A stretch of DNA of 64,000 bases from Streptomyces sp. NBC_01314 (GTDB lineage Bacteria > Actinomycetota > Actinomycetes > Streptomycetales > Streptomycetaceae), in NCBI RefSeq assembly GCF_041435215.1, contig NZ_CP108394.1:7874001-7938000 (forward strand), written 5' to 3'. Below, in pieces: positions 1-64,000 of the stretch. The position numbers were made by a program, and so were the translations under genes. Under the pieces are notes generated by a model. It made no database searches and was not told where the DNA came from. It saw only the letters and a list, made by a program, of their open reading frames with translations. Position 1 is the stretch's first letter, and each line of letters starts with the position of its first letter.

Positions 1-131
1 GGGAGTGACGGGAGTGACCGAGATGCCCCATCGACGACAGGAAGTACGGAATCTGCGTCCCCGTCGTTCACTCCCCCCGGGGGCCGACGGCCACCCAGGT
101 CCTCCTTTCGCGTCCGATGCGGAACAGGCGC

Positions 132-233
132 CTGTACGTCCGCACGTTCAGCGTGCCCTGTACGTCCGCACGTTCAGCGTGCCCTGTACGTCCGCACGTT
201 CAGCGTCCTGTGGACGTCCGCACGTTCAGCGTC
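132..233. repeat. Four tandem copies of a 24-26 base unit
   Basis: Units begin at 132, 158, 184 and 208. The first two are identical 26-mers. The third is shortened and the fourth has a few changes. All share the core ACGTCCGCACGTTCAGCGT. They lie just 3' of the phosphatase gene that ends at 260 on the minus strand. No gene or strong hairpin explains them. They could be a replication-slippage tract, a protein-binding array or part of the 3' end of that transcript. Confidence 0.85.
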
Positions 234-259
234 CCGGGGGCCGACACCCCGTCCCTCTG

Positions 260-2005
260 TCACTCCGCCGGCAGACGCAGGGCGAGGAGGGCCACGTCGT
301 CGGTGCTGCCGGGCGGCATACGGGCGAGTAGCTGGTCGCACAGCGTGTCCAGGGGCGCGTGGGCGAGCGCCAGGGCGTGGCGGCGCAGGCGGCCCAGGCC
401 GGTCTCGATGTCGCTGCCGGGGATCTCGATCAGGCCGTCGGTGTAGAGCAGCAGGGTGGCACCCGGCGGCAGGGGGTGCGTGGCGTCCGGCCGGCTCGTT
501 TCGTCGCCCAGGCGGGCGCCGAGGAGGAGTCCCTGCCCGGCTTCGAGGTACTGCGCGTGTCCGCCGGGGGTGAGGAGGAGCGGCGGTGGATGTCCGGCGC
601 TGGTCCACCGCAGTGTCCATGGGCCCGTGAGCGGGTGGCCTTCCACCCGGGCGAGGACGAGGGTGGCCATCGGGACGGTGGTGATCGCGGGCATGGCGTC
701 GTCGAGGCGGTCGACGACGCTGCCGGGCGGCCCGATGTGGTCCCAGGCCAACGAGCGCAGGATGCCGTGCAGTTGGGCCATTCCCGCCGCCGCGGTCAGG
801 TCGTGGCCGACGACGTCGCCGATGACCAGCGCGAGCGTGCCGTCCTTCAGCTCGAACGCGTCGTACCAGTCGCCGCCGACCTGGGAGCCGGCGGGCGCGG
901 GCTGGTAGCGGGCGGCCAGCCGCAGCCGGCCGGGCTGGGGCAGCGGGGCGAGCAGGTTGCGCTGCATGGCCTCGGCGACGGCGCGCTGACGGCCGAACCG
1001 CCGTGCGTTGTCGATGACCCGGCCGACCCGGTGGCCGATGTCACTCACCACCTCCAGGTCGGCGGCGTCGAAGGGGTGCGCCGGGTCGGTGCGGACCACC
1101 GTCAGGGCGCCGGTGATCTGCCGTCCGGAGCCCAGCGGCACCGTGATGGCGGACGTCGCGCCCACCGTCCGCAGGAAGTCGCCGTGGAGGGTGGCCAGGG
1201 GAGAACCGGGCGGTACGGCCGTCTCCGCCCGGTTCTGCTCGTCCCACAGCGCGGGGTCACCGCCGGTCAGTACCTGGACAAGAGGCGAGCCGTCCGCCTC
1301 CCCGGCCTCGGGAAGAGGCTCGCGGCTGCCTTCCAGTCCGGCGTCCCGGCCCGCGGGACCCGTCACCGCAACCCGGTGGACCTGCCCGGAACCGGTCCGG
1401 AGGTCCACCGCGGACCAGTCGGCGAGGCGGGGAACCAGCAGGCGGCCCAGCCGAGCGAGGGCTTCGTCGGTCTCCAGGGTCTGGCCCAGTACGTCGGTGA
1501 TCTCCGCGACCAGCGTCAGCCGCTCGGTGAGGTCCTCCAACGCACTCGTATAGGCGGCCCGTTCAGCTCGTTCCCGGCGCGTGCCGGGGTCGCCCGTGGC
1601 ATCGGTGAACAGCACGGCCATGCCCTTGAAGGAGCCGGCGTCCGTCAGAGGGGAAGCGGACCAGGCGATCGTGACCACGCGACCGTCACCGCGCAGATAG
1701 CTGTCGCCGTCCCCGCGCGCGGCAGCCCTCTCGGCCAGCACCCGGAGCAGCGGGCACCGCTCCCGGACGAGCGTGCCACCGCCCGCGTCCCGGTGCAGCA
1801 GCTCGTGTGCGTCCTTCCCGCGCATCGCGCCTGCGGTACGGCCCAGCAGCCGCTCGGCGGCCGGGTTGACGGCGAGGATCCGTGCGGCCGGATCGAGCAC
1901 CATCATGGCTGTGCTCAGCTGCTCGACGACCTGCCGCCAGAAGTCCGGCTCGGCGGCCGGCCGCGACCGTTCCTCGTCTCCCGCACCGGGCACCGCACCC
2001 TCCAT
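260..2005 (-). CDS. PAS-GAF-PP2C (SpoIIE/RsbU-type) protein serine phosphatase
   Basis: This 581-residue protein is a sensor phosphatase of the partner-switching type. Such enzymes dephosphorylate STAS anti-anti-sigma proteins and so release sigma factors. A PAS domain covers about residues 25-130, with the motif NPAAERLLGR. A GAF domain follows at about 195-350. A PP2C/SpoIIE domain covers about 370-578 and keeps the metal-binding motifs VGGDWYD, VIGDVVGHD and YTDGLIE. I chose the ATG at 2005 because CTGGAGGG sits seven bases ahead of it; the frame stays open to 2212 without a comparable ribosome site. No RsbW-type kinase lies beside it, though a STAS protein is encoded at 5440. Catalytic class is well supported; the partner is inferred. 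Confidence 0.9.
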   Translation of the reverse strand: MEGAVPGAGDEERSRPAAEPDFWRQVVEQLSTAMMVLDPAARILAVNPAAERLLGRTAGAMRGKDAHELLHRDAGGGTLVRERCPLLRVLAERAAARGDGDSYLRGDGRVVTIAWSASPLTDAGSFKGMAVLFTDATGDPGTRRERAERAAYTSALEDLTERLTLVAEITDVLGQTLETDEALARLGRLLVPRLADWSAVDLRTGSGQVHRVAVTGPAGRDAGLEGSREPLPEAGEADGSPLVQVLTGGDPALWDEQNRAETAVPPGSPLATLHGDFLRTVGATSAITVPLGSGRQITGALTVVRTDPAHPFDAADLEVVSDIGHRVGRVIDNARRFGRQRAVAEAMQRNLLAPLPQPGRLRLAARYQPAPAGSQVGGDWYDAFELKDGTLALVIGDVVGHDLTAAAGMAQLHGILRSLAWDHIGPPGSVVDRLDDAMPAITTVPMATLVLARVEGHPLTGPWTLRWTSAGHPPPLLLTPGGHAQYLEAGQGLLLGARLGDETSRPDATHPLPPGATLLLYTDGLIEIPGSDIETGLGRLRRHALALAHAPLDTLCDQLLARMPPGSTDDVALLALRLPAE

Positions 2006-2222
2006 CGCGCCGCCCTCCAGTCCATGGCGGGGTCCATGGCGGCCTCGCACCGAGGACCGCGGGCGCGACAGGATCCACATACACGCGGGGAACCCGCCCG
2101 TCACGCCGGAGACCGATCGTCTCCCGGCGGGTGGCCGCCCGTACGGCCGACACGTCGATCCCGCCGACACGTCGATCCGGTCGCCCACCTCCCGAGTGTC
2201 CGCACACCGCACCGCTTCGCCG

Positions 2223-2393
2223 TCAGCGGACGGGACGCCGCCTGGCGCGCCGGGACACCCGCACCGCGAAGAAGATCACGGCGGCGGCGAAGATCACGAT
2301 GCCGACGGCCAGGAGAAAGCCCAGGCCCTCCGCCGTCACACCGATGATTCCCAGGACGACGGCCACAAGGAGCAGCAGAAGGAAGAGCGCCAT
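2223..2393 (-). CDS. 56-residue hydrophobic membrane protein
   Basis: The protein begins MALFLLLLLVAVVLGIIGVT and ends with a basic tail, SRRARRRPVR. Two hydrophobic stretches, about residues 2-20 and 24-44, predict a two-pass membrane hairpin with the charged tail in the cytoplasm. The ATG at 2393 is preceded by a very strong ribosome site, GGAGGAGGTGG, which is the main reason to believe the gene. Short proteins of this kind are common in Streptomyces, where they are labelled only 'hydrophobic protein'. No function is known to me. It lies between the phosphatase and the PRC-barrel gene, all on the minus strand. Confidence 0.8.
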   Translation of the reverse strand: MALFLLLLLVAVVLGIIGVTAEGLGFLLAVGIVIFAAAVIFFAVRVSRRARRRPVR

Positions 2394-2430
2394 CACCCCG
2401 TACCACCTCCTCCGTGCCGTGTGACCACGG

Positions 2431-2787
2431 TCAGCGGCGGGCGAGCTGACGTTCGCCGGCTGCTCCCGGTCGGTACGTCATGCCGTAGTGCTGGAAGATC
2501 TCCTCCTCCTGCTCGGCCGGCAGCACGTCGTCCGTCCCGATCGACGGCGCTTTCCGTACCCGTCCCTTGGTGTAGGCGACCTTGACGTAGTCCGGTCCGA
2601 GTACCGCGTCGTCGAGGGGGACGAAGACCAGCCGGTGGCGGGTGGGCAGTCCGGTCCGGACGGTGGCCATGGCCGGTTCGTCGGTGGCCGTGTCCACGTA
2701 GACGGCTTCGAGCATGCCGATCGTGCGCTGTTTCTCGTCGACCACGTCATGGTTGCGCCACTCGCGGATGTCGGCTGAACGGATCAT
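2431..2787 (-). CDS. PRC-barrel domain protein
   Basis: The 118-residue protein opens MIRSADIREWRNHDVVDEKQ and continues into a short beta-barrel with the pattern typical of PRC-barrel proteins (IGMLEAVYVDTATDEPAMATV, then RHRLVFVPLDDAVLG). PRC barrels occur in photosynthetic reaction centre subunit H, in RimM and in many small actinobacterial proteins of unknown role. The C-terminal part (about residues 85-118) is acidic then basic and probably flexible. AAGGAGCAGGGC precedes the ATG, a good ribosome site. The gene is 37 bases upstream of the small hydrophobic protein gene and could share its transcript. Function is not assignable from sequence. Confidence 0.8.
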   Translation of the reverse strand: MIRSADIREWRNHDVVDEKQRTIGMLEAVYVDTATDEPAMATVRTGLPTRHRLVFVPLDDAVLGPDYVKVAYTKGRVRKAPSIGTDDVLPAEQEEEIFQHYGMTYRPGAAGERQLARR

Positions 2788-2873
2788 GCCCTGCTCCTTG
2801 TCTGCGCGCTTCGCGGGGTGGTGCGCACGACGGCCCGGCCCCGTCCGCCGCGTACCGAAGCGGCCTCGCGGGT

Positions 2874-3149
2874 TCAGCCGCGGTCCTCCTCCGCGGCCTC
2901 CATGAGCCGTATCCCCTCATGCGTCAGCATGACCGTCGCGGGTGCTTCGTCCCCGTGGGCCCAGCGGACCGTGACGAGCCCTTCGCCGACCAGATAGGTG
3001 CAGGCCGCGGCCAGATCCTGCTCGGGGATCTCCAGCGCCTCACGCAAAGTGGCCCCGGAGGCATCAGGGAGGCCACTGCCTTCCATGCCCTCGTACAGGG
3101 TCGTCATGATCGCTTCGCGGTGGTTCTTCCGCTGCCGCAGTGTTGCCAT
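2874..3149 (-). CDS. Small winged-helix-like protein
   Basis: The reading I favour starts at the ATG at 3149 and gives 91 residues (MATLRQRKNHREAIMTTLYE...). It looks like a single winged-helix unit. A first helix (REAIMTTLYEGME) is followed by a helix-turn-helix-like segment, DASGATLREALEIPEQDLAAA, and a beta-wing around VRWAHGDEAPATVMLTHEGI. The C-terminus LTHEGIRLMEAAEE is typical of PadR-like or PF03551-like wings. It may bind DNA as a dimer. The ribosome site is weak. The frame stays open upstream to 3329, but that stretch is Pro/Arg-rich and looks non-coding. Confidence 0.6.
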   Translation of the reverse strand: MATLRQRKNHREAIMTTLYEGMEGSGLPDASGATLREALEIPEQDLAAACTYLVGEGLVTVRWAHGDEAPATVMLTHEGIRLMEAAEEDRG

Positions 3150-3288
3150 GGTCGCCGCCACTCGTGCCGCGCTCCCGGAACCGGCTCTCGGTCTCTTTAC
3201 TCTACTCCGGGGCGGGCCCCCGGTACCTGCCCACGAGCAGGTGGAGGTCGGGGACGGAGGGCAAGGGGGTGGCGGCCGCACGTCATGG

Positions 3289-3853
3289 CTACGGCGGTGA
3301 TCGTCGATCCGCTCCGTTCGTGCTCGCACCGGGTGCGGGGCGTCGGGACCTGCTGGTAGTGGACCTGCGGGTCATGCGGGCCCGCCCGGTGCGGGCCCGT
3401 TCCGCCGTCATGAGCACGGTCGCGGTCATCGGCGGGCCGGTGTCCGCACTCGCGGCGGCCATCAGCCGGGCGGCCGAGCGGGCGCCGGTCTCCGGGGGGG
3501 ATCACCAGGAGGTTCCATCGGCCCGCGGTGTAGGACAGCAGCAGGATCGCGTGCGGATCCAGCGCCGAGGTGAACCAACCGACCTTCACCACATGGCCGT
3601 TGACGACGATCCGGGACGGGAGGGCCGGCCAGTGGCGGGGATTGACCGCGATACGGGTGATCCGTCCCCACAACGGATCCAGCACGTCTGCCAGGGCGGA
3701 GAGTTCGCCCGGCAGGTCACGTGAACGGGGCCACCAGGCACCGTCCAATCCGGTGGCCCCCGCGAAAGGGCTCTCGGACTTCAGCGCGAGGCGCGCGGAC
3801 GGGGCGATGAAGGGAACGGGCCGTGGAGGGAGATGGGGGGTGGTCGCGGACAT
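3289..3853 (-). pseudogene. DUF5994-family protein interrupted by a frameshift at a G7 run
   Basis: Residues 1 to about 120 align closely with the intact paralogue encoded at 4292-4915: both carry LDGAWWPRSRDL, DPLWGRIT, GHVVKVGWF, LLLSY and GRWNLLVIPP. Just after IPP the frame changes. At 3494-3500 there is a run of seven G (seven C on the coding strand). Dropping one base restores PETGARSAARLMAAAS, which matches the paralogue (PADSAAWLMAAAS), and the restored frame ends at a TAG at 3289. As written, the frame runs instead into Arg-rich nonsense ending at 3197. This is a sequencing error, a slippery site or a recent inactivation. The family has no known function. Confidence 0.8.
3494..3500. 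other. G7 homopolymer at the frameshift point
   Basis: Seven consecutive G on the plus strand (seven C in the coding sense) mark where the DUF5994-like gene leaves its family frame. A six-base run would keep the gene intact. Confidence 0.85.
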
Positions 3854-4291
3854 CGCGCGAACCTGTCTCCGGATCCCTGCGCAGGGGCAGCCGTCCGGCG
3901 TCGTCGCTCACCGGGAACCCCACCGGCATCGAAGCCGGTCGTGAAGTGCTCCTGGTGGGTTCACGCTACTCCCCGGAGGGGCCGGGCGAACGTTCCCGGA
4001 CGTGCCCGGACGTCGTCCGGACTTCCGCCGACGGCTGTTCTCCACGGACCGGCCGTTCTCCCCAGGGCTCGTACGCCTTGCCCGTGAGCCGCGCCGTGGG
4101 CCCTGGGGCAACGGCGTCAGATAGGGGCGCATGGGGCGGTTCCCCTGTCTACCGGACGGTCCGCCGGGTCTGCCCGAGGAGTACGGTGGAAGGTACCGAG
4201 GATATTTCGCACACCGGCTTACATGCTCGTGTCGTTTTCGGCGATCGAATACGCCGGGCCGGTCGTGTCGGCCCGGGGCAGGGTTCGCGTC
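3854..4291. other. 438-base intergenic region between divergent DUF5994 paralogues
   Basis: No convincing gene is visible. The region holds a 6-bp inverted repeat ACCGGC/GCCGGT (3922-3927 and 3934-3939), a GTGAA/TTCAC pair (3941-3945 and 3960-3964) and two CCCGGACGT direct repeats near 3998-4015. Both flanking genes are transcribed outward, so promoters for both must lie here, but I cannot place -35/-10 elements with confidence. Confidence 0.5.
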
Positions 4292-4915
4292 ATGACCGCG
4301 ACCATTTTCCACCCGCCGACGGTCGAAGCAGCCGGCCGTTCCTCCTCGCTCTCTCCCCGCCTGTCGCTGGCTCCCGTCGGTCCCGCACCGGCTCTGCTGG
4401 ACGGCGCATGGTGGCCACGCTCCCGCGATCTCGGGGCCGAACTCCTCCCCTTGACCGCAGTACTTGATCCGTTGTGGGGCCGGATCACCCGGGTCACGGT
4501 GAATCCCCTGCACTGGCCGGTCGCTCCGCGCAAGGTGCCCGTCGCCGGGCACGTGGTGAAGGTGGGCTGGTTCCTGACCGAACAGGACCCGCACGAACTG
4601 CTGTTGCTCTCGTACCGCACCGGCCGCTGGAACCTCCTGGTGGTCCCGCCGCAGACGCCCGCCGACTCTGCCGCCTGGCTGATGGCCGCCGCGAGCGACC
4701 CCCTGGGCACGTCGACCGCGAGCCGGTTGATGGAGGAGGCAGCGCGTCTGCGGGCGGTGCGTGAGGCCGACCGGTCCGTCGAGGCGGTCTGGGACTCCGA
4801 AGGAGGACATGAGGCCGGTGGTCCGGCCGTACGTCCGCGGATCCCGACCATGACCGCCATGACCGCCGTGACTGCCATGACCGCCGCGATGCCGCGTCAG
4901 CCGATCGGAAGGTGA
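4292..4915 (+). CDS. DUF5994-family protein (intact paralogue)
   Basis: The 207-residue protein starts MTATIFHPP, matching MSATTPHLPP at the start of the broken paralogue, which is why I chose the ATG at 4292 over one at 4223. The conserved core covers about residues 35-135: LLDGAWWPRSRDL, LDPLWGRITRVTVNP, AGHVVKVGWF and SYRTGRWNLLVVPP. An alpha-helical stretch after it (AAWLMAAASDPLG...EEAARLRAVREADRS) may form a coiled coil. This family is actinobacterial and lacks a known function. The C-terminal 40 residues are low in complexity (repeated MTA units). The downstream small membrane protein follows within a few bases. Confidence 0.75.
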   Translation: MTATIFHPPTVEAAGRSSSLSPRLSLAPVGPAPALLDGAWWPRSRDLGAELLPLTAVLDPLWGRITRVTVNPLHWPVAPRKVPVAGHVVKVGWFLTEQDPHELLLLSYRTGRWNLLVVPPQTPADSAAWLMAAASDPLGTSTASRLMEEAARLRAVREADRSVEAVWDSEGGHEAGGPAVRPRIPTMTAMTAVTAMTAAMPRQPIGR

Positions 4916-4920
4916 GAACC

Positions 4921-5190
4921 GTGGAGACATTCGTGACCGTGGTCGTGATCATCGCCGTGATCGCCTTCGGTGCGCTCCTCATCCACCAGCTCAACTCACA
5001 GCACAGCGACCGCATCGGCGCCTTCCACTACGGGGACTCCGGGATGCCTGTCGCGGGACCGCCACCGTCGACTTCGAGGAAGGCCCGTGGCCGGGCGGCG
5101 GCGACCGGCACCGGCCGCCGCCGCTCCCACCGCGACGGCGGACGCGGACGGCTCCGCCTCCGGCGCCGCACCCATGAGGGAACGGAGTGA
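4921..5190 (+). CDS. Small single-pass membrane protein
   Basis: I start this at the GTG at 4921, giving 89 residues that begin METFVTVVVIIAVIAFGALL. AAGGTGAG lies eight bases ahead; an alternative GTG at 4912 has poorer spacing. One transmembrane helix covers residues 5-24. The middle, IHQLNSQHSDRIGAFHYGDS, looks like a real protein. From about residue 45 the sequence becomes Arg/Gly-rich, which may be a flexible tail or may mark a frameshift, because another frame there has an Ala/Pro-rich bias. It follows the DUF5994 gene closely and is probably co-transcribed. Function unknown. Confidence 0.6.
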   Translation: METFVTVVVIIAVIAFGALLIHQLNSQHSDRIGAFHYGDSGMPVAGPPPSTSRKARGRAAATGTGRRRSHRDGGRGRLRLRRRTHEGTE

Positions 5191-5282
5191 GCCCCCGACC
5201 GGACCGTCGGTACCGCCAGAACCCGTAGGACTCGCAGGGCCAACGGAACCGACCGAAGCGACGGTACGGTCCGCAGCCCTGT

Positions 5283-5318
5283 ACCCCGGCCACAGCACTG
5301 CACCTACCAGGCCGGGGT
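5283..5318 (+). terminator. Hairpin with 9-bp GC stem
   Basis: ACCCCGGCC (5283-5291) pairs with GGCCGGGGT (5310-5318) across an 18-base loop. It lies 3' of the small membrane protein gene and 5' of the STAS gene, so it may end the upstream transcript. Confidence 0.45.
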
Positions 5319-5439
5319 CTTCCCGTGCCCTACGCCCCGTGCCCTACGCCCCGAGCCCCGGTGGACCTGGGGGTTCGGCACAGGCCGAACCCGCCTGCGC
5401 CACGCGGAACTTCCGACGGACACCGCGAACCGAGGAACC

Positions 5440-5811
5440 ATGGTCCTTCCCCAACTGAACGTCTACCGGCACGACCGCACCACCCGTGCGCTGATCACCC
5501 TCTCCGGAGAGATCGACCTGGCCACCGCCCCGCTCGTGTACGCCGCACTGGCCGGATGCCTGCGCGACGACATCCGTACCATCGACGTCGATCTCACGGC
5601 GGTCACCTTCTGCGACGCCGGCGGGCTCAACGCGTTCCTCACGGCATCCCGGCTCGGCGCCGACGCGGGAACGACTCTCCGCCTGCACCATCCGCCCTCG
5701 GCCATGGCCCGCGTCATCGAGATGACCGGCTGTGGGTTCCTCCTCCATGGACGGCACACCGTCCGACCACCCTCACCCCGGGTGCCGGCCGTCGCGGGCG
5801 GCGCGCCGTGA
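5440..5811 (+). CDS. STAS-domain anti-sigma factor antagonist-like protein
   Basis: The 123-residue protein has one STAS domain at about residues 8-105 (ITLSGEIDLATAPLVYAAL, then IDVDLTAVTFCDAGGLNAFL). Proteins of this family bind anti-sigma kinases and are switched off by phosphorylation of a serine in a D-S-S-G-L motif. Here the motif reads DAGGL, so the phosphorylatable serine is replaced by glycine. If it still binds a partner it may act constitutively rather than as a phospho-switch. GAGGAACC precedes the ATG. The phosphatase encoded at 260-2005 is a member of the same signalling class, but with no phospho-acceptor here it is unlikely to act on this protein. Confidence 0.85.
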   Translation: MVLPQLNVYRHDRTTRALITLSGEIDLATAPLVYAALAGCLRDDIRTIDVDLTAVTFCDAGGLNAFLTASRLGADAGTTLRLHHPPSAMARVIEMTGCGFLLHGRHTVRPPSPRVPAVAGGAP

Positions 5812-5814
5812 CCG

Positions 5815-5846
5815 CCCCGCCCCGCTCCGCCCGGAGCGGGGCGGGG
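5815..5846 (+). terminator. Perfect 14-bp GC-rich hairpin after the STAS gene
   Basis: CCCCGCCCCGCTCC (5815-5828) pairs perfectly with GGAGCGGGGCGGGG (5833-5846) around a four-base loop. It starts three bases after the STAS stop codon. There is no T run, which is normal for Streptomyces terminators. Confidence 0.8.
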
Positions 5847-5889
5847 TGAGGAAAGCCCACCGACCATGGAACGGGCGACGCCCCCAACA

Positions 5890-5940
5890 AGGCGACGCCC
5901 CCAACAGCCGCCCGTACAGGGCCTGTTGGAGGCGTCGCCT
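5890..5940 (-). terminator. 18-bp stem 3' of the aminotransferase gene
   Basis: AGGCGACGCCCCCAACAG (5890-5907) pairs with CTGTTGGAGGCGTCGCCT (5923-5940) with one mismatch and a 15-base loop. The left arm is also directly repeated in part just upstream (from about 5876). It lies 30 bases beyond the minus-strand aminotransferase stop and probably ends that transcript. Confidence 0.7.
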
Positions 5941-5969
5941 CATGGGGTCCGTCAGGGGGAGGCCGGGGC

Positions 5970-7655
5970 CTACCCCACCTGGTTGTACACCGCGCCCGCC
6001 GTCGGCCACCCCTGCGGTTCCTCCAGGGGCTCCGGCTGGGTACGGCCGCGTACCTGTGCGGCGGTGAGGCCCTGCGCCGCGCCCATGGTGCGGCGGCCCT
6101 GGGCGGCGGCCGCGAGGCCGGGCATGCCGGTCTGGGAGACGGGCTGGAGGCCGGGGACCGGCATGGAGGCGGCCGGTGCGGCGGGCATCGGGGCCGGCAT
6201 CGGCATCGGCATCGGCATCGGGGCCGGAACGGGGGACACGAACTGCATGGGCGCGGCGGGCGCGGGCGCCTGGGGCGGGGACGCGAACTGCATGGGCGCG
6301 GCGGGCGCGGGCGCCTGGGCCGGGGACGCGAACTGCATGGACGCGGCGGCGGGCATGGGCGCCGGCGCGGGAGACGCGAACTGCATGGAGGACGCGGCTG
6401 CCGGGGCGGGCATGCTCATGGCCTGCCCGGCGAGGTCGTACATCCCGGTGCCGTTGGTCTCGCTCATCAGCCGGTCCACGGCCGCCGTACCCGAGCTGTA
6501 GCTGGTCCCGGTGCTCAGCTCGGGTACGGCGGCTCCCCTCCTGGACCCGTAGAGAACCGACTCCAGGCCGGACACCAGGCGACGGACGTCGACCTGGGGA
6601 CGGACCACGAGTCGCAGGAAGCGACTGGACGAGCCGACCTTGTTGCCGCACTCGCGGACCAGGATCCGGTGCTCGGTGAGGAGCCGGTCACGGACCACGG
6701 TGCCCTCGGCGCCCACGGGCAGGCGCACGAAGAGGAAGTTCCCCTGCGACGGGTAGACCGTCAGCCCGGGGAGGGCGGAGAGCTGGCGGGCCATGTCCAG
6801 GCGGTCCCGGCGGACCTGGTGCAGGCTCTCCATGTACTCGGCGCCATGGTTCTTCAGCATGAACACCACGTACTCGGCGAAGGAGTTGAGGTTCCACTTC
6901 GGCAGCATCGTGCGGATCTTGCCGGCGAGGGCGGGGTTGGCGACCATGTAGCCGAAGCGGATGCCGTGCAGACCGAAGTTCTTGCCGAGGCTGCGCAGCA
7001 CGACCACGTTGGGCCGCATGACCGCGTCCTGGACCGTGCTCGGCTCGTTCTCGGCGTCGGCGAACTCCAGGAACGACTCGTCGATGATGATCAGGTCCAG
7101 GTGGGCCATCGCGTCCATGAACTGCACCAGCGCGTGCCGGTGCAGGAAGCCGCCGTCGGGGTTGTTGGGGTTGCAGATGACGGCGACCCGGGTGCCGCGG
7201 GCACGGATGAACTCGGCGTACTGCGCGAGGTCCAGGGCGAAGCCGCTGGACTCCTGGAGCGGGAACATGTCGACGCGCTTGCCGGTCTCCATCGGCTGGT
7301 CGGTCCAGCGGCCGAAGGTGGGGACGGGGACGGCGAGGGACTCACGGACCAGCAGATGGTCGATCCAGGTGATGAGTTCGGTCGAGCCGTTGCCCATCGC
7401 CACGCACTGCGGCGGCAGTTGGAGCAGGTTGCACAGCTCGGCCGTGATCGTGTCGGCGCTGCTGGGGTAGTACGTGATGATGTCGCGCAGTCTGCTCGCC
7501 ATGTCGTCGAACATGGCGGGCGTGGGGAAGTACGGATTGCACGGGATACAGAAGTCCACCGGACCCACCCCGTCGCCGCCCTCACGTGTCAGCGCAGCCA
7601 TCGAAGGGCTGTGCGCCGCAGTGCTGCGGAACAACGAGGTGACGTTGTCGGCCAT
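5970..7655 (-). CDS. PLP-dependent class I/II aminotransferase with a repetitive C-terminal tail
   Basis: The 561-residue protein has a fold-type I aminotransferase body (about residues 30-370) related to histidinol-phosphate aminotransferases. It shows CNPNNPDG, IIIDESFLEF and the lysine motif LRSLGKNFGLHGIRFGY, whose lysine should bind PLP; LRLVVRP supplies the substrate-carboxylate arginine. The substrate cannot be told from sequence. Residues about 400-560 are an added low-complexity tail with four MQF(A/V)SP units spaced 15-16 residues apart and a PM dipeptide run. The tail is not part of the enzyme fold. ACGGAGGTTCC gives a strong ribosome site. It stands alone between two hairpin terminators. 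Confidence 0.88.
   Translation of the reverse strand: MADNVTSLFRSTAAHSPSMAALTREGGDGVGPVDFCIPCNPYFPTPAMFDDMASRLRDIITYYPSSADTITAELCNLLQLPPQCVAMGNGSTELITWIDHLLVRESLAVPVPTFGRWTDQPMETGKRVDMFPLQESSGFALDLAQYAEFIRARGTRVAVICNPNNPDGGFLHRHALVQFMDAMAHLDLIIIDESFLEFADAENEPSTVQDAVMRPNVVVLRSLGKNFGLHGIRFGYMVANPALAGKIRTMLPKWNLNSFAEYVVFMLKNHGAEYMESLHQVRRDRLDMARQLSALPGLTVYPSQGNFLFVRLPVGAEGTVVRDRLLTEHRILVRECGNKVGSSSRFLRLVVRPQVDVRRLVSGLESVLYGSRRGAAVPELSTGTSYSSGTAAVDRLMSETNGTGMYDLAGQAMSMPAPAAASSMQFASPAPAPMPAAASMQFASPAQAPAPAAPMQFASPPQAPAPAAPMQFVSPVPAPMPMPMPMPAPMPAAPAASMPVPGLQPVSQTGMPGLAAAAQGRRTMGAAQGLTAAQVRGRTQPEPLEEPQGWPTAGAVYNQVG
6235..6390. repeat. 45-base tandem repeats inside the aminotransferase gene
   Basis: AACTGCATG begins at 6241, 6286, 6331 and 6379: two 45-base steps and one of 48. 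All are multiples of three, so the reading frame is kept. They encode the Ala/Pro-rich MQF units of the tail. Just before them, GGCATC is repeated several times (about 6184-6222), encoding the Pro-Met run. Confidence 0.9.
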
Positions 7656-7706
7656 GGAACCTCCGTAGGGGGCGGACCCGTTGGGGACGACCGGGTCCGA
7701 CGACTA

Positions 7707-7738
7707 AGGCGGCCCGTGCGGGGGAGCACGGGCCGCCT
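7707..7738 (-). terminator. Perfect 13-bp hairpin between mutarotase and aminotransferase genes
   Basis: AGGCGGCCCGTGC (7707-7719) pairs with GCACGGGCCGCCT (7726-7738) around six bases. It lies about 115 bases past the mutarotase stop and upstream of the aminotransferase start, on the path of the minus-strand sugar operon. Confidence 0.75.
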
Positions 7739-7853
7739 CTACATACGGAGGCTGGGGTGGCTCTGTTCAACCGTCGAGAATTCGTCGGGAACCTGTGGAC
7801 CACTTGTGAAGAACCGTCGGGGGTCAGCGCCGGGGATCACCGCCGGGTGGCTG

Positions 7854-8897
7854 TCATCCGAATGCGTGGACCGTCGTCGATCGGTACGTCTGTCCAGGTC
7901 GCAGCACCGTCGACGGGTACGACGGCTTGTTCGGCGAGTCCGGGAAGTGCTGGGTCTCCAGGCACAGCGCGTCCCCTTGCCGGTAGATCTTCCCGGAGGG
8001 TCCTACGAGCGTGCCGTCCAGGAAGTTCCCGGAGTAGAACTGCAGCCCGGGTTCGGTCGTCGAGATCCTCAGGGTGCGGCCGGACGCCGGGTCGGTGAGC
8101 GTGGCGGCCCACTCCGGCTCGGCCGTACCGCCCTTGTCCAGGACCCAGTTGTGGTCGAACCCCTTGGCGTGGAGCAGCTGTGGATCGGCCTCGCGGAGGT
8201 CGTCGCCGACCGCCTTGCCCGTTCGGAAGTCGAAGGGGGTGCCTTCGACGCCGGCCGGCTCACCGGTGGGGATCAGGCCGGCGTCGACCGGGGTGTAGCG
8301 GGCGGCGGCGATCGTCAGCTCGTGGTCCAGAACGGAGCCGCTGCCCTCGCCCGTGAGGTTCCAGTAGACGTGGTTGGTGAGGTTGACGACGGTGGCCCGG
8401 TCCGTGGCCGCCTCGTAGTCGATACGCCACTCGCCCCGCTCGGTGAGGGTGTAGGTGACCTTCACGTCCAGCGTGCCGGGGTAGCCCATCTCGCCGTCGG
8501 CGCTGGTGCGGGACAGCCGCAGACCCACGTCCGGGCCGTCCGTGAACGGCTCGACGTGCCACACGGCCGTGTCGAAGCCGTTCGCCCCGCCGTGCAGACT
8601 GTTCGCGCCGTCGTTGACGGAGAGTTCGTACGTCTCGCCGTCCAGGGTGAAGCGGCCCGCATCGATCCGGTTGCCGTACCGGCCGATCAGCGCGCCGAAG
8701 TAGGGCGACCCGGCGACGTAGTCCTCGACGGTGTCGAAGCCCAGGGAGATGTTCGCGTACCGGCCGTCCCGGTCCGGGGTCTCCAGGGACTGAACGATCC
8801 CGCCGTACGACAGGACCTTCAGACGGGTGCCGCCGTTCTCCAGCGACCAGCGGTGGATCTCGGTGCCGTCGGCGAGCTTGCCGAAGAGTTCCTTCAC
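7854..8897 (-). CDS. galM: Aldose 1-epimerase (galactose mutarotase family)
   Basis: This enzyme interconverts alpha and beta anomers of aldoses in the cytoplasm, feeding imported sugar to catabolism. The 347-residue protein shows the family pattern: SYGGIVQSLETPDRDG, GALIGRYGNRI, NSLHGG, VNLTNHVYWNL (substrate-binding histidines) and, near the C-terminus, CLETQHFPDSPN with the likely catalytic acid/base glutamate. I chose the GTG at 8897, because the frame upstream of it runs into the preceding terminator. It is the last gene after the ChvE-type importer and is separated from it by a strong terminator, so it may depend on read-through or its own promoter. A second mutarotase gene lies at 47409-48398. 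Confidence 0.9.
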   Translation of the reverse strand: MKELFGKLADGTEIHRWSLENGGTRLKVLSYGGIVQSLETPDRDGRYANISLGFDTVEDYVAGSPYFGALIGRYGNRIDAGRFTLDGETYELSVNDGANSLHGGANGFDTAVWHVEPFTDGPDVGLRLSRTSADGEMGYPGTLDVKVTYTLTERGEWRIDYEAATDRATVVNLTNHVYWNLTGEGSGSVLDHELTIAAARYTPVDAGLIPTGEPAGVEGTPFDFRTGKAVGDDLREADPQLLHAKGFDHNWVLDKGGTAEPEWAATLTDPASGRTLRISTTEPGLQFYSGNFLDGTLVGPSGKIYRQGDALCLETQHFPDSPNKPSYPSTVLRPGQTYRSTTVHAFG

Positions 8898-8927
8898 GGG
8901 TGACGTCCCGCCTTTCTCCCACAAAAA

Positions 8928-8961
8928 GGGAAGGGCCCCGCCTTCCGGCGGGGCCCTTCCC
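8928..8961 (-). terminator. Intrinsic terminator: perfect 15-bp stem with T tail
   Basis: GGGAAGGGCCCCGCC (8928-8942) pairs with GGCGGGGCCCTTCCC (8947-8961) around TTCC. On the minus strand it is followed by TTTTT (8927-8923). It sits six bases past the mmsB stop, the clearest rho-independent terminator in the window. Confidence 0.92.
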
Positions 8962-8967
8962 GGCGTA

Positions 8968-10212
8968 TCAGGAACCGGACTTGCGCTTGTTCCACACGTC
9001 GAACCCGACGGCCGCCAGCAGGGCCAGGCCCTTGATGACCTGCTGCCAGTCGGAGCCGACGTTGAGGAGGTTCATGCCGTTGTTGAGGACACCGAGGACG
9101 ACACCGCCGATGATCGCGCCGAGGACGGTGCCGACGCCGCCGCTCATGGACGCGCCGCCGATGAACGCCGAGGCGATGGCCTCCAGTTCGTAGTTGAGAC
9201 CCGCCTTCGGGCCGGCCGCGTTGAGGCGGGCGGCGATCGCCAGACCTGCCAGGGCCGCGAGGGCGCCCATGTTCAGGAAGACGTAGAAGGTGACCTTCTT
9301 GTCCTTCACGCCGGACAGCTTCGCGGCCGGCAGGTTGCCGCCGATCGCGTAGATGTGACGGCCGAAGACCGTGTTCCGCATGACGTAGCCGTAACCGACC
9401 ACCAGCACACCGAGGATGATCAGAATGATCGGCGCGCCCTTGTAGCTGGCGAGCAGCATGGTGACGGTGAGCAGCGCGGCGACGATCGCGACGAGCTTGA
9501 GCAGGAAGATGTTGAGCGGCGCCACGTCGAGGGAGAACTCCCGCTGACGCTTGCGGTCCCGGACCTCCTGGAGCACCACGAAGGTGATCAGGACGAGGCC
9601 GAGGAGCAGGGTGAGGTTGTGGTAGTTGGTCTGCGGGCCGGTCTCCGGAAGGAAGCCGTTGCCGATCTTCTGCAGGCCCGCGGGGAAGGGGCCGAGGGTC
9701 TGGCCCTGCAGCAGGATCTCCGTGACACCGCGGAAGGTCAGCATTCCGGAGAGGGTGACGATGAACGACGGTATCCCGAGATACGCGATGAAGAAGCCCT
9801 GGATCGCGCCTGCCAGCGCGCCCACCATCAGGCACAGCACCACGGCGACGGGCCAGGAGACGTCGTGCTGCACGGTCAGTACGGCCGCGAAGGCTCCGAC
9901 GAACGCGGTCAGTGAGCCGACCGAGAGGTCGATGTGGCCGGCGATGATGACCAGCATCATGCCGATCGCGAGGATCAGGATGTAGCTGTTCTGCAGCACC
10001 AGGTTGGAGACGTTGCGCGGCAGCAGCAGGTCGCCGTCGGTCCACACCGCGAACAGCGCCACGATCACGCCGAGGGCGATCAGCATGCCGTACTGCCGCA
10101 TGTTGCGGCGCATGCCGTCCAGCATCAGCTGGAGCAGACCTCCGCCCACCGCGCCCCCGCTCTTGCCGGGCGGCGCGGGGGCCGGGCTCTTGGCGGTCAC
10201 ATCCGTGCTCAT
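8968..10212 (-). CDS. mmsB: Monosaccharide ABC transporter permease (MmsB/GguB family)
   Basis: The 414-residue permease forms the membrane channel of a CUT2-class sugar importer. About ten hydrophobic helices are visible, with the family signature [20 protein letters not shown] after the third and [13 protein letters not shown] in the coupling region. A long cytoplasmic loop (about residues 215-245, [17 protein letters not shown]) is typical of the XylH/MmsB group rather than RbsC. The start overlaps the stop of the ATPase gene in an ATGA (10209-10212) and has its own site AGAGGTAACCCG, so the two are translationally coupled. The intrinsic terminator follows immediately. Confidence 0.9.
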
Positions 10213-11759
10213 CGGGTTACCTCTTTGTCCTTCGTCATCTGACGCATCAGCGATTCCTGCGTGGCCTCGGCACGCGGGAACTCGCCTGTCAGTCGTCCTG
10301 CGGCCATCGTGTAGATGCGGTCGCACATGCCGAGCAGTTCCGGCAGCTCGGAGGAGATGAAGACGACCGCCTTCCCCTCAGCGGCGAGCTTGTCGATGAC
10401 CGTGTAGATCTCGTACTTGGCGCCGACGTCGATGCCGCGCGTCGGCTCGTCCAGGATCAGCACATCGGGACCCGCGAAGATCCACTTGCTGAGGACGACC
10501 TTCTGCTGGTTGCCGCCGGACAGCTTGCCCACCGGCTCGAAGACGGTCGGGGCCTTGATGTTCATGGACTTGCGGTAGCGCTCGGCGACCCGGCGCTCCT
10601 CGTGCTCGTCGACCACACCGCGCTTGGAGACCTTGTTCAGGGCGCTCAGCGAGATGTTCCGGTTGATGGTGTCGATGAGGTTGAGGCCGTAGTGCTTGCG
10701 GTCCTCGGTGACGTACGCGATCCCGTGCTTGACCGCCTCCGGGACGTTCTTCGTACGGATTTCCTTGCCGTCCTTGAGGACCGTGCCGTTCGCGTACCGG
10801 CCGTACGTCCGCCCGAAGACGCTCATCGCGAGTTCGGTGCGGCCGGCGCCCATCAGACCCGCGATACCGACGATCTCCCCGCGCCGCACGTTGATCGACA
10901 CGTTGTCGACGACCTTGCGCTGCTGGTCGATCGGGTGGTGCACGGTCCAGTTGCGGATCTCCAGGGCGGGTTCCGCGTCCACCTCCGCCTCGTGCGGGGT
11001 GCGCTCGGGGAAGCGGTGGTCGAGGTCGCGGCCGACCATGCCGCTGATGATCCGGTCCTCGGTCGTCTCCGCCGACTTCACGTCGAGCGTCTCGATGGAC
11101 TGCCCGTCGCGAATGATCGTCACCGAGTCCGCGACCTTGCGGATCTCGTTGAGCTTGTGGGAGATGATGATCGAGGTGATGCCCTGCTTCTTCAACTCCA
11201 GGATGAGATCGAGGAGTTTGTCGCTGTCCTCGTCGTTCAGGGCCGCGGTCGGCTCATCCAGGATGAGCAGCTTCACCTTCTTCGACAGCGCCTTCGCGAT
11301 CTCCACGAGCTGCTGCTTGCCCACGCCGATGTCGGCGACGCGGGTCTCGGGGTGATCACTCAGACCGACCCGCTTCAGCAGCTCGGAGGCGTGCCGCAGG
11401 GTTGTGTTCCAGTTGATCAGCCCGCGTGTGGCGTGCTCGTTGCCGAGGAAGATGTTCTCCGCGAGCGAGAGGTACGGCACCAGCGCCAGCTCCTGGTGGA
11501 TGATCACGATGCCGTGGTGCTCGCTGGCCCGGATGTCCTTGAAGGAGCAGAGCTCACCCTCGAAGAGGATGTCGCCCTCGTACGTGCCGTGCGGATGGAC
11601 GCCGGAGAGCACCTTCATCAAGGTGGACTTCCCGGCGCCGTTCTCACCGCAGATGGCATGGACCTCGCCCTGGCGGACGGTCAGAGTGACGTCCGACAGC
11701 GCTTTCACACCGGGAAAGGTCTTGACGATCGAGCGCATTTCCAGGACGGGTCCCGCCAT
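10209..11759 (-). CDS. mmsA: Monosaccharide ABC transporter ATPase (MmsA/GguA family)
   Basis: The 516-residue protein has two fused ABC ATPase domains, as in RbsA/XylG/MmsA. Domain 1 (about 5-245) carries Walker [10 protein letters not shown] and [11 protein letters not shown]. Domain 2 (about 260-505) has the signature [14 protein letters not shown] and [18 protein letters not shown], but its P-loop is degenerate (GLMGAGRTE), as is normal for the family. GGAAGG lies seven bases before the ATG at 11759. The gene sits between the binding protein and the permease and completes one importer of the ChvE-GguAB type. Confidence 0.92.
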
Positions 11760-11791
11760 GGTCTTGCCTTCCAATCCTTGAGATCCGACGC

Positions 11792-12904
11792 TTACTTGAG
11801 CTGGTCCGCCGTGTAGTAACCGCCGTCGACGAGGATCTCCGAGTAGTTGGTCTTGTCGACGCTGACCGGCTCCAGGAGGTACGCCGGGACGACCTTGGAC
11901 CCGTTGTCGTAGGTCTTGGTGTCGTTCGTCTCGACCTTCTTGTCGTTCAGCACCGCGTCGACCATGTTCGAGGCGACCTTGGCCAGCTCACGCAGGTCCT
12001 TGTAGACCGTCTGCGTCTGGTCGCCCGCGATGATCGACTTAACCGAGGCCAGCTCGGCGTCCTGGCCGGTGAGGACCGGAAGCGGCTTGCTCTTGGAGCC
12101 GTAGCTGTCCGACTTCAGCGCCGACAGGATGCCGATGGAGATGCCGTCGTACGGGGAGAGGACCGCGTCGACCTTCTCGCTCTTGTACGACTTGGTGAGG
12201 ATGTCGTCCATGCGGCGCTGGGCGGTGGCGCCGTCCCAGCGCAGGGTGGTGACCTGGTTGATCTTGGTCTGGCCGGACTGGACGACGAGCTGCTTCTTGT
12301 CGATGTACGGCTGGAGCACGCTCATCGCGCCGTTGAAGAAGTACTTGGTGTTGTTGTCGTCGTTGGAGCCGGCGAACAGCTCGATGTTGAAGGGGCCCTT
12401 CTTGCCCGCCGCCAGACCGAGCTTCTCGACGATGTAGTTGGCCTGGAGCTCGCCGACCTTGCTGTTGTCGAAGGAGGCGTAGTAGTCGACGTTCGGGCTG
12501 TTGAGGATCAGGCGGTCGTAGGAGATGACCGGGATGTCCGCGTCCTTGGCCTGCTGCAGCACGTTGTCGAGCGACTTGTTGTCGATCGCGGCGACGATCA
12601 GCGCCTTGACGCCCTGGGCGATCAGGTTCTCGATCTGGGAGACCTGCTGCTCGGGCTTGTCCTCGCCGTAGACCAGCTTGGTCTTGTAGCCCTTGGACTC
12701 CAGGTCCTTGACGACGTTGTTGCCGTCGGAGATCCAGCGCTCGGAGGACTTGGTCGGCATCGCGATGCCGATGGTGGCGCCCTTGGTGTCACCCGAGGAC
12801 TTCTGCTCGCTGCCGCCCTCGGCGCTCTGACCGCAGGCCGAGAGGGACAGGGCCAGGGAGGCGACGGTGGCTATGGAGGCGAGAGCGGCTCGGCGAGTAC
12901 GCAT
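11792..12904 (-). CDS. chvE: ChvE-type monosaccharide-binding lipoprotein
   Basis: The 370-residue protein is the solute-binding component of the importer. [20 protein letters not shown] followed by LSAC gives a lipoprotein signal with the modified cysteine at about residue 25. The mature part has the two-lobe type I periplasmic-binding fold ([65 protein letters not shown]). ChvE relatives bind several aldoses such as galactose, glucose, arabinose and xylose; the exact ligand here is unknown. The ATG at 12904 has AAGGAAG at proper spacing, while the ATG six bases earlier would sit on the site itself. Confidence 0.9.
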
Positions 12905-13012
12905 GATCATCTTCCTTGATGTGTTTATGAGGCCGGGGACCCGGTCGGGCGAGGATTTGTGTCGGAGTCTGTGCGACCGCGTCGGGTTCTGTGAAGGGAG
13001 GTTTCCGGAACG

Positions 13013-13981
13013 TTATGCGGGAGTTCCGAACCGCTTCAGCGCGCCCGGCAGCCGCGAGCCGAGCGGCGCCATGTCGCCGTCCGCTCCGTGCCGTGCGAGC
13101 AGGTCCAGGGCCAGCCGGCCGCGCCGTACGCGTTCCTTGGCCGTGGACAGCGTGACGTCCCGCATGTGGTGCCCGTAGGGGTAGATCGCGGGGGCCTTCG
13201 ACAGGCCGAACTTCAGATAGAGCGGCGCACCACGACGGATCAGCTCGGCGACCTCGTACATTCGCACATAGCCGCCGAGGTCGTCGGGGGCCTCAATGTA
13301 CATGTCCATGGGGGCGCCGGACACCCGCCGGATCTCCGTGAGGTGATCGAGCGTCAGGTCGCTCGGCACGTTGATCGAGTCGCCGCCGAGGTTCTCGTAC
13401 ACGGCGTACGCGGTCGGGTTGACCGGCCCGATCAGCGCCGACACCTTGAAGGTCGTGTCGGCCGGGATGATCCCCTCCACCCGCGCCCGGTGCAGCGTCC
13501 ACAGCACACCCTCGTCGGCGACGAGCAGGCACTTCACGCCCAGCTCGGTCGCGCGCACGGCGTCCTCGACGCACCCGGCGACCGCGTCGTGACCGCGGGC
13601 CCTGAGGCCGGCGCCCTTGGAGTCGGTCCGGGTGGAGGCGCCGATGTCCCAGGTGCCGCGCGGGCCGGTGAACAGGCAGAGCTCGATGTCGCGCTCGGCC
13701 GTCGCCTCCACCATCTCGGTGATCTCGGCGTCGCTGAGCATCCACACGCCGCTGCCCTGGCTGATCCGGTGGATCGGCACATCGAGGCGCGAGGCCTCCT
13801 TGAGGACCACGCCGAGCGCCTCGGGCCCCTCGACGGAGGGCACCTCGGTGCGCCAGCGGCCGCCGCCGGGGAAGGAGTGCGGGGAGGCGTCGGAGGGATC
13901 GAGGGCGGGCGCGCCCAGGCCGAGCGCGGCAAGCACATGCTCGCCGGGTCGGCGCGGCGCCGGAGCGGTGGTGTCGGTCAC
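13013..13981 (-). CDS. TIM-barrel-like protein of unknown role (possibly U32-peptidase-related)
   Basis: The 322-residue protein has alternating strands and helices of a TIM barrel: ALGVVLKEASRLDVPIHRI, ERDIELCLFTGPRG, TELGVKCLLVADEGVL, TFKVSALIGPVNPTAYAVY, GGDSINVPSDLTLDHLTEI and GAPLYLKFGLS. I do not recognise a characterised family, though relatives are, I believe, sometimes labelled U32-like peptidases. Its place between a zinc dehydrogenase and a sugar importer suggests a role in sugar-acid catabolism, perhaps an aldolase- or isomerase-like step. The GTG start at 13981 has AAGGAC ahead. A GTTCG-based operator candidate lies 17-40 bases upstream of the start. Confidence 0.65.
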   Translation of the reverse strand: MTDTTAPAPRRPGEHVLAALGLGAPALDPSDASPHSFPGGGRWRTEVPSVEGPEALGVVLKEASRLDVPIHRISQGSGVWMLSDAEITEMVEATAERDIELCLFTGPRGTWDIGASTRTDSKGAGLRARGHDAVAGCVEDAVRATELGVKCLLVADEGVLWTLHRARVEGIIPADTTFKVSALIGPVNPTAYAVYENLGGDSINVPSDLTLDHLTEIRRVSGAPMDMYIEAPDDLGGYVRMYEVAELIRRGAPLYLKFGLSKAPAIYPYGHHMRDVTLSTAKERVRRGRLALDLLARHGADGDMAPLGSRLPGALKRFGTPA

Positions 13982-13997
13982 AAGCTGTCCTTCACAG

Positions 13998-14021
13998 GTT
14001 CGATATTTCGGACAAGGTTCG
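13998..14021 (-). promoter_or_regulatory. Operator candidate, site B of a shared motif
   Basis: GTTCGATATTTCG (13998-14010) differs at one base from GTTCGAAATTTCG upstream of the dehydratase. A second GTTCG starts at 14017, 19 bases after the first, exactly the spacing seen at the other site. It is 17-40 bases from the start codon, suitable for a repressor. Confidence 0.6.
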
Positions 14022-14105
14022 CGGCTCTTGGTGCACAAAGCTCTTGGGTGTACGCCGGTACGAAGTCGTCAGGTACCCCGTACCGGCGTACGGCTCAGGG
14101 GTGTG

Positions 14106-15137
14106 TCATGGCCGCAGCAGGACCTTTCCGACTGCCGGGTCACCGGACCCGACCAGCTCGATGGCCTGCGAGAACGCCTCCAGCGGCAGCTCGTGCGTGA
14201 CGAGCGGCAGCGGATCCAGCAGCCCGGCCCCGAAGACCCGCACGGTGTGCGCCCAGGCGTCCGGCGCCGCGCCGAACACGGTGTGCACCTCCAGCTGCCG
14301 TACGACGAGATCGGTCGGGTCGAGCCCGTCCGCGCCCGGCGCCGGAATGCCTGTCAGCACCAGCCGTCCGCCGCGCCGCAGCAGGGCGGCGGCCGTGCGT
14401 GCCGCGTCCGCGGACCCGGCGGTCTCGATGACGACGTCGAAGTCGCCCAACAGCGCTGGATCCATTTCGTCCTTGGTACGGAATTCCGAGGCGCCGAACC
14501 GCTTCGACAGCTCCGCCCGGTCCGACCGGGTGCCCACGACGAGCAGCTCGGCCGGGGAAGCCGCCTTCAGGAACTGAACGGCGAACATGCCGAGCGTTCC
14601 CGTGCCCACCACGGCGACCCGCTCGCCGGGGACGGCGTTCGCCTTGAGCGCGGCGGCCGCGATGCACGCGGCCGGCTCCAGCAGCGCCGCCGCCGTCAGA
14701 TCCGCGTCGTCCGGCAGAACGTGCAGCAGACGGGCGGGCAGCGTGAGGGTCGTGGCCATCGCGCCGGGCTGGGTGAACCCGGTCTCCTCGTACCCCGCCG
14801 AGCACAGCGTGGTCTCGCCCGCGTGGCAGCGATCGCACACCTGGCAGTTCCGGAAGCCCTCGCCCACGACCTTGCGGCCTACAAGGCTTGAAGGAACACC
14901 GTCACCGACCGCCGACACCGTTCCGGACCACTCGTGGCCCGGAGTGAGGGGGTATCGGACATACCCCTCCGGCCGGTTGCCCTGGAAGACCTCGCGGTCG
15001 CTGCCGCAGATCCCGGAGGCGTGGACCCGCACCAGGGCCTCGCCGGCCTCCGGTTGCCGGGCCTCGTGCGGGACGAGCCGGTGCTCGCCCGGCGCCTCGA
15101 TGACGACGGCGGTGGCCGCGTCGGGCGTGGCGCTCAC
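14106..15137 (-). CDS. Zinc-dependent alcohol/polyol dehydrogenase (MDR family)
   Basis: The 343-residue protein is a medium-chain dehydrogenase. The N-terminal GroES-like domain has the catalytic-zinc residues in SGICGSDREVF and GHEWSGTVSAVGDG, and a structural-zinc loop CQVCDRCHAGETTLC with four cysteines. The Rossmann domain carries VVGTGTLGMFAVQFLKAA for NAD(P) binding. Such enzymes oxidise sugar alcohols, sugars or their lactone precursors; the substrate is not visible. Its GTG start overlaps the dehydratase stop as GTGA (15134-15137), so translation is coupled. The pair suggests oxidation and dehydration of one sugar. Confidence 0.85.
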   Translation of the reverse strand: MSATPDAATAVVIEAPGEHRLVPHEARQPEAGEALVRVHASGICGSDREVFQGNRPEGYVRYPLTPGHEWSGTVSAVGDGVPSSLVGRKVVGEGFRNCQVCDRCHAGETTLCSAGYEETGFTQPGAMATTLTLPARLLHVLPDDADLTAAALLEPAACIAAAALKANAVPGERVAVVGTGTLGMFAVQFLKAASPAELLVVGTRSDRAELSKRFGASEFRTKDEMDPALLGDFDVVIETAGSADAARTAAALLRRGGRLVLTGIPAPGADGLDPTDLVVRQLEVHTVFGAAPDAWAHTVRVFGAGLLDPLPLVTHELPLEAFSQAIELVGSGDPAVGKVLLRP

Positions 15138-16291
15138 TCCGTCCCCTTGGGCTTGCGCTGCTCCCAGCCCTCGGCCCACAGGTCGAAACGGGCCTGCTGC
15201 TGCGGGAACTCCGCCGCCGCGTCCACGTCCAGCTCGACACCGAGGCCGGGCTTGTCGGACAGGTGGAAGTAACCGTCCACGACCTCCGGGGCCCCCGAGA
15301 CGATCTTCTTGATCTCCGCGTCCGCGAAGTCGTTGAAGTGCTCGAGGATCTTGAAGTTCGGGGAGGTGAAGCCGACCTGGAGAGACGCCGCGGTCAGCAC
15401 CGGCCCGCCCACGTTGTGCGGCGCGACCAGCGTGTAGTGGGTCTCGGCGGTGGCGGCCAGCTTGCGGGTCTCCCAGATGCCGCCGATGTGGCCGACGTCG
15501 GGCTGGATGATGTCCACGGCCTGGCTCTCGAAGAGCTCCCGGAACTCGATCCGGTCGTGGATCCGCTCACCCGTGGCCACCGGGATGTCGACCTTGGCGG
15601 CGACCTTCTCCAGCGCCTTCAGGTTCTCCGGCGGGCACGGCTCCTCCAGCCACGCGGGCTTGAAGGGCGCCAGGTCCTTGGCGAGGCGGACGGCGGTGGC
15701 GGGGGAGAAGCGGCCGTGCATCTCCAGCATCAGCTCGGAGTCCGGCCCGATGGCGTCGCGCACGGCCTCGATCAGGGAGACCGCGTACATGCTCTCCGCG
15801 TGGTCCAGCTCGAAGTGGCCGGTCCCGAAGGGGTCGATCTTGAGCGCCTTGTAACCGCGCTCCATGACCCCCTGCGCCGCCTTGTGGTACGCCTCGGGCG
15901 TGCGCTCGGTGGTGTACCAGCCGTTGGCGTACGCCTTGACCTTGTCGGTGACCTTGCCGCCCAGCAGCTGCCAGACCGGCACGCCGAGGGCCTTGCCCTT
16001 GATGTCCCAGCAGGCCATCTCGATGACGGCGATGCCGGACATCACGATCTCGCCGGCCCGCCCGTAATCGCCGTACTTCATGCGCTTGACCAGATCCTCG
16101 ACAGCGAACGGGTCGGAGCCGAGAATGTGATTGGTCTGTGCCTCGTGCAGATAGCCGAGCAGCGCGTCGGTGTGGCCGAGCATGCGGGTCTCGCCGACGC
16201 CGGTGAGTCCCTCGTCGGTGTGCACCTGGACGTAGGTCAGGTTTCGCCACGGCGTCCCGACCACGTGCGTGCTGATTCCCGTGATGCGCAC
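15134..16291 (-). CDS. Enolase-superfamily sugar-acid dehydratase (mandelate racemase/muconate lactonizing type)
   Basis: The 385-residue enzyme should remove water from an aldonic acid to give a 2-keto-3-deoxy acid. The N-terminal capping domain (about 1-120) includes VQVHTDEGLTGVGETRM. The barrel domain has the catalytic lysine region GYKALKIDPFG, metal ligands in LMLEMHGRFS, WLEEPCPPEN and VATGERIH, QPDVGHIGG, and the histidine base region VAPHNVGGPV. Galactonate, fuconate, arabinonate and related dehydratases share these features, so substrate is open. The GTG at 16291 has GGGAG upstream. A double GTTCGAAAT operator candidate lies 25-52 bases upstream. It is the first gene of the sugar-acid block. 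Confidence 0.88.
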   Translation of the reverse strand: MRITGISTHVVGTPWRNLTYVQVHTDEGLTGVGETRMLGHTDALLGYLHEAQTNHILGSDPFAVEDLVKRMKYGDYGRAGEIVMSGIAVIEMACWDIKGKALGVPVWQLLGGKVTDKVKAYANGWYTTERTPEAYHKAAQGVMERGYKALKIDPFGTGHFELDHAESMYAVSLIEAVRDAIGPDSELMLEMHGRFSPATAVRLAKDLAPFKPAWLEEPCPPENLKALEKVAAKVDIPVATGERIHDRIEFRELFESQAVDIIQPDVGHIGGIWETRKLAATAETHYTLVAPHNVGGPVLTAASLQVGFTSPNFKILEHFNDFADAEIKKIVSGAPEVVDGYFHLSDKPGLGVELDVDAAAEFPQQQARFDLWAEGWEQRKPKGTE

Positions 16292-16315
16292 GGTACTCCC
16301 TGTCCTCTGTGGTCT

Positions 16316-16343
16316 GTTCGAAATTTCGTCGCTCGTTCGAAAT
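16316..16343 (-). promoter_or_regulatory. Operator candidate, site A of a shared motif
   Basis: GTTCGAAAT occurs at 16316-16324 and again at 16335-16343, a 19-base repeat. The first copy extends to a perfect palindrome CGAAATTTCG (16319-16328). Sites of the same form lie upstream of the TIM-barrel gene and the second importer. Confidence 0.65.
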
Positions 16344-16548
16344 GCTGATCGCGACAGTAAGGACGACCCGGTCGGAGTGTCAATGGGTCGAACGCACAAC
16401 GGCGTCGGGTCGATGGTGGCCGATGGCCGGGACGGCGGGCAAATGAGCCGGACCTCCCCGCCCGGAGTGCCGGTCCACGAGGTTCCTACACAACTTTCAC
16501 GGGCCCGCCCGGGAAGGTCACCACTGCGGAACATAATCTTCCGGCGTC

Positions 16549-17418
16549 ATGGACTACTGCCACCCGTGCCAACGGCACCTCAATGGCGCCCTCTCCTGCT
16601 CGGGGTGCGGCGCGTCGGCCGAAGAGTGCCGGACCCACCCGGACGCGCTGTCCGCCTGGGACGGCACGACCGTGGACGAGCGCGAGGACGCGTTCGAGGA
16701 CGACACCGCGACCGAGAGCCCGAGCGGCGGACACCGCGCCCGATCCCGGTCCCGAAGACGTGGCCGTGGCGCGCGGGCCGGGCGGGACGACACGGCGGTG
16801 GGCGACGGCGACGGCGCGTTCGAGGACCCGGCCGAGGGCGACACTCCGGAGGTCGGCGGGCGCCGCTCCCGGTCCCACGGCCGGGGTTACGGCGCACGGG
16901 CCGGGCGGCGTGACCGCAAGGCCGCCGCGCACCGGCGCCGGCGTCGCCGGGTGCTGATGATCGGGGCCGGGCTGCTCCTCGCCGCGGGCGGGCTGAGCCT
17001 CGCCGAACTCGGCATGGAGGCGCCGCCGACGGAGCCGCGCGCGGCCATCGTGGACGACGCGTCCGACGCCTCCCCAACGGCTTCGGCGGACGACGCCAAG
17101 GGCGCCGACGACGGCTCGGACGACCCGGCCGGCGCCGACAAGAACGGGAAGAAGCCGGATAAATCGGCGTCCCCGTCGGCCTCGGAGTCCGAGAAGTCCG
17201 AGAAGTCCGAGGCCGACGGGGACGACGCCGAGGACGCGCACAGCCCCGGGGACCGATCGGCCTCCGACGCGACGGTGAACCCCGCCCCTTCGGCGCAGGA
17301 CCCGACCTCCGACCCCGACGACGCCGACACCCCGACCACCGGACCGACCGCGGACGACCCCGCTCCGGAGCCCACTCCCTCGGCGACATGCAAGCAGTTC
17401 CTGTGGTGGTGCTCGTAG
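16549..17418 (+). CDS. SCO2400-family membrane protein with N-terminal zinc ribbon
   Basis: The 289-residue protein opens MDYCHPCQRHLNGALSCSGC, with cysteines at 4, 7, 17 and 20 arranged like a zinc ribbon. An acidic then Arg-rich cytoplasmic stretch leads to one transmembrane helix at about 135-152 (VLMIGAGLLLAAGGLSLAEL). The outer part (about 155-280) is disordered, rich in Asp, Ser, Ala and Pro, and ends with the short conserved-looking motif CKQFLWWCS. This layout fits the Streptomyces SCO2400 family, whose role is unknown to me. The gene is divergent from the dehydratase operon and closed by a strong hairpin. Confidence 0.8.
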   Translation: MDYCHPCQRHLNGALSCSGCGASAEECRTHPDALSAWDGTTVDEREDAFEDDTATESPSGGHRARSRSRRRGRGARAGRDDTAVGDGDGAFEDPAEGDTPEVGGRRSRSHGRGYGARAGRRDRKAAAHRRRRRRVLMIGAGLLLAAGGLSLAELGMEAPPTEPRAAIVDDASDASPTASADDAKGADDGSDDPAGADKNGKKPDKSASPSASESEKSEKSEADGDDAEDAHSPGDRSASDATVNPAPSAQDPTSDPDDADTPTTGPTADDPAPEPTPSATCKQFLWWCS

Positions 17419-17432
17419 CGAAAACCGCAGGT

Positions 17433-17470
17433 CGAAGCCCCCGGGCCGGGGTCCGCGCCCGGGGGCTTCG
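17433..17470 (+). terminator. Perfect 13-bp hairpin after the SCO2400-family gene
   Basis: CGAAGCCCCCGGG (17433-17445) pairs with CCCGGGGGCTTCG (17458-17470) around a 12-base loop, starting 15 bases after the stop codon. Confidence 0.85.
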
Positions 17471-17562
17471 CGGTGCCCCGGACGGCCGTCCCCCACTCGC
17501 GCCGACGGTCGCGTTATCCAACCGTGACGCCCTCCCTGACGCAGCCCTCTTGACCACCATGA

Positions 17563-17580
17563 ATTGTTAGCGCTCACAAT
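17563..17580. promoter_or_regulatory. lac-type operator palindrome
   Basis: ATTGTTAGCGCTCACAAT is an 18-base palindrome with one mismatched pair. It is built like operators of LacI-family repressors, including the central CG, and resembles the E. coli lac operator half-site ATTGTGAGC. It lies about 245 bases before the LacI-family start at 17826 and just upstream of an alternative in-frame region, so autoregulation is plausible. The remainder of 17471-17825 shows no gene. Confidence 0.75.
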
Positions 17581-17825
17581 GACCTCCGCATTCACCAGTC
17601 GACGCCCCAGGGCATCCGAGGAGGTACGAGCGCCGTGCCAGCAGCGCCCCAACTCGCCTTACCAGTGGCTGACCTGGGGCTTTCCGGAATCCCGGCGTGA
17701 AGCCGACGGCGCGGAACCGTCCACCCACCGCACAAGACCCGTCCGTGGGACAAGACCCGTCGTCACCACAGGACTTACCCGTAGTACAAAATCTGTCCAC
17801 CGTCGACCGCCGAGGAGGTACGGCC

Positions 17826-18872
17826 GTGACTTACTCGCAGCTCCGGCCGCCCACCATGGCCGACGTGGCACGCCAGGCCGGTGTCTCCCACCAGACCGTC
17901 TCCCGCGTCCTGGGGCAGCACCCCAACGTGAAGAACGAGACCCGGGCCAGGGTGCAGCGCGCGATCGAGGAGATGGGCTACCGTCGCAACTCCTCCGCAC
18001 GGGCCCTGGTGACCCGGCGCACCCAGACGCTGGGCGTGGTCGCTTCCAACACCACGCTCTACGGGCCGGCCAGCACGCTGTTCGCGCTGGAGGAGGCGGC
18101 TCGGGCCGAGGGGTACCTCGTCTCGACGGTCAGTTTGCGCGAACTGACCGTGGAGACGCTCTCCGAGGCCGTCGACCGCCTCAGCGACGGCGGTGTGGAG
18201 GGGGTGATCGCCCTCGCCCCACAGCGCTCGGCGGTCGCGGCCCTGGCCGAACTCCGCCACCCCTTCCCGGTGGTGGCCGTCGGCACCGGCTCCGGTTCGG
18301 AGATCCCCAGCGTCAACGTGGACCAGGAACTGGGCGCGCGGCTGGCCACCGGCCATCTGCTCGCCGCGGGGCACCGCAAGGTCTGGCACCTCGCGGGACC
18401 CGAGGACTGGCAGGAGGCGGCGGACCGGACCGTCGGCTGGCGGGCCACCCTCGAAGAGGCGGGCGTCGAACCGCCGCAGCCGCTGCACGGGGACTGGAGC
18501 CCGCTGTCGGGCTACCGGGCCGGCCAGGAACTGGCCGGCTGGGTGGGCCGGGGCCTCACCGCCGTCTTCGTCGCCAACGACCAGATGGCACTGGGGGTGT
18601 TGCGCGCGCTGCGGGAGGCGGGCGTACGCACGCCCCAGGACGTCGCGGTGGCCGGCTTCGACGACATCCCGGAGTCGGAGTTCTTCGCCCCGCCGCTCAC
18701 CACCGTCCGGCAGGACTTCGCCACGGTGGGGCAGCGGAGCATCGCCCTGCTGCTCGACCTGATCGAGGGCCGGACCCCTGCCGGGGCGTCCCGGATCGCC
18801 ATCGAGCCCCAACTCGTCGTCCGCGCCAGCACCTTCCCGTACCTGCCCCCACCGGGCACCCCTCCGGGCTGA
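17826..18872 (+). CDS. LacI-family transcriptional regulator
   Basis: The 348-residue repressor has an N-terminal helix-turn-helix (TMADVARQAGVSHQTVSRVL) and hinge helix region (NSSARALVTRRTQTLGVV), followed by a sugar-binding core (about 65-335) with LAAGHRKVWHLAGP, FVANDQMALGVL and VAGFDDIPESEFF. I chose the GTG at 17826 because GAGGAGGTACGGCC precedes it; the frame is open further upstream. It is followed by the YtfQ-type importer in the same direction, so it most likely controls that operon in response to its sugar. A lac-type palindrome lies upstream of its own gene. Confidence 0.92.
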   Translation: MTYSQLRPPTMADVARQAGVSHQTVSRVLGQHPNVKNETRARVQRAIEEMGYRRNSSARALVTRRTQTLGVVASNTTLYGPASTLFALEEAARAEGYLVSTVSLRELTVETLSEAVDRLSDGGVEGVIALAPQRSAVAALAELRHPFPVVAVGTGSGSEIPSVNVDQELGARLATGHLLAAGHRKVWHLAGPEDWQEAADRTVGWRATLEEAGVEPPQPLHGDWSPLSGYRAGQELAGWVGRGLTAVFVANDQMALGVLRALREAGVRTPQDVAVAGFDDIPESEFFAPPLTTVRQDFATVGQRSIALLLDLIEGRTPAGASRIAIEPQLVVRASTFPYLPPPGTPPG

Positions 18873-18916
18873 CGCGGCACCGAACGAACCAAAGCCTTTC
18901 CATCCATCAGCGTGGC

Positions 18917-18929
18917 CGACATTTCGAAC
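18917..18929. promoter_or_regulatory. Operator candidate, site C of a shared motif
   Basis: On the minus strand this reads GTTCGAAATGTCG, differing at one base from GTTCGAAATTTCG at 16316-16328. It lies about 90 bases upstream of the second importer's binding-protein gene. Only one clear half is present, so it is weaker than sites A and B. Confidence 0.45.
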
Positions 18930-19016
18930 AATGATCGACAGGTTGGACGCAGTGCGGCCGGTTCACCACGAGTACCAACGGTCCGTCCTTGGACCGGCTC
19001 TTCAAAGGAGAAGAAC

Positions 19017-20027
19017 ATGCTCAGCAGAAGGAACTTCCTCACCACGGCGGTCGGCGTGGCGGCCGCGGCCGGTCTGACGGCCTGCGCCAAGGAGGACGAC
19101 AGCTCCACCGGTACCGGCTCCTCCGGCGGCGGCAGCAAGAAGATCACCCTCGGCTTCTCCCAGGTCGGCTCGGAGAGCGGCTGGCGCAGCGCCAACACCG
19201 ACTCGGTGAAGTCGGCGGCCAAGGAGGCGGGCTACACGCTCAAGTTCTCCGACGCCCAGCAGAAGCAGGAGAACCAGATCTCCGCCATCCGCAGCTACAT
19301 CACCCAGGGCGTGGACGTCATCGCCTTCTCGCCGGTGGTCGTCACCGGCTGGGACGCGGTGCTGAAGGAGGCCAAGGCCAAGAAGATCCCGGTCGTCCTG
19401 ACCGACCGTTCCGTCGAGACCTCCGACGAGTCCCTGTTCGTCACCCTGGTCGGCTCCGACTTCACGGACGAGGGCCGCCGCGCCGCCAAGATCCTGGAGA
19501 AGGTCCTGGAGAAGGCCGGCCACAAGGGCAACGTGAAGATCGCGCAGCTGGAGGGCACCACCGGTGCCGCCCCCGCGATCGAGCGCGCCAAGGGCTTCAA
19601 GGAGGTCATGGACGCGGATCACAAGGACGACTGGAAGATCGTCGTCAGCCAGACCGGTGAGTTCACCCGCGCCGGCGGCAAGCAGGTCATGGCGGCCTTC
19701 CTGCAGTCCAACCCGGACATCGACGTGCTGTTCGCGCACAACGACGACATGGGCATCGGTGCCATCCAGGCCATCGAGGCGGCCGGCAAGAAGCCCGGCA
19801 AGGACATCCTCATCGTCACGGTCGACGGTGTGAAGGACGGCTTCATCGCCATGTCCGAGGGCAAGATCAACGCCATCGTCGAGTGCAACCCGCTGCTCGG
19901 CCCCCAGCTGATGGAGGTCGTGCAGAAGGTCAAGGACGGCGAGACGGTCGAGCGCTGGATCAAGACCAAGGAGAGCGACTTCATGCAGGACCAGGCCAAG
20001 GACGCCCTCCCCACCCGCAAGTACTGA
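19017..20027 (+). CDS. ytfQ: Sugar-binding Tat lipoprotein (YtfQ family)
   Basis: The 336-residue solute-binding protein starts MLSRRNFLTTAVGVAAAAGL followed by TAC, a twin-arginine signal combined with a lipobox, so it is exported folded and lipid-anchored. The mature part has the type I binding fold with ITLGFSQVGSESGWRSANTD, VIAFSPVVVTGWDAVL, VLTDRSVE, FAHNDDMGIGAIQAI and VTVDGVKDGF. YtfQ of E. coli binds galactofuranose; related proteins take other pentoses and hexoses. AAAGGAGAAGAAC is the ribosome site. Three transporter genes follow after a 246-base gap containing hairpins. Confidence 0.88.
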   Translation: MLSRRNFLTTAVGVAAAAGLTACAKEDDSSTGTGSSGGGSKKITLGFSQVGSESGWRSANTDSVKSAAKEAGYTLKFSDAQQKQENQISAIRSYITQGVDVIAFSPVVVTGWDAVLKEAKAKKIPVVLTDRSVETSDESLFVTLVGSDFTDEGRRAAKILEKVLEKAGHKGNVKIAQLEGTTGAAPAIERAKGFKEVMDADHKDDWKIVVSQTGEFTRAGGKQVMAAFLQSNPDIDVLFAHNDDMGIGAIQAIEAAGKKPGKDILIVTVDGVKDGFIAMSEGKINAIVECNPLLGPQLMEVVQKVKDGETVERWIKTKESDFMQDQAKDALPTRKY

Positions 20028-20059
20028 CCCACCACGCCCACCGGTCAGGGAGCCTCCGG

Positions 20060-20097
20060 CCGGCCGAGATCTCGGTCGGCCGGGCCCCTGCGGGCCC
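20060..20097 (+). terminator. Two adjacent hairpins between ytfQ and ytfR (attenuator candidate)
   Basis: CCGGCCGA (20060-20067) pairs with TCGGCCGG (20076-20083). GGGCCC at 20082-20087 pairs with GGGCCC at 20092-20097. They share two bases, so the two may compete. Partial termination here would give more binding protein than transporter. The rest of 20098-20273 has no gene. Confidence 0.5.
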
Positions 20098-20273
20098 GCA
20101 GCGATTCGATCGCATGAGAAGCGCTGCCGTGACTCCGCCCCATGTGAGGGCTTCCCACCCGAAGGTTGCGGTCCAGCCCGAACCGACCCCTTGTGGGGCG
20201 GGACGAACGTAGTACAGCCCAGATAAGTGAATTCCCCCACCGGACAAAGCCGGTGGTCCTCGCTAGGAGACTT

Positions 20274-21806
20274 ATGGCAGAGCCGCGGCCCGTCCTGGAG
20301 ATGACGGGCATAGTCAAAGAGTTCCCGGGCGTAAGGGCTCTGTCGGGCGTCGACTTCCGGCTCTTCCCCGGCGAGATACACGCTCTGATGGGCGAGAACG
20401 GCGCCGGCAAGTCCACCATGATCAAGGTGCTGACCGGGGTCTACTCCCTGGACGGCGGCGCGATCACCCTCGACGGGGAGTCCGTGCGGTTCGCCAGCCC
20501 GCTGCAGGCGCAGCAGGCCGGGATCAACACGGTCTACCAGGAGGTCAACCTCTGCCCCAACCTGTCGGTGGCGGAGAACATCTTCATCGGCCGCGAACCG
20601 ACCCGCTTCGGCCGCATCCAGTGGAAGCGGCTGCGCAAGGAGGCCGCGGAACTGGTCGACCGGCTCGGCCTCGACATCGACGTGACGGCACCGCTGTCCT
20701 CGTACCCGCTGGCCGTGCAGCAACTGGTCGCGATCGTACGGTCGGTGGGCACCGGCGGCGAGGAGGGCAAGGGCACCAAGGTCCTCGTCCTCGACGAGCC
20801 GACGTCCAGCCTCGACCGCGACGAGGTCCTCGAACTCTTCCGTCTGATGCGGCAGTTGAAGGACGAGGGGGTCGCGATCCTCTTCGTCTCCCACTTCCTC
20901 GACCAGATCTACGAGATCTGCGACCGCATGACCGTCCTGCGCAACGGCACCCTCGTCGGCGAGCACCTGGTCAGCGAACTCGACCAGGTCGGCCTGATCC
21001 AGCTGATGATCGGCAAGGACCTGGACCAGCTGGAGGAGCTCCACGAGCAGCAGCTGCACGCCGACGTCGGCGAGACCCTGCTGCACGCGGAGGGACTCGG
21101 CCGCACGGGCGGCATCGCCCCCTTCGACCTGGAGATCAAGAAGGGCGAGGTCGTTGGCCTCGCCGGCCTGCTCGGCTCGGGCCGCACCGAACTCGCCCGG
21201 CTGCTCTTCGGCGCCGACCAGCCCGACAGCGGCAAGGTCACCGTGGGCGGCAAGCAGGTCTCGATGAGCGCCCCGAACGACGCCATCGGCGCCGGGGTCG
21301 CGTTCTGCTCGGAGAACCGCAAGACCGAGGGCCTGGTCCCCGAACTGACGGTCCGGGAGAACATCATCCTGGCCCTCCAGGCGTCCCGCGGCTGGACCCG
21401 GCCCATCCCGGCCGCCCAGCGCGACGAACTCGTCGCCAAGTACATCAAGGCCCTCGACATCCGGCCCGCCAACCCCGAGGCCCGCGTCGGCCGGCTCAGC
21501 GGCGGCAACCAGCAGAAGGTGCTGCTCGCCCGCTGGCTGATCACCCAGCCGAAGCTGCTGATCCTCGACGAACCCACCCGGGGTATCGACGTCGGCGCCA
21601 AGGCCGAGATCCAGAAGCTCGTGGTGTCCCTCTCCGAGGACGGCATGTCCGTGCTCTACATCGCGGCCGAGCTGGAGGAGGTCCTCCGCCTCAGCCACAC
21701 CATCGGCGTGCTGCGCGACCGCAAGCTGGTGGCGCGGCTCACCAACGGGCCGGAGATCACCACCAGCAGGATCCTGGAGACCATCGCGAGCGGAGAAGAC
21801 CAGTGA
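20274..21806 (+). CDS. ytfR: Sugar ABC transporter ATPase (YtfR family)
   Basis: The 510-residue protein has two ABC domains. Domain 1 has Walker [10 protein letters not shown] and VLVLDEPTSSLD, but its signature reads PLAVQQLVAIVRS rather than LSGGQ, a family trait. Domain 2 has a degenerate P-loop (GLLGSGRTE), [14 protein letters not shown] and [18 protein letters not shown]. It powers import with the two permeases that follow. TAGGAGACTT precedes the ATG at 20274. The stop overlaps the next gene's GTG start (21803-21806), so the transporter genes are translationally coupled. Confidence 0.92.
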   Translation: MAEPRPVLEMTGIVKEFPGVRALSGVDFRLFPGEIHALMGENGAGKSTMIKVLTGVYSLDGGAITLDGESVRFASPLQAQQAGINTVYQEVNLCPNLSVAENIFIGREPTRFGRIQWKRLRKEAAELVDRLGLDIDVTAPLSSYPLAVQQLVAIVRSVGTGGEEGKGTKVLVLDEPTSSLDRDEVLELFRLMRQLKDEGVAILFVSHFLDQIYEICDRMTVLRNGTLVGEHLVSELDQVGLIQLMIGKDLDQLEELHEQQLHADVGETLLHAEGLGRTGGIAPFDLEIKKGEVVGLAGLLGSGRTELARLLFGADQPDSGKVTVGGKQVSMSAPNDAIGAGVAFCSENRKTEGLVPELTVRENIILALQASRGWTRPIPAAQRDELVAKYIKALDIRPANPEARVGRLSGGNQQKVLLARWLITQPKLLILDEPTRGIDVGAKAEIQKLVVSLSEDGMSVLYIAAELEEVLRLSHTIGVLRDRKLVARLTNGPEITTSRILETIASGEDQ

Positions 21807-22945
21807 GCACCCCACCCGTGGCGACGACGGCCACGACCGGCACGGCATCCCGCTGGCGGGCGCTGACGCACCACCATCTGTTCTGGCCGGTCGCGGTCCT
21901 GGTAGCCCTGCTGCTCGTCAACGTCCCCTTCACCCCCGACTTCTTCTCGATCAGGATGACGGACGGCCACCTCTACGGCAGCCTCGTCTCGATCGTCCTC
22001 TTCGGCTCGCCCCTGATCCTGGTGGCGGTCGGCATGACCCTGGTCATCGCCACCGGCGGCATCGACCTCTCCGTGGGTGCGGTCGTCGCCATCACCGGCG
22101 CCCTGACCTGCTCGTACATCAGCGACCAGGCCGACCAGAACGCGCTGGCCGGGGTCTTCCTGGCCATGGGCATCGGACTGGTGGCGGCAGTGGTCTGCGG
22201 CCTGTGGAACGGCTTCCTGGTGGCCAGGATGGGCATCCAGCCCATCATCGCGACCCTCATCATCATGGTCGCCGGCCGAGGTGTGGCCCAGCTGATCACC
22301 GACGGCCAGATCATCACCATCAACAGCGAGCCGTACAAGCTGATCGGCGGCGGCTACTGGCTGACGCTGCCCTTCTCGATCTTCGTGGTGGCCGCGGTCG
22401 TGGCCATCACGGTGGCACTGACCCGCCGTACGGCCCTCGGCCTGCTGGTCGAGTCGGTCGGCGGCAACGCGGAGGCCAGCCGTCTGGTGGGCATCCGGTC
22501 GATGCGCATCAAGATCATGGTGTACGTGTTCTGCGCCCTGTGCGCGGGCATCGCGGGCCTGATGATCAGCTCCAACACCTCGGCCGCCGACGGCAACAAC
22601 GCCGGCCTGTGGATCGAGCTGGACGCGATCCTCGCCGTGGTGATCGGCGGCACCTCGCTGCTGGGCGGCCGGTTCTCCGTCGGCGGCACGGTCGTCGGCG
22701 CCCTGGTCATCCAGACCCTCACGACGACGATCTACACGATCGGCGTGCCCACCCAGACCAACCTGGTCTTCAAGGCCGCCGTCGTCATCGTCGTCTGCCT
22801 GCTCCAGTCCCCGAAGTTCCGCGCGAAGGTCTTCGGCGCCCGGTTCGGTTCCAAGCCCGGCGCGACCGGCGGCACGTCGCCCGCGGCCCCGGCGAAGACC
22901 GTCACGACGCCCGCCGACGCGGCCCCGAAGATGGAGGTGTCGTGA
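21803..22945 (+). CDS. ytfT: Sugar ABC transporter permease (YtfT family)
   Basis: This 380-residue membrane protein is one of two different permease subunits. About nine to ten helices span residues 28-345. Family motifs include IATGGIDLSVGAVVAITGAL, GLWNGFLVARMGIQPIIATL and VIGGTSLLGGRFSVGGTVVG. The N-terminal 25 and C-terminal 40 residues are Ala/Thr/Pro-rich and cytoplasmic. The GTG start overlaps the ATPase stop and the stop overlaps the next ATG by one base (TGATG), so all three are coupled. Confidence 0.9.
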   Translation: MSTPPVATTATTGTASRWRALTHHHLFWPVAVLVALLLVNVPFTPDFFSIRMTDGHLYGSLVSIVLFGSPLILVAVGMTLVIATGGIDLSVGAVVAITGALTCSYISDQADQNALAGVFLAMGIGLVAAVVCGLWNGFLVARMGIQPIIATLIIMVAGRGVAQLITDGQIITINSEPYKLIGGGYWLTLPFSIFVVAAVVAITVALTRRTALGLLVESVGGNAEASRLVGIRSMRIKIMVYVFCALCAGIAGLMISSNTSAADGNNAGLWIELDAILAVVIGGTSLLGGRFSVGGTVVGALVIQTLTTTIYTIGVPTQTNLVFKAAVVIVVCLLQSPKFRAKVFGARFGSKPGATGGTSPAAPAKTVTTPADAAPKMEVS

Positions 22946-23979
22946 TGACCGCGACCACCAAGACCCCGCCGTCCCAGGACAGCCGTACGGCACCGATGTC
23001 CGCCTCCAAGGTCTCGGCGGTCCTCGCCGACCGGCGCCTGCCCGTCCTGGTGACCGCCACGCTCTTCCTGGCGATGTACATCACGGGCCTGGGCCGCTAC
23101 CAGAACTACGGTTTCGGCGAGCCGCAGGTCTTCCTCAACCTCTTCATCGACAACGGCTACCTGCTGGTGGCCGCCGTCGGCGCGACCTTCGTGATCCTCT
23201 CCGGCGGCATCGACCTCTCCGTCGGCTCGGTCATCGGCTTCACCACGATGTTCACGGCCTGGCTGGTGGAACGCCAGGGCGTGCCGATCCTGCTGGTCAT
23301 CCCCATGGCCCTGGCCGTGGGCGCCTTCGGCGGCTTCCTCATGGGCTATGTGATCCAGAACTTCGAGATCCAGCCCTTCATCGTGACCCTCGCCGGCCTC
23401 TTCCTGTTCCGGGGCCTGTGCCTGGTCATCAGCAAGGAGTCGATCGCCATCGGCGACGCGACGGTGAGCAGCATGGCCCAGGCGCAGGCACAACTGGGCG
23501 TGGGCTTCCTCTCCGTCGGCGCGATCATCGCCCTGGTGGTCCTGGCCGCGGCGTTCTACATCCTCCACTACAGCCGCTTCGGCCGGCGCGTGTACGCCAT
23601 CGGCGGCAACGAGCAGTCCGCACTGCTGATGGGCCTCCCGCAGGGCGGCACCAAGATCGCCGTCTACACCGTGTCCGGCTTCTGCTCGGCACTGGCGGGC
23701 CTGCTCTTCACCCTCTACATCCAGTCCGGCGACCCCCTGCACGCCACCGGCATGGAACTGGACGCGATCGCCGCGGTCGTCATCGGCGGCACGCTGCTGA
23801 CGGGCGGCTCCGGCTACGTACTGGGCACGCTCTTCGGCGTTCTCGTCCTCGGCCTCATCAAGAGCCTCATCCAGTTCGAGGGCACCCTCAGCTCCTGGTG
23901 GACGAAGATCGCCACGGGTGTGCTGCTGTGCGCGTTCATCCTGATCCAGCGGGCGATGACGGCACGGAAGAAGACCTGA
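22945..23979 (+). CDS. yjfF: Sugar ABC transporter permease (YjfF family)
   Basis: The 344-residue second permease pairs with YtfT to form a heterodimeric channel, as in the E. coli galactofuranose importer. It has ILSGGIDLSVGSVIGFTTMF, QPFIVTLAGLFLFRGLCLVI, VYAIGGNEQSALLMGL and VIGGTLLTGGSGYVLGTLFG. GGAGGT lies seven bases before the ATG. It is the last gene of the operon and is followed by a 15-bp hairpin. Confidence 0.9.
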   Translation: MTATTKTPPSQDSRTAPMSASKVSAVLADRRLPVLVTATLFLAMYITGLGRYQNYGFGEPQVFLNLFIDNGYLLVAAVGATFVILSGGIDLSVGSVIGFTTMFTAWLVERQGVPILLVIPMALAVGAFGGFLMGYVIQNFEIQPFIVTLAGLFLFRGLCLVISKESIAIGDATVSSMAQAQAQLGVGFLSVGAIIALVVLAAAFYILHYSRFGRRVYAIGGNEQSALLMGLPQGGTKIAVYTVSGFCSALAGLLFTLYIQSGDPLHATGMELDAIAAVVIGGTLLTGGSGYVLGTLFGVLVLGLIKSLIQFEGTLSSWWTKIATGVLLCAFILIQRAMTARKKT

Positions 23980-24015
23980 CCGGGATGTGACCGGGACCTG
24001 AGTGGGACCTGAGCG

Positions 24016-24050
24016 GAGGGGACGCTCGCCCTTGCGGCGAGCGTCCCCTC
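24016..24050. terminator. Bidirectional terminator, perfect 15-bp stem
   Basis: GAGGGGACGCTCGCC (24016-24030) pairs with GGCGAGCGTCCCCTC (24036-24050) around five bases. It lies between the convergent importer operon and the hydrolase gene (stop at 24053) and can serve both. Confidence 0.88.
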
Positions 24051-24052
24051 TC

Positions 24053-24904
24053 TCAGTTCTCCCGGTCCAGGAACTTCGCGACGGTCTCCACGAACCGGTC
24101 GCCGTCGTCCAGCCACGGATGATGCCCGGCTCCCGGCTGTACGACGAACTCGGCGCCCCCCGGGAACAGCGCGGCGTACTCGCCCATCGCGCTCGGCGGC
24201 GAGTTGAGGTCGACCTCCCCGGCGAGCACGAGCACGGGCGCCCCGAACCGCCGGAACGCGGCCCGCGCACCCTCCGGGTCGAAGGCCCCCTCACTCCCGA
24301 AGACACGCGCCGCCTCGGGGTTGCGCTGCTCGGCGTCGGCGGCGTCGAGGGCCTGGGCGGTTTCGTCCCAACGCCCGTGCAGGAAGGGCGCGACGGCCGC
24401 CCAGTGCCGTTCCGTACCCCGCCCCGCCGCGACCTCCTGCAACGCCGCGAACGCCTCCCCGAACCACGGCTCGCCCTCCCGCAGCCGGGCGACCGCGAGC
24501 CGGTCCTCGCCGCTGACCGGGACACCGACACCGATCGGGCTCGGCGTGACGAGCACGAGCCTGCCGACCCGCTCCGGATACGCCCGCACATACGCCGCCG
24601 CGACATTCGCCCCGGCACAGTGCGCGAGCAGATCGACCCGCTCCGCCCCCAACTCCTTCCGGAGCGCCTCCACATCCCCGACGAGCCGGTCACACCGGTA
24701 GGAGGCGGTGTCCTCCGGAACCGCCGACTCCCCGGTGCCCCGCAGATCCGGCATCACCAGCCGCCGATGCGCGGCCAGCCCTCCGAGCTCACCGAGATAG
24801 GCGGAGGCCCGCATGGGCCCCCCGGGCAGACAGACCAGGGGCGGACCGTCCCCGAACGTGCGGTGGGCGAGGAGGGTGCCGTCGGGTGCGCGAAAGGTGG
24901 GCAT
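24053..24904 (-). CDS. Alpha/beta hydrolase with cysteine at the nucleophile position
   Basis: The 283-residue protein has the proline-iminopeptidase-like alpha/beta-hydrolase layout: VCLPGGPMRASAYLGEL (oxyanion region), VMPDLRGTGES, the nucleophile elbow LLAHCAGANVAAAY, VLVLAGEVDLNSPP (acid) and VQPGAGHHPWLDD (histidine). The elbow normally reads G-x-S-x-G; here it is AHCAG, so cysteine replaces serine. Cysteine works in dienelactone hydrolase, so activity is possible but altered. The ATG at 24904 is chosen from alignment with the family start; the frame continues upstream without support. It is divergent from the four-gene cluster beginning at 25051. Confidence 0.85.
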   Translation of the reverse strand: MPTFRAPDGTLLAHRTFGDGPPLVCLPGGPMRASAYLGELGGLAAHRRLVMPDLRGTGESAVPEDTASYRCDRLVGDVEALRKELGAERVDLLAHCAGANVAAAYVRAYPERVGRLVLVTPSPIGVGVPVSGEDRLAVARLREGEPWFGEAFAALQEVAAGRGTERHWAAVAPFLHGRWDETAQALDAADAEQRNPEAARVFGSEGAFDPEGARAAFRRFGAPVLVLAGEVDLNSPPSAMGEYAALFPGGAEFVVQPGAGHHPWLDDGDRFVETVAKFLDREN

Positions 24905-25050
24905 GGCCCGACTTTCACCGTCCCACCGCGACGGAGCAACCACGATTCGCCACGCTCCCGCCGGTCGGACAAGTACTGTGGCCTGCTGGCAAGTTGCACG
25001 TAAGATGGTTTGTCCGGCATTACCTGGTCGGGTGATTCGCGGGGGTGCGC

Positions 25051-26010
25051 ATGAGGCCGCGTCTGGTGTTCGTGCATGGCGTCGGGGGGCCACGGGATCC
25101 CGACGCCGAATGTGATGTCTGGCTGCGCGCCCTGGCCGAAGGGGCTCGGGCGGCAGGTCATTCGCGTCGCGTTCTGGACCTGGTGCGGGGCTGGGCCGCC
25201 GACGCGCGATTCGCCTACTACGGTGACCTGTTCGGCCTGACGCCACAAGCGCAGGGTGATGTGCCCGACGAGGACGACGAAGAAACCGTCCTCGTCGGAA
25301 GTCTGCTGCGCGAAGCCTTGGACGAGCGTCTGCAGGAACCCCACACGAACGACGAGGGCCGGGTCCTGCGCCACGCGCGGGCCCAACTCACGCAGGACGG
25401 ACCGGCGCAGGGGCCGGGAGCGGCGGCCCGCAAGGTATTGAGCGCGGCCAACACACTGCTGAGCCTGCCCGGGTTGCGTACCTGCGGCGGATGGGCCAGC
25501 GCGGGGTTGATGGTCGGCCACCTCCGTCAGGTGGCCCGCTATCTGCGCCGTGGCGAGGCCGACGAGGAAGGGCTGACGCTCGACGTCCGCGTACGCCGCC
25601 CCGTCGAGCGGGCCCTGGACCCCGTCGGTCCCACGATCGTCATCGCGCACTCGCTGGGCACGGTCGTGTCCACCGAGACGCTGCACGCGCACCGGGGCAC
25701 TGTCCCGCTGCTTGTCACGCTCGGCTCACCGATGGGGCTCCGCTCGGTCGTCGGCGCCCGCATGAGACCGCAGCCCCTACAGGTGCCCCTCTCCGTCGAG
25801 CGATGGCTGGACTACTGGGACCGGGACGATCTCGTCACGGCGGGGACCCGGCTGGAGAAGGCCGTACGGCCCAACGACCGAGCCGTGAGACCTGTCAGCA
25901 GACGCGTGGACTCGGACGGCTTGTCGGTGCACCCCGCCGTCAAGTATCTCGCTCAGCCCGCCGTGGCCGGCCCGGTCGTCGAGGCCATCGAGACGGCCAC
26001 CCACGCATGA
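25051..26010 (+). CDS. Alpha/beta hydrolase, first gene of a predicted conflict system
   Basis: The 319-residue protein opens MRPRLVFVHGVGG, the HG oxyanion motif of lipase/esterase folds. The nucleophile elbow is IVIAHSLGTVV with the serine at about residue 201, followed by LLVTLGSPMG. A long insertion (about 60-170) separates the first strand from the elbow; it is Asp/Glu-rich and helical and may be a lid or a partner-binding part. No secretion signal is seen, so it acts in the cytoplasm, perhaps on lipids or esters as an effector. A GTG six bases upstream (25045) is an alternative start. Its stop overlaps the caspase gene start as ATGA (26007-26010). Confidence 0.8.
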   Translation: MRPRLVFVHGVGGPRDPDAECDVWLRALAEGARAAGHSRRVLDLVRGWAADARFAYYGDLFGLTPQAQGDVPDEDDEETVLVGSLLREALDERLQEPHTNDEGRVLRHARAQLTQDGPAQGPGAAARKVLSAANTLLSLPGLRTCGGWASAGLMVGHLRQVARYLRRGEADEEGLTLDVRVRRPVERALDPVGPTIVIAHSLGTVVSTETLHAHRGTVPLLVTLGSPMGLRSVVGARMRPQPLQVPLSVERWLDYWDRDDLVTAGTRLEKAVRPNDRAVRPVSRRVDSDGLSVHPAVKYLAQPAVAGPVVEAIETATHA

Positions 26011-28085
26011 CCGCTTCGACTCCGCCTCGTCACGCCCTCGTCATCGCCCCGCAGTGCCCGAATCTGGGACCGCTGGACGACCTCGAAGGCGTGGCCCGGT
26101 CACTGCGCGACCTCCTCACCAGCCACTGGAGAGGAGCGTGCTCACGCAGCCCCGCCGCCACGCCATCGCTCCTCTACGGCGACTCCGTCGGCCAGGCGCG
26201 CATCGAGGCGGCGGTCCGAAGCGCGGCGAAGCACGCGGCCCGGGCACAGGCCGTGCTGGTCGTCGCGTTCCTCGGCCACGGGATCACCCCCGGCAAGAAC
26301 CCCACGCTGTACCTCATGGCGGGCGACTCCCGTGCCGACGAGATCGCCACGGCCGTCAATGTCGGCGAGCTCCTGACCCAGGCACTGGAGACACCTGGAC
26401 TTCCCGGTGTGATCGCCCTGGTCGACACCTGCCACGCGGGCGGCGCCACACCCGACCTGAAGTCCCTGGACGCCGGCGTACGACAAGGCGCGACCCGGCT
26501 CTCGTTGCTCATGGGGGTCGGTGCCGCGCAGACGGCCTACCGCCTCGCCTTCTCGCGCGGCGTCGCGGAGGTCTTGAAGGGAGGCCTCGGCGGCGAGGGC
26601 GAGTTCCTGTACCCCACCGCGGTGCTCCAGGCCGTGCGTGACACCGTGCCGGGTCAGGACGCGCGTCTGGTGGAGTACGACGGAGCACAGTTCGGCGACC
26701 GGCCCTGGCTGGCGCGCAACGCCCGCCACCCGATCCACTCCGGGCCCCTGCTCGGACCCGTCGCCTCCGAGGAACTGAGCCTGGCGCTCGCTCCGTTGGG
26801 ATGCTCTTCCCTGTTCCTGACGCCGGTGGCCGACGCAGGGACTCTGGAGCGGCTGCGCGCCGTACTGCCGGACCGCTCGTCGGGCAGCGCCGCCGAGCTG
26901 GCCTGGGCGCTGCGCGTCGTCGACGGTGTCCTGGACGGCCTGCGCACGGTCGAACTGCTCACCACCTCATGGCCCGGCCGCCCGCTGACCTCGGAGCGGC
27001 TGCGCCGCGCGCTGTCGTCGGCCGCCGGCCGGGCCGCCGAACGGCTGCCGGACACCTGGGGACGCGAACTGCTGCGAGACGCCGTGGAGTTGCTGCGCCT
27101 GCGAGCGCCACGTCTGCACGAGACACGCACCACCCCTCTGGCGACCTTCGTCGCCACGCTGGCCGCCGAGGACGCCTTGGCCGAAGATGACGGAGAACTC
27201 GTCTCCTGGGCGGACGCGGTGGGCTCCCGCGTCGAACTGAGCGACGCCTTCGAGGCCCTGCGTGAGCGCGGAAGCACGACGCGACTGCGGCTGATCGTCA
27301 GCCTGCACGCGGCTGTCGCCGACGAGTGGCCCGAGAGCCTCGACGCCTGGCTGCTCGACGGCGGAGAGGTCCACGCGCACGAGGAGTTCGACTGCGTGCC
27401 CGACCAGGACGGCATCGAGCAGCGGCTCGCCGCCGTGCTGCGCTGGGCATCGCTACGGGCACGCGGGATCGGAGTACGGCTGCGGCGGGTGGAGATCGCC
27501 GCCTCCGCCGCCCTCCTCCTGCGCTGGCGCCCCGAGGAGACCGACTTCGGGGAACTGATGGGTGTCGCGTACGACGTCGTACTGCGCTGGAGCGAGCGGC
27601 TGTGCCCGCCGGACCACCTCTGGTGGATCAATGACCGGGCCCGGGTGAAACTGGCGGCGATGAGTGCCTGCGCCGCCGGAACCGCGCCGGTCGACTGGCT
27701 CGGCGAGCCCGAGACCGGAGAGGCACAGGAGCTCAGGAGACTGCTCCGCAACAACACCTATCGCCGCGCCGTCGCCCTGGCCCACCGGCCGCCGCGCTTC
27801 GAGCAGGTGATGGAGGTACTGCTGGCGTATGCCCCGATCGTGCTGTGGCCCTGTGCCGACGACGGTGCGCCCGAGCGCTTCCGGGACACCCTGGACAAGT
27901 TCTGGCATCTGCTCCCCGCCGAGTTCTGCGAGGCATACCGTCACAGCTGGGTACAGCGCCCCCCGACGACCCCCGACGGCCGGGAGCAACTGGCCCGATG
28001 GCGAACCGTGTGGCACGACATCGAGTGGCTCGACTTCTGCGACCGGTTCGAGCAGTTCACTACGGAGGAGGAGAACTCCGCATGA
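26007..28085 (+). CDS. Caspase-like protease with VMAP-C-like C-terminal region
   Basis: The 692-residue protein begins with a caspase/metacaspase fold (about residues 8-240). The catalytic pair is visible: His91 in FLGHGITPG and Cys142 in ALVDTCHAGGA. Strand-forming segments RHALVIAPQC and AQAVLVVAFLGHG fit peptidase family C14. The rest is a long Leu/Arg-rich helical region. Around residues 420-480, LRLIVSLHAAVADEWPESLD and AWLLDGGEVHAHEEFDCVPD resemble the VMAP-C domain found in vWA-MoxR-associated conflict proteins; that assignment is from memory. The context (MoxR ATPase, vWA-like protein) supports it. Substrate proteins are unknown. It overlaps both neighbours by four bases. Confidence 0.85.
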   Translation: MTASTPPRHALVIAPQCPNLGPLDDLEGVARSLRDLLTSHWRGACSRSPAATPSLLYGDSVGQARIEAAVRSAAKHAARAQAVLVVAFLGHGITPGKNPTLYLMAGDSRADEIATAVNVGELLTQALETPGLPGVIALVDTCHAGGATPDLKSLDAGVRQGATRLSLLMGVGAAQTAYRLAFSRGVAEVLKGGLGGEGEFLYPTAVLQAVRDTVPGQDARLVEYDGAQFGDRPWLARNARHPIHSGPLLGPVASEELSLALAPLGCSSLFLTPVADAGTLERLRAVLPDRSSGSAAELAWALRVVDGVLDGLRTVELLTTSWPGRPLTSERLRRALSSAAGRAAERLPDTWGRELLRDAVELLRLRAPRLHETRTTPLATFVATLAAEDALAEDDGELVSWADAVGSRVELSDAFEALRERGSTTRLRLIVSLHAAVADEWPESLDAWLLDGGEVHAHEEFDCVPDQDGIEQRLAAVLRWASLRARGIGVRLRRVEIAASAALLLRWRPEETDFGELMGVAYDVVLRWSERLCPPDHLWWINDRARVKLAAMSACAAGTAPVDWLGEPETGEAQELRRLLRNNTYRRAVALAHRPPRFEQVMEVLLAYAPIVLWPCADDGAPERFRDTLDKFWHLLPAEFCEAYRHSWVQRPPTTPDGREQLARWRTVWHDIEWLDFCDRFEQFTTEEENSA

Positions 28086-29017
28086 CCTGGCAGCCCTTCT
28101 ACGTCGGTGACGGCACGCCCCGCGACGTCGATCTCGGTGAGCCGCCCCCGTGGCGGAGCTTTCCCCGGCAGGCCCTGCACCAGCAGTTCCAACCGCCGCC
28201 CGGCCTTGTCCGGGCCGTCAACGCCGCGTTGCTGCTGCGTCGGCCGCTGTTGGTGACCGGCGCCGCGGGCTCGGGCAAGTCCACCGTGATCGAGCAGGTC
28301 GCCGCGGAGCTCAAGCTCGGCGACGTGTTGCGCTGGCACATCACTTCGCGGAGCACTCTGACGGAGGCGCTCTACCGCTACGACGCCCTCGGCCGCATCC
28401 ACGCCCAGCGGCTCGCCGGCCGCGACGGCGGCGACGACATCGCGCCCTTCCTGCAACTGGGCCCACTGGGGACGGCGCTGCTGCCCGCCGAACACCCGCG
28501 TGCCCTGCTGATCGACGAGATCGACAAGAGTGACCTGGACCTGCCGAGCGACCTGCTCGATGTGCTGGAGCGCGGCGAGTTCGAGGTCCCCGAGCTCGCA
28601 CGGTACGCGAGGGAGATCGTCGACGTACGGGAATGGGGCGGTGACGCCCGTAGTCCGGTGGCGCGCGGACGGGTGCAGTGCGACCAGTTTCCCTTCATCG
28701 TCATGACGAGCAACGGCGAGCGCGACTTCCCACCGGCCTTTCTCCGACGCTGTATCCGGTTCACCATGCCGAAGCCGACCGTCGACGCGCTGCGCGCAAT
28801 CGTCGGGGCCCACCTGCGGATCGGCGTGGATTCCGACGGGGCGCGGGCGGTCGACACGCTCATCGAGACGTTCGTCGGCCGGGTGACAGCGGGCGAGAGC
28901 CTGGCGATCGACCAGCTCCTGAACGCCGTGCATCTGCTGACCGGCGGCGGCGTTTCGCAGGGAGAGGACGACCAGGAAATCATGGAGCTCGTTCTGCGCG
29001 AGTTGTCCCGTGCCTGA
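28082..29017 (+). CDS. MoxR-type AAA+ ATPase of the conflict cluster
   Basis: The 311-residue ATPase has Walker A GAAGSGKST at residues 60-68, Walker B ALLIDEIDKSD at about 141-151, sensor 1 in PFIVMTSNGERDFP, and arginine-finger candidates in FLRRCIRFTMPKP. A helical lid follows (about 230-305). MoxR proteins remodel vWA-domain partners using ATP, and here a vWA-like protein is encoded by the next gene. It most likely provides the NTP-dependent checkpoint that keeps effectors off until triggered. Overlaps: ATGA with the caspase gene and eight bases with the next gene. Confidence 0.9.
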   Translation: MTWQPFYVGDGTPRDVDLGEPPPWRSFPRQALHQQFQPPPGLVRAVNAALLLRRPLLVTGAAGSGKSTVIEQVAAELKLGDVLRWHITSRSTLTEALYRYDALGRIHAQRLAGRDGGDDIAPFLQLGPLGTALLPAEHPRALLIDEIDKSDLDLPSDLLDVLERGEFEVPELARYAREIVDVREWGGDARSPVARGRVQCDQFPFIVMTSNGERDFPPAFLRRCIRFTMPKPTVDALRAIVGAHLRIGVDSDGARAVDTLIETFVGRVTAGESLAIDQLLNAVHLLTGGGVSQGEDDQEIMELVLRELSRA

Positions 29018-31904
29018 ACGGGGCTCCTCGGCGTTGGAGCCTCTCGCCCGGGTGGTGGCGGCGCTCAGCGCCGCCGCGCCGGGGCTGGACGGCACGGCCC
29101 TGGCCGAGGCCCTCTGGCTGGCGTCCCTGATGGACGTGGACAGCGAAGCCGACGGCGGGCCGGCGGGGGACCGCCCCGCCGAGACGACGCCCACCTCCGG
29201 GACGGCGACCGAAGACCTCGAACCACAGCTCGCCGATCCCCTGCACGACCTGCACGAACACCTCGCCGGAGCGCCGGTGACGATCCGGGGCGACGCGGTG
29301 GCACCCGCCCATGCCCCCGGTCTGCCACGGGCTCTGGAGGTGACCCGTGCGCTGCGCCCGTGGAAGCGGCGATGGCCACGGGGGCGCCGATCGGTCCTGG
29401 ACGTCGACGCCACCGTGGACAGCTACGCCCGCAGCGGAGAACTGATCCCGGTGCTCAGCCCCGCGCCCGAGAGATGGTTCGACCTCGTCCTGGTGGTGGA
29501 CCGCTCCCCGGCGATGGGGGTGTGGCGGGAGACCGTCATGGACTTCACCGCCGTACTGGACCGGCTCGGCGCCTTCCGGACCCTCCACCTGCGCGAACTC
29601 CACTTCCGCGACGACGGGTTCGAACTCCGGGACAAGCAGGGCAGGTTGACGGCCCCCCGTCAGCTGAGGTCTCCCGATGGGCGCCGACTGATCGTGGTCG
29701 TGTCCGACTGCGCGGCTCCGGGATGGCGGGACACGGCGGTGTGGCGTCAGCTGCGCGACTGGGCGCTGCTGGCCCCGGTCGCCCTGCTCAATCCACTGCC
29801 GGCGAAACTCTGGCGCAGAACAGGCCTCGACCTGCCCTCGACCAGAGTCACGGCCACCGCACCGGGCTCTCCCAACTCCCGACTGCTCTTCCCATCGCCG
29901 CTGCTGCCCCACGAGAGCGATGACGCCGACGAGGGGGACTGGCTGCCCGTCCCTGTTCTCTCCTTGTCCCCGCACTCCTTGAACCACTGGTCACGCACGT
30001 TGATGCGCGCGGCCCCCGTAGGTGCCGCCGCGGTCCTCGTACCGAGTGGTGGACGGATGGAACGGCGTCCTCGGCAGCGGTCCGGGGGCGTGGCCGCGGA
30101 GGGATTCCTCCGCACGGCCTCGCCCCCGGCGGCGCGCCTGGCGGTGCTGTGCTCCACGTTCGACCGGCTGAGCACGCGCCTGCTCCATCTCATCCGCCAG
30201 GAACTGGTACCCGAAGCCACGGTGGCCGATGTCGCCGAGTTGCTGACCAGCGGGCTTTTCGCACTCAGCCACGACGACAACGGCGTCGTAGTGATGAGTC
30301 CGCCGGACGTCATACAGCGACGGCTGCAGAGGGAACTCGCGGAACACGAGGTTTGGCGCATCAACAGGGCGTTGAGCCGCCATGTGGCCTCCATGGACAG
30401 CTGGGGCGGGCGGTTGCCGGCAGTGGTGTCGAGCTCCGGCGGTCGCGTCGAACTTCCGGCGGCCGGGCAGGCCTTCGGGCAGCTGTCGGGGCGCACGCTG
30501 GAGCTGCTGGGTCTGCCGATAGGCGGTCCGGCCGTGCCCGGCTCCGGGGGAGGGGCGGAGGGGGTGCCGCGGCCGGGCACCTTGCGGCCCCGACTGAGGA
30601 AGGCACCGGCTCCGGCGGACAATCCGCCCTATTTCTTCCTCAGTTACGCCCGCACACCGTCCCTCGGATTGAACAGCGGCGACCCGAACCACTGGGTCCA
30701 GGTGCTCTTCCAAGACCTGTGCGACCACATCATGGCCCTCACGGACCTGCCCGCCGGGGCGAGCGCGGGGTTCATGGACCGGGAGATGCGTTCCGGTGGC
30801 GGCTGGACGGACAAGGTCAGCGAGAATCTCGCCGCGTGCCGGGTGTTCGTACCGTTGTACTCGCCGAGGTACTTCACCGGCGAGATGCAGGGCCGTGAAT
30901 GGTACGCGTTCAACGAGCGCATCGTGCTGGCGAGGAGCACGGGTGCGGGGGACGTGCCCGCCATCGTCCCGGCCCTGTGGGTACATGTCCCCTTCGACCA
31001 GCTTCCCGAGTCCGCACGGGACTTCCAGATCGACACCTCGCTCGGGGACCGCTATCTCACCAGCGGCATCTACGGGCTGATCAAGCTCAACCGCCTCAGG
31101 GACGAGTACGAGGAGGTCGTGTACGGCCTGGCCCGGCGGATCGTGTGGGCCGCAGAGAGGACGCCGCTGCCCCCCGGAGAGCCCCGCGCCTACGAGTCGA
31201 CGCCCAGCGCGTTCAAGCCGCGCGGCGAGGGGCCCCGCAGCATCCACCTGATAGTGGCGGCACCCACCCGGACTTCCGTCCCCGAGAACCGGGACATCCG
31301 TCCGTACGGCGAGGACGCCTGGCACTGGAACCCTTATCACGGCGAGTCCACGCGCCCACTGGTCGGGCTCGTCGAGGAAATGATCCGGTCGCTGGACTAC
31401 CGGGTCAGCGTTTCCGACTTCGACGACACGGACCCTTCCATCGACGTCCTCGCGGAGCACGGCGAGCACGACCCCCGATCCGCGGGCGAGATGGCCTGGT
31501 CCAGCCGTCCCACGATCCTGTTGCTGGACCGGTGGGCGGTCCAGGACTCCGAACGGCGCCGCAGGTTGCAGGCGTTCGACCGGCTCGCCCACCCCTGGGT
31601 CAGTGTGATGGTCCCCTGGAGCCGCTTCGACCCGCAGTGCCAGGCGCAAGAGGGTCTGAAGCGAAAGGCCGAACTGGAACGGGTTCTGCCGAACCTCTTG
31701 GCTCGGGGACGAAATACCGACCTGCACACGGCTGCCGACGGCGTCCCCACCTTGAAAGCCTTCACCGACGTACTGCCCCTCGTCGTGGCGACCGCCACCC
31801 AGCAGTTCCTCAGGCACGCTTCGGTCGCCGTGCCGCGGTCCCCCCGGTTGCCGAGGCTGATGCCGGAGAGAGCGGACTCCGGGTCCTTGGAGGACGAGGT
31901 CTGA
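29010..31904 (+). CDS. SAV_2336/vWA-like N-terminus fused to an FxsC-type TIR-like domain
   Basis: This 964-residue protein has at least three parts. Residues 8-45 (LARVVAALSAAAPGLDGTALAEALW) resemble the SAV_2336 N-terminal unit. Residues about 145-270 look like a vWA fold (WFDLVLVVDRSPAMGVW), with a degenerate metal site DRSPA instead of DxSxS. A helical winged segment covers about 370-480. From about 538, PYFFLSYARTP begins a TIR-like domain that matches the FxsC family, with SENLAACRVFVPLYSPRYF and the acidic motif GREWYAF near 626. A second conserved half starts near 742 (SIHLIVAAPTRTS). FxsC normally accompanies FxSxx-COOH peptides and their radical-SAM enzyme; neither is seen here. The GTG start overlaps the MoxR gene by eight bases. 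Confidence 0.85.
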   Translation: MPERGSSALEPLARVVAALSAAAPGLDGTALAEALWLASLMDVDSEADGGPAGDRPAETTPTSGTATEDLEPQLADPLHDLHEHLAGAPVTIRGDAVAPAHAPGLPRALEVTRALRPWKRRWPRGRRSVLDVDATVDSYARSGELIPVLSPAPERWFDLVLVVDRSPAMGVWRETVMDFTAVLDRLGAFRTLHLRELHFRDDGFELRDKQGRLTAPRQLRSPDGRRLIVVVSDCAAPGWRDTAVWRQLRDWALLAPVALLNPLPAKLWRRTGLDLPSTRVTATAPGSPNSRLLFPSPLLPHESDDADEGDWLPVPVLSLSPHSLNHWSRTLMRAAPVGAAAVLVPSGGRMERRPRQRSGGVAAEGFLRTASPPAARLAVLCSTFDRLSTRLLHLIRQELVPEATVADVAELLTSGLFALSHDDNGVVVMSPPDVIQRRLQRELAEHEVWRINRALSRHVASMDSWGGRLPAVVSSSGGRVELPAAGQAFGQLSGRTLELLGLPIGGPAVPGSGGGAEGVPRPGTLRPRLRKAPAPADNPPYFFLSYARTPSLGLNSGDPNHWVQVLFQDLCDHIMALTDLPAGASAGFMDREMRSGGGWTDKVSENLAACRVFVPLYSPRYFTGEMQGREWYAFNERIVLARSTGAGDVPAIVPALWVHVPFDQLPESARDFQIDTSLGDRYLTSGIYGLIKLNRLRDEYEEVVYGLARRIVWAAERTPLPPGEPRAYESTPSAFKPRGEGPRSIHLIVAAPTRTSVPENRDIRPYGEDAWHWNPYHGESTRPLVGLVEEMIRSLDYRVSVSDFDDTDPSIDVLAEHGEHDPRSAGEMAWSSRPTILLLDRWAVQDSERRRRLQAFDRLAHPWVSVMVPWSRFDPQCQAQEGLKRKAELERVLPNLLARGRNTDLHTAADGVPTLKAFTDVLPLVVATATQQFLRHASVAVPRSPRLPRLMPERADSGSLEDEV

Positions 31905-31916
31905 CTGCCCGCCTTT

Positions 31917-32354
31917 CTACGCCCCCACCATCCGCAGCAGCAGATCCCGCAACGCCTCCCGTTCGGCGGTGCTCAGCCCCGCCAGTGGCTCCCGGGCGAA
32001 GTCCAGCGAGTTCCGGAGGCTGCCGGCCACCCGGCGGCCTTCGGGCGTGGCCGCCGCCAGCTTCACGCGGCGGTCGTTCGGGTCGGAGCGGCGTTCCACC
32101 AGACCCCGTGCCTCCAGGCGGTCCACGATCCCCGTGACGTTCGAGGGTTCGCAGCGGAGTTTCTGGGCGAGGCGGCGCATGGGGAGCGGTTGCAGGGAAA
32201 GGAGACCGAGGAGGCGGGCCTGGGCGCCGGTGAGCGTGTGCTCGGCGGCGGCGTCCTCGTACTCCTCGTGGTAGCGGGCCACCACCGTGCCGATGAGCTC
32301 GACGACCTCCATGGTCAGCGGGTCGATGCGGGGGGCCGTCTTCTGCGTGGGCAT
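31917..32354 (-). CDS. MarR-family transcriptional regulator
   Basis: The 145-residue protein has the MarR winged helix at about 45-115: LTGAQARLLGLLSLQPLPMR, RLAQKLRCEPSNVTGIVDRL and the wing GLVERRSDPNDRRVKLAAAT. N- and C-terminal helices form the dimer interface. It is divergent from an NADP-dependent oxidoreductase gene, the usual arrangement for a MarR repressor that senses the small molecule its neighbour detoxifies. Its stop lies 12 bases from the end of the convergent conflict-cluster gene. Confidence 0.9.
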   Translation of the reverse strand: MPTQKTAPRIDPLTMEVVELIGTVVARYHEEYEDAAAEHTLTGAQARLLGLLSLQPLPMRRLAQKLRCEPSNVTGIVDRLEARGLVERRSDPNDRRVKLAAATPEGRRVAGSLRNSLDFAREPLAGLSTAEREALRDLLLRMVGA

Positions 32355-32375
32355 GGGTCCGAGGCTACCCCTTTA

Positions 32376-32398
32376 CTTGACAACATGAAATATTCAAG
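32376..32398. promoter_or_regulatory. MarR operator candidate between divergent genes
   Basis: CTTGA (32376-32380) and TCAAG (32394-32398) form an inverted repeat spanning an AT-rich core, in the only AT-rich stretch between the regulator and the oxidoreductase. It overlaps where promoters for both should lie. Confidence 0.5.
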
Positions 32399-32516
32399 CG
32401 CATGGTTGTTTCAGACACTGAAGTAACCGCACGGTATGCAACAGTGCAAGCAGCACCGCAAGAGCCGTCCCCCGCACCACCGCTCGCAGCACGCACCCGC
32501 AGGAAGGCCCACCCCC

Positions 32517-33539
32517 ATGTCCGACACCCCCGCCCTCCCCGCCACCAGCCGTGAATGGCACCTGCTGAGCCGCCCCGTCGGCTGGCCCAAGGACGAGGAC
32601 TTCGCCCTGGTCGAGGCGGAGATCCGGCAGCCCGGCGCGGGTGAGGTCCTCGTACGGAACAAGTTCCTCTCCGTGGACCCGTACATGCGCGGCCGCATGA
32701 GCGACGCGAAGTCGTACGTCGCCCCGTTCGAGCTGGGCAAGGTCATGCAGGGCGGTGCCGTGGGCGAGGTCGTCGCCTCGGCGGCCGAGGGCATCGCCGT
32801 CGGCGACCACGTGCTGCACTTCGGCGGCTGGCGCGAGTACGCCACGTTCGACGCCAAGCAGGCCGTGAAGGTCGACGCGGACGCCGCGCCGCTCTCCACC
32901 TACCTCGGCGTCCTCGGCATGACCGGCCTCACCGCCTACGCGGGTCTGCTGCGGGTCGGCGCCTTCAAGGAGGGCGACGCCGTGTTCGTCTCCGGCGCCG
33001 CCGGTGCCGTCGGCAGCCAGGTCGGCCAGATCGCCAAGCTCAAGGGCGCCTCGCGCGTCATCGGCTCCGCCGGCTCCGACGACAAGGTCAAGATCCTCGT
33101 CGAGGAGTACGGCTTCGACGCCGCCTTCAACTACAAGAACGGCCCGGTCTGGGAGCAGCTCAAGCAGGCCGCCCCCGACGGCATCGACGTCTACTTCGAC
33201 AACGTCGGCGGCGAGCACCTGGAGGCCGCGATCGGCGCGCTCAACCTGCGGGGCCGGGCCGTGATCTGCGGAATGATCTCCCAGTACAACTCGACCGAGC
33301 CGACCCTGGGCCCGCGCAACATGGTCAAGATCCTGCAGAACCGCCTCCGCGTCGAGGGCGTCCTCGTCGGCGACCACTACGACTTCCAGTCCCAGTTCGT
33401 CCAGGAGGTCGGCCCCTGGGTCGCCTCCGGCGAGCTCAAGTACCGCGAGACCGTCGTCGAGGGCATCGACAACAACCTGGAGGCCTTCCTCGGCGTCCTG
33501 CGCGGCGACAACACGGGCAAGATGATCGTCAAGCTCTGA
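32517..33539 (+). CDS. NADP-dependent oxidoreductase (leukotriene B4 12-hydroxydehydrogenase/curcumin reductase type)
   Basis: The 340-residue MDR enzyme lacks zinc ligands. It has the family markers VDPYMRGRM, VMQGGAVGEVVAS, TGLTAYAGLL, VSGAAGAVGSQVGQIAKLKG (NADPH-binding loop) and DVYFDNVGGEHLEAAI. Such enzymes reduce alpha,beta-unsaturated ketones and aldehydes in the cytoplasm. AGGAAGG precedes the ATG at 32517. Expression is probably controlled by the divergent MarR protein. The gene ends at a strong hairpin. Confidence 0.9.
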   Translation: MSDTPALPATSREWHLLSRPVGWPKDEDFALVEAEIRQPGAGEVLVRNKFLSVDPYMRGRMSDAKSYVAPFELGKVMQGGAVGEVVASAAEGIAVGDHVLHFGGWREYATFDAKQAVKVDADAAPLSTYLGVLGMTGLTAYAGLLRVGAFKEGDAVFVSGAAGAVGSQVGQIAKLKGASRVIGSAGSDDKVKILVEEYGFDAAFNYKNGPVWEQLKQAAPDGIDVYFDNVGGEHLEAAIGALNLRGRAVICGMISQYNSTEPTLGPRNMVKILQNRLRVEGVLVGDHYDFQSQFVQEVGPWVASGELKYRETVVEGIDNNLEAFLGVLRGDNTGKMIVKL

Positions 33540-33551
33540 GCCCACCCCCGT

Positions 33552-33620
33552 GACGAACGCCCGCTCACGTTCGTCGCACACGCCGGAGTCCGCACCCCCT
33601 GGACGTGGGTGCGGACTCCG
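33552..33620. terminator. Two hairpins between convergent genes
   Basis: GACGAACG (33552-33559) pairs with CGTTCGTC (33568-33575). Then CGGAGTCCGCACCC (33584-33597) pairs perfectly with GGGTGCGGACTCCG (33607-33620). They separate the oxidoreductase gene from the convergent serine hydrolase gene. Confidence 0.85.
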
Positions 33621-33649
33621 TTCGTGTGTACAGGGCCGGGCGTGCGTCC

Positions 33650-34843
33650 TCAGAGCGCCAGCGCCGCCGTGTGCGCGGCCCGCACCAGCCCCGTGTTCTC
33701 CGGTGCCGCCCCGCCCGGGAAGGCCATGCGGCGCCGGGTGTAGCCATAGGCGAGGCCGCTGCGGGGATCGGCGAAGGCCTGCGAGCCGCCGGCGCCGCTG
33801 TGGCCGAACGTGCCGGCGCCGAGGAAGGCGTACAGGTTCTCGGCGGTCGCCTGGAAGCCGAGGCCGAACGCCCTGAACGCACGGGCCACGAGGTCGTGGC
33901 CGGCGGAGTGGATCTGGCCGAACTCGCCGATGGTGTCGGGCTTCAGCAGCGGCGGCCGGCCGTCCACCGTGCTGATGGCCGCCGCGTACATCCCGGCGAG
34001 CCCGCGCGCGGAGCCGACACCGCCCGCCGACGACTGCCCGTTCGCCCGCACGACACGGGCGTTGGGGAAGTCCGTCAGCTCTCCCGGTTCCGGCACCTGG
34101 GAGTTGAACGCGATCGACGCCAGCGTGTGCGGGCCCTGCGGTACGGCGTCCAGCTCCGCCTGCTGCGCGGGCGTGGGCGTCATCGGCAGCACGGTCCGGA
34201 AGCGGGGCTCGTGCTCGGCCGGCAGCCCCAGGAAGAAGTCGAGCCCGTACGGGGCGCGGATCCGCTCCTCGTACACCTCCTGGAGCGTGCGGCCCGTCGC
34301 CCGCCGTACGACCTCTCCGGTGAGCGCCCCGATGACGAGCGCGTGGTAGCCGAAGGCGGCGCCCGGCCGCCAGAACGGGCGCTGGACAGCGAGGCGTTCG
34401 GCGATGACACGGTCGTCCGCCAGCTCCTCCAGCGTGAACCCGGCGTCGGTGCCGACGAGCCCCGCCCGGTGCGCCAGCAGCTCCCGCAGGGTCAGCGCGC
34501 CCTTGCCCTCCGCAGCGAACTCCGGCCAGTAGTGGGCGACTTCACGGTCCAGGTCCAATACGCCGTCCTGGACGAGGAGGGCGACGACGAGATGGGCGGC
34601 CCCCTTGGTGGAGGAGAACACGCCGTGCAGCGTGTCGGCGCCCGTCTCCTCCTCCTCGGGCCCCGCCCACAGGTCGACGACCCGCCGCCCGTGCACATAC
34701 GCGGTCAACTGCCCCTCGTAGTCGCCCCGTTCACCTGCCACGAACAAGGCGAACTCCTCGCGCACCGCCTCGAAGCCGTCGGCGACCATGCCGTGGACGG
34801 TGGCCTTCCCGGACTCCCCGGTCGCCTCTGCCTGCTGCGTCAT
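33650..34843 (-). CDS. Serine hydrolase of the beta-lactamase/class C (EstB-like) family
   Basis: The 397-residue protein has the class C penicillin-binding/esterase fold. GVFSSTKGAAHLV carries the S-x-x-K nucleophile, YHALVIGALTGEVV supplies the tyrosine motif, and FGHSGAGGSQAFADP near the C-terminus replaces the usual K-T-G. There is no signal peptide, so it is likely a cytoplasmic esterase or peptidase rather than a true beta-lactamase. ACAGGAGTGCG precedes the ATG. It is immediately downstream of the M14 carboxypeptidase gene, 45 bases apart on the same strand. Confidence 0.88.
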   Translation of the reverse strand: MTQQAEATGESGKATVHGMVADGFEAVREEFALFVAGERGDYEGQLTAYVHGRRVVDLWAGPEEEETGADTLHGVFSSTKGAAHLVVALLVQDGVLDLDREVAHYWPEFAAEGKGALTLRELLAHRAGLVGTDAGFTLEELADDRVIAERLAVQRPFWRPGAAFGYHALVIGALTGEVVRRATGRTLQEVYEERIRAPYGLDFFLGLPAEHEPRFRTVLPMTPTPAQQAELDAVPQGPHTLASIAFNSQVPEPGELTDFPNARVVRANGQSSAGGVGSARGLAGMYAAAISTVDGRPPLLKPDTIGEFGQIHSAGHDLVARAFRAFGLGFQATAENLYAFLGAGTFGHSGAGGSQAFADPRSGLAYGYTRRRMAFPGGAAPENTGLVRAAHTAALAL

Positions 34844-34888
34844 CGCACTCCTGTCTGGATGATCGACCGTGATGGGTGGCCGGCTGGG

Positions 34889-37441
34889 TCAGGACACCGT
34901 CAGCAACGCCCGTGCGACCTGCGGGAATTCCCCCTTCGGATGGTCACGGAAGAGAGGTTCCGTGCCGAAGAGGACCGCGTTCGGGCCGCTGACCACGGAT
35001 GGCAGGCCCGCCGCCGCCGCCGGTCCGCCGGTGCCGTCGTCCAGCGGCCGCCAGTGCCCGGAGACCAGCGGGTTCCCGGTGCCGTACGACTGCTCCACGG
35101 TGACACCGCCGCCGAGATCGGTGAACCATACGGGCGCGTAGACGAAGCTGTGATCAGGCGCGCCGCCGGTCACCGCGCCACCCGAATTCACCACGCGCAC
35201 CACGCCGTTGGCGTCCCCGTTGCCCTCCACCGCCGTCGCCTTCAGCTGCCCGGTGCCCGTGGCGAGCACCGCGCCGGTCGCGCCCCGGCCGACCAGTCCA
35301 TGGCCGGTGAGGAACCCCGTGAGGGCCGTACGGGCGGACGCGTTCAGACCGCCGTACGACAGCCCGGACGACACGAACAGCACATCGGCCTTCGACCAGT
35401 CGAAGCCCGCGTTGAGTACGGCCGTCGACACCGGCACCACGTCGAAGTTCATCTCACGCAGCGCGAACAACTCGCCCGCCGTGACGGCCGCGGCCACGCG
35501 GACCCGGTGCAGAGGCGCGCCCCTGACGGTCCTGGTCGCGTCGAAGGCCACGTCGTACGACCGGGCGAGCGCCTCCGCCCTCCGTCGCGCCGACGACGGC
35601 ACGAGCGCGCTGCCGTCGGCCGCCTGCCGTACCGGGACCCCTGCCGTGAGCAGGGCGTTGAGGGCGGCGATCTCCTGCGGGGAGTCCAGGCGCAGGCGCA
35701 GGTCGCCGCGCGGGGCGACGTAGCCGACGCGGGCCGCCGCCCGCACCGGGCGGGTGGGGACGGACGACGGACGGCCGCTCTCGACGCCCACCACACTCGC
35801 GCCCCAGAGCCGCCCCAGGCTCCAACCGGAGATGTCGTACATCACCGAGACCTTGTCGCTGATGTCCCGCCCGTCGGCGAGCAGCACGTTGGCAAGCCCA
35901 CGCTTGGGCTGGCGCATGTCGACGACGTACGAGCCCTTCGCGTACGACCGCCCACCGAGCCGGAATGAGTGGGTCGCGCGCGTCACGCGTACGTCGTTGG
36001 CGAGCAGGTGGTCGACGAGCCGCGCGGCGGCCGTGGCGGACCGCTGGGCGCTGCCCGCCGGGATGACGTACGCGCGGGGGAACTCGGCCGTGTAGACGTC
36101 CTCGGGACCGATGCCGGGCACCCCGGGGACGGTCTCCTCGGAGACCGGGACCTGGGCGGCGCCCGTGGCACCGCGCCGGAAGACCTCGATCTGGTCGGCG
36201 ATGAGCGAGGCCCGCTCCTCCCGCACGAAGTCGAGGGTCGCGCGCAGGGCCGCTCCCGCCACGTCCACGTTGACGGCGGAGCGGCGGCGCAGTTCGCCGA
36301 CCGGCAGCGACTCGTACGCCGCGTTGTTCACCTGGAGCGGGATCTCCACAGTGTGGGCGGCGACCGTGCCGTGGAAGGCCGCGTACTGCGGGGTGAAGAT
36401 GGGCGGCCAGTCGTCCCAGCCCTCCTCCGAGTCGCGGAACGGGATCTGGGCCGGCTCGACACCGTCCTTCGCGGGCGTGTAGCCGAGGCCGTTGACGGCG
36501 GACTCCATGCCGAGGGCGTTGGCGTAGGTGTTCTTGAGGAAGAGGTCGTACTCGTAGTTCTCGCCGTGCGGGGGAGTGGTCGGCTCGATGAGCGTGCCGT
36601 TGACGTATCCGTGCAGGTCGAGCATCACGGCCGGCTGTTTGTCGATCTGGATCTGCCGCATCGCCCGAACCTCGGGCTGCGACGCGGTGACGAAGTCCCG
36701 GTTCATGTCGAAGCCGCCCGCGTTCGTGCGGGTTCCCGCGATCCGGCCGTCCGGGTTGGCGGTGATGTTGAAGTACAGCCGGGAGTGGACGAGGAGGTCC
36801 TTCGTCTCTGTGTCGCTCGCCGTCGCCAGCCGCTCGATGAGCTTCAGGGACGCGTCCGTGCCCTCCCACTCGTTGCCGTGGATGTTGTTGTTGAAGAAGA
36901 CGGGCGTCTTGTACGACTTCTTGACGGTCCGGTCCTTGGCCGCCAACTGGGGTGCGCTCTCGATGAGTTCACGCATACGGGCCTGATCGCGGGCCTGGCG
37001 CGCGGTCTCCGGGGCGGTCACGGTGACGAGGTAGAGCCGGTGACCGCCGGCCGACCGCCCGGCGATCTCCACACTCACCCGCTCGCCGAGGCCCTGGAGG
37101 GCGTTCAGCTTCGGGGCGATGGCGTGGTACGGGGTGAGGCCGAGCTTGATGGACTTGTCGCCGGGGTTCTCCGGGTCGGGGGAGAGGACCTGCTCGCGGG
37201 GGTAACCGCGACCGGAATCTGCCGCGTCGGCGAGGTCGGCGACCGGCGCGGTGAGCGCCCGCCGGGCCGCGCTCGCGGGGGCCTGGGCGGCGCCCTGCGG
37301 GAGCGCCGAGCCCTCCCGGACCGGCGGCTTCGGGTCGGCGGCGCCCGCGGGGTGCGGGGCGATCAGGAGCGACCCCGTGGTGACGGTGACGGCGGCGACG
37401 CTGAACAGTGCGGATCTCGGGCCGGGTCTCGGCGGACGCAC
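34889..37441 (-). CDS. Secreted M14-family zinc carboxypeptidase
   Basis: I use the GTG at 37441 (850 residues): GGAGGTAGC precedes it and the protein then begins with a signal peptide (RSALFSVAAVTVTTGSLLIA, cleavage near AGA-ADP). The M14 domain covers about 100-420. Zinc ligands are His188 and Glu191 in HGNEWEG plus the histidine of VEIPL's partner region DLHGYVNGTL or HTVEIP; the glutamate of HTVEIPLQ is the likely general base. The second half (about 450-850) contains strand-rich segments including a region like a glutamine amidotransferase-type flavodoxin fold (WSKADVLFVSSGLSYG). It is predicted to trim peptides outside the cell. Confidence 0.85.
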   Translation of the reverse strand: MRPPRPGPRSALFSVAAVTVTTGSLLIAPHPAGAADPKPPVREGSALPQGAAQAPASAARRALTAPVADLADAADSGRGYPREQVLSPDPENPGDKSIKLGLTPYHAIAPKLNALQGLGERVSVEIAGRSAGGHRLYLVTVTAPETARQARDQARMRELIESAPQLAAKDRTVKKSYKTPVFFNNNIHGNEWEGTDASLKLIERLATASDTETKDLLVHSRLYFNITANPDGRIAGTRTNAGGFDMNRDFVTASQPEVRAMRQIQIDKQPAVMLDLHGYVNGTLIEPTTPPHGENYEYDLFLKNTYANALGMESAVNGLGYTPAKDGVEPAQIPFRDSEEGWDDWPPIFTPQYAAFHGTVAAHTVEIPLQVNNAAYESLPVGELRRRSAVNVDVAGAALRATLDFVREERASLIADQIEVFRRGATGAAQVPVSEETVPGVPGIGPEDVYTAEFPRAYVIPAGSAQRSATAAARLVDHLLANDVRVTRATHSFRLGGRSYAKGSYVVDMRQPKRGLANVLLADGRDISDKVSVMYDISGWSLGRLWGASVVGVESGRPSSVPTRPVRAAARVGYVAPRGDLRLRLDSPQEIAALNALLTAGVPVRQAADGSALVPSSARRRAEALARSYDVAFDATRTVRGAPLHRVRVAAAVTAGELFALREMNFDVVPVSTAVLNAGFDWSKADVLFVSSGLSYGGLNASARTALTGFLTGHGLVGRGATGAVLATGTGQLKATAVEGNGDANGVVRVVNSGGAVTGGAPDHSFVYAPVWFTDLGGGVTVEQSYGTGNPLVSGHWRPLDDGTGGPAAAAGLPSVVSGPNAVLFGTEPLFRDHPKGEFPQVARALLTVS

Positions 37442-37799
37442 GCTACCTCCTGGAGTGGGGTTCCTCGGATGTGCCGGTGCGGGTGTCGACTGCGGGTGAT
37501 GACTGGGGAGTTGACTGCGGGAGTTGAGTTGACTGCGGGTGGTCGACCACAGGTGGTCTACCTGTTCGACTCCCGGGCAACAAGAGGGCGCAGGCATCAC
37601 GACCGCCTCGATCGCCCCCACTTCGTCCCCTCGATCACCTTGTATCCGGCGCCGGAACCCGTCGGTGGCAGACCGCGTACCCCCTGGAGGAGCTTCGCCG
37701 GTGCGCGGCCGCGTTACCTAAAAGCTAAAGCTTCTTGCCTAAGACCTTTAGGAAATCGCATAATCGATCTCGTCGAGTGAGTCGAGTGAAAGGACGGCC
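37442..37799. promoter_or_regulatory. Divergent intergenic region with repeats and a TetR operator candidate
   Basis: Nothing coding is supported. GACTGCGGG occurs three times between about 37488 and 37539, twice within GTTGACTGCGGG. Nearer the TetR gene an AT-rich stretch (37717-37760) contains CCTAA (37738-37742) and TTAGG (37748-37752) as an inverted repeat, with a related CCTAAA just upstream. This is the likely TetR binding and promoter area. Confidence 0.5.
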
Positions 37800-38378
37800 A
37801 TGGCGCGTGCAGGGCTCACCCCGGACCGCCTCGCCCGGGCGGGAGCGGAGCTGGCCGACGAGATCGGCTTCGACGAGGTCACCGTCTCGGAACTCGCCCG
37901 ACGCTTCGACGTCAAGGTCGCGAGCCTGTACTCGCACATGCGGAACTCCCAGGACCTCAAGACCCGGATCGCCCTGCTCGCCCTGGAGGAGCTGGCCGAC
38001 CGGGGCACCGCCGCGCTCGCCGGACGAGCCGGCAAGGACGCGCTGGCGGCGCTGGGGAACGTGTACCGCGACTACGCCCGCGCCCACCCCGGCCGCTACG
38101 CGGCGGCCCAGCTGAGACTGGACCCCCAGGTGGCCGCGGCGAGCGCGGGCGGCAGGCACTCGCAGATGACGAGGGCGATCCTGCGCGGCTACGACCTCAC
38201 CGAGCCGGACCGGACGCACGCCGTCCGGCTCCTCGGCAGCGTCTTCCACGGCTACGTCAGCCTGGAGTCGGCGGGCGGCTTCAGCCACAGCGCCCCCGAC
38301 TCGCAGCAGAGCTGGGACCGCATCCTCGACGCCCTCGACGCCCTGCTGCGCAACTGGCCGACCTCTGCCCCCAGTTGA
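37800..38378 (+). CDS. TetR-family regulator with WHG-type C-terminal domain
   Basis: The 192-residue protein has an N-terminal helix-turn-helix (LADEIGFDEVTVSELARRFDVKVASLYSHM) where the recognition helix ends in SLYSH. The C-terminal ligand-binding part (about 80-185) includes YRDYARAHPGRYAAAQ and LLGSVFHGYVSLES, resembling the TetR_C WHG group. GAAAGGACGGCC precedes the ATG. The SGNH hydrolase gene follows 62 bases later on the same strand and may be co-transcribed. Confidence 0.9.
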   Translation: MARAGLTPDRLARAGAELADEIGFDEVTVSELARRFDVKVASLYSHMRNSQDLKTRIALLALEELADRGTAALAGRAGKDALAALGNVYRDYARAHPGRYAAAQLRLDPQVAAASAGGRHSQMTRAILRGYDLTEPDRTHAVRLLGSVFHGYVSLESAGGFSHSAPDSQQSWDRILDALDALLRNWPTSAPS

Positions 38379-38440
38379 CCGCCGGGCGCCCACGCCACCA
38401 ACCGCCGGACAATCCACCCCACCGATCGTCAGGTTGAGCC

Positions 38441-39661
38441 ATGCCCACGAATTCCTCGGTACCCACGAACCCCTCGGTCCCCACAAACCCTTCGGTCCCC
38501 CACTGGATCACCATCCCCCTCACCGCCGACCTCCTGCGCGGCGCCCTGGAGTTGGAGCGCACCGAGCACGGAGTGCTGCCCCACCGGCTGCCGGCCCGGG
38601 CCCGCGCCCAGTGCGCCGACCCGCAGCTGGCCGTGGTCGAGTCGCAGCCCTCCGGCGTACGACTGGTCTTCCGCACCCGCGCCACCGCCGTCGAACTGGA
38701 CGCCCTGCGCACCAAGCGGACCTATGTGGGCGCCCCGCCCCGCCCGGACGGCCTGTACGACCTCCTCGTCGACGGCCGGCTGACCGCCAGGGCGAGCGTG
38801 CCGGACGGCAACACCATCACCGTCGACATGACCGACGGAACGTCGGAGCACCGCCCGGGCCCGCCCGGCACCGTGACCTTCACGGACCTCCCCGCCGGCC
38901 TCAAGACGATCGAGATCTGGCTCCCGCACAACGAGACCACCGAACTCGTCGCCCTGCGCACCGACGCCCCCGTCGAGCCCGCCCCGGATCCGGGCCGCAG
39001 GGTCTGGCTGCACCACGGCAGCTCGATCAGCCACGGCTCCGACGCCGCCGGTCCCACCGAGATCTGGCCCGCCCACGCCGCGTCCCTGGGCGGCGTCGAG
39101 CTGATCAACCTGGGCCTCGGCGGCAGCGCCCTCCTGGACCTCTTCACCGCCCGCGCCATGCGGGACACCCCCGCCGACCTGATCAGCGTCAAGATCGGCA
39201 TCAACCTCGTGAACCACGACGTGATGCGGCTGCGCGCCTTCACCTCCGCCGTCCACGGCTTCCTCGACACGATCCGTGACGGCCACCCCACCGCCCCGCT
39301 CCTCGTCGTCTCCCCGATCCTCTGCCCCATCCACGAGGACACCCCCGGCCCCAGCGCCCCCGACCTCACCGGCCTCGCCGAGGGCCGCCTCCGCTTCAAA
39401 GCCATGGGCGACCCGGACGACCCCACCCCCGGCAAGCTGACCCTCCGAGTCATCCGCGACGAACTCTCGGCGATCGTGGCCCAGCGCTCTCCCGAAGACC
39501 CCAACCTCCACTACCTCGACGGCCTCGCCCTCTACGGCGAGTCCGAGGCCACCACCCTCCCGCTCCCGGACGACCTGCACCCGGACGCCGAGACCCACCT
39601 TCAGATCGGCAGGCGTTTCGCGGAGCTGGCCTTTGAAGGAGAGGGTGCCTTCACCCCGTAA
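38441..39661 (+). CDS. SGNH/GDSL-family hydrolase with N-terminal repeat
   Basis: The 406-residue enzyme has a jelly-roll-like N-terminal half (about 25-180) and an SGNH hydrolase half (about 185-400). Block I is HHGSSISHGSDA (Ser nucleophile in GSSIS), block II NLGLGGSALL, block III GINLVNHD and block V DDLHPDAETH. It lacks a signal peptide and probably acts on an esterified sugar or lipid. The first 20 residues are three PTN(S/P)SV units encoded by an 18-base tandem repeat. The ribosome site is weak (AGGTTGA). Confidence 0.85.
   Translation: MPTNSSVPTNPSVPTNPSVPHWITIPLTADLLRGALELERTEHGVLPHRLPARARAQCADPQLAVVESQPSGVRLVFRTRATAVELDALRTKRTYVGAPPRPDGLYDLLVDGRLTARASVPDGNTITVDMTDGTSEHRPGPPGTVTFTDLPAGLKTIEIWLPHNETTELVALRTDAPVEPAPDPGRRVWLHHGSSISHGSDAAGPTEIWPAHAASLGGVELINLGLGGSALLDLFTARAMRDTPADLISVKIGINLVNHDVMRLRAFTSAVHGFLDTIRDGHPTAPLLVVSPILCPIHEDTPGPSAPDLTGLAEGRLRFKAMGDPDDPTPGKLTLRVIRDELSAIVAQRSPEDPNLHYLDGLALYGESEATTLPLPDDLHPDAETHLQIGRRFAELAFEGEGAFTP
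38444..38497 (+). repeat. Three tandem 18-base units at the start of the SGNH gene
   Basis: CCCACGAATTCCTCGGTA is followed by two variants of the same length at 38462 and 38480. Each encodes PTNxSV, so copy-number change keeps the frame and only lengthens the N-terminus. Confidence 0.9.
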
Positions 39662-39727
39662 GGGGCGCGGGGCTGTTGCGATGTGCGGCTCCGCTCGCCT
39701 GGGCCCGACCAGCCCCACACAACCGCA
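39662..39727. repeat. Interspersed intergenic repeat, copy 1 of 3
   Basis: The core TGTGCGGCTCCG followed by GACCAGCCCC recurs at 47287-47352 and 61100-61166. The ends (GGGGCT and AGCCCC) are complementary. It starts at the stop codon of the SGNH gene, in front of a convergent gene. Confidence 0.8.
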
Positions 39728-39753
39728 TGCGGACAACCCACCTCGGACCGTTC

Positions 39754-41448
39754 CTAAAGACTGAGCGGGAGTGAGTCCTGTTGCCAGAAATCATGCTCAG
39801 CCGAACGCCCCGGACGGTGCTGGGCGTTCTGGTTGCCCGCGTTCGCTCCGCGTCCGGGCGGCACGGATCGTGTCCGTGGTCCGGGAATGCGGGGGCGGGT
39901 TCCCTCACGCCCAAGGACGCCTGGCCCGGCCTGGACGGTCCGATGCCCCGCACGATCGCTCTGGTCGTGTGGGGGCGGTGCCGTCCGTCGCCGGATCGGG
40001 TGTCCCTGGGCGCGCCTTCCGATCGCCACGGCAGCTGCCTCGTGGCGAGTGGTTGTGCGGGTTGTGGTGGTGAGGGGTTTCTGCCAGTGCTGGGCACCCC
40101 ACCGGCTGGTGTAGGCCGGATCGACGGCGATGACCGAGATCCCCGTCTGATCGGCCATCGAAGCCAGCCGGGCACGGAGCTTGCCAGTGGGCATGCCGGA
40201 GATGAGCCGGCGGAAGCGTGTGCGGCGGCCGTGTTTCTCTCGGGTCTTCTCCGCGGCGAAGTCCAGGTCCTCCACCGCGATCGCCTTCACACCACAGTCG
40301 CGGGCCCAGTGCAGCAGTCGGGTGAGGGCGTGGCGGACCTGGGCGTCGCGGTGGTCGGCGGTGCCGGTCAGGTCGTAGAAGAAGCGGCGCGGGCTGCCGG
40401 TGGGGTTGCCATGGGTGTCCAGGCGCCAGGCGGCAAGGTGGTCGGCGTTCATGTCGACGCCGATCACCCCATGGGCGAGCGCGGCCTCCAGCGGGAGGGC
40501 GGGGGTGGGCGTGAGCTGCCAGGACGCGGTCAGGTACCAGCGGTCCCGGCCGGTATCGAGGTGGATGCGGTAGGCGATGGCCCGGTTGGCCGCGACGCGG
40601 TCGGCCCACTCGCCGCCCCGGTGCGCGAACGCGACCCGGCACGCCAGGACATAGCGGCCGTGCGGGGCGTTCGCCAAATGCGCCAGCGGCGCGGGGAGTT
40701 TGATGCTCGCCTCGCCGTCGGGGCTGATGCGGATGGTCTCGTTGCCGTAGCGCTTGCCGGACTCCCCGTCCGCCTGGCAGAACCAGCGCTCCGCCTCCCA
40801 CCGCCCCCGCCACTGCGACTCCGTGAGCTGGGCCCCCTCCAGGTGGTGCCGGGTACGGGCCAGACGCTTGCCACCGCGCACGACGTGCACGATGCCGGCC
40901 TCACGGTCGGCCCGCGCGACCGTCAGCCGGTCCTCAAGCACCCGCAGCCGCCGCGACTTCGCGTGCCACTCCCGCCGGGACCGGTAACCCCCAGGCGCCT
41001 TCTTCGTCCCCTTCTGCCCGACCGGCAGGGACAACCGGTCCTCGATGGTGCGGACACCGGCTTCCAGGTTCTGGATGTGCGCGAGCTGGCAGCGCCGGGC
41101 CAGCGCCCACTGGTCGTGCGTGGCCTTGGTGATGCTGCCCGCCCACCGTGACGACGACAGCGGCGTCAGCTCCCGCTTACGCACCGCCCACGTCTCACCG
41201 GAATGCGACAGGCCGTCCCGGCACCGTGTCCTGAGGTCCTTCGAGGCCAGCGACCCCAGATGCGCGCCCACCAGACGCAGCACCTTCTCATCACCGGGCG
41301 TCAGCTGCTTCAGGCGGGTCCGAACAGCCACACCGCTCGGACCGGACGCGACGAGCGGCGACGCGATGCTCCTCAGCCCACCCACCCCGTCACCCCCGCC
41401 CGATGCCACCCGAAGACCCCGTCGCCCTGGGAAACGAGCAGCACTCAT
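39754..41448 (-). mobile_element. TnpB-related protein gene of the IS200/IS605 group, without TnpA
   Basis: The product (564 residues from the ATG at 41448; a GTG lies nine bases upstream) is a TnpB-related RuvC-fold protein. The catalytic aspartate is in GVIGVDMNADHLAAW and the glutamate in IAVEDLDF. The C-terminal zinc finger of true TnpB is absent: after DPAYTSRWGAQHW there are no CxxC pairs, and the usual final catalytic aspartate region reads TTRHEAAAVAIGRR. This matches the 'accessory TnpB-related' group. No TnpA transposase is nearby, so the element is immobile or moves in trans. The C-terminal 80 residues are Pro/Arg-rich. A guide RNA from the 3' end near 39700-39760 is possible but not shown. 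Confidence 0.8.
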
Positions 41449-41617
41449 GAAGGTCACGCATTCGACGGAGGAACGTCAGTTCACCACCGAGAACCGACCC
41501 CACGGCCGAGGTACACGAAACGACACAGCCCACCCACACTCACTCCCGCCCACCAGAACGCTCTTGAACGCACTCCAACGCCAGCAGTTCCAAACCCCCT
41601 TCAGTAAAGTTCGTCTC

Positions 41618-42442
41618 ATGCGCGATCTAGGGGTGGGTTTCCAGTACCTCGTCCAGGGCCAACGCTGGGTGGCCCGGCACGGGAAGCAGTACGGCTTCGG
41701 CCTGATCCCAGGCCTGATCACACTCGTCCTCTACCTCGGCGCCCTGGTGGCACTCGCCGTCTGGGGCCCGGACTTCGTCACCTGGGCCACCCCCTTCGCG
41801 GACGACTGGTCCAGCCCCTGGCCGGGCCTCTTCCGCGGCTTCCTCACCGCCGTCCTGTTCGCGCTCGCCCTGGCCCTCGCGGTCATCACCTTCACCGCCG
41901 TGACCCTCCTCATCGGCCAGCCCTTCTACGAGAACCTCTCGGAGAAGGTCGACCGGGACGTCTCACCGGACGGCTCCGCACCGGAGTCCGACCTGCCGCT
42001 GTGGCAGGAGTTGTGGATCTCCGGCCGGGACAGCCTCCGTGTCGTCGGGCGGGCGCTCCTGTGGGCCGTCCTGCTCTTCGGCCTCGGCTTCGTCCCGTTC
42101 ATCGGCCAGACCGTCGTCCCCGTGGTCGGCTTCTTCGTGACCGGCTTCTTCCTCACCGAGGAACTGACCGCCGTCGCCCTCCAGCGCCGCAGCGTCGAAC
42201 TCCGCGACCGCCTCGCCCTCCTGCGCTCCCGCAAGATGCTCATCTGGGGCTTCGGCACCCCGCTGGCCCTCTCCTTCCTGGTGCCGTTCGTCGCCGTCTT
42301 CCTGATGCCGGGCGCGGTCGCGGGCGCCACCCTCATGGCCCGCGACCTGCTCGGCGAGGAGACGACCGACGAGGACGAGCGGAACCACGCCCCCGTCGGC
42401 CACCCGAACCCCATGTTCCGCAAGCCCGAGGTCGGCGCCTGA
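41618..42442 (+). CDS. EI24/CysZ-like membrane protein
   Basis: The 274-residue protein begins MRDLGVGFQYLVQGQRWVAR. Four to five hydrophobic segments are visible at about 30-55, 75-110, 150-190 and 215-245, with LLIGQPFYENLSEKVD, a conserved EI24 loop, after the second. The family includes CysZ sulfate transporters. Function here is unproven. The frame is open back to 41447, but family members start at MRDLG. No ribosome site is visible, and TAAAGT at 41605-41610 could be a -10 element for a nearly leaderless transcript. A 6-bp hairpin (42474-42489) follows. Confidence 0.8.
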   Translation: MRDLGVGFQYLVQGQRWVARHGKQYGFGLIPGLITLVLYLGALVALAVWGPDFVTWATPFADDWSSPWPGLFRGFLTAVLFALALALAVITFTAVTLLIGQPFYENLSEKVDRDVSPDGSAPESDLPLWQELWISGRDSLRVVGRALLWAVLLFGLGFVPFIGQTVVPVVGFFVTGFFLTEELTAVALQRRSVELRDRLALLRSRKMLIWGFGTPLALSFLVPFVAVFLMPGAVAGATLMARDLLGEETTDEDERNHAPVGHPNPMFRKPEVGA

Positions 42443-42569
42443 ACCCCGGGCACTGGCACGCCTGACACGGCCCCAGGGGCGGCCCCCTGCCTCAGAGACG
42501 TGCAGTACCCCGGGCCGTCCGCTCTCGCGTCCTCGGCGGCGGCACGGATGCCGTCCGTGGCCCGATGGA

Positions 42570-43934
42570 TCACACGGTCGAGCCATTGACCGCCACGGTC
42601 ACGATCGCCCGCACCTGCGCGATGATGTCCAGCCGGTTGCGTACGAACTCGGGATCGGTGACCGTCCCGGTCGCCGGGTTCGTGTTGCCGGCGCCGAACT
42701 GCAGGACGGGCGTGTGCACATGCCCGCCCGGCAGGGAGGCGCCCAGCCCCAGCCGGTCGCGCAGGAGCGTCGCCCGGTAGGCGATCTCGTTGGAGAGGTA
42801 GTCGCCGCCGCCTCCGGCCCGCGCGGTCGATCCCGGCGTCGGTCCGTCAGGCCGTACGACCGCCGCCGTGCCGCCCGCCGGGATCTCGGTCACGCTCGTG
42901 TTGTCGTACACCGGGAAGCGGCCGGTGTTCGCGGCGATGATGTCCGCGTACGGCAGGGTCGTGGTCGTCCACTGGGGCTGGGTGGCGGGGTCGGTCACCG
43001 GGACGGTCCCGGTGCGGCCGATGTTGTCGTTGTCGGCGAAGCCGCCGCGCCAGGCCCCGTTGGTCCGCTCGACGTCGAAACGGCCCACCCGGCCCTGGCT
43101 GACGGTCGCGAAGAGGTCCACGCGCGGCAACTGCCGACGGAGGGTGCGCTCGACCGTGCCGTCGGCGAAGTCCTGCCAGCGGACGGGGAAGACGGCCGTC
43201 TCGATGCGCGCGGGTCCGTCGGCGGTCCGGATCACCGTTCCGTCGAGGGCGAGGGCCGTGGCCCCGGACGGGTTGGAGATCCGCACGTCCCGGTCCAGCG
43301 TGAACGGATCGAACCCGGTGACGAGAATCCGCTTCACGCCCTTGCCGCCCCGGGGATAGCGAAGAGAGTCCTGCCCGCGCGACGACCGCTCCAACTTGCC
43401 GAGCAACACGGCTCTCTGACGATCGGACAGTTCGAACTCCGGCTCCCATCCCCGTACTTCCCGCGTCATCCCCAACCGTGCCCAGTACAAGGGCCGGTCG
43501 TCGTCCCGGCTCAGATCACCGTCGGCCGACCCCCGCCCCTGCGCCCGGTCCACGGCCCGCGTCCACAACCGCGCACCCTGCCGTACGACGATCCGCTCGG
43601 CCTGCGCGTACGACCGCGCCCCGTCCAGCGCCCGCCCGAACCCCGGGGCCACGCTGTCGAATTCGGACCGCCGCAGGATCTCCTGAGGCACCGCCCGGTC
43701 GAGCCGCTGTTCCTCGACGGTGAGTGCCGCCGCCGAAGAGGCCGAGAGCGAGGCGGAGGCAGAAGTAGATGCGGAGGCAGAGGCGGAGGTGGGGGCGCAG
43801 AGACCGGCCAGCAGGGCTGCCAGTCCGATCGTCGCTCCGCGTGCGCGTGCGCGTGCGGGTGCGGGTGCGGGTGCGCGTCCGCGTAGAGAAGCCGGTCGGG
43901 AAGCCGGCGGGCGGGAAGTCAGCAGGGAGATCAA
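42570..43934 (-). CDS. Pyroglutamyl-peptidase I-like exported protein with Ser in place of the catalytic Cys
   Basis: I place the start at a TTG at 43934 with AAGGA upstream (454 residues); other starts lack support. An Arg/Ala/Pro-rich leader precedes a hydrophobic stretch (GATIGLAALLAGL) and a Ser/Ala-rich linker, so export is likely. The C15-like domain (about 200-450) has LVTGFDPFTLDRDVRISNPSG, SQGRVGRFDVERTN (the conserved glutamate) and GGHVHTPVLQFG (histidine). The position of the catalytic cysteine reads GDYLSNEIAY, with serine. It may be inactive or a serine variant. The 130-residue region before the domain is not assigned. Confidence 0.75.
   Translation of the reverse strand: MISLLTSRPPASRPASLRGRAPAPAPARARARGATIGLAALLAGLCAPTSASASASTSASASLSASSAAALTVEEQRLDRAVPQEILRRSEFDSVAPGFGRALDGARSYAQAERIVVRQGARLWTRAVDRAQGRGSADGDLSRDDDRPLYWARLGMTREVRGWEPEFELSDRQRAVLLGKLERSSRGQDSLRYPRGGKGVKRILVTGFDPFTLDRDVRISNPSGATALALDGTVIRTADGPARIETAVFPVRWQDFADGTVERTLRRQLPRVDLFATVSQGRVGRFDVERTNGAWRGGFADNDNIGRTGTVPVTDPATQPQWTTTTLPYADIIAANTGRFPVYDNTSVTEIPAGGTAAVVRPDGPTPGSTARAGGGGDYLSNEIAYRATLLRDRLGLGASLPGGHVHTPVLQFGAGNTNPATGTVTDPEFVRNRLDIIAQVRAIVTVAVNGSTV
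43725..43880. repeat. Low-complexity tracts in the exported peptidase-like gene
   Basis: A GAGGCGGAGGCAGA-type tract (about 43740-43790) encodes alternating Ser and Ala. A GCGTGC/GGGTGC tract (about 43833-43880) encodes alternating Ala with Arg or Pro. Both are simple repeats prone to length change. Confidence 0.75.
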
Positions 43935-44086
43935 GGGAGTTCGGGTCCTTCCGTCGCTGTCGTGCCGTGGGGGAGTCGCTCCGGACGGCGGCAGTATCGC
44001 GTGACGGAAGGGGCGCACGCCATGTTCGCCACCGGTACAAGCCGGTGGAAGCGCGATGTCCGGCCGCACGTCGCGAACGGCCGGCC

Positions 44087-44674
44087 TCAGCCCACGTCCT
44101 CGCCCAGCAACGCCAGGAAGTCCCGGAACGCCCCCGGCATGTCCACGGCCTCCGGGTCCAGCAGCCACTGGTACTGCAGGCCGTCCATCACGGCCACCAG
44201 CAGCGGCGCCGCCCGCTCCGGCGTGAGTCCGCTCGGCAGCCGGTCGCCGTACTCGGTGCGCAGCACCTCCGCCATGGCCCCCCGCACCCGCCCGTACCGC
44301 TCCGTGAAGAACTCCCGCGCGGGATGCCCTTCGGTGACGCTCTCGCCGAGCAGGGCGGAGAAGGTCTGGACGATGCCGGGCCGCATGGCGTTGTACTCGA
44401 CGAGGGAGCCCAGCAGGTCGAGCCGCAGCGCGCTGTCGGGCACGGCGTCCCACCGGTCCCGTTCCTCCAGGACGGCGACGAGCAGCGCGTCCTTGGTGGG
44501 GAAGTAGTGCAGCAGCCCCTGCTGGGTGAGCCCGACGCGTTCGGCGATCGCGGCCATGCTCGCGCCCCGGTAACCGCGTTCGGCGATCACTTCCAGGGCC
44601 GCCAGCACGATCTCCGCGCGCCGCTCCGCACCCCTGACGCCCCGGGTCCTGCTGGTGCCGCTCATGCCGCTCAT
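44087..44674 (-). CDS. TetR-family transcriptional regulator
   Basis: The 195-residue protein has the helix-turn-helix AALEVIAERGYRGASMAAIAERVGLTQQGLLHYFPTK. The C-terminal domain includes RPGIVQTFSALLGESV and VAVMDGLQYQWLLDPEAVDM, a pattern common in regulators beside beta-glucosidase genes. The ATG at 44674 is the first of two close ATGs. It is divergent from the GH3 beta-glucosidase gene, which it most likely represses. The C-terminal BetI-like dimer helices are intact. Confidence 0.88.
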   Translation of the reverse strand: MSGMSGTSRTRGVRGAERRAEIVLAALEVIAERGYRGASMAAIAERVGLTQQGLLHYFPTKDALLVAVLEERDRWDAVPDSALRLDLLGSLVEYNAMRPGIVQTFSALLGESVTEGHPAREFFTERYGRVRGAMAEVLRTEYGDRLPSGLTPERAAPLLVAVMDGLQYQWLLDPEAVDMPGAFRDFLALLGEDVG

Positions 44675-44737
44675 GCCGTCACCGTATCGGCATCCTGCCC
44701 CACCGAGCGGCGCGAAATATAACGTCAAGATAACGAA

Positions 44738-44755
44738 ACCTACCGATCTACAGGT
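44738..44755. promoter_or_regulatory. TetR operator candidate upstream of the beta-glucosidase gene
   Basis: ACCTACCGATCTACAGGT is an imperfect 18-base palindrome (outer ACCT/AGGT and central GATC). It lies in the divergent region, with two ATAACG repeats just before it. Placement fits repression of both genes. Confidence 0.5.
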
Positions 44756-44805
44756 AATGGATGCACGATGGGGAGACAGATCGGACTCGACGAGGAGGCA
44801 CCGCG

Positions 44806-47268
44806 ATGGCGGCATACCCGGGTACCCACCCCACCCCGGCCGACGAGACGCGCGAAGCGGCCGTGGACAAGGCCCTGGCCAGGCTGGACCTCGACGCCAA
44901 GGCGAGGCTCCTCTCCGGCCAGGACATGTGGACCCTGCCCGCCCTCCCCGAGATCGGCCTGGACTCCCTCGTCATGTCCGACGGCCCCATCGGTGTACGC
45001 GGGGTGCGCTGGACCGCCGACGACCCGTCCGTCGCGCTGCCCTCGCCGACCGCCCTCGCCGCCACCTGGGACCCCGAACTCGCCCGCCGGGCAGGCGTGC
45101 TGCTGGCCCAGGAGGCCCGCCGCAAGGGCGTCCACGTCCTCCTCGCCCCCACGGTCAACCTGCACCGCTCCCCGCTGGGCGGCCGCCACTTCGAGGCGTA
45201 CAGCGAGGACCCGTACCTCACGGGCGAGATCGGTTCGGGCTATGTGACCGGTGTGCAGTCCGGCGGAGTCGGCACCACGGTCAAGCACTTCGTGGCCAAC
45301 GACGCCGAGACCGACCGCTTCACGGTGAACAACCTGGTCGGTGAACGCGCCCTGCGCGAGCTGTACCTGGCACCCTTCGAGGCGATCGTGGCGAACGCCC
45401 ACCCCTGGGGCATCATGACCGCCTACAACACGGTCAACGGCACCACGATGACCGAGCACCGCTACCTCGTGAACGAGGTCCTGCGCGGCGAGTGGGGCTT
45501 CGACGGCTACAACGTCTCCGACTGGATGGCCGCCCGTTCCACGGCCGGCGCCCTCACCGGCGGCCTCGACGTGGCCATGCCCGGCCCGGTCACCGTCTAC
45601 GGCGAGGCCCTGGCGACCGCCGTCCGCGCGGGTGAGGTCGAGGAGGCCGAGGTCGACGAGGCGGTCCGCCGGGTCCTGCGTCTGGCCGCCCGCGTCGGCA
45701 TCCTGGAGGGCGCCGACCCGGTGGTCACCGAACTCCCCGCCCCGGTCGACGGTGAGGCCCTGGCCCGCGAGATCGCCCGCCGGTCCTTCGTCCTCGTCCG
45801 CAACGAGGTACGGGACGGCAGGGCGACGCTGCCCCTGAAACCCGGCGCCACGGTCGCGCTCATCGGCGCCGCGGCCCGCGACGCCCGCATCCTCGGCGGC
45901 GGCTCCGCCACGGTCTTCCCCTCCCGCGTCGTCTCCCCCCTCGATGGCCTCACCACCGCCCTCCCCGAGGGCGCGCTGACGTACGCCGTCGGCGCGGACC
46001 CCAACGAGGAACTCGCCGTCGCCGACAAGGGATTCGCCCTCCGGGCCGTCTGCCGCGACACCACCGGCACGGTCCTCGGCACCGGCTCCGCCCCCAACGG
46101 CCAGATCCAGTGGATGGGTTCGGACCTCCCCGACGGCGTCACCCATGCCACCCTGCACACCGTCGAGCTGACCGGCACCTTCACCCCGCGCGAGACCGGC
46201 ACGCACACCTTCGGCATCAAGGGCCTGGGCGCCTTCACCCTCACCGTCGACGGCACGACCCACTTCGACGACGTCCAGACCACCGACACGGACGACCCCT
46301 TCGTGTCGTTCTTCGGCGCACCCGTCCCCCAGGCCCAGGTCGAACTGACGGCGGGCACCCCCGTCGACATCTCCCTCACCCACGTCGTGGCGCTCCCAGC
46401 CGACGCCCCCTTCAAGGTCATCACCTTCGCCCTCTGCCACCAGGACCCGCAGGCCGACCCCGACGACCTGATCGCCGAGGCCGTCGAGGCCGCCCGCGCC
46501 GCCGACACGGCCGTCGTCGTGGTCGCCACCACCGACCGCGTCGAGTCCGAGGGCTTCGACCGCAAGGATCTCGACCTCCCCGGCCGCCAGGACGACCTGG
46601 TCCGCGCGGTGGCCGCCGCCAACCCCGACACCGTCGTGGTCATCAACTCCGGCTCCCCGGTGGAACTCCCGTGGCGCGACGACGTCGCCGCTGTCCTCCT
46701 CACCTGGTTCCCCGGCCAGGAGGGCGGCGCCGCCCTCGCCGACGTCCTCACCGGCACCCACGAGCCCGGCGGCCGCCTCCCCACCACCTGGGGCTCCCTC
46801 CCGGACGCCCCCGTCACCCGGGTCGCCCCGACCTCCGGTGAACTCCCCTACGACGAGGATGTCTTCATCGGCTACCGAGCCTGGGACAAGCACACCGCGA
46901 CCCCCTCGTACCCCTTCGGTCACGGCCTGGGCTACACCGACTGGACGTACGAGTCCATCGAGGTGACGGGCACGACGGCGACGGTACGAGTCCGCAACAC
47001 GGGCACACGCGAAGGCCGAGAGACCATCCAGCTCTACCTGGCCCCCACGACCCCGGACGACAACCGCCCGACCCGCTGGCTGGCAGGTTTCGCGACGGTG
47101 GCGGCGGCCCCCGGCGAGACGGCGGAGGCGGTCATCCACCTCCCGCGCCGAGCCTTCGAGATCTGGGACGAGACGGCCAACTCATGGGCATACGTGAAGG
47201 GTTCGTACGAGGTGGAGGCGGGCCGCTCGATCGAGGACCGCCGCGTTACCGCGACGATCGAGGCATAG
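44806..47268 (+). CDS. GH3-family beta-glucosidase with PA14 insertion
   Basis: The 820-residue enzyme hydrolyses terminal beta-linked sugars; there is no signal peptide, so it acts on imported oligosaccharides. The N-terminal barrel (about 1-290) has SDGPIGVRG, the substrate region KHFVANDAETDR and the nucleophile aspartate in YNVSDWMA. The second alpha/beta domain follows (VALIGAAARDARILGGGSA). A PA14-like insert covers about 415-540 (HTVELTGTFTPRETGTHTFG). The C-terminal fibronectin-like domain has VRVRNTGTREGRETIQLYL. GAGGAGG lies seven bases before the ATG at 44806. The mutarotase gene at 47409 is convergent. Confidence 0.92.
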   Translation: MAAYPGTHPTPADETREAAVDKALARLDLDAKARLLSGQDMWTLPALPEIGLDSLVMSDGPIGVRGVRWTADDPSVALPSPTALAATWDPELARRAGVLLAQEARRKGVHVLLAPTVNLHRSPLGGRHFEAYSEDPYLTGEIGSGYVTGVQSGGVGTTVKHFVANDAETDRFTVNNLVGERALRELYLAPFEAIVANAHPWGIMTAYNTVNGTTMTEHRYLVNEVLRGEWGFDGYNVSDWMAARSTAGALTGGLDVAMPGPVTVYGEALATAVRAGEVEEAEVDEAVRRVLRLAARVGILEGADPVVTELPAPVDGEALAREIARRSFVLVRNEVRDGRATLPLKPGATVALIGAAARDARILGGGSATVFPSRVVSPLDGLTTALPEGALTYAVGADPNEELAVADKGFALRAVCRDTTGTVLGTGSAPNGQIQWMGSDLPDGVTHATLHTVELTGTFTPRETGTHTFGIKGLGAFTLTVDGTTHFDDVQTTDTDDPFVSFFGAPVPQAQVELTAGTPVDISLTHVVALPADAPFKVITFALCHQDPQADPDDLIAEAVEAARAADTAVVVVATTDRVESEGFDRKDLDLPGRQDDLVRAVAAANPDTVVVINSGSPVELPWRDDVAAVLLTWFPGQEGGAALADVLTGTHEPGGRLPTTWGSLPDAPVTRVAPTSGELPYDEDVFIGYRAWDKHTATPSYPFGHGLGYTDWTYESIEVTGTTATVRVRNTGTREGRETIQLYLAPTTPDDNRPTRWLAGFATVAAAPGETAEAVIHLPRRAFEIWDETANSWAYVKGSYEVEAGRSIEDRRVTATIEA

Positions 47269-47286
47269 CGACCGGCGGCTCCGCCA

Positions 47287-47352
47287 GGGGTGCGGGGGCC
47301 GTGTCGATGTGCGGCTCCGCAGCGTGGGCGCGACCAGCCCCCACGCCCCCGC
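47287..47352. repeat. Interspersed intergenic repeat, copy 2 of 3
   Basis: TGTCGATGTGCGGCTCCG and GTGGGCGCGACCAGCCCC match the other copies. GTGCGGGGG (47290-47298) pairs with CCCCCGCAC (47346-47354), so the element can fold end to end. A CCCGCA simple repeat (about 47375-47402) follows. Confidence 0.85.
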
Positions 47353-47408
47353 ACGCACCCGCCCCCCACTCGCCCCCGCCCCCGCACCCGCACCCGCACC
47401 CGAAGAAC

Positions 47409-48398
47409 CTACGAACGCACCCCGAACCCATACACCGTCTCCGACCGGTAAACCGCCCCCGGCCGCAGCTCCGTACTCGGAAACCGCGGCCGGTTCGGCG
47501 AATCAGGGAAGTGCTGCGTCTCCAACGCGATCCCGTCCCCGGGCCCGAACGCGCCCTCCAGATGATCCGCCGTATAGAGCTGCGTCCCCGGCTCGGTCGT
47601 GGCCACCCTCAACACCCGCCCCGACCCCGCCTCCCACAGCTCGGCCACCACCTCCGCGCTCCCCGTGACCCCCTTGTCGAGCACGAAGTTGTGGTCGTAC
47701 CCACTCCCCACCTTCCGAGCCACCCGGAAGTCGAACCGGGTCCCCTCCACCTCCGCCGGTTCACCTGTCGGAATCAGATCCGCGTCCACCGGCGTGACCC
47801 GCGACGCGGCGATCCACAGCTCGTGCCCACCCGCACTCCCGGTGCCGGCCCCCGCCAGATTCCAGTACGAGTGGTTGGTGAGGTTCACGACGGTCGGCGC
47901 GTCGGTGACCGCCTCGTACGCGATCCGCAGCGCACTCCCGTCCTCCTCCAGCGTGTACGTGACGGAGACCTCCAGCCGCCCCGGAAAGCCCTCTTCCCCG
48001 TCCGGACTCACCCGCGACAGCCGTACTCCGGGCGCGCCCTCGACGCCCTCCGCCTCCCACACGCGCTTGTCAAAGCCGAGCGGGCCACCGTGCAACGAGT
48101 TCGGCGGGTTGTTGCGCGCCAGCTCGTACGCCTGCCCGTCGAGGGTGAACCGCCCCCCGGCGATCCGGTTGGCGTACCGGCCGATGAGCGCCCCGAAGAA
48201 CGGCCCCTGGTGGCGGAGGTACCCGTCGAGGTCGGCGAACCCCAACACCACGTCCGCCGACCGCCCATGACGGTCCGGAACCTCCACCGACTGCACGATC
48301 CCGCCGTACGTCAGGATCCGCACCCGGGTGCCGCCCCGCTCCAGCGTCCAGCGGTGAACGGGCGTGCCGTCGGAAAGTGTGCCGAAAAGTTCACTCAT
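47409..48398 (-). CDS. galM: Aldose 1-epimerase (second mutarotase)
   Basis: The 329-residue protein shares the plan of the mutarotase at 7854-8897: ILTYGGIVQSVEVPDRHG, GALIGRYANRIAGG, NSLHGG, VNLTNHSYWNL and ALETQHFPDSPN with the catalytic glutamate. It lacks the segment around residue 245 seen in the first copy. Its position convergent with a beta-glucosidase suggests use of released glucose. The ATG start has a weak ribosome site. The two copies probably serve different sugar inputs. Confidence 0.9.
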   Translation of the reverse strand: MSELFGTLSDGTPVHRWTLERGGTRVRILTYGGIVQSVEVPDRHGRSADVVLGFADLDGYLRHQGPFFGALIGRYANRIAGGRFTLDGQAYELARNNPPNSLHGGPLGFDKRVWEAEGVEGAPGVRLSRVSPDGEEGFPGRLEVSVTYTLEEDGSALRIAYEAVTDAPTVVNLTNHSYWNLAGAGTGSAGGHELWIAASRVTPVDADLIPTGEPAEVEGTRFDFRVARKVGSGYDHNFVLDKGVTGSAEVVAELWEAGSGRVLRVATTEPGTQLYTADHLEGAFGPGDGIALETQHFPDSPNRPRFPSTELRPGAVYRSETVYGFGVRS

Positions 48399-48431
48399 GA
48401 GCGAAACCCTAGGCCACGGCAGAACCCCAGG

Positions 48432-49331
48432 TCACGCGCCCTTCCTGCTGATGATCCGGTACGCGATCTCCGCCAGCCGGGCCTGCCCGTCCACGCTCGG
48501 ATGGAACCAGTCCCACTGGCTGAGCTGGGTCTGCCCGAAGCGGTAGTCGAAGACGGCGTCCCCGTCGTACCGGCAGTAGCGGTCCTCGGCGCACACCTCG
48601 CGCAGGATGTCGTTGTACTCCTCCACCCGGTCCTGGACGGCGTCGCGCCGCTGGCCGGCCGCCGTGGTGAGGAGGTCGGGGTCGGCCAGCATGGACGGGC
48701 AGATACCCAGCTTCCAGACCTGCTTGCCGACCGGGTTCGTACGGCCCTTGGACCACAGCCGCTTCAGGTCCGGCACGCTCGCCACGAACACCTGCGTCCT
48801 GGGCAGGCTGTCCCGCAGGGAGGTCATCGCGTCCTCGAAGTCGGCGCGGAAGTCGGCGAGCGGGGTCATGTCGGCGGCGGTCGCACGGCACGCGTCGTTC
48901 GCGCCGATCATCACCGTGACCAGTTCCGGCTTACGGGACACCGCCCGGGCCACCTGGCTCGGCAGGTCGGCCATCCGGGCCCCGGTCACCGCGTAGTTCC
49001 AGCTCCGCTGTGCAGCTCCGGCCGTGCCCAGCAGCCGTACGGCGAGACTGTCGACCGAGGCGTCGCTGCCGGTCGCCCAGGACACCTCGGGGCAGTCGGA
49101 GAGCACCTGGCACGCGTCGAAGCCGCGGGTGATGGAGTCGCCGACGGCGGCCAGCGACTCGGGGGTGCTGTCCCAGGCGGGGGTGGGCGATGCGGAGGGA
49201 CTGGCCTTCGACTCCGTCCCCTTCGGGCCGGGGGAGTCGCCACCGGTGGCGTCACAGCCGGTCACGGCCAGCAGGACCGCCGCCAAGGCCGCGCCGAACA
49301 CCGCCCTCGAACGGTGACGTCGCTTCCGCAT
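48432..49331 (-). CDS. Secreted SGNH/GDSL-family lipoprotein hydrolase
   Basis: The 299-residue protein starts MRKRRHRSRAVFGAALAAVL with lipobox VTGC, so it is anchored outside the membrane. A Ser/Pro-rich linker follows (about 28-55). The SGNH blocks are clear: AVGDSITRGFD (Ser nucleophile), NYAVTGARMADL, VMIGANDACR and DWFHPSVDGQ (Asp-His). Paired cysteines (DACQVLSDC, CAEDRYC) suggest disulfides, as in the Streptomyces lipases of this fold. It likely cleaves lipid or polysaccharide esters. The gene is monocistronic in appearance. Confidence 0.9.
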   Translation of the reverse strand: MRKRRHRSRAVFGAALAAVLLAVTGCDATGGDSPGPKGTESKASPSASPTPAWDSTPESLAAVGDSITRGFDACQVLSDCPEVSWATGSDASVDSLAVRLLGTAGAAQRSWNYAVTGARMADLPSQVARAVSRKPELVTVMIGANDACRATAADMTPLADFRADFEDAMTSLRDSLPRTQVFVASVPDLKRLWSKGRTNPVGKQVWKLGICPSMLADPDLLTTAAGQRRDAVQDRVEEYNDILREVCAEDRYCRYDGDAVFDYRFGQTQLSQWDWFHPSVDGQARLAEIAYRIISRKGA

Positions 49332-49735
49332 TCCCTGGTCCCCTCGTCGGTCCTACACGTGCAAGTTCCCACCCATGACAACGCGCGAGAGTTCCCGACA
49401 CGAGGAGACCAGCTGAGAAGGGCGACGAGGACGGTGATGAGAGCGGCGATGAGAGGGGCCACGAGGACGGTGATGAGAACGGTGCGGCGGAAGGCGCAAC
49501 TGTTTCGTCCCGCACAGGCGTCCCCTCAGGTGGCTGTGTCTTCCCGGGGACAACCCCGTACCCCCGCCCGGGGGTCCGGCACGCGTCCCGCCGGGTGAAA
49601 CAGCGCCGCATCCTGGCGTTGGCTCCGACGGTACGTCACACTCCTTGCCCCACCGCACGGTAGCCTCGCCACGTGGCCGCTCCGCCACTGCCGATCCGTC
49701 GAATCGCAAACTGTCCTGCTCTGTGGAGGCCCCCG
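49332..49735. other. 404-base divergent intergenic region
   Basis: No gene is supported. An exact 18-base direct repeat ACGAGGACGGTGATGAGA occurs at 49425-49442 and 49461-49478. On the minus strand this tract would encode a hydrophobic repeat, but without a good start. Promoters for both outward genes must lie here. Confidence 0.5.
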
Positions 49736-50230
49736 GTGACGACACGTGGAGTCCTGTACGTGCACTCCGCGCCGCGTGCGCTGTGCCCGCACGTCGAGTG
49801 GGCCGTCGCGGGTGTTCTCGGGACGCGTGTGAACCTCGACTGGATCCGGCAGCCGGCCGCCCCGGGCACCTGGCGCTCCGAGTTCTCCTGGCAGGGCGAG
49901 GCCGGTACCGCCTCCAAGCTCGCGTCCGCGCTGCGCGGCTGGCAACTCCTCCGCTTCGAGGTCACCGCCGAGCCCTGCGCCACCGCCGAGGGCGAGCGCT
50001 ACAGCTGCACCCCCGACCTCGGCATCTTCCACGCCGTCACCGGCATCCACGGCGACATCCTCATCCCCGAGGACCGCCTCCGGGCCGCCCTGACCCGCTC
50101 CCAGCGCGGCGAGACCGACCTGGAGGCCGAGATCGCCAAACTCCTCGGCAAGCCCTGGGACGACGAGTTGGAGCCGTTCCGCCACGCGGGAGAGGGCGCC
50201 CCGGTCCGCTGGCTGCACCAGGTGGTGTAG
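49736..50230 (+). CDS. DUF3145-family protein
   Basis: The 164-residue protein begins VTTRGVLYVHSAPRALCPHV, the characteristic start of this actinobacterial family. Conserved segments follow: WAVAGVLGTRVNLDWIRQPA, SALRGWQLLRFEVTAEP and DLGIFHAVTGIHGDILIPED. The family has no assigned function, but it is regularly found beside the fatty-acid synthase cluster in Streptomyces, as here. GGAGGCCCCCG precedes the GTG start. It is convergent with fabF and separated from it by a hairpin. Confidence 0.9.
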   Translation: MTTRGVLYVHSAPRALCPHVEWAVAGVLGTRVNLDWIRQPAAPGTWRSEFSWQGEAGTASKLASALRGWQLLRFEVTAEPCATAEGERYSCTPDLGIFHAVTGIHGDILIPEDRLRAALTRSQRGETDLEAEIAKLLGKPWDDELEPFRHAGEGAPVRWLHQVV

Positions 50231-50278
50231 AGGACCGCGCGACCAGCGTCCACAAGCCCGCCCCGACGTACGAACAGC

Positions 50279-50313
50279 TGCGGCCCGAACCCCTGAAAGG
50301 GATCCGGGCCGCA
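50279..50313. terminator. Hairpin between DUF3145 gene and fabF
   Basis: TGCGGCCCG (50279-50287) pairs with CGGGCCGCA (50305-50313), with an inner CCC/GGG pair. It lies 14 bases past the fabF stop on the minus strand and can end both convergent transcripts. Confidence 0.75.
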
Positions 50314-50326
50314 CTCGCGTCAGCGA

Positions 50327-51598
50327 TCAAACGCTCCTGAACGCCAGCACCACGTTGTGCCCGCCGAACCCGAACGAGTCGTTGAGGGCGGCGATGCGGC
50401 CCTCCACCGGCAGCTTGCGGGCCTCACCCCGCACGATGTCGGCGTTGGCCTCGGCCTCGGGGTCGAGGTTGTTCACATTGATCGTCGGCGGAGCCACCCG
50501 GTGGTACAGCGCGAGCACCGTCGCCACCGTCTCCACCCCACCGGCACCGCCGAGCAGATGCCCGGTCATGGACTTCGTCGCGGACACCGCGAAGTGGTCG
50601 GTGTCGTCACCGAACACCTTCCGCAGCGCCTTCAGTTCGGCGATGTCACCGGCCGGCGTCGACGTCCCGTGCGCGTTGACGTGCACGATCTCCGCCGGGT
50701 CCAGGTCGGTGTTCTCCATCAGGTGCTTCAGGGCCTGCGCGATACCCCGCCCCTCCGGCTCCGGCTGCACGATGTCGTGGCCGTCGGCGGAGATGCCCTG
50801 GCCCACGGCCTCGGCGTAGACCCGGGCACCCCGCGCCGTCGCGTGCTCGGCCGACTCCAGGACGACGACACCGGCACCCTCGCCGAGGACGAAGCCGTCA
50901 CGGCCGGTGTCGTACGGACGGGAGGCGCCCTGCGGGTCCTCGTTGTTCTTGGACATCGCCATCATGTTGCCGAACGCGGCGATCGGCAGCGGGTGGATGG
51001 CGGCCTCGGTGCCACCGGCGATCACGACGTCGGCGCGGCCGGTGCGGATCATCTCGATGGCGTAGCCGATGGCCTCGGCGCCCGACGCGCAGGCGGAGAC
51101 CGGGGTGTGCACACCGGCGCGCGCGCCGACGTACAGACCGACGTTGGCGGACGGGCCGTTGGGCATCAGCATGGGGACGGTGTGCGGGGAGACGCGGCGT
51201 ACGCCCTTCTCCTTCAGCACGTCGTACTGGTCGAGCAGTGTCGTCACACCGCCGATACCGGAGGCGATGACCGCGCCGACGCGGTCCGCGTCGACGGTGC
51301 CCTCGTCGGCCGAGGTCTCCGTGTAACCGGCGTCGGCCCATGCCTCCTTGGCCGCGATCAGCGCGAACTGCGCCGAGCGGTCCAGACGGCGGGCCTGCGG
51401 CCTGGGAATGACCTCGGACGGCTCCACGGCGATCTGCGCGGCGATACGGACCGCCTGGTCGGCGGCCCACTCCTGCTCCAGGGGACGGACACCGGACTTG
51501 CCGGCGATCAGTCCCTCCCAGGTGGAAGTCGCGTCGCCACCCAGCGGTGTGGTTGCGCCGATACCGGTGACGACCACGGTGCGATTGGTCGAGCTCAC
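50327..51598 (-). CDS. fabF: 3-oxoacyl-ACP synthase II (KAS II)
   Basis: FabF condenses malonyl-ACP with growing acyl-ACP chains in the cytoplasmic type II fatty-acid pathway. The 423-residue protein has the thiolase fold with the catalytic triad: Cys in VSACASGAEAIG, His in VNAHGTSTPAGD and His in KSMTGHLLGGAGG. NDSFGFGGHN is the conserved C-terminal loop. I use the GTG at 51598; GGAG precedes it. It is the last gene of fabD-fabH-acpP-fabF, 96 bases after acpP with two short hairpins between. Confidence 0.95.
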   Translation of the reverse strand: MSSTNRTVVVTGIGATTPLGGDATSTWEGLIAGKSGVRPLEQEWAADQAVRIAAQIAVEPSEVIPRPQARRLDRSAQFALIAAKEAWADAGYTETSADEGTVDADRVGAVIASGIGGVTTLLDQYDVLKEKGVRRVSPHTVPMLMPNGPSANVGLYVGARAGVHTPVSACASGAEAIGYAIEMIRTGRADVVIAGGTEAAIHPLPIAAFGNMMAMSKNNEDPQGASRPYDTGRDGFVLGEGAGVVVLESAEHATARGARVYAEAVGQGISADGHDIVQPEPEGRGIAQALKHLMENTDLDPAEIVHVNAHGTSTPAGDIAELKALRKVFGDDTDHFAVSATKSMTGHLLGGAGGVETVATVLALYHRVAPPTINVNNLDPEAEANADIVRGEARKLPVEGRIAALNDSFGFGGHNVVLAFRSV

Positions 51599-51694
51599 GG
51601 GAATTTTCTCCAACGGTTACGAGGATCAGCGGCGCCACCGCCGGGTGGCGGGGCAAACGGGCCGGTCAGGACCGGTCCGAACCCGATCCGCGGA

Positions 51695-51943
51695 TCAGGC
51701 CTGGTTCTTCAGGATGTAGGCGGTCGCGTCGCCGACCGTCTTGAGGTTCTTGACGTCGTCGTCCGGGATCTTGACGTCGAAGCGCTCTTCGGCGGCGACG
51801 ACGACCTCGACCATGGACAGGGAGTCGACGTCCAGGTCGTCGGTGAAGGACTTGTCCAGCTGGACGTCCTCGACCGGGATGCCGGCGATCTCGTTCACGA
51901 TGTCGGCGAGACCGGCGACGATCTCTTCCTGGGTGGCGGCCAT
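51695..51943 (-). CDS. acpP: Acyl carrier protein
   Basis: This 82-residue acidic protein carries the growing acyl chain on phosphopantetheine attached to the serine of DLDVDSLSMVEV. Its four-helix pattern (EEIVAGLADIVNEIAG, DSLSMVEVVVAAEERF, LKTVGDATAYILKNQ) is typical of primary-metabolism ACPs. AAGGAG lies nine bases before the ATG. It sits between fabH and fabF, as in other Streptomyces. A perfect 8-bp hairpin upstream may raise or set its level relative to fabH. Confidence 0.96.
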   Translation of the reverse strand: MAATQEEIVAGLADIVNEIAGIPVEDVQLDKSFTDDLDVDSLSMVEVVVAAEERFDVKIPDDDVKNLKTVGDATAYILKNQA

Positions 51944-51990
51944 GTCAGGCGCTCCTTCGTAGTTTCCAGAGTGTTCAGAGGGTGGGGCGG

Positions 51991-52010
51991 CCTGCCGCGT
52001 CAGCGGCAGG
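51991..52010 (-). promoter_or_regulatory. Hairpin in the fabH-acpP gap
   Basis: CCTGCCGC (51991-51998) pairs with GCGGCAGG (52003-52010) around four bases. It lies about 45 bases past the fabH stop and could act as an attenuator or an RNA-processing site. Confidence 0.5.
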
Positions 52011-52055
52011 TTGTGCATTTCCCGCGCCGGACCACAAGATCCGGCAGCGGGATGC

Positions 52056-53087
52056 CTAGGGGAGGGTAACGACCGTCGCGGCGTACACGAGACCCGCCCC
52101 GAAGCCGATGACGAGCGCGGTGTCGCCGCTCTTCGCCTCACCGGTCGCCAGGAGCCGCTCCATCGCGAGCGGGATCGAGGCGGCCGAGGTGTTGCCGGTG
52201 GTGCGCACGTCACGGGCGACCGTGACATGCTCCGGCAGCTTGAGTGTCTTCACCATCGAGTCGATGATCCGCTCGTTGGCCTGATGGGGAATGAAGACGT
52301 CCAGATCGTCCGGCGAAAGTCCGGAGGCCTCCAGCGCCTCCATGGCGACCTTCGCCATCTCGAACACGGCCCAGCGGAACACCGCCTGGCCCTCCTGCGT
52401 GATCGCAGGGAACTTGACGTTGCCCTCGCGGTCGAGCGGGAGCTTTTCCAGGTCACCGATCCGGTACTCGTTCCACGGGACCGTCTGCTTGATCGTTCCG
52501 GACTTGTCGCCCTCGGAGCCCCACACCGTCGGGCCGATGTGCGGCTCCTGGGAGGGACCGACGACGACCGCGCCGGCGCCGTCACCGAAGAGGAAGGCCG
52601 TGGCCCGGTCCTCCAGGTCGGTCAGGTCGGACAGCCGCTCGACGCCGATGACGAGGACGTACTCCGCCGAACCCTCGACGACCATGCCCTTGGCGAGCGT
52701 CAGGCCATAGCCGAAGCCCGCGCAGCCGGCCGAGATGTCGAAGGCGGCGGCCTTGTTCGTGCCGAGCTTGTCGGCGATCTCGGTGGCGACGGCCGGGGTC
52801 TGGCTGAAGTGCGAGACGGTCGAGACGACGACGGCGCCGATCTGCTCGGCGGAGATCCCGGCGTCGGCGATCGCCTTGCCGGACGCCTCGACGGACATGG
52901 CGGCGACGGTCTCCTCGTCGTTCGCCCAGTGCCGGGTCTCGATGCCCGAGCGGGAGCGGATCCACTCGTCGGACGAGTCGATCCTCTCCAGGATCACGTC
53001 GTTGGGCACCACCCGGACCGGACGGTAACCGCCCACACCGAGGATGCGTGCGTACGGGGCGCCCTTGCTCGGCCTGATCTTCGGCAT
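52056..53087 (-). CDS. fabH: 3-oxoacyl-ACP synthase III (KAS III)
   Basis: FabH starts fatty-acid synthesis by condensing an acyl-CoA starter with malonyl-ACP; in Streptomyces it prefers branched starters. The 343-residue protein has the catalytic triad Cys (DISAGCAGFGYG), His (FIPHQANERI) and Asn (TTGNTSAASIP). GVGGYRPVRVVPND is the usual N-terminus. GGAG lies about ten bases before the ATG. Gene spacing to fabD is 13 bases. Confidence 0.95.
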   Translation of the reverse strand: MPKIRPSKGAPYARILGVGGYRPVRVVPNDVILERIDSSDEWIRSRSGIETRHWANDEETVAAMSVEASGKAIADAGISAEQIGAVVVSTVSHFSQTPAVATEIADKLGTNKAAAFDISAGCAGFGYGLTLAKGMVVEGSAEYVLVIGVERLSDLTDLEDRATAFLFGDGAGAVVVGPSQEPHIGPTVWGSEGDKSGTIKQTVPWNEYRIGDLEKLPLDREGNVKFPAITQEGQAVFRWAVFEMAKVAMEALEASGLSPDDLDVFIPHQANERIIDSMVKTLKLPEHVTVARDVRTTGNTSAASIPLAMERLLATGEAKSGDTALVIGFGAGLVYAATVVTLP

Positions 53088-53100
53088 AGGTCCAGGGCTC

Positions 53101-54021
53101 CTAATTCTGGTGCTCGGCGATGAGCGCGCGAGCGGCGTCGAGGTCGTCGGGTGTCTTGAGCGCGACCGTGGCCACGCCCGGCAGCGCGCGCTTGGCGAGA
53201 CCGGTGAGCGTGCCGCCGGGGCACACCTCGACGAGGGCGGTCACGCCCAGCTCCTTGAAGGTCTCCATGCACAGGTCCCAGCGGACCGGGTTGGCGACCT
53301 GACCGACGAGACGGGAGAGCACCTCGGCGCCGGTGGCGACGGCCTGCCCGTCCTTGTTCGAGACATAGGTGACCTCGGGGTCCCCGGGCGACAGCTCCTC
53401 GGCGGCCTTGGCGAGGGTGTCGACTGCGGGGGCCATGTGGTGCGTGTGGAAGGCACCGGCGACCTTGAGGGCGACCACGCGCCGTACGCCCTCGGGCTTG
53501 TCGGCCTCCAGCGCGGCCAGCTGCTCCAGGGTGCCGGCGGCGACGATCTGACCCGCGCCGTTCACGTTGGCCGGGGTCAGCCCCAGCTTCTCCAGGTGCG
53601 GAATCGTCACCTCGGGGTCGCCGCCGAGCAGCGCCGACATGCCGGTCCCGGTGATCGCGGCGGCCTCGGCCATGGCCAGGCCCCGCTTGCGTACGAGGGC
53701 CAGCGCGGCCGTGTCGTCGAGGACACCGGCGAACGCGGCGGCGGTGAACTCGCCGACGCTGTGGCCGGCGACCGCGCCGGGCACTACGTCACCCAGGGCG
53801 GCGGCGGACAGCAGTCCGGCCGCCACGAGCAGCGGCTGGGCCACGGCGGTGTCGCGGATCGCGTCGGCGTCGGCCTCGGTGCCGTAGTGGGCGAGGTCCA
53901 GTCCGATGGCGTCCGACCACGCGCCGAGGCGGTCGGCGGCACCGGGGAGGTCGAGCCAGGGAGTCAGGAAGCCGGGCGTCTGGGCGCCCTGGCCGGGAGC
54001 GACGAGTACGAGCACTCTCAC
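53101..54021 (-). CDS. fabD: Malonyl-CoA:ACP transacylase
   Basis: FabD loads malonate onto ACP. The 306-residue protein shows VAPGQGAQTPGFL, the nucleophile serine in VAGHSVGEFTAAA and the histidine in AGAFHTHHMAPA. The start may be the GTG at 54021 or the in-frame GTG at 54015, which gives the family start LVLVAPGQGAQ. It is the first gene of the fab operon and its leader faces the regulator gene fasR, on the same strand, 83 bases away. Confidence 0.94.
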   Translation of the reverse strand: MRVLVLVAPGQGAQTPGFLTPWLDLPGAADRLGAWSDAIGLDLAHYGTEADADAIRDTAVAQPLLVAAGLLSAAALGDVVPGAVAGHSVGEFTAAAFAGVLDDTAALALVRKRGLAMAEAAAITGTGMSALLGGDPEVTIPHLEKLGLTPANVNGAGQIVAAGTLEQLAALEADKPEGVRRVVALKVAGAFHTHHMAPAVDTLAKAAEELSPGDPEVTYVSNKDGQAVATGAEVLSRLVGQVANPVRWDLCMETFKELGVTALVEVCPGGTLTGLAKRALPGVATVALKTPDDLDAARALIAEHQN

Positions 54022-54078
54022 ACTCTCTCTTGAGGACGGCTCCAGCCGCCCGTGGGGACAGGGACGAAGAACACGTAG

Positions 54079-54105
54079 GGGTTTTGTAGCCCTTCGACAA
54101 AACCC
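54079..54105. promoter_or_regulatory. Inverted repeat upstream of fabD (FasR operator or fasR terminator candidate)
   Basis: GGGTTTTGT (54079-54087) and ACAAAACCC (54097-54105) form a perfect 9-bp inverted repeat with nine bases between. The A/T-rich core is unusual for this genome. It abuts the fasR stop codon and lies 58-84 bases upstream of fabD. Confidence 0.6.
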
Positions 54106-55307
54106 TAGAGCTGGTGATCCCCATCGACCAGACGCCCCAGGATCAGCGCGATCCGCAAGGTGAAGGCCGAGCGTACATCGGAGGGCGACCAGCCGGTGAC
54201 GTCAGTCACACGTCGGAGCCGGTAGCGCACGGTGTTGGGATGGACGAACAGCATCCGGGCCGCGCCCTCAAGACTTGAGGCCTGTTCGAGATAGACGCTG
54301 AGGGTCTCCAGGAGAGCGGAGCCGGCCTCCTCCAGTGGTCTGTAGATCTCCTCCACCAGTTGCTCGCGCGCACTGGGGTCGCCCGCGATGGCGCGCTCCG
54401 GAAGCAGATCGTCCGCCAGAACGGGGCGGGGCGCGTCCTGCCACGCCGTGCAGGCCTTGAGGCCCGCGGCCGCCGCCTGCGCGGACCGGGTCGCGGCCAG
54501 CAGGTCGGGCACGATCGGCCCCGCCACCACCGGGCCCGGCGCATACGGCCCGATCAGCGACTTCGCGACCTGCAACGGGTCGTTGTCGCCGCCGGCGATC
54601 ACCACCAGCCGGTCGCCCAGCACACCGGTGAGCACCTGCAGTTTGGCGTGCCGGGCCGCGCGCCGGATGGCCTCCACGGTCAGCTCGCTGTCGCCGTCCG
54701 GGGCGGTGCCGAGGACCACACAGACATGGTCGGGCGAGTTCCAGCCGAGCGCGGCGGCCCTGCTCACCGCCCCCTCGTCGGCCTCACCGCTGAGCACCGC
54801 GTTCACGACCAGGGACTCCAGGCGGGCGTCCCAGGCGCCGCGTGCCTCGGCGGCCTGCGCGTACACCTGCGCGGTGGCGAAGGCGATCTCGCGCGCGTAG
54901 ACGAGCAGGGCCTCGCGCAGCACGCCCTCGTCGCCGGGGGCGGCCACCTCGTCGATGGCGGACTCCATGACCTCGATGGTCGTGCGCACCATCTCCACGG
55001 TCTGCCGGAGCGTGATCGCCCGGGTCAGCTCACGCGGCGCGGTCCCGAACACATCCGTCGAGATGGCCTGCGGGGCGTCCGGACGCCGGAACCACTCCGT
55101 GAACGCGGCGATACCGGCCTGGGCGACCAGCCCGATCCACGACCGGTTCTCGGGCGGCATCGCCCGGTACCAGGACAGCGTCTCGTCCATCCGCGCGATG
55201 GCCTGCGCGGCGAGACTCCCGGACGACTTCTCCAGCCGCTTCAATGTCGCGATGTGCGGGTGGACGGGCGGTACGGATTCGGGCCTGCTGGTTTCGGGTT
55301 CGGGCAC
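54105..55307 (-). CDS. fasR: PucR/CdaR-type regulator of fatty-acid synthesis
   Basis: The 400-residue protein ends in a PucR-like helix-turn-helix (YLEQASSLEGAARMLFVHPN, then TVRYRLRRVTDVTG). The middle (about 165-290) resembles the GGDEF-like CdaR linker, and the N-terminal 150 residues are helical. From its place upstream of fabD it matches FasR of S. coelicolor, an activator of the fabDHPF operon. It likely senses an acyl-derived signal. The start is a GTG at 55307. An inverted repeat just 3' of the gene may be its target. Confidence 0.85.
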   Translation of the reverse strand: MPEPETSRPESVPPVHPHIATLKRLEKSSGSLAAQAIARMDETLSWYRAMPPENRSWIGLVAQAGIAAFTEWFRRPDAPQAISTDVFGTAPRELTRAITLRQTVEMVRTTIEVMESAIDEVAAPGDEGVLREALLVYAREIAFATAQVYAQAAEARGAWDARLESLVVNAVLSGEADEGAVSRAAALGWNSPDHVCVVLGTAPDGDSELTVEAIRRAARHAKLQVLTGVLGDRLVVIAGGDNDPLQVAKSLIGPYAPGPVVAGPIVPDLLAATRSAQAAAAGLKACTAWQDAPRPVLADDLLPERAIAGDPSAREQLVEEIYRPLEEAGSALLETLSVYLEQASSLEGAARMLFVHPNTVRYRLRRVTDVTGWSPSDVRSAFTLRIALILGRLVDGDHQL

Positions 55308-55446
55308 GGGACAAGACTGCCCTATCGCCGCGCTCGCCTGCGCCGTGGGTGCGTGGGCCGGGGGTGCGCGTCTGCCGGGGGTGTGTGTCTGCCAGGGGCT
55401 GCCGGCCGGTGCCCAGCGCTCGGGCCGGGGATAACGTGGGTGCGTG

Positions 55447-56106
55447 ATGGATCTGCGGCGTGCCGGTGCGCGCTACCCCGGTGGGGATCCGGAGGCCGGG
55501 ATCGCCTCCCTGCACGCCTTCTCCTTCGGCTCGCACTACGACCCCGACAATCTCCGTTTCGGCGCGGTGATCGCCTGCAACGAGGAGCGGCTCGCGCCCG
55601 GTGCCGGCTTCGACGAGCATCGGCACAGCCACACCGAGATCGTCACCTGGGTCGTCGAGGGCGAGCTGACCCACCGCGACAGCACCGGCCACGAGACGGT
55701 CGTCCGCCCCGGCGACGTCCAGCGGCTCAGCTCCGCGGGCGGGGTACGGCACGTCGAGCGCAACGACGGCTCCGTGCCGCTCACCTTCGTGCAGATGTGG
55801 CTGGCCCCGTCGGCCCCGGGCGGCGACCCCGCGTACGAGATCGTCCACGGCATCGCCGACTCCACCCCGTACGCCGTCCCCGAGGCGGGCGCCATGCTGC
55901 ACGTCCGGCGGCTGGGCACGGCGGGGGAGCGGGCCGCGGTGCCGGACGCGGCACGGGCGTACGCGCACGTCGTACGGGGCGCGGTGCGGCTCGGGCCGTA
56001 CGAGCTGGGGCCCGGGGACTCCGTGCGGGCCGAGGGGGAGAAGGGACTGGAACTGGTCGCCGTCTCCGCCCCGGCCGAGGTGCTGGTCTGGGAACTCGGC
56101 GAGTGA
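55447..56106 (+). CDS. Pirin-family (bicupin) protein
   Basis: The 219-residue protein has an N-terminal cupin with DEHRHSHTEIVTWVVEGELT, where three histidines and a glutamate form the metal site, followed by HRDSTGHETVVRPGDVQRLS. A second, more degenerate cupin covers about 140-218. Pirins are iron proteins; some act as quercetin dioxygenases, others as regulators. The ATG at 55447 follows a GTG that could also serve. It is divergent from fasR and convergent with the kinase gene, eight bases apart. Confidence 0.85.
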   Translation: MDLRRAGARYPGGDPEAGIASLHAFSFGSHYDPDNLRFGAVIACNEERLAPGAGFDEHRHSHTEIVTWVVEGELTHRDSTGHETVVRPGDVQRLSSAGGVRHVERNDGSVPLTFVQMWLAPSAPGGDPAYEIVHGIADSTPYAVPEAGAMLHVRRLGTAGERAAVPDAARAYAHVVRGAVRLGPYELGPGDSVRAEGEKGLELVAVSAPAEVLVWELGE

Positions 56107-56113
56107 CCGTCCG

Positions 56114-57973
56114 TCAGTTGCCGGTGGTCGGCTCCTCCGCGTTGCGCCACACCGTGATGTCCACGGACACGTAGTCACTGGGGTCGCCGCTCGGAGCCGC
56201 GCTCTGGAAGGTCACCAGCGCCATGTGACCGGAGTTGGTGCGCACGCACATCTGGGAGCCCTTGGCGACCTGGCCGAGCTTGACGGAGTCCGTGTACCGG
56301 GTCTCGTTCCGGCAGGTTTCGAGGGAACCCTTCTGGGAGTTGTTCAGCAGGACGAGCTTGTCGCTGCTGCTGCCCAGCTTCTTGTCGCCGAACAAGGTGT
56401 CCACGTAGTAGTAGAAGTCCCCGTCGTCCTCGTACGACACGCCCGTCTCGCTGTCGAGGGGCTTGGGCGGCGAGTCCGCGAAGCGCACGTAGTAGTTGGC
56501 GGGGATGTTGATGCCCTTGAAGGCGACCGGCTTGGGGTCGGACTTCGGCTTGGACTCGGAGGACTCGGCGGAACCGCCGCCGGAACCCGTCGACGTACCG
56601 CCGGAGGAACTGCTCGACGAGCCGCTCGACGAATCCGTGAGGTCCTTCACCAGCGACGCGCAGCTGCCGAGCAGCCCCAGACCGAACACCGCCGCGACGC
56701 CGATCCCGATCCACTTGCCGACGTTGCTGCGCGGCGGCGGAACGGGCATCGGGCGAGGGTGGCCCTGCGGATGCCCCTGAGGATGTCCCTGCGGGTACGG
56801 CTGCTGCCAGCCCCCGGACTGCGGGTACGGCGCCTGGTGCCCGGTCGGCACCGTGTGCGGTCCCGACTGCGGGTGGTACGGCGTCGACGGCGGGCCCGGC
56901 GGGGGCGGTGTCACCGGTCCGGAGTGCATCGTCGGCGCCGCGTGCGTCGTCGGCGCGCTGTGGCCTGTGGACCCTGGGTCCATCTGCGTCACCGGGGCGG
57001 TGGGCGGCGGGGGCTGGGCGGCCGAAGTCGGCGCCTCGGCCGCCCTGTCCCGCTCGGCCAGCAGGTCCGCCGACGCCGAGACCCGCCGGGTGATGTCCGC
57101 GCCGATCGCGTCCGGCAGCCAGGAGCCCGACTGCACCAGCGGGGTGGGCGACGCCTCCTGGCAGAGGGCGACGACCTCGGCGGGGGAGGGGCGGTCGGCC
57201 GGGTCTTTGGCCAGGCAGCGCTCGATGAACCGGAGTTCGTCGGCGAGACCGCTCAGGTCGGGCTCCTCGTGGACGATCCGGTACAGCACGGCGTGCGAGG
57301 GGCCGTCGCCGTACGCACCGGACCCGCGCGCCGCGAACGCGGCCACCTGGCCGAGCGCGAAGATGTCCGACGCGGGCGTGACCGGCTTCCCGGCCGCCTG
57401 CTCGGGCGACATGAACGCCGGGGTGCCGATGGAGACTCCGGTACCGGTCAGCGCGGTGGCGTCGGCGGCGCGGGCGATGCCGAAGTCGATGACCCGGGGA
57501 CCGTCGGAGGCGAGCAGTACGTTGGCGGGCTTCAGATCGCGGTGGACGATGCCCGCCGCGTGGATGACCTTCAGAGCCTCCGCCACCCCGGCGAGCAGCA
57601 GCAGGACCGAGGAGACCGGCAGCGCGCCATGCGCGGCGACCGCCGCGTGCAGCGACGGGCCCGGTACGTAGGCGGTGGCAAGCCAGGGCTGGTCGCCCTC
57701 GGTGTCGTGATCGAGGACGGGGGCGGTGTACAGGCCCTGCACGCGCTGGGCCGCCCGCACTTCCTGCTTGAACCGGCGGCGGAACTCGGGGTCCTCGCTC
57801 AGCTCGGGCCGGATCGTCTTCAGCGCGATCGGGTGTCCGCCCGGCGTGTACGACAGATACACCGTGCCCATGCCGCCGGAGCCGAGCCGCGCCGCGAGCC
57901 GGTAGCTCGCCACAGTCGTCGGGTCCCCGACCTCCAACGGCCGGAACTGCCCGCCCGCGCGAACCTCACTCAT
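56114..57973 (-). CDS. Membrane-anchored Ser/Thr protein kinase
   Basis: The 619-residue protein has a Hanks-type kinase domain at about 20-270: RLGSGGMGTVYLSY, the ATP lysine in PIALKTI, HRDLKPANVLL, VIDFGIAR and GTPAFMSPEQAAG as the activation segment. A Pro/His/Gly-rich linker (about 310-415) leads to one transmembrane helix near 418-440 (GKWIGIGVAAVFGLGLLGSC), a Ser/Gly-rich spacer and an outer domain of about 140 residues with no PASTA repeats. The outer part has a pair of cysteines and may sense a ligand. GGGGGAGCACC precedes the ATG. Confidence 0.92.
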   Translation of the reverse strand: MSEVRAGGQFRPLEVGDPTTVASYRLAARLGSGGMGTVYLSYTPGGHPIALKTIRPELSEDPEFRRRFKQEVRAAQRVQGLYTAPVLDHDTEGDQPWLATAYVPGPSLHAAVAAHGALPVSSVLLLLAGVAEALKVIHAAGIVHRDLKPANVLLASDGPRVIDFGIARAADATALTGTGVSIGTPAFMSPEQAAGKPVTPASDIFALGQVAAFAARGSGAYGDGPSHAVLYRIVHEEPDLSGLADELRFIERCLAKDPADRPSPAEVVALCQEASPTPLVQSGSWLPDAIGADITRRVSASADLLAERDRAAEAPTSAAQPPPPTAPVTQMDPGSTGHSAPTTHAAPTMHSGPVTPPPPGPPSTPYHPQSGPHTVPTGHQAPYPQSGGWQQPYPQGHPQGHPQGHPRPMPVPPPRSNVGKWIGIGVAAVFGLGLLGSCASLVKDLTDSSSGSSSSSSGGTSTGSGGGSAESSESKPKSDPKPVAFKGINIPANYYVRFADSPPKPLDSETGVSYEDDGDFYYYVDTLFGDKKLGSSSDKLVLLNNSQKGSLETCRNETRYTDSVKLGQVAKGSQMCVRTNSGHMALVTFQSAAPSGDPSDYVSVDITVWRNAEEPTTGN

Positions 57974-58098
57974 GGTGCTCCCCCGAATACTGTGCGGCCG
58001 ATGTGCACGGGGGAGGCTAGCCGACGGATCGGTGCCTGTGGCCGCCCGGACCGGGCACCCGCCCTCTTCCGTCGAAGAGTTGTCGCTTCCTTCACGAA

Positions 58099-58926
58099 TC
58101 AGACACTGTTCCCGACCTCGGCGAGCACAGCGTCAGCGAACGGAGTCCAGGCCTCGACCGCCCACGGCCCGAACGCCCGGTCCGTCAGCGCCACACAGGC
58201 CACGCCGGCGACGGGGTCGATCCACAGGAACGTCCCCGACTGGCCGAAGTGCCCGAACGTCCCCGGCGACGACGAAGTGCCTGTCCAGTGCGGCGTCTTG
58301 GAGTCCCGGATCTCGAAGCCGAGCCCCCAGTCGTTGGGGTTCTGGTGCCCGTAGCCCGGAAGGACGCCCTTCGTGCCCGGGTACTGCACGGTCATCGCCG
58401 CCGCGACCGTACGCGGGTCCAGCAGCCGGGGCGCCTGCACCTCGGCGGCGAACCGCACCAGGTCGTCGACGGTCGAGACGCCGTCCTTGGCCGGCGAACC
58501 GTCGAGGGAGGTGGACGTCATCCCGAGCGGTTCCAGCACCGCCTGCCGCGCGTACTCCGCGAACGGGATGTCCGTCGCCTTGGCCACATGGTCCCCGAGC
58601 GCCTCGAACCCGGCGTTGGAGTACAGCCGCCGCACCCCCGGCGCCGCCGTCACCCGGTGCTCGTCGAAGGCCAGCCCCGAGGTGTGCGCCAGCAGATGCC
58701 GCACGGTCGACCCCGCGGGCCCCGCCGCCTCGTCCAGCTCGATCGCCCCCTCCTCGTACGCGACCAGCGCGGCGTACGCGGCGAGCGGCTTGGTGACCGA
58801 GGCCAGCGGGAAGCGGTGCCCGAGAGGACCGTGGGTCCCGAGGACGGTTCCGTCCGCCCGTACGACGGCCGCGGCGGCCGTGGGAACCGGCCAGTTCCCG
58901 ATCAACGCGAAGCTCTGCAGAGACAT
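58099..58926 (-). CDS. Beta-lactamase-fold serine hydrolase
   Basis: The 275-residue protein has the S-x-x-K motif in LASVTKPLAAYA, the tyrosine motif RRLYSNAGFEALG, and HFGQSGTFLW near the C-terminus in place of K-T-G. These fit class C-like esterases and D-amino-acid peptidases. No signal peptide is present. I use the ATG at 58926; a GTG six bases upstream is an alternative. A GNAT acetyltransferase gene lies 19 bases upstream on the same strand and may be co-transcribed. Confidence 0.87.
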   Translation of the reverse strand: MSLQSFALIGNWPVPTAAAAVVRADGTVLGTHGPLGHRFPLASVTKPLAAYAALVAYEEGAIELDEAAGPAGSTVRHLLAHTSGLAFDEHRVTAAPGVRRLYSNAGFEALGDHVAKATDIPFAEYARQAVLEPLGMTSTSLDGSPAKDGVSTVDDLVRFAAEVQAPRLLDPRTVAAAMTVQYPGTKGVLPGYGHQNPNDWGLGFEIRDSKTPHWTGTSSSPGTFGHFGQSGTFLWIDPVAGVACVALTDRAFGPWAVEAWTPFADAVLAEVGNSV

Positions 58927-58945
58927 GCCCACGAGCCTAGGCGGC

Positions 58946-59422
58946 TCAGAGGTCCAGCTGCATCAAGGGGTCGGGCCTGCGCCGGAAGCCCATCGACGCG
59001 TACAGCGGCTCGGCGTCGGGGGAGGCGGTCAGATGTACGTATCCGGCGCCGACCTCGCGGAACCAGTCGACGAGGGCCTCCATACAGGCACGGGCGTAGC
59101 CCCTGCGCCGGCAGTCCGGGTCGGTGGCCACGCTGAAGACGTGTCCGACCGCGCCGCGCGGGTTGCCGGCCCGCCCGATCCGGTAGTCGACCGTCCCCAC
59201 CACCAGCGCGGCGAGCGCGCCAGGCCGCTCCGGACGGTCGACGACGAAGGCCGCGAACTCCCTTTCGGTATCGGCGAGTCGGCGGCGCAGGGTGGGCAGG
59301 GACTCGGTATGCCAGCCGGTGGGACCACCCGCTCCCGGGGGCGTCATCGAGTCGATCATCACCTGGCGCAGCCGGAGCACTTCCACCGCGTCCTCGACCG
59401 TGGCACGTCGTACAAGACTCAT
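58946..59422 (-). CDS. GNAT-family N-acetyltransferase
   Basis: The 158-residue enzyme transfers an acetyl group from acetyl-CoA to an amine. The acetyl-CoA loop is VFSVATDPDCRRRGYARACM, with the R/Q-x-x-G-x-A pattern. The C-terminal strand motif EPLYASMGFRRR is typical of the fold. The substrate is not predictable. It runs divergently from the MerR gene, and the MerR-type operator lies between them. Confidence 0.9.
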   Translation of the reverse strand: MSLVRRATVEDAVEVLRLRQVMIDSMTPPGAGGPTGWHTESLPTLRRRLADTEREFAAFVVDRPERPGALAALVVGTVDYRIGRAGNPRGAVGHVFSVATDPDCRRRGYARACMEALVDWFREVGAGYVHLTASPDAEPLYASMGFRRRPDPLMQLDL

Positions 59423-59483
59423 GCCCGCACGCTAACCAGCGGGATCACGTCACGTCCTCGTGTTTTCTCACCGTATTCGCTTG

Positions 59484-59501
59484 CTTGGAGCGCACTCCAA
59501 G
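59484..59501 (+). promoter_or_regulatory. MerR-type operator and promoter
   Basis: CTTGGAGCGCACTCCAAG is an 18-base near-palindrome with arms CTTGGAG and CTCCAAG. TTGCTT just upstream may be the -35, and TTTTAG just downstream the -10, giving the long spacer that MerR proteins act on. It lies 17-34 bases before the MerR start codon, so the leader is very short. Confidence 0.75.
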
Positions 59502-59517
59502 GTTTTAGCGTGGGGGC

Positions 59518-60021
59518 ATGACGGTGATGGAGACCACGAGTACGGCGAGGGCCACGGGTGCCACGAGTACCACGAGTACCGCCGGTACCGACAGTTGCGC
59601 CGGTCCGCCGCCGAAGCCTCGGCGGCCGGAGGGGCAGGACAGGTACACGATCAGCGAGGTCGTCGACCTCACCGGTCTGACGGCGCACACACTGCGCTGG
59701 TACGAGCGGATCGGGCTGATGCCGCACATCGACCGCTCCCACACCGGCCAGCGCCGCTACCGCAACCGCGACCTCGACTGGCTGGACCTTGTCGGCAAGC
59801 TCCGGCTGACCGGCATGCCGGTCGCCGACATGGTCCGGTACGCGGAACTGGTGCGCGAGGGCGACCACACCTACACCGAGCGCTTCGAACTGCTCAAGGC
59901 GACCCGGCAGGACGTCCTGTCCCGGATCGCCGAGCTCCAGGACACCCTGAACGTGCTCGACCGCAAGATCAACTTCTACGCTGACGCCGGGCAGGCCCTG
60001 GCATCGGAGAGGGCCTCATGA
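59518..60021 (+). CDS. MerR-family transcriptional regulator
   Basis: The 167-residue protein has a Thr/Ser-rich N-terminal stretch (about 1-40) before the MerR winged helix: RYTISEVVDLTGLTAHTLRWYERIGLMPHI and GQRRYRNRDLDWLDLVGKLR. A dimer helix follows (about 120-160: RQDVLSRIAELQDTLNVLDR). No cysteines mark it as a metal or redox sensor, so it likely responds to an organic molecule. It overlaps the aldo/keto reductase start by four bases (ATGA, 60018-60021), so the two are coupled and self-regulated from the same operator. Confidence 0.9.
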   Translation: MTVMETTSTARATGATSTTSTAGTDSCAGPPPKPRRPEGQDRYTISEVVDLTGLTAHTLRWYERIGLMPHIDRSHTGQRRYRNRDLDWLDLVGKLRLTGMPVADMVRYAELVREGDHTYTERFELLKATRQDVLSRIAELQDTLNVLDRKINFYADAGQALASERAS

Positions 60022-61031
60022 CGGACGGCAGGATCGCGAAGGCACGGCTGGGCACCGACGGACCCGAGGTGGGCGTACAGGGCCTCGGCTGTATGGGCAT
60101 GAGCTTCGCGTACGGCCCCTCGGACGCGGCGGAGTCCAGGGCCACCCTGGAGCGCGCGCTCGACCTGGGCGTCACGCTCTACGACACGGCGCACGCGTAC
60201 GGCGCCGGGGAGAACGAGAGGTTTCTTTCCCCCTTCTTCAAGGCACACCGCGACGACGTCGTCATCGCCACCAAGTTCGGTCTGGCGGTCGACCCCGACG
60301 ACCCGACCAAGCGGATCATCCGCAACGACCCGGCGTACATCCGCGAGTCCGCCGAGGGGAGCCTGCGCCGCCTCGACGTCGACGTGATCGACCTCTACTA
60401 CATGCACCGCCGCGACGTGAGCGTCCCGCTGGAGGAGAGCGTCGGCGTCATGGCCGACCTGGTCCGCGAGGGCAAGGTGAAGCACCTCGGCCTCAGCGAG
60501 GTCACGGCCACCGAACTCCGCGCCGCGCACGCCGTGCACCCCATCGCCGCCCTGCAGTCCGAGTGGTCCCTCTTCAGCCGGGACATCGAGGCGAACGTCG
60601 TCCCCGCCGCCCGCGACCTCGACATCACCCTCGTCGCCTACTCCCCGCTCGGCCGGGGCTTCCTCACCGGCTCCTTCGCCAAGGCCGAGGACCTCACCGC
60701 CGACGACTTCCGCCGCCACCAGCCCCGCTTCACCGGCGACAACGCCACCGCCAACGCGACCCTCCTCGACCCCGTCCGCAAGGTCGCCGAGACCCACAAC
60801 GCCACCCTGGGCCAGATCGCCCTGGCCTGGGTCCAGCAGCAGGCACCCCTGCACAACCTCCCGGTGGTCCCCATCCCGGGCACCCGTAAGCCGACCAGGG
60901 TGGAGGAGAACGCGGCGGCCACGAGGATCGTCCTGACCGAGGACGACCTGGCCCTGCTCGAACCCATAGCGGCACAGGTGGCGGGCGACCGCTACGCGGA
61001 CATGCGGTTCACGTCGGCAGGCAGGGAGTAG
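60018..61031 (+). CDS. Aldo/keto reductase
   Basis: The 337-residue enzyme is an NADPH-dependent aldo/keto reductase of the YajO/AKR13-like type. Barrel motifs include GLGCMGMSFAYG, the catalytic Asp and Tyr in LYDTAHAYGAGENE, the lysine in VIATKFGL, and LYYMHRRD with histidine. LVAYSPLGRGFLTG and VVPIPGTRKPTRVEENA bind the cofactor. It probably detoxifies aldehydes or ketones sensed by MerR. It is coupled to the merR-like gene and followed by an interspersed repeat. Confidence 0.93.
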   Translation: MTDGRIAKARLGTDGPEVGVQGLGCMGMSFAYGPSDAAESRATLERALDLGVTLYDTAHAYGAGENERFLSPFFKAHRDDVVIATKFGLAVDPDDPTKRIIRNDPAYIRESAEGSLRRLDVDVIDLYYMHRRDVSVPLEESVGVMADLVREGKVKHLGLSEVTATELRAAHAVHPIAALQSEWSLFSRDIEANVVPAARDLDITLVAYSPLGRGFLTGSFAKAEDLTADDFRRHQPRFTGDNATANATLLDPVRKVAETHNATLGQIALAWVQQQAPLHNLPVVPIPGTRKPTRVEENAAATRIVLTEDDLALLEPIAAQVAGDRYADMRFTSAGRE

Positions 61032-61099
61032 GAAGCGGAGCTGTTCAGGCGGGTCGGTGCGCTGTGCTTCAGGCAGGGGGCGCGCGGGCTTTGCTTTCA

Positions 61100-61166
61100 G
61101 GGGCGCGGGCCTATGTCGATATGCGACTCCGTCGCGTGGGCGCGACAAGCCACGACGTACCCGCAC
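61100..61166. repeat. Interspersed intergenic repeat, copy 3 of 3
   Basis: TGTCGATATGCGACTCCGTC and GTGGGCGCGACAAGCC match copies 1 and 2 with several changes. Like them it lies between convergent genes (aldo/keto reductase and the DUF4429 protein). Confidence 0.8.
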
Positions 61167-61199
61167 CCGGCAACGACGCGATCCCCGAACGGCGAGTGG

Positions 61200-62051
61200 C
61201 TACAACTCCGCCAGCAACTCCGCCTTCTTCATACTGAACTCCTCATCCGTCACCAGCCCCGCCTCGTGCAGCTCCCCCAGATGCCGGATCCGGTCGGCGA
61301 TGTCGGCCGGATCCCGCCGGGGCCCGGCATCGGCCGGCGTGCCCACGGGCCCCGCCGACCGCACCGCCGCCAACACGGCCGCGGCGAACGGCAACGACTC
61401 GTGCACCGGCCCGTACCCCAGCCCGAACACCACGGCGGCGGGATCATGATCGGGCTGAGGCGGCTGCTCACCGGAGTCGTCGCGCCGCAGCAACCGCAGA
61501 TACCCCTCGAAGAGCTCCGGCGACCGCCACTCGACCCCGCTCAGCGCGCCGACCGGGAAACTCTGGTCCCCGGCCTTCCACTTCGCCGACGACGCGCCCG
61601 TCCAGAACCACCGGAACGACACGGACCGCCCGTCGAAGGACGCCTTCCCGTCGTACGCCTTGAACTGCAACGGCACCTCGGGCGCCGCCACGAGAAACCG
61701 CTCGGCCGGCCCGGACCGTGTCAACCGCGCCCGCAGCTCGTCGGCGTAGTACTCCGCGAGCGTCTCCCGCTCGGCCGGCAGCACCAGCCGGTACGGGTCG
61801 GACCCCTCCTTGAGCTGGTCCGCCGCCGCCTCCATCAGCGGATCGGCGCCGGGTCGCGGCACGGCACGCAGTACGACGGTGCCCCGCTTCCCGGGTGTCA
61901 GTGTCACCCCCGCGATCGCCTCCAGGGGGATGCGTCGCTCACCGAGTGCCTGGAAGAGCTTCGGCGTGCGAATCCCCCGTTCGAAGCGGATGAGCACGGA
62001 GTCGGACTCGAACTCCCAGGCGGCATGAAATCCGGCCAGTACGTCACCCAT
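61200..62051 (-). CDS. DUF4429 protein with C-terminal SHOCT domain
   Basis: The 283-residue protein starts MGDVLAGFHAAWEFESDSVL. Two similar DUF4429-like halves are visible: residues about 8-115 (VLIRFERGIRTPKLFQALGE) and about 125-215 (VPLQFKAYDGKASFDGRSVS). The last 30 residues, HLGELHEAGLVTDEEFSMKK and a short tail, form a SHOCT motif, a short helix pair often found at protein ends. Function unknown; the plan suggests a membrane- or lipid-associated PH-like fold. An ATG nine bases upstream is an alternative start. Confidence 0.85.
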   Translation of the reverse strand: MGDVLAGFHAAWEFESDSVLIRFERGIRTPKLFQALGERRIPLEAIAGVTLTPGKRGTVVLRAVPRPGADPLMEAAADQLKEGSDPYRLVLPAERETLAEYYADELRARLTRSGPAERFLVAAPEVPLQFKAYDGKASFDGRSVSFRWFWTGASSAKWKAGDQSFPVGALSGVEWRSPELFEGYLRLLRRDDSGEQPPQPDHDPAAVVFGLGYGPVHESLPFAAAVLAAVRSAGPVGTPADAGPRRDPADIADRIRHLGELHEAGLVTDEEFSMKKAELLAEL

Positions 62052-62126
62052 GCGGCTCATCGTATGCGTGCGACGCGGGGAAGTCCCGACCGAGGCGAAC
62101 CGCACTTTTACCCTCCTCTACGCGCG

Positions 62127-63335
62127 TCAGGCCGCAGCGCTGTCGGACAGACCCGACAGACACGCGTCGTCCTCCCGCGCACACCGCACCGACTCGTATG
62201 CGCCGATGCCGATTTCGGCGAAGTTGTACAGACTCTCGGTACCCGGCTCGAAATAGCCGCTGTGGCCCTGGGCGTCGGCCGCCGACAGGATGCGCGCCCC
62301 GAACTCCGAGGAGACCGGGTCGGCGCCGTGGCCGAGCCCGCCGACCTCCAGGTAGGGCACGTCCTGGATCCAGTCGTCGGCGTCCCGCATGGCCCACACC
62401 CGGGCCGCCGTACGCAGCTGGCCGACCGACTCGGCACGCATGCCGGGACTGCCCGCGACGGCGATGTCGGTGACCCGCGACGGCAGCGACGGGGCGGCGA
62501 CCCCGCACACCACGGAGCCGTAGCTGTGGCACACCAGCGCGACGGTGGAGCCGCCGGGCAGGCTCCGCACCAGTGCGTTCAGCCGGACCGAGCCCTGTTC
62601 GGCGCGGAGCGCGGTGGCCGAGTCGAGGCCGAGGCCGGTGGGCGCGGTGTAGTCGGCCCAGGCGATCACGGCCGTACGCGTCCCGGGGCTCGCCGAACGC
62701 TCGGCCTCGTAGAGCGATTCGGCCATGCCGACGGGCGCGGAGTACCGGCGGTTGGTGCGCTGGAAGTTGATGACGCTGGTGTCGACGCCGGGGACGACGA
62801 CCGAGACGCGCTCCGCCTTGTCGAGGCTGCCGAAGACCTCGGCGACCCGGCCGTTGCCCTCGGGGCTGAAGGCGAGGATGTGCCGCTTCTTCACGGCCAG
62901 CATGTCGAAGCGGTGCATCCGGCGGCCGGCCTCGTACCGGCCGGTCTCGGAGAGCCGCTGGTCGTGCATGCGTTCCCGTTCGAGATTGCTCTGCTGCTTC
63001 AGCGCGACGCGGTTGGCCCGGTAGCGCAGCTCGACGGGGGCGCCGTTCATGTTGCCCACGGCGAGCGGATACCGGTGGGCGAGCCTGGTGCGCTGGTACG
63101 CGGTGAGCGAGGCGAAGAAGGCGGCCAGGCGGTGCGGGGACGATTCGGCGTCCGGCAGTTCGCGGCCGTCGAGGTGTCCGCGCTGCCACGAGGAGAGCGA
63201 CGCCTGCAGCGGCGACTCCTCGCGGTGGCTGCGGATCGCGGTCCAGCCGGTGGTCGCCAGCATCACGAAAACCACGGCCAGCGCCAGCAGTGCGCGCCAG
63301 ACGTTCAGTTGCGGGGAGGAGTCGAAGGAAGTCAC
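62127..63335 (-). CDS. Membrane-anchored alpha/beta hydrolase (DUF1023 type)
   Basis: The 402-residue protein has an N-terminal transmembrane anchor (about 12-32: VWRALLALAVVFVMLATTGW), so the enzyme faces outward. The catalytic part (about 165-370) has SVVVPGVDTSVINF, the nucleophile elbow LVCHSYGSVVCG, and a likely acid/histidine pair in RDADDWIQDVPYLEVGGLGH and DAQGHSGYFEPG. DUF1023 hydrolases are common in actinobacteria and their substrates are mostly unknown. The start is a GTG. The extra region at about 40-160 is helical and unassigned. Confidence 0.85.
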   Translation of the reverse strand: MTSFDSSPQLNVWRALLALAVVFVMLATTGWTAIRSHREESPLQASLSSWQRGHLDGRELPDAESSPHRLAAFFASLTAYQRTRLAHRYPLAVGNMNGAPVELRYRANRVALKQQSNLERERMHDQRLSETGRYEAGRRMHRFDMLAVKKRHILAFSPEGNGRVAEVFGSLDKAERVSVVVPGVDTSVINFQRTNRRYSAPVGMAESLYEAERSASPGTRTAVIAWADYTAPTGLGLDSATALRAEQGSVRLNALVRSLPGGSTVALVCHSYGSVVCGVAAPSLPSRVTDIAVAGSPGMRAESVGQLRTAARVWAMRDADDWIQDVPYLEVGGLGHGADPVSSEFGARILSAADAQGHSGYFEPGTESLYNFAEIGIGAYESVRCAREDDACLSGLSDSAAA

Positions 63336-63460
63336 TGAAAGGACACACTAAGAGAACGGAAGGGTCTCGCGTTAACCAAGTGAGAGGGATCACGTTTCGA
63401 TCACGCCCCGTTCCGTGCGGTGCGTCGAGAAGGTCCCGATGATGCCGTTCCCCGCACCTT

Positions 63461-64000
63461 TCAGTCAGTGCGCCACTTTTCGGCCAACGTCGGCCGTACG
63501 GCGTCCAGATGCGTGGCGGTCAGTGTGCGCATGGCGTCCTTGCTGAGGTCGCCGCCCAGGGCCCACATGCGTTCTGTGACCCGCATCACCCCGCCGAAGA
63601 GGGCCACCGCCACCCGCGGCCGGGGATCGGTGTCCACGTCGAGCCCCTCGCGCTCGGCGATGACCCGCTCGATCTCCCTCGCCACCTCGTCGGAGCGGCG
63701 CAGATGCGCGGCCAGCAGCGCGGGCGTCGACTCGATCATGCCGTAGGCGCGCAGATGGAGGTCGACGGGAACGACCTGGTCGACGGCCTCACCGATGGCG
63801 TCCCAGCCCTCCAGGACGGCGTTGCGCATCGCCTCCAGCGGCGCCTCGTGCGCCGGCCGGGCGCGCACGGCCGCCAGGAAGTGCTCCTGGGTGAGGCCCA
63901 CGACCGCGAGGGCGGCCTCCTCCTTGCCCGCGAAGTAGCGGAAGAAGGTGCGCTGCGAGACGTCGACGGCCTCGGCGATCTCGTCGACCGTCGTCGCCTC
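63461..64000 (-). CDS. TetR-family regulator, truncated by the window edge
   Basis: The frame runs from the stop at 63461 to base 64000 without a start. The visible part begins with a helix-turn-helix (TTVDEIAEAVDVSQRTFFRYFAGKEEA), where RTFFRYF is typical of TetR recognition helices. The ligand domain follows (about 120 residues) with LRAYGMIESTPALLAAHLRR and VAVALFGGVMRVTERM. The first helix and start lie beyond the window. Its target is unknown. Confidence 0.88.
   Translation of the reverse strand, partial: EATTVDEIAEAVDVSQRTFFRYFAGKEEAALAVVGLTQEHFLAAVRARPAHEAPLEAMRNAVLEGWDAIGEAVDQVVPVDLHLRAYGMIESTPALLAAHLRRSDEVAREIERVIAEREGLDVDTDPRPRVAVALFGGVMRVTERMWALGGDLSKDAMRTLTATHLDAVRPTLAEKWRTD

Follow-up and report, generated by a model that had tools for sequence, protein, structure and literature searches.

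Background

The closest described relatives of the locus analyzed here are the VMAP-ternary systems. In the main text of Kaur et al. (2020, PMC7159879), these systems have the strict gene order VMAP-MoxR-vWA, a VMAP of the caspase type always has a neighboring α/β-hydrolase gene, and TIR domains are listed among the vWA tails. The same text describes the class as concentrated in multicellular bacteria and treats the motif [D/E]xxx[D/E]xxxa as distinctive of the vWA N-terminal extension, not as the criterion for membership. The DGR-diversified VMAP systems described by Dore et al. (2024, PMC10907252) likewise have a VMAP-MoxR-vWA core and a variable vWA tail. As presented there, they differ from our locus in their trypsin-type VMAP peptidase and their C-type-lectin tails diversified by reverse transcriptase, whereas our locus has a caspase and appears to swap whole modules. 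No experimental test of the VMAP class was found within the literature searched.

Other known systems resemble the vWA protein's tail. The FxSxx-COOH radical-SAM loci (TIGR04269, NF040586, NF040588, TIGR04276) also encode FxsC, but as a free-standing protein, whereas here FxsC is fused to vWA and lacks an FxsB match in its neighborhood. SPARTA (TIR-APAZ/short Ago) and the TIR NADases SARM1 and AbTir share the TIR fold and also carry the C-x-x-E glutamate; however, they are 11 to 21% identical to our TIR in the rows compared and have a different trigger.

We analyzed 64,000 nucleotides of the Streptomyces sp. NBC_01314 genome, referred to here as the window, and found that a four-gene cluster within it is an ordinary, well-preserved member of this predicted defense class. 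It shares with the caspase branch of the VMAP-ternary systems the gene order, VMAP-M2, VMAP-C (in homologs), the neighboring hydrolase, one MoxR N-terminal motif, the MIDAS aspartates, and a TIR domain on the vWA protein. A first-pass annotation, made from the sequence without database searches, was therefore right to file the cluster under vWA-MoxR-associated systems. It was wrong to regard the combination as unknown, since the pairing of caspase-VMAP with α/β-hydrolase, the order, and the TIR tails on vWA proteins were already in Kaur et al. (2020, PMC7159879). What sets the locus apart is its tail: the vWA-linked TIR tails in that paper are traced to AP-ATPase-fused TIRs, whereas ours is kin to free-standing FxsC. 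The term "FxsC" does not occur in the paper's main text, and no description of this kinship appeared in the literature reached by our searches.

Conserved gene order and overlaps

The cluster spans positions 25051 to 31904 of the window, less than 7 kb of the plus strand (Table 1). Direct reading of the ORFs confirmed the overlaps recorded in the first-pass annotation at all three junctions: the hydrolase/VMAP and VMAP/MoxR junctions are ATGA overlaps, and MoxR and vWA overlap by 8 bases.

Table 1. Features of the cluster and its insertion site (window coordinates)
Feature	Position	Strand	Description
α/β-Hydrolase	25051..26010	+	319 aa
VMAP protein	26007..28085	+	692 aa; caspase domain ~3-237, VMAP-M2, VMAP-C-like end
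MoxR-type AAA+ ATPase	28082..29017	+	311 aa
vWA (SAV_2336 type) + FxsC protein	29010..31904	+	964 aa; GTG start
TIR domain of vWA protein	30624..31160	+	Residues 539-717; catalytic-type Glu630
FxsC C-terminal domain	31227..31820	+	Residues 740-937; TIGR04276, 4.8e-43
Segment absent from relative G007 (L114)	23980..31928		blastn synteny; 78 other bases instead

A tblastn survey of 30 loci of the same type (29 distinct, L049 being a duplicate of L002) showed that the gene order is shared, with few exceptions. MoxR follows VMAP in 27 of the 30 loci and vWA follows MoxR in 26 (one locus in these counts being the duplicate). Three loci have no MoxR match (L052, L066, and L067), L004 stops after MoxR, and the vWA match of L050 is broken across two frames. 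The linkage on which the first-pass annotation depended thus holds in relatives. The overlaps also recur, although picking starts near the window-predicted position biases these counts mildly: 4 bases at the hydrolase/VMAP junction in 24 of 28 distinct loci measured, 4 bases at VMAP/MoxR in 23 of 25, and 8 bases at MoxR/vWA in 16 of 25, with 20 bases in 5 more.

The loci without MoxR take two forms. L052 (G208:C76:129000-145000) combines VMAP-M2 with an FxsC-type vWA protein, has no MoxR match at an E value of 1e-3, and has only ~160 bases between its VMAP and vWA matches; it can be read as natural MoxR loss or as a decayed system. L066 (8826-11155) and L067 (8543-10884) consist of two genes, a hydrolase and a caspase protein with partial VMAP-M2 and TPR repeats, and MoxR and vWA matches are absent from the 16 kb fetched. 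This two-gene form suggests that the checkpoint is dispensable for hydrolase and caspase action.

The hydrolase and the caspase-VMAP protein

The hydrolase gave only subthreshold matches in Pfam (best E value, 0.028). Residues H9, S201, D257, D260, and H294 are invariant in 29/29 aligned sequences (the duplicate L049 was left out of the alignments), pointing to Ser201 (in HSLG) and His294 as putative catalytic residues, with Asp257 or Asp260 as the acid. An α/β-hydrolase gene adjoins in 29 of the 30 loci, and the sole miss, L006, starts within the VMAP gene.

The VMAP protein matches VMAP-M2 (PF19965) at 5.6e-55, with 186.8 bits against a cutoff of 27.7. It has a caspase (peptidase C14) fold with a His/Cys dyad, and its match to caspase family NF047832 (1.7e-12) falls under the curated cutoff. 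His91 and Cys142, proposed earlier as this dyad, were found at those positions; Cys142 is invariant in 52 VMAPs, and His91 is lost in one. Across the 29 hydrolases and 52 VMAPs the catalytic residues are therefore conserved, as the first-pass reading required. The window protein has no VMAP-C (PF20028) match at E values up to 1, and VMAP-C is above the cutoff in the colinear homologs P0199, P0212, and P0215 (3 of 6 scanned). Many homologs are named "vWA-MoxR associated conflict system protein" in public entries.

The MoxR ATPase and the vWA domain

In Pfam the ATPase matches general AAA families, with AAA_5 alone above the cutoff among the matches listed; its match to MadB (4e-16) is far under the cutoff. 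PADLOC gave this gene weak ATPase matches (best, 6e-4) and returned nothing for the remaining three. The protein carries Walker A (GAAGSGKST) and Walker B (LLIDEIDK) sequences and an N-terminal PPWRSF, which matches the MoxR motif PsWRxa and has P22, P23, W24, and R25 in 27/27 sequences. A rough counterpart of the second motif, WxhapG, is WQPFYVG, which exceeds the published pattern by one residue and has W3, Y7, and G9 in 27/27.

The fourth gene matches SAV_2336_NTERM (NF041121) at 1.2e-97, above the cutoff. The MIDAS aspartates D164 and D233 are present in 48/48 aligned rows; L052 and L050 had been left out of the vWA alignment of the surveyed loci. The structure model predicts an N-terminal helical extension and a disordered linker. 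Within their first 140 residues, just 3 of the 48 rows contain a literal match to [D/E]xxx[D/E]xxxa (aromatic taken as F, W, Y, or H; pattern from the paper's text, not its alignment), and the window's single match, at 76, falls in the linker.

The FxsC tail as a putative TIR effector

The same protein matches FxsC_Nterm (NF040588, 2.4e-63) and FxsC_Cterm (TIGR04276, 4.8e-43) above their cutoffs, so that both families suggested for it earlier, SAV_2336 and FxsC, are present; public entries name many homologs "TIR-like protein FxsC." The tail has a TIR fold with a catalytic-type glutamate, Glu630, whose position was judged from the C-x-x-E spacing of known TIRs, not from superposition. The C-terminal domain is predicted from secondary structure to be α/β, and hhalign of this domain against the TIR half was negative.

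Glu630 is present in 104/104 fused and 120/120 free-standing copies, drawn from the best 120 of 152 and the best 120 of 903 matches, respectively, after homologs with <300 matched residues and 15 of class "other" were dropped. Columns at least 97% conserved in free-standing FxsC show a median retention of 95% in fused copies. Sequence conservation of this kind is more in keeping with a working effector than with a decoy, and the retention of Glu630 suggests that the tail probably acts as a live enzyme; alternatively, Glu630 could be retained for the sake of the fold. In the window copy, Gln627 replaces the usual Cys, a state found in no other of the 224 copies (104 fused plus 120 free-standing), and Ser624, near Glu630, is also lost. 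Because of these losses, the window TIR may be weak.

Proposed mechanism and the direction of signaling

The operon is probably a suicidal defense system, although the role in phage defense or programmed death proposed in the first-pass annotation remains a prediction. We put the probability of the whole explanation, a VMAP-ternary system with a hydrolase-caspase pairing and an FxsC (TIR) effector tail, at roughly 55%. Judging from the class, the MoxR ring and the vWA protein would keep the caspase-VMAP inactive in a complex, from which an infection signal and ATP hydrolysis would free it. The released caspase would cut targets probably including the vWA-FxsC linker (~477-536, predicted to be disordered), and the freed TIR domain would consume NAD+ or make an NAD-derived signal. 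The hydrolase may be a further effector or a partner. In this explanation the tail is an exchangeable cassette: a quick, single-model FxsC tree (111 of 250 homologs plus the window; several long branches) indicates repeated swaps with free-standing FxsC genes, and Glu630 is retained.

Alternatively, signaling might flow in reverse, as in the proposal of Dore et al. (PMC10907252), where the vWA tail is an antigen sensor and the VMAP peptidase the effector. Here the tail would be a bait or sensor copying the cell's own FxsC, and its attack by an invader would lead MoxR to activate a killing caspase and hydrolase. We consider this unlikely, though the swapping of tails with free-standing FxsC genes speaks for it, as do branch lengths. 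Branches are longer in fused than in free-standing FxsC in 9/9 mixed clades of a midpoint-rooted quick tree with support below 60 in three of the nine. In a nearest-neighbor test, the fused branch was longer in 52/52 cases, against 35/47 in a free-versus-free control (both rate tests were run after seven rows, either long or duplicate, had been taken out). We hold the branch-length result as suggestive, because the control is itself skewed and sampling (free-standing, best 120 of 903; fused, best 120 of 152) favors slow free-standing rows. Moreover, a bait need not keep Glu630, which all 104 fused copies retain.

A more doubtful variant likens the tail to a plant integrated decoy, copied and recopied from the cell's own free-standing FxsC. 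An attack on FxsC would then trip the caspase checkpoint, and a tail swap would reset the guarded target.

The accounts of Kaur et al. (PMC7159879) and Dore et al. (PMC10907252) also disagree about an effector versus a sensor role for the vWA tail. Since this locus is compact (four genes, three mutable active sites) and has natural relatives whose frame is almost the same but whose FxsC tail differs, that disagreement is directly testable in Streptomyces.

Elsewhere in this genome, each of the five other FxsC places has an FxsB match no more than 2.2 kb away (two of the places share one locus), and the cluster's nearest strong FxsB match is ~75 kb away. At that distance before the cluster lies L069 (1104-9539), an FxSxx radical-SAM peptide locus that encodes FxsB, FxsC, an FxSxx TPR protein, and an acetyltransferase resembling AAC(3), though below the model's cutoffs; resident loci of this type may have donated FxsC tails. 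L071 (5566-6903) encodes a divergent FxsC with a weak match to Thoeris type III ThcB4 (5e-6, below the cutoff).

Spread and insertion site

VMAP-M2 exceeded its cutoff in 25 of 295 sampled genomes of the genus, a count that takes in this genome and two partial matches. Across the phylum it did so in 2 of 396 sampled genomes, namely, this one and another of the same genus. Relatives of the VMAP gene occur on eleven plasmid records, all from Streptomyces, and on none of the phage records. In the relative G007, the genes on either side of the insert are direct neighbors, with 78 bases separating the counterparts of window positions 23979 and 31929 (L114 13303-13380). Thirty other loci showed no blastn similarity to the window flanks within the fetched stretches, some of which end at contig ends. 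Taken together, the patchy spread, empty site, and unrelated flanks suggest that the system travels whole from strain to strain and enters varied sites.

These findings, with the interchangeable tails, count against a switch that serves housekeeping or development in mycelial bacteria (differentiation death or a peptide-processing chaperone) in place of defense. We think this improbable, despite the concentration of the class in multicellular bacteria (Kaur et al., PMC7159879) and an FxSxx kinship that points to peptide pathways. A chance neighborhood of four unrelated genes is refuted, because the same order is found, with the exceptions above, across the 30 loci and, with most overlaps, persists in relatives with hydrolase identity down to 41%.

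At the same site, G013 carries ~2.2 kb of other DNA (L109 3205-5366) with ORFs that look GntR-like by eye. The site, bordered on one side by a transporter permease gene and on the other by a MarR/oxidoreductase pair, is possibly an insertion hot spot. That pair (31920-33536), in which a MarR regulator gene diverges from a gene for a zinc-type oxidoreductase, immediately follows the cluster; it is also conserved where relatives lack the cluster at this site, and it lies outside the system.
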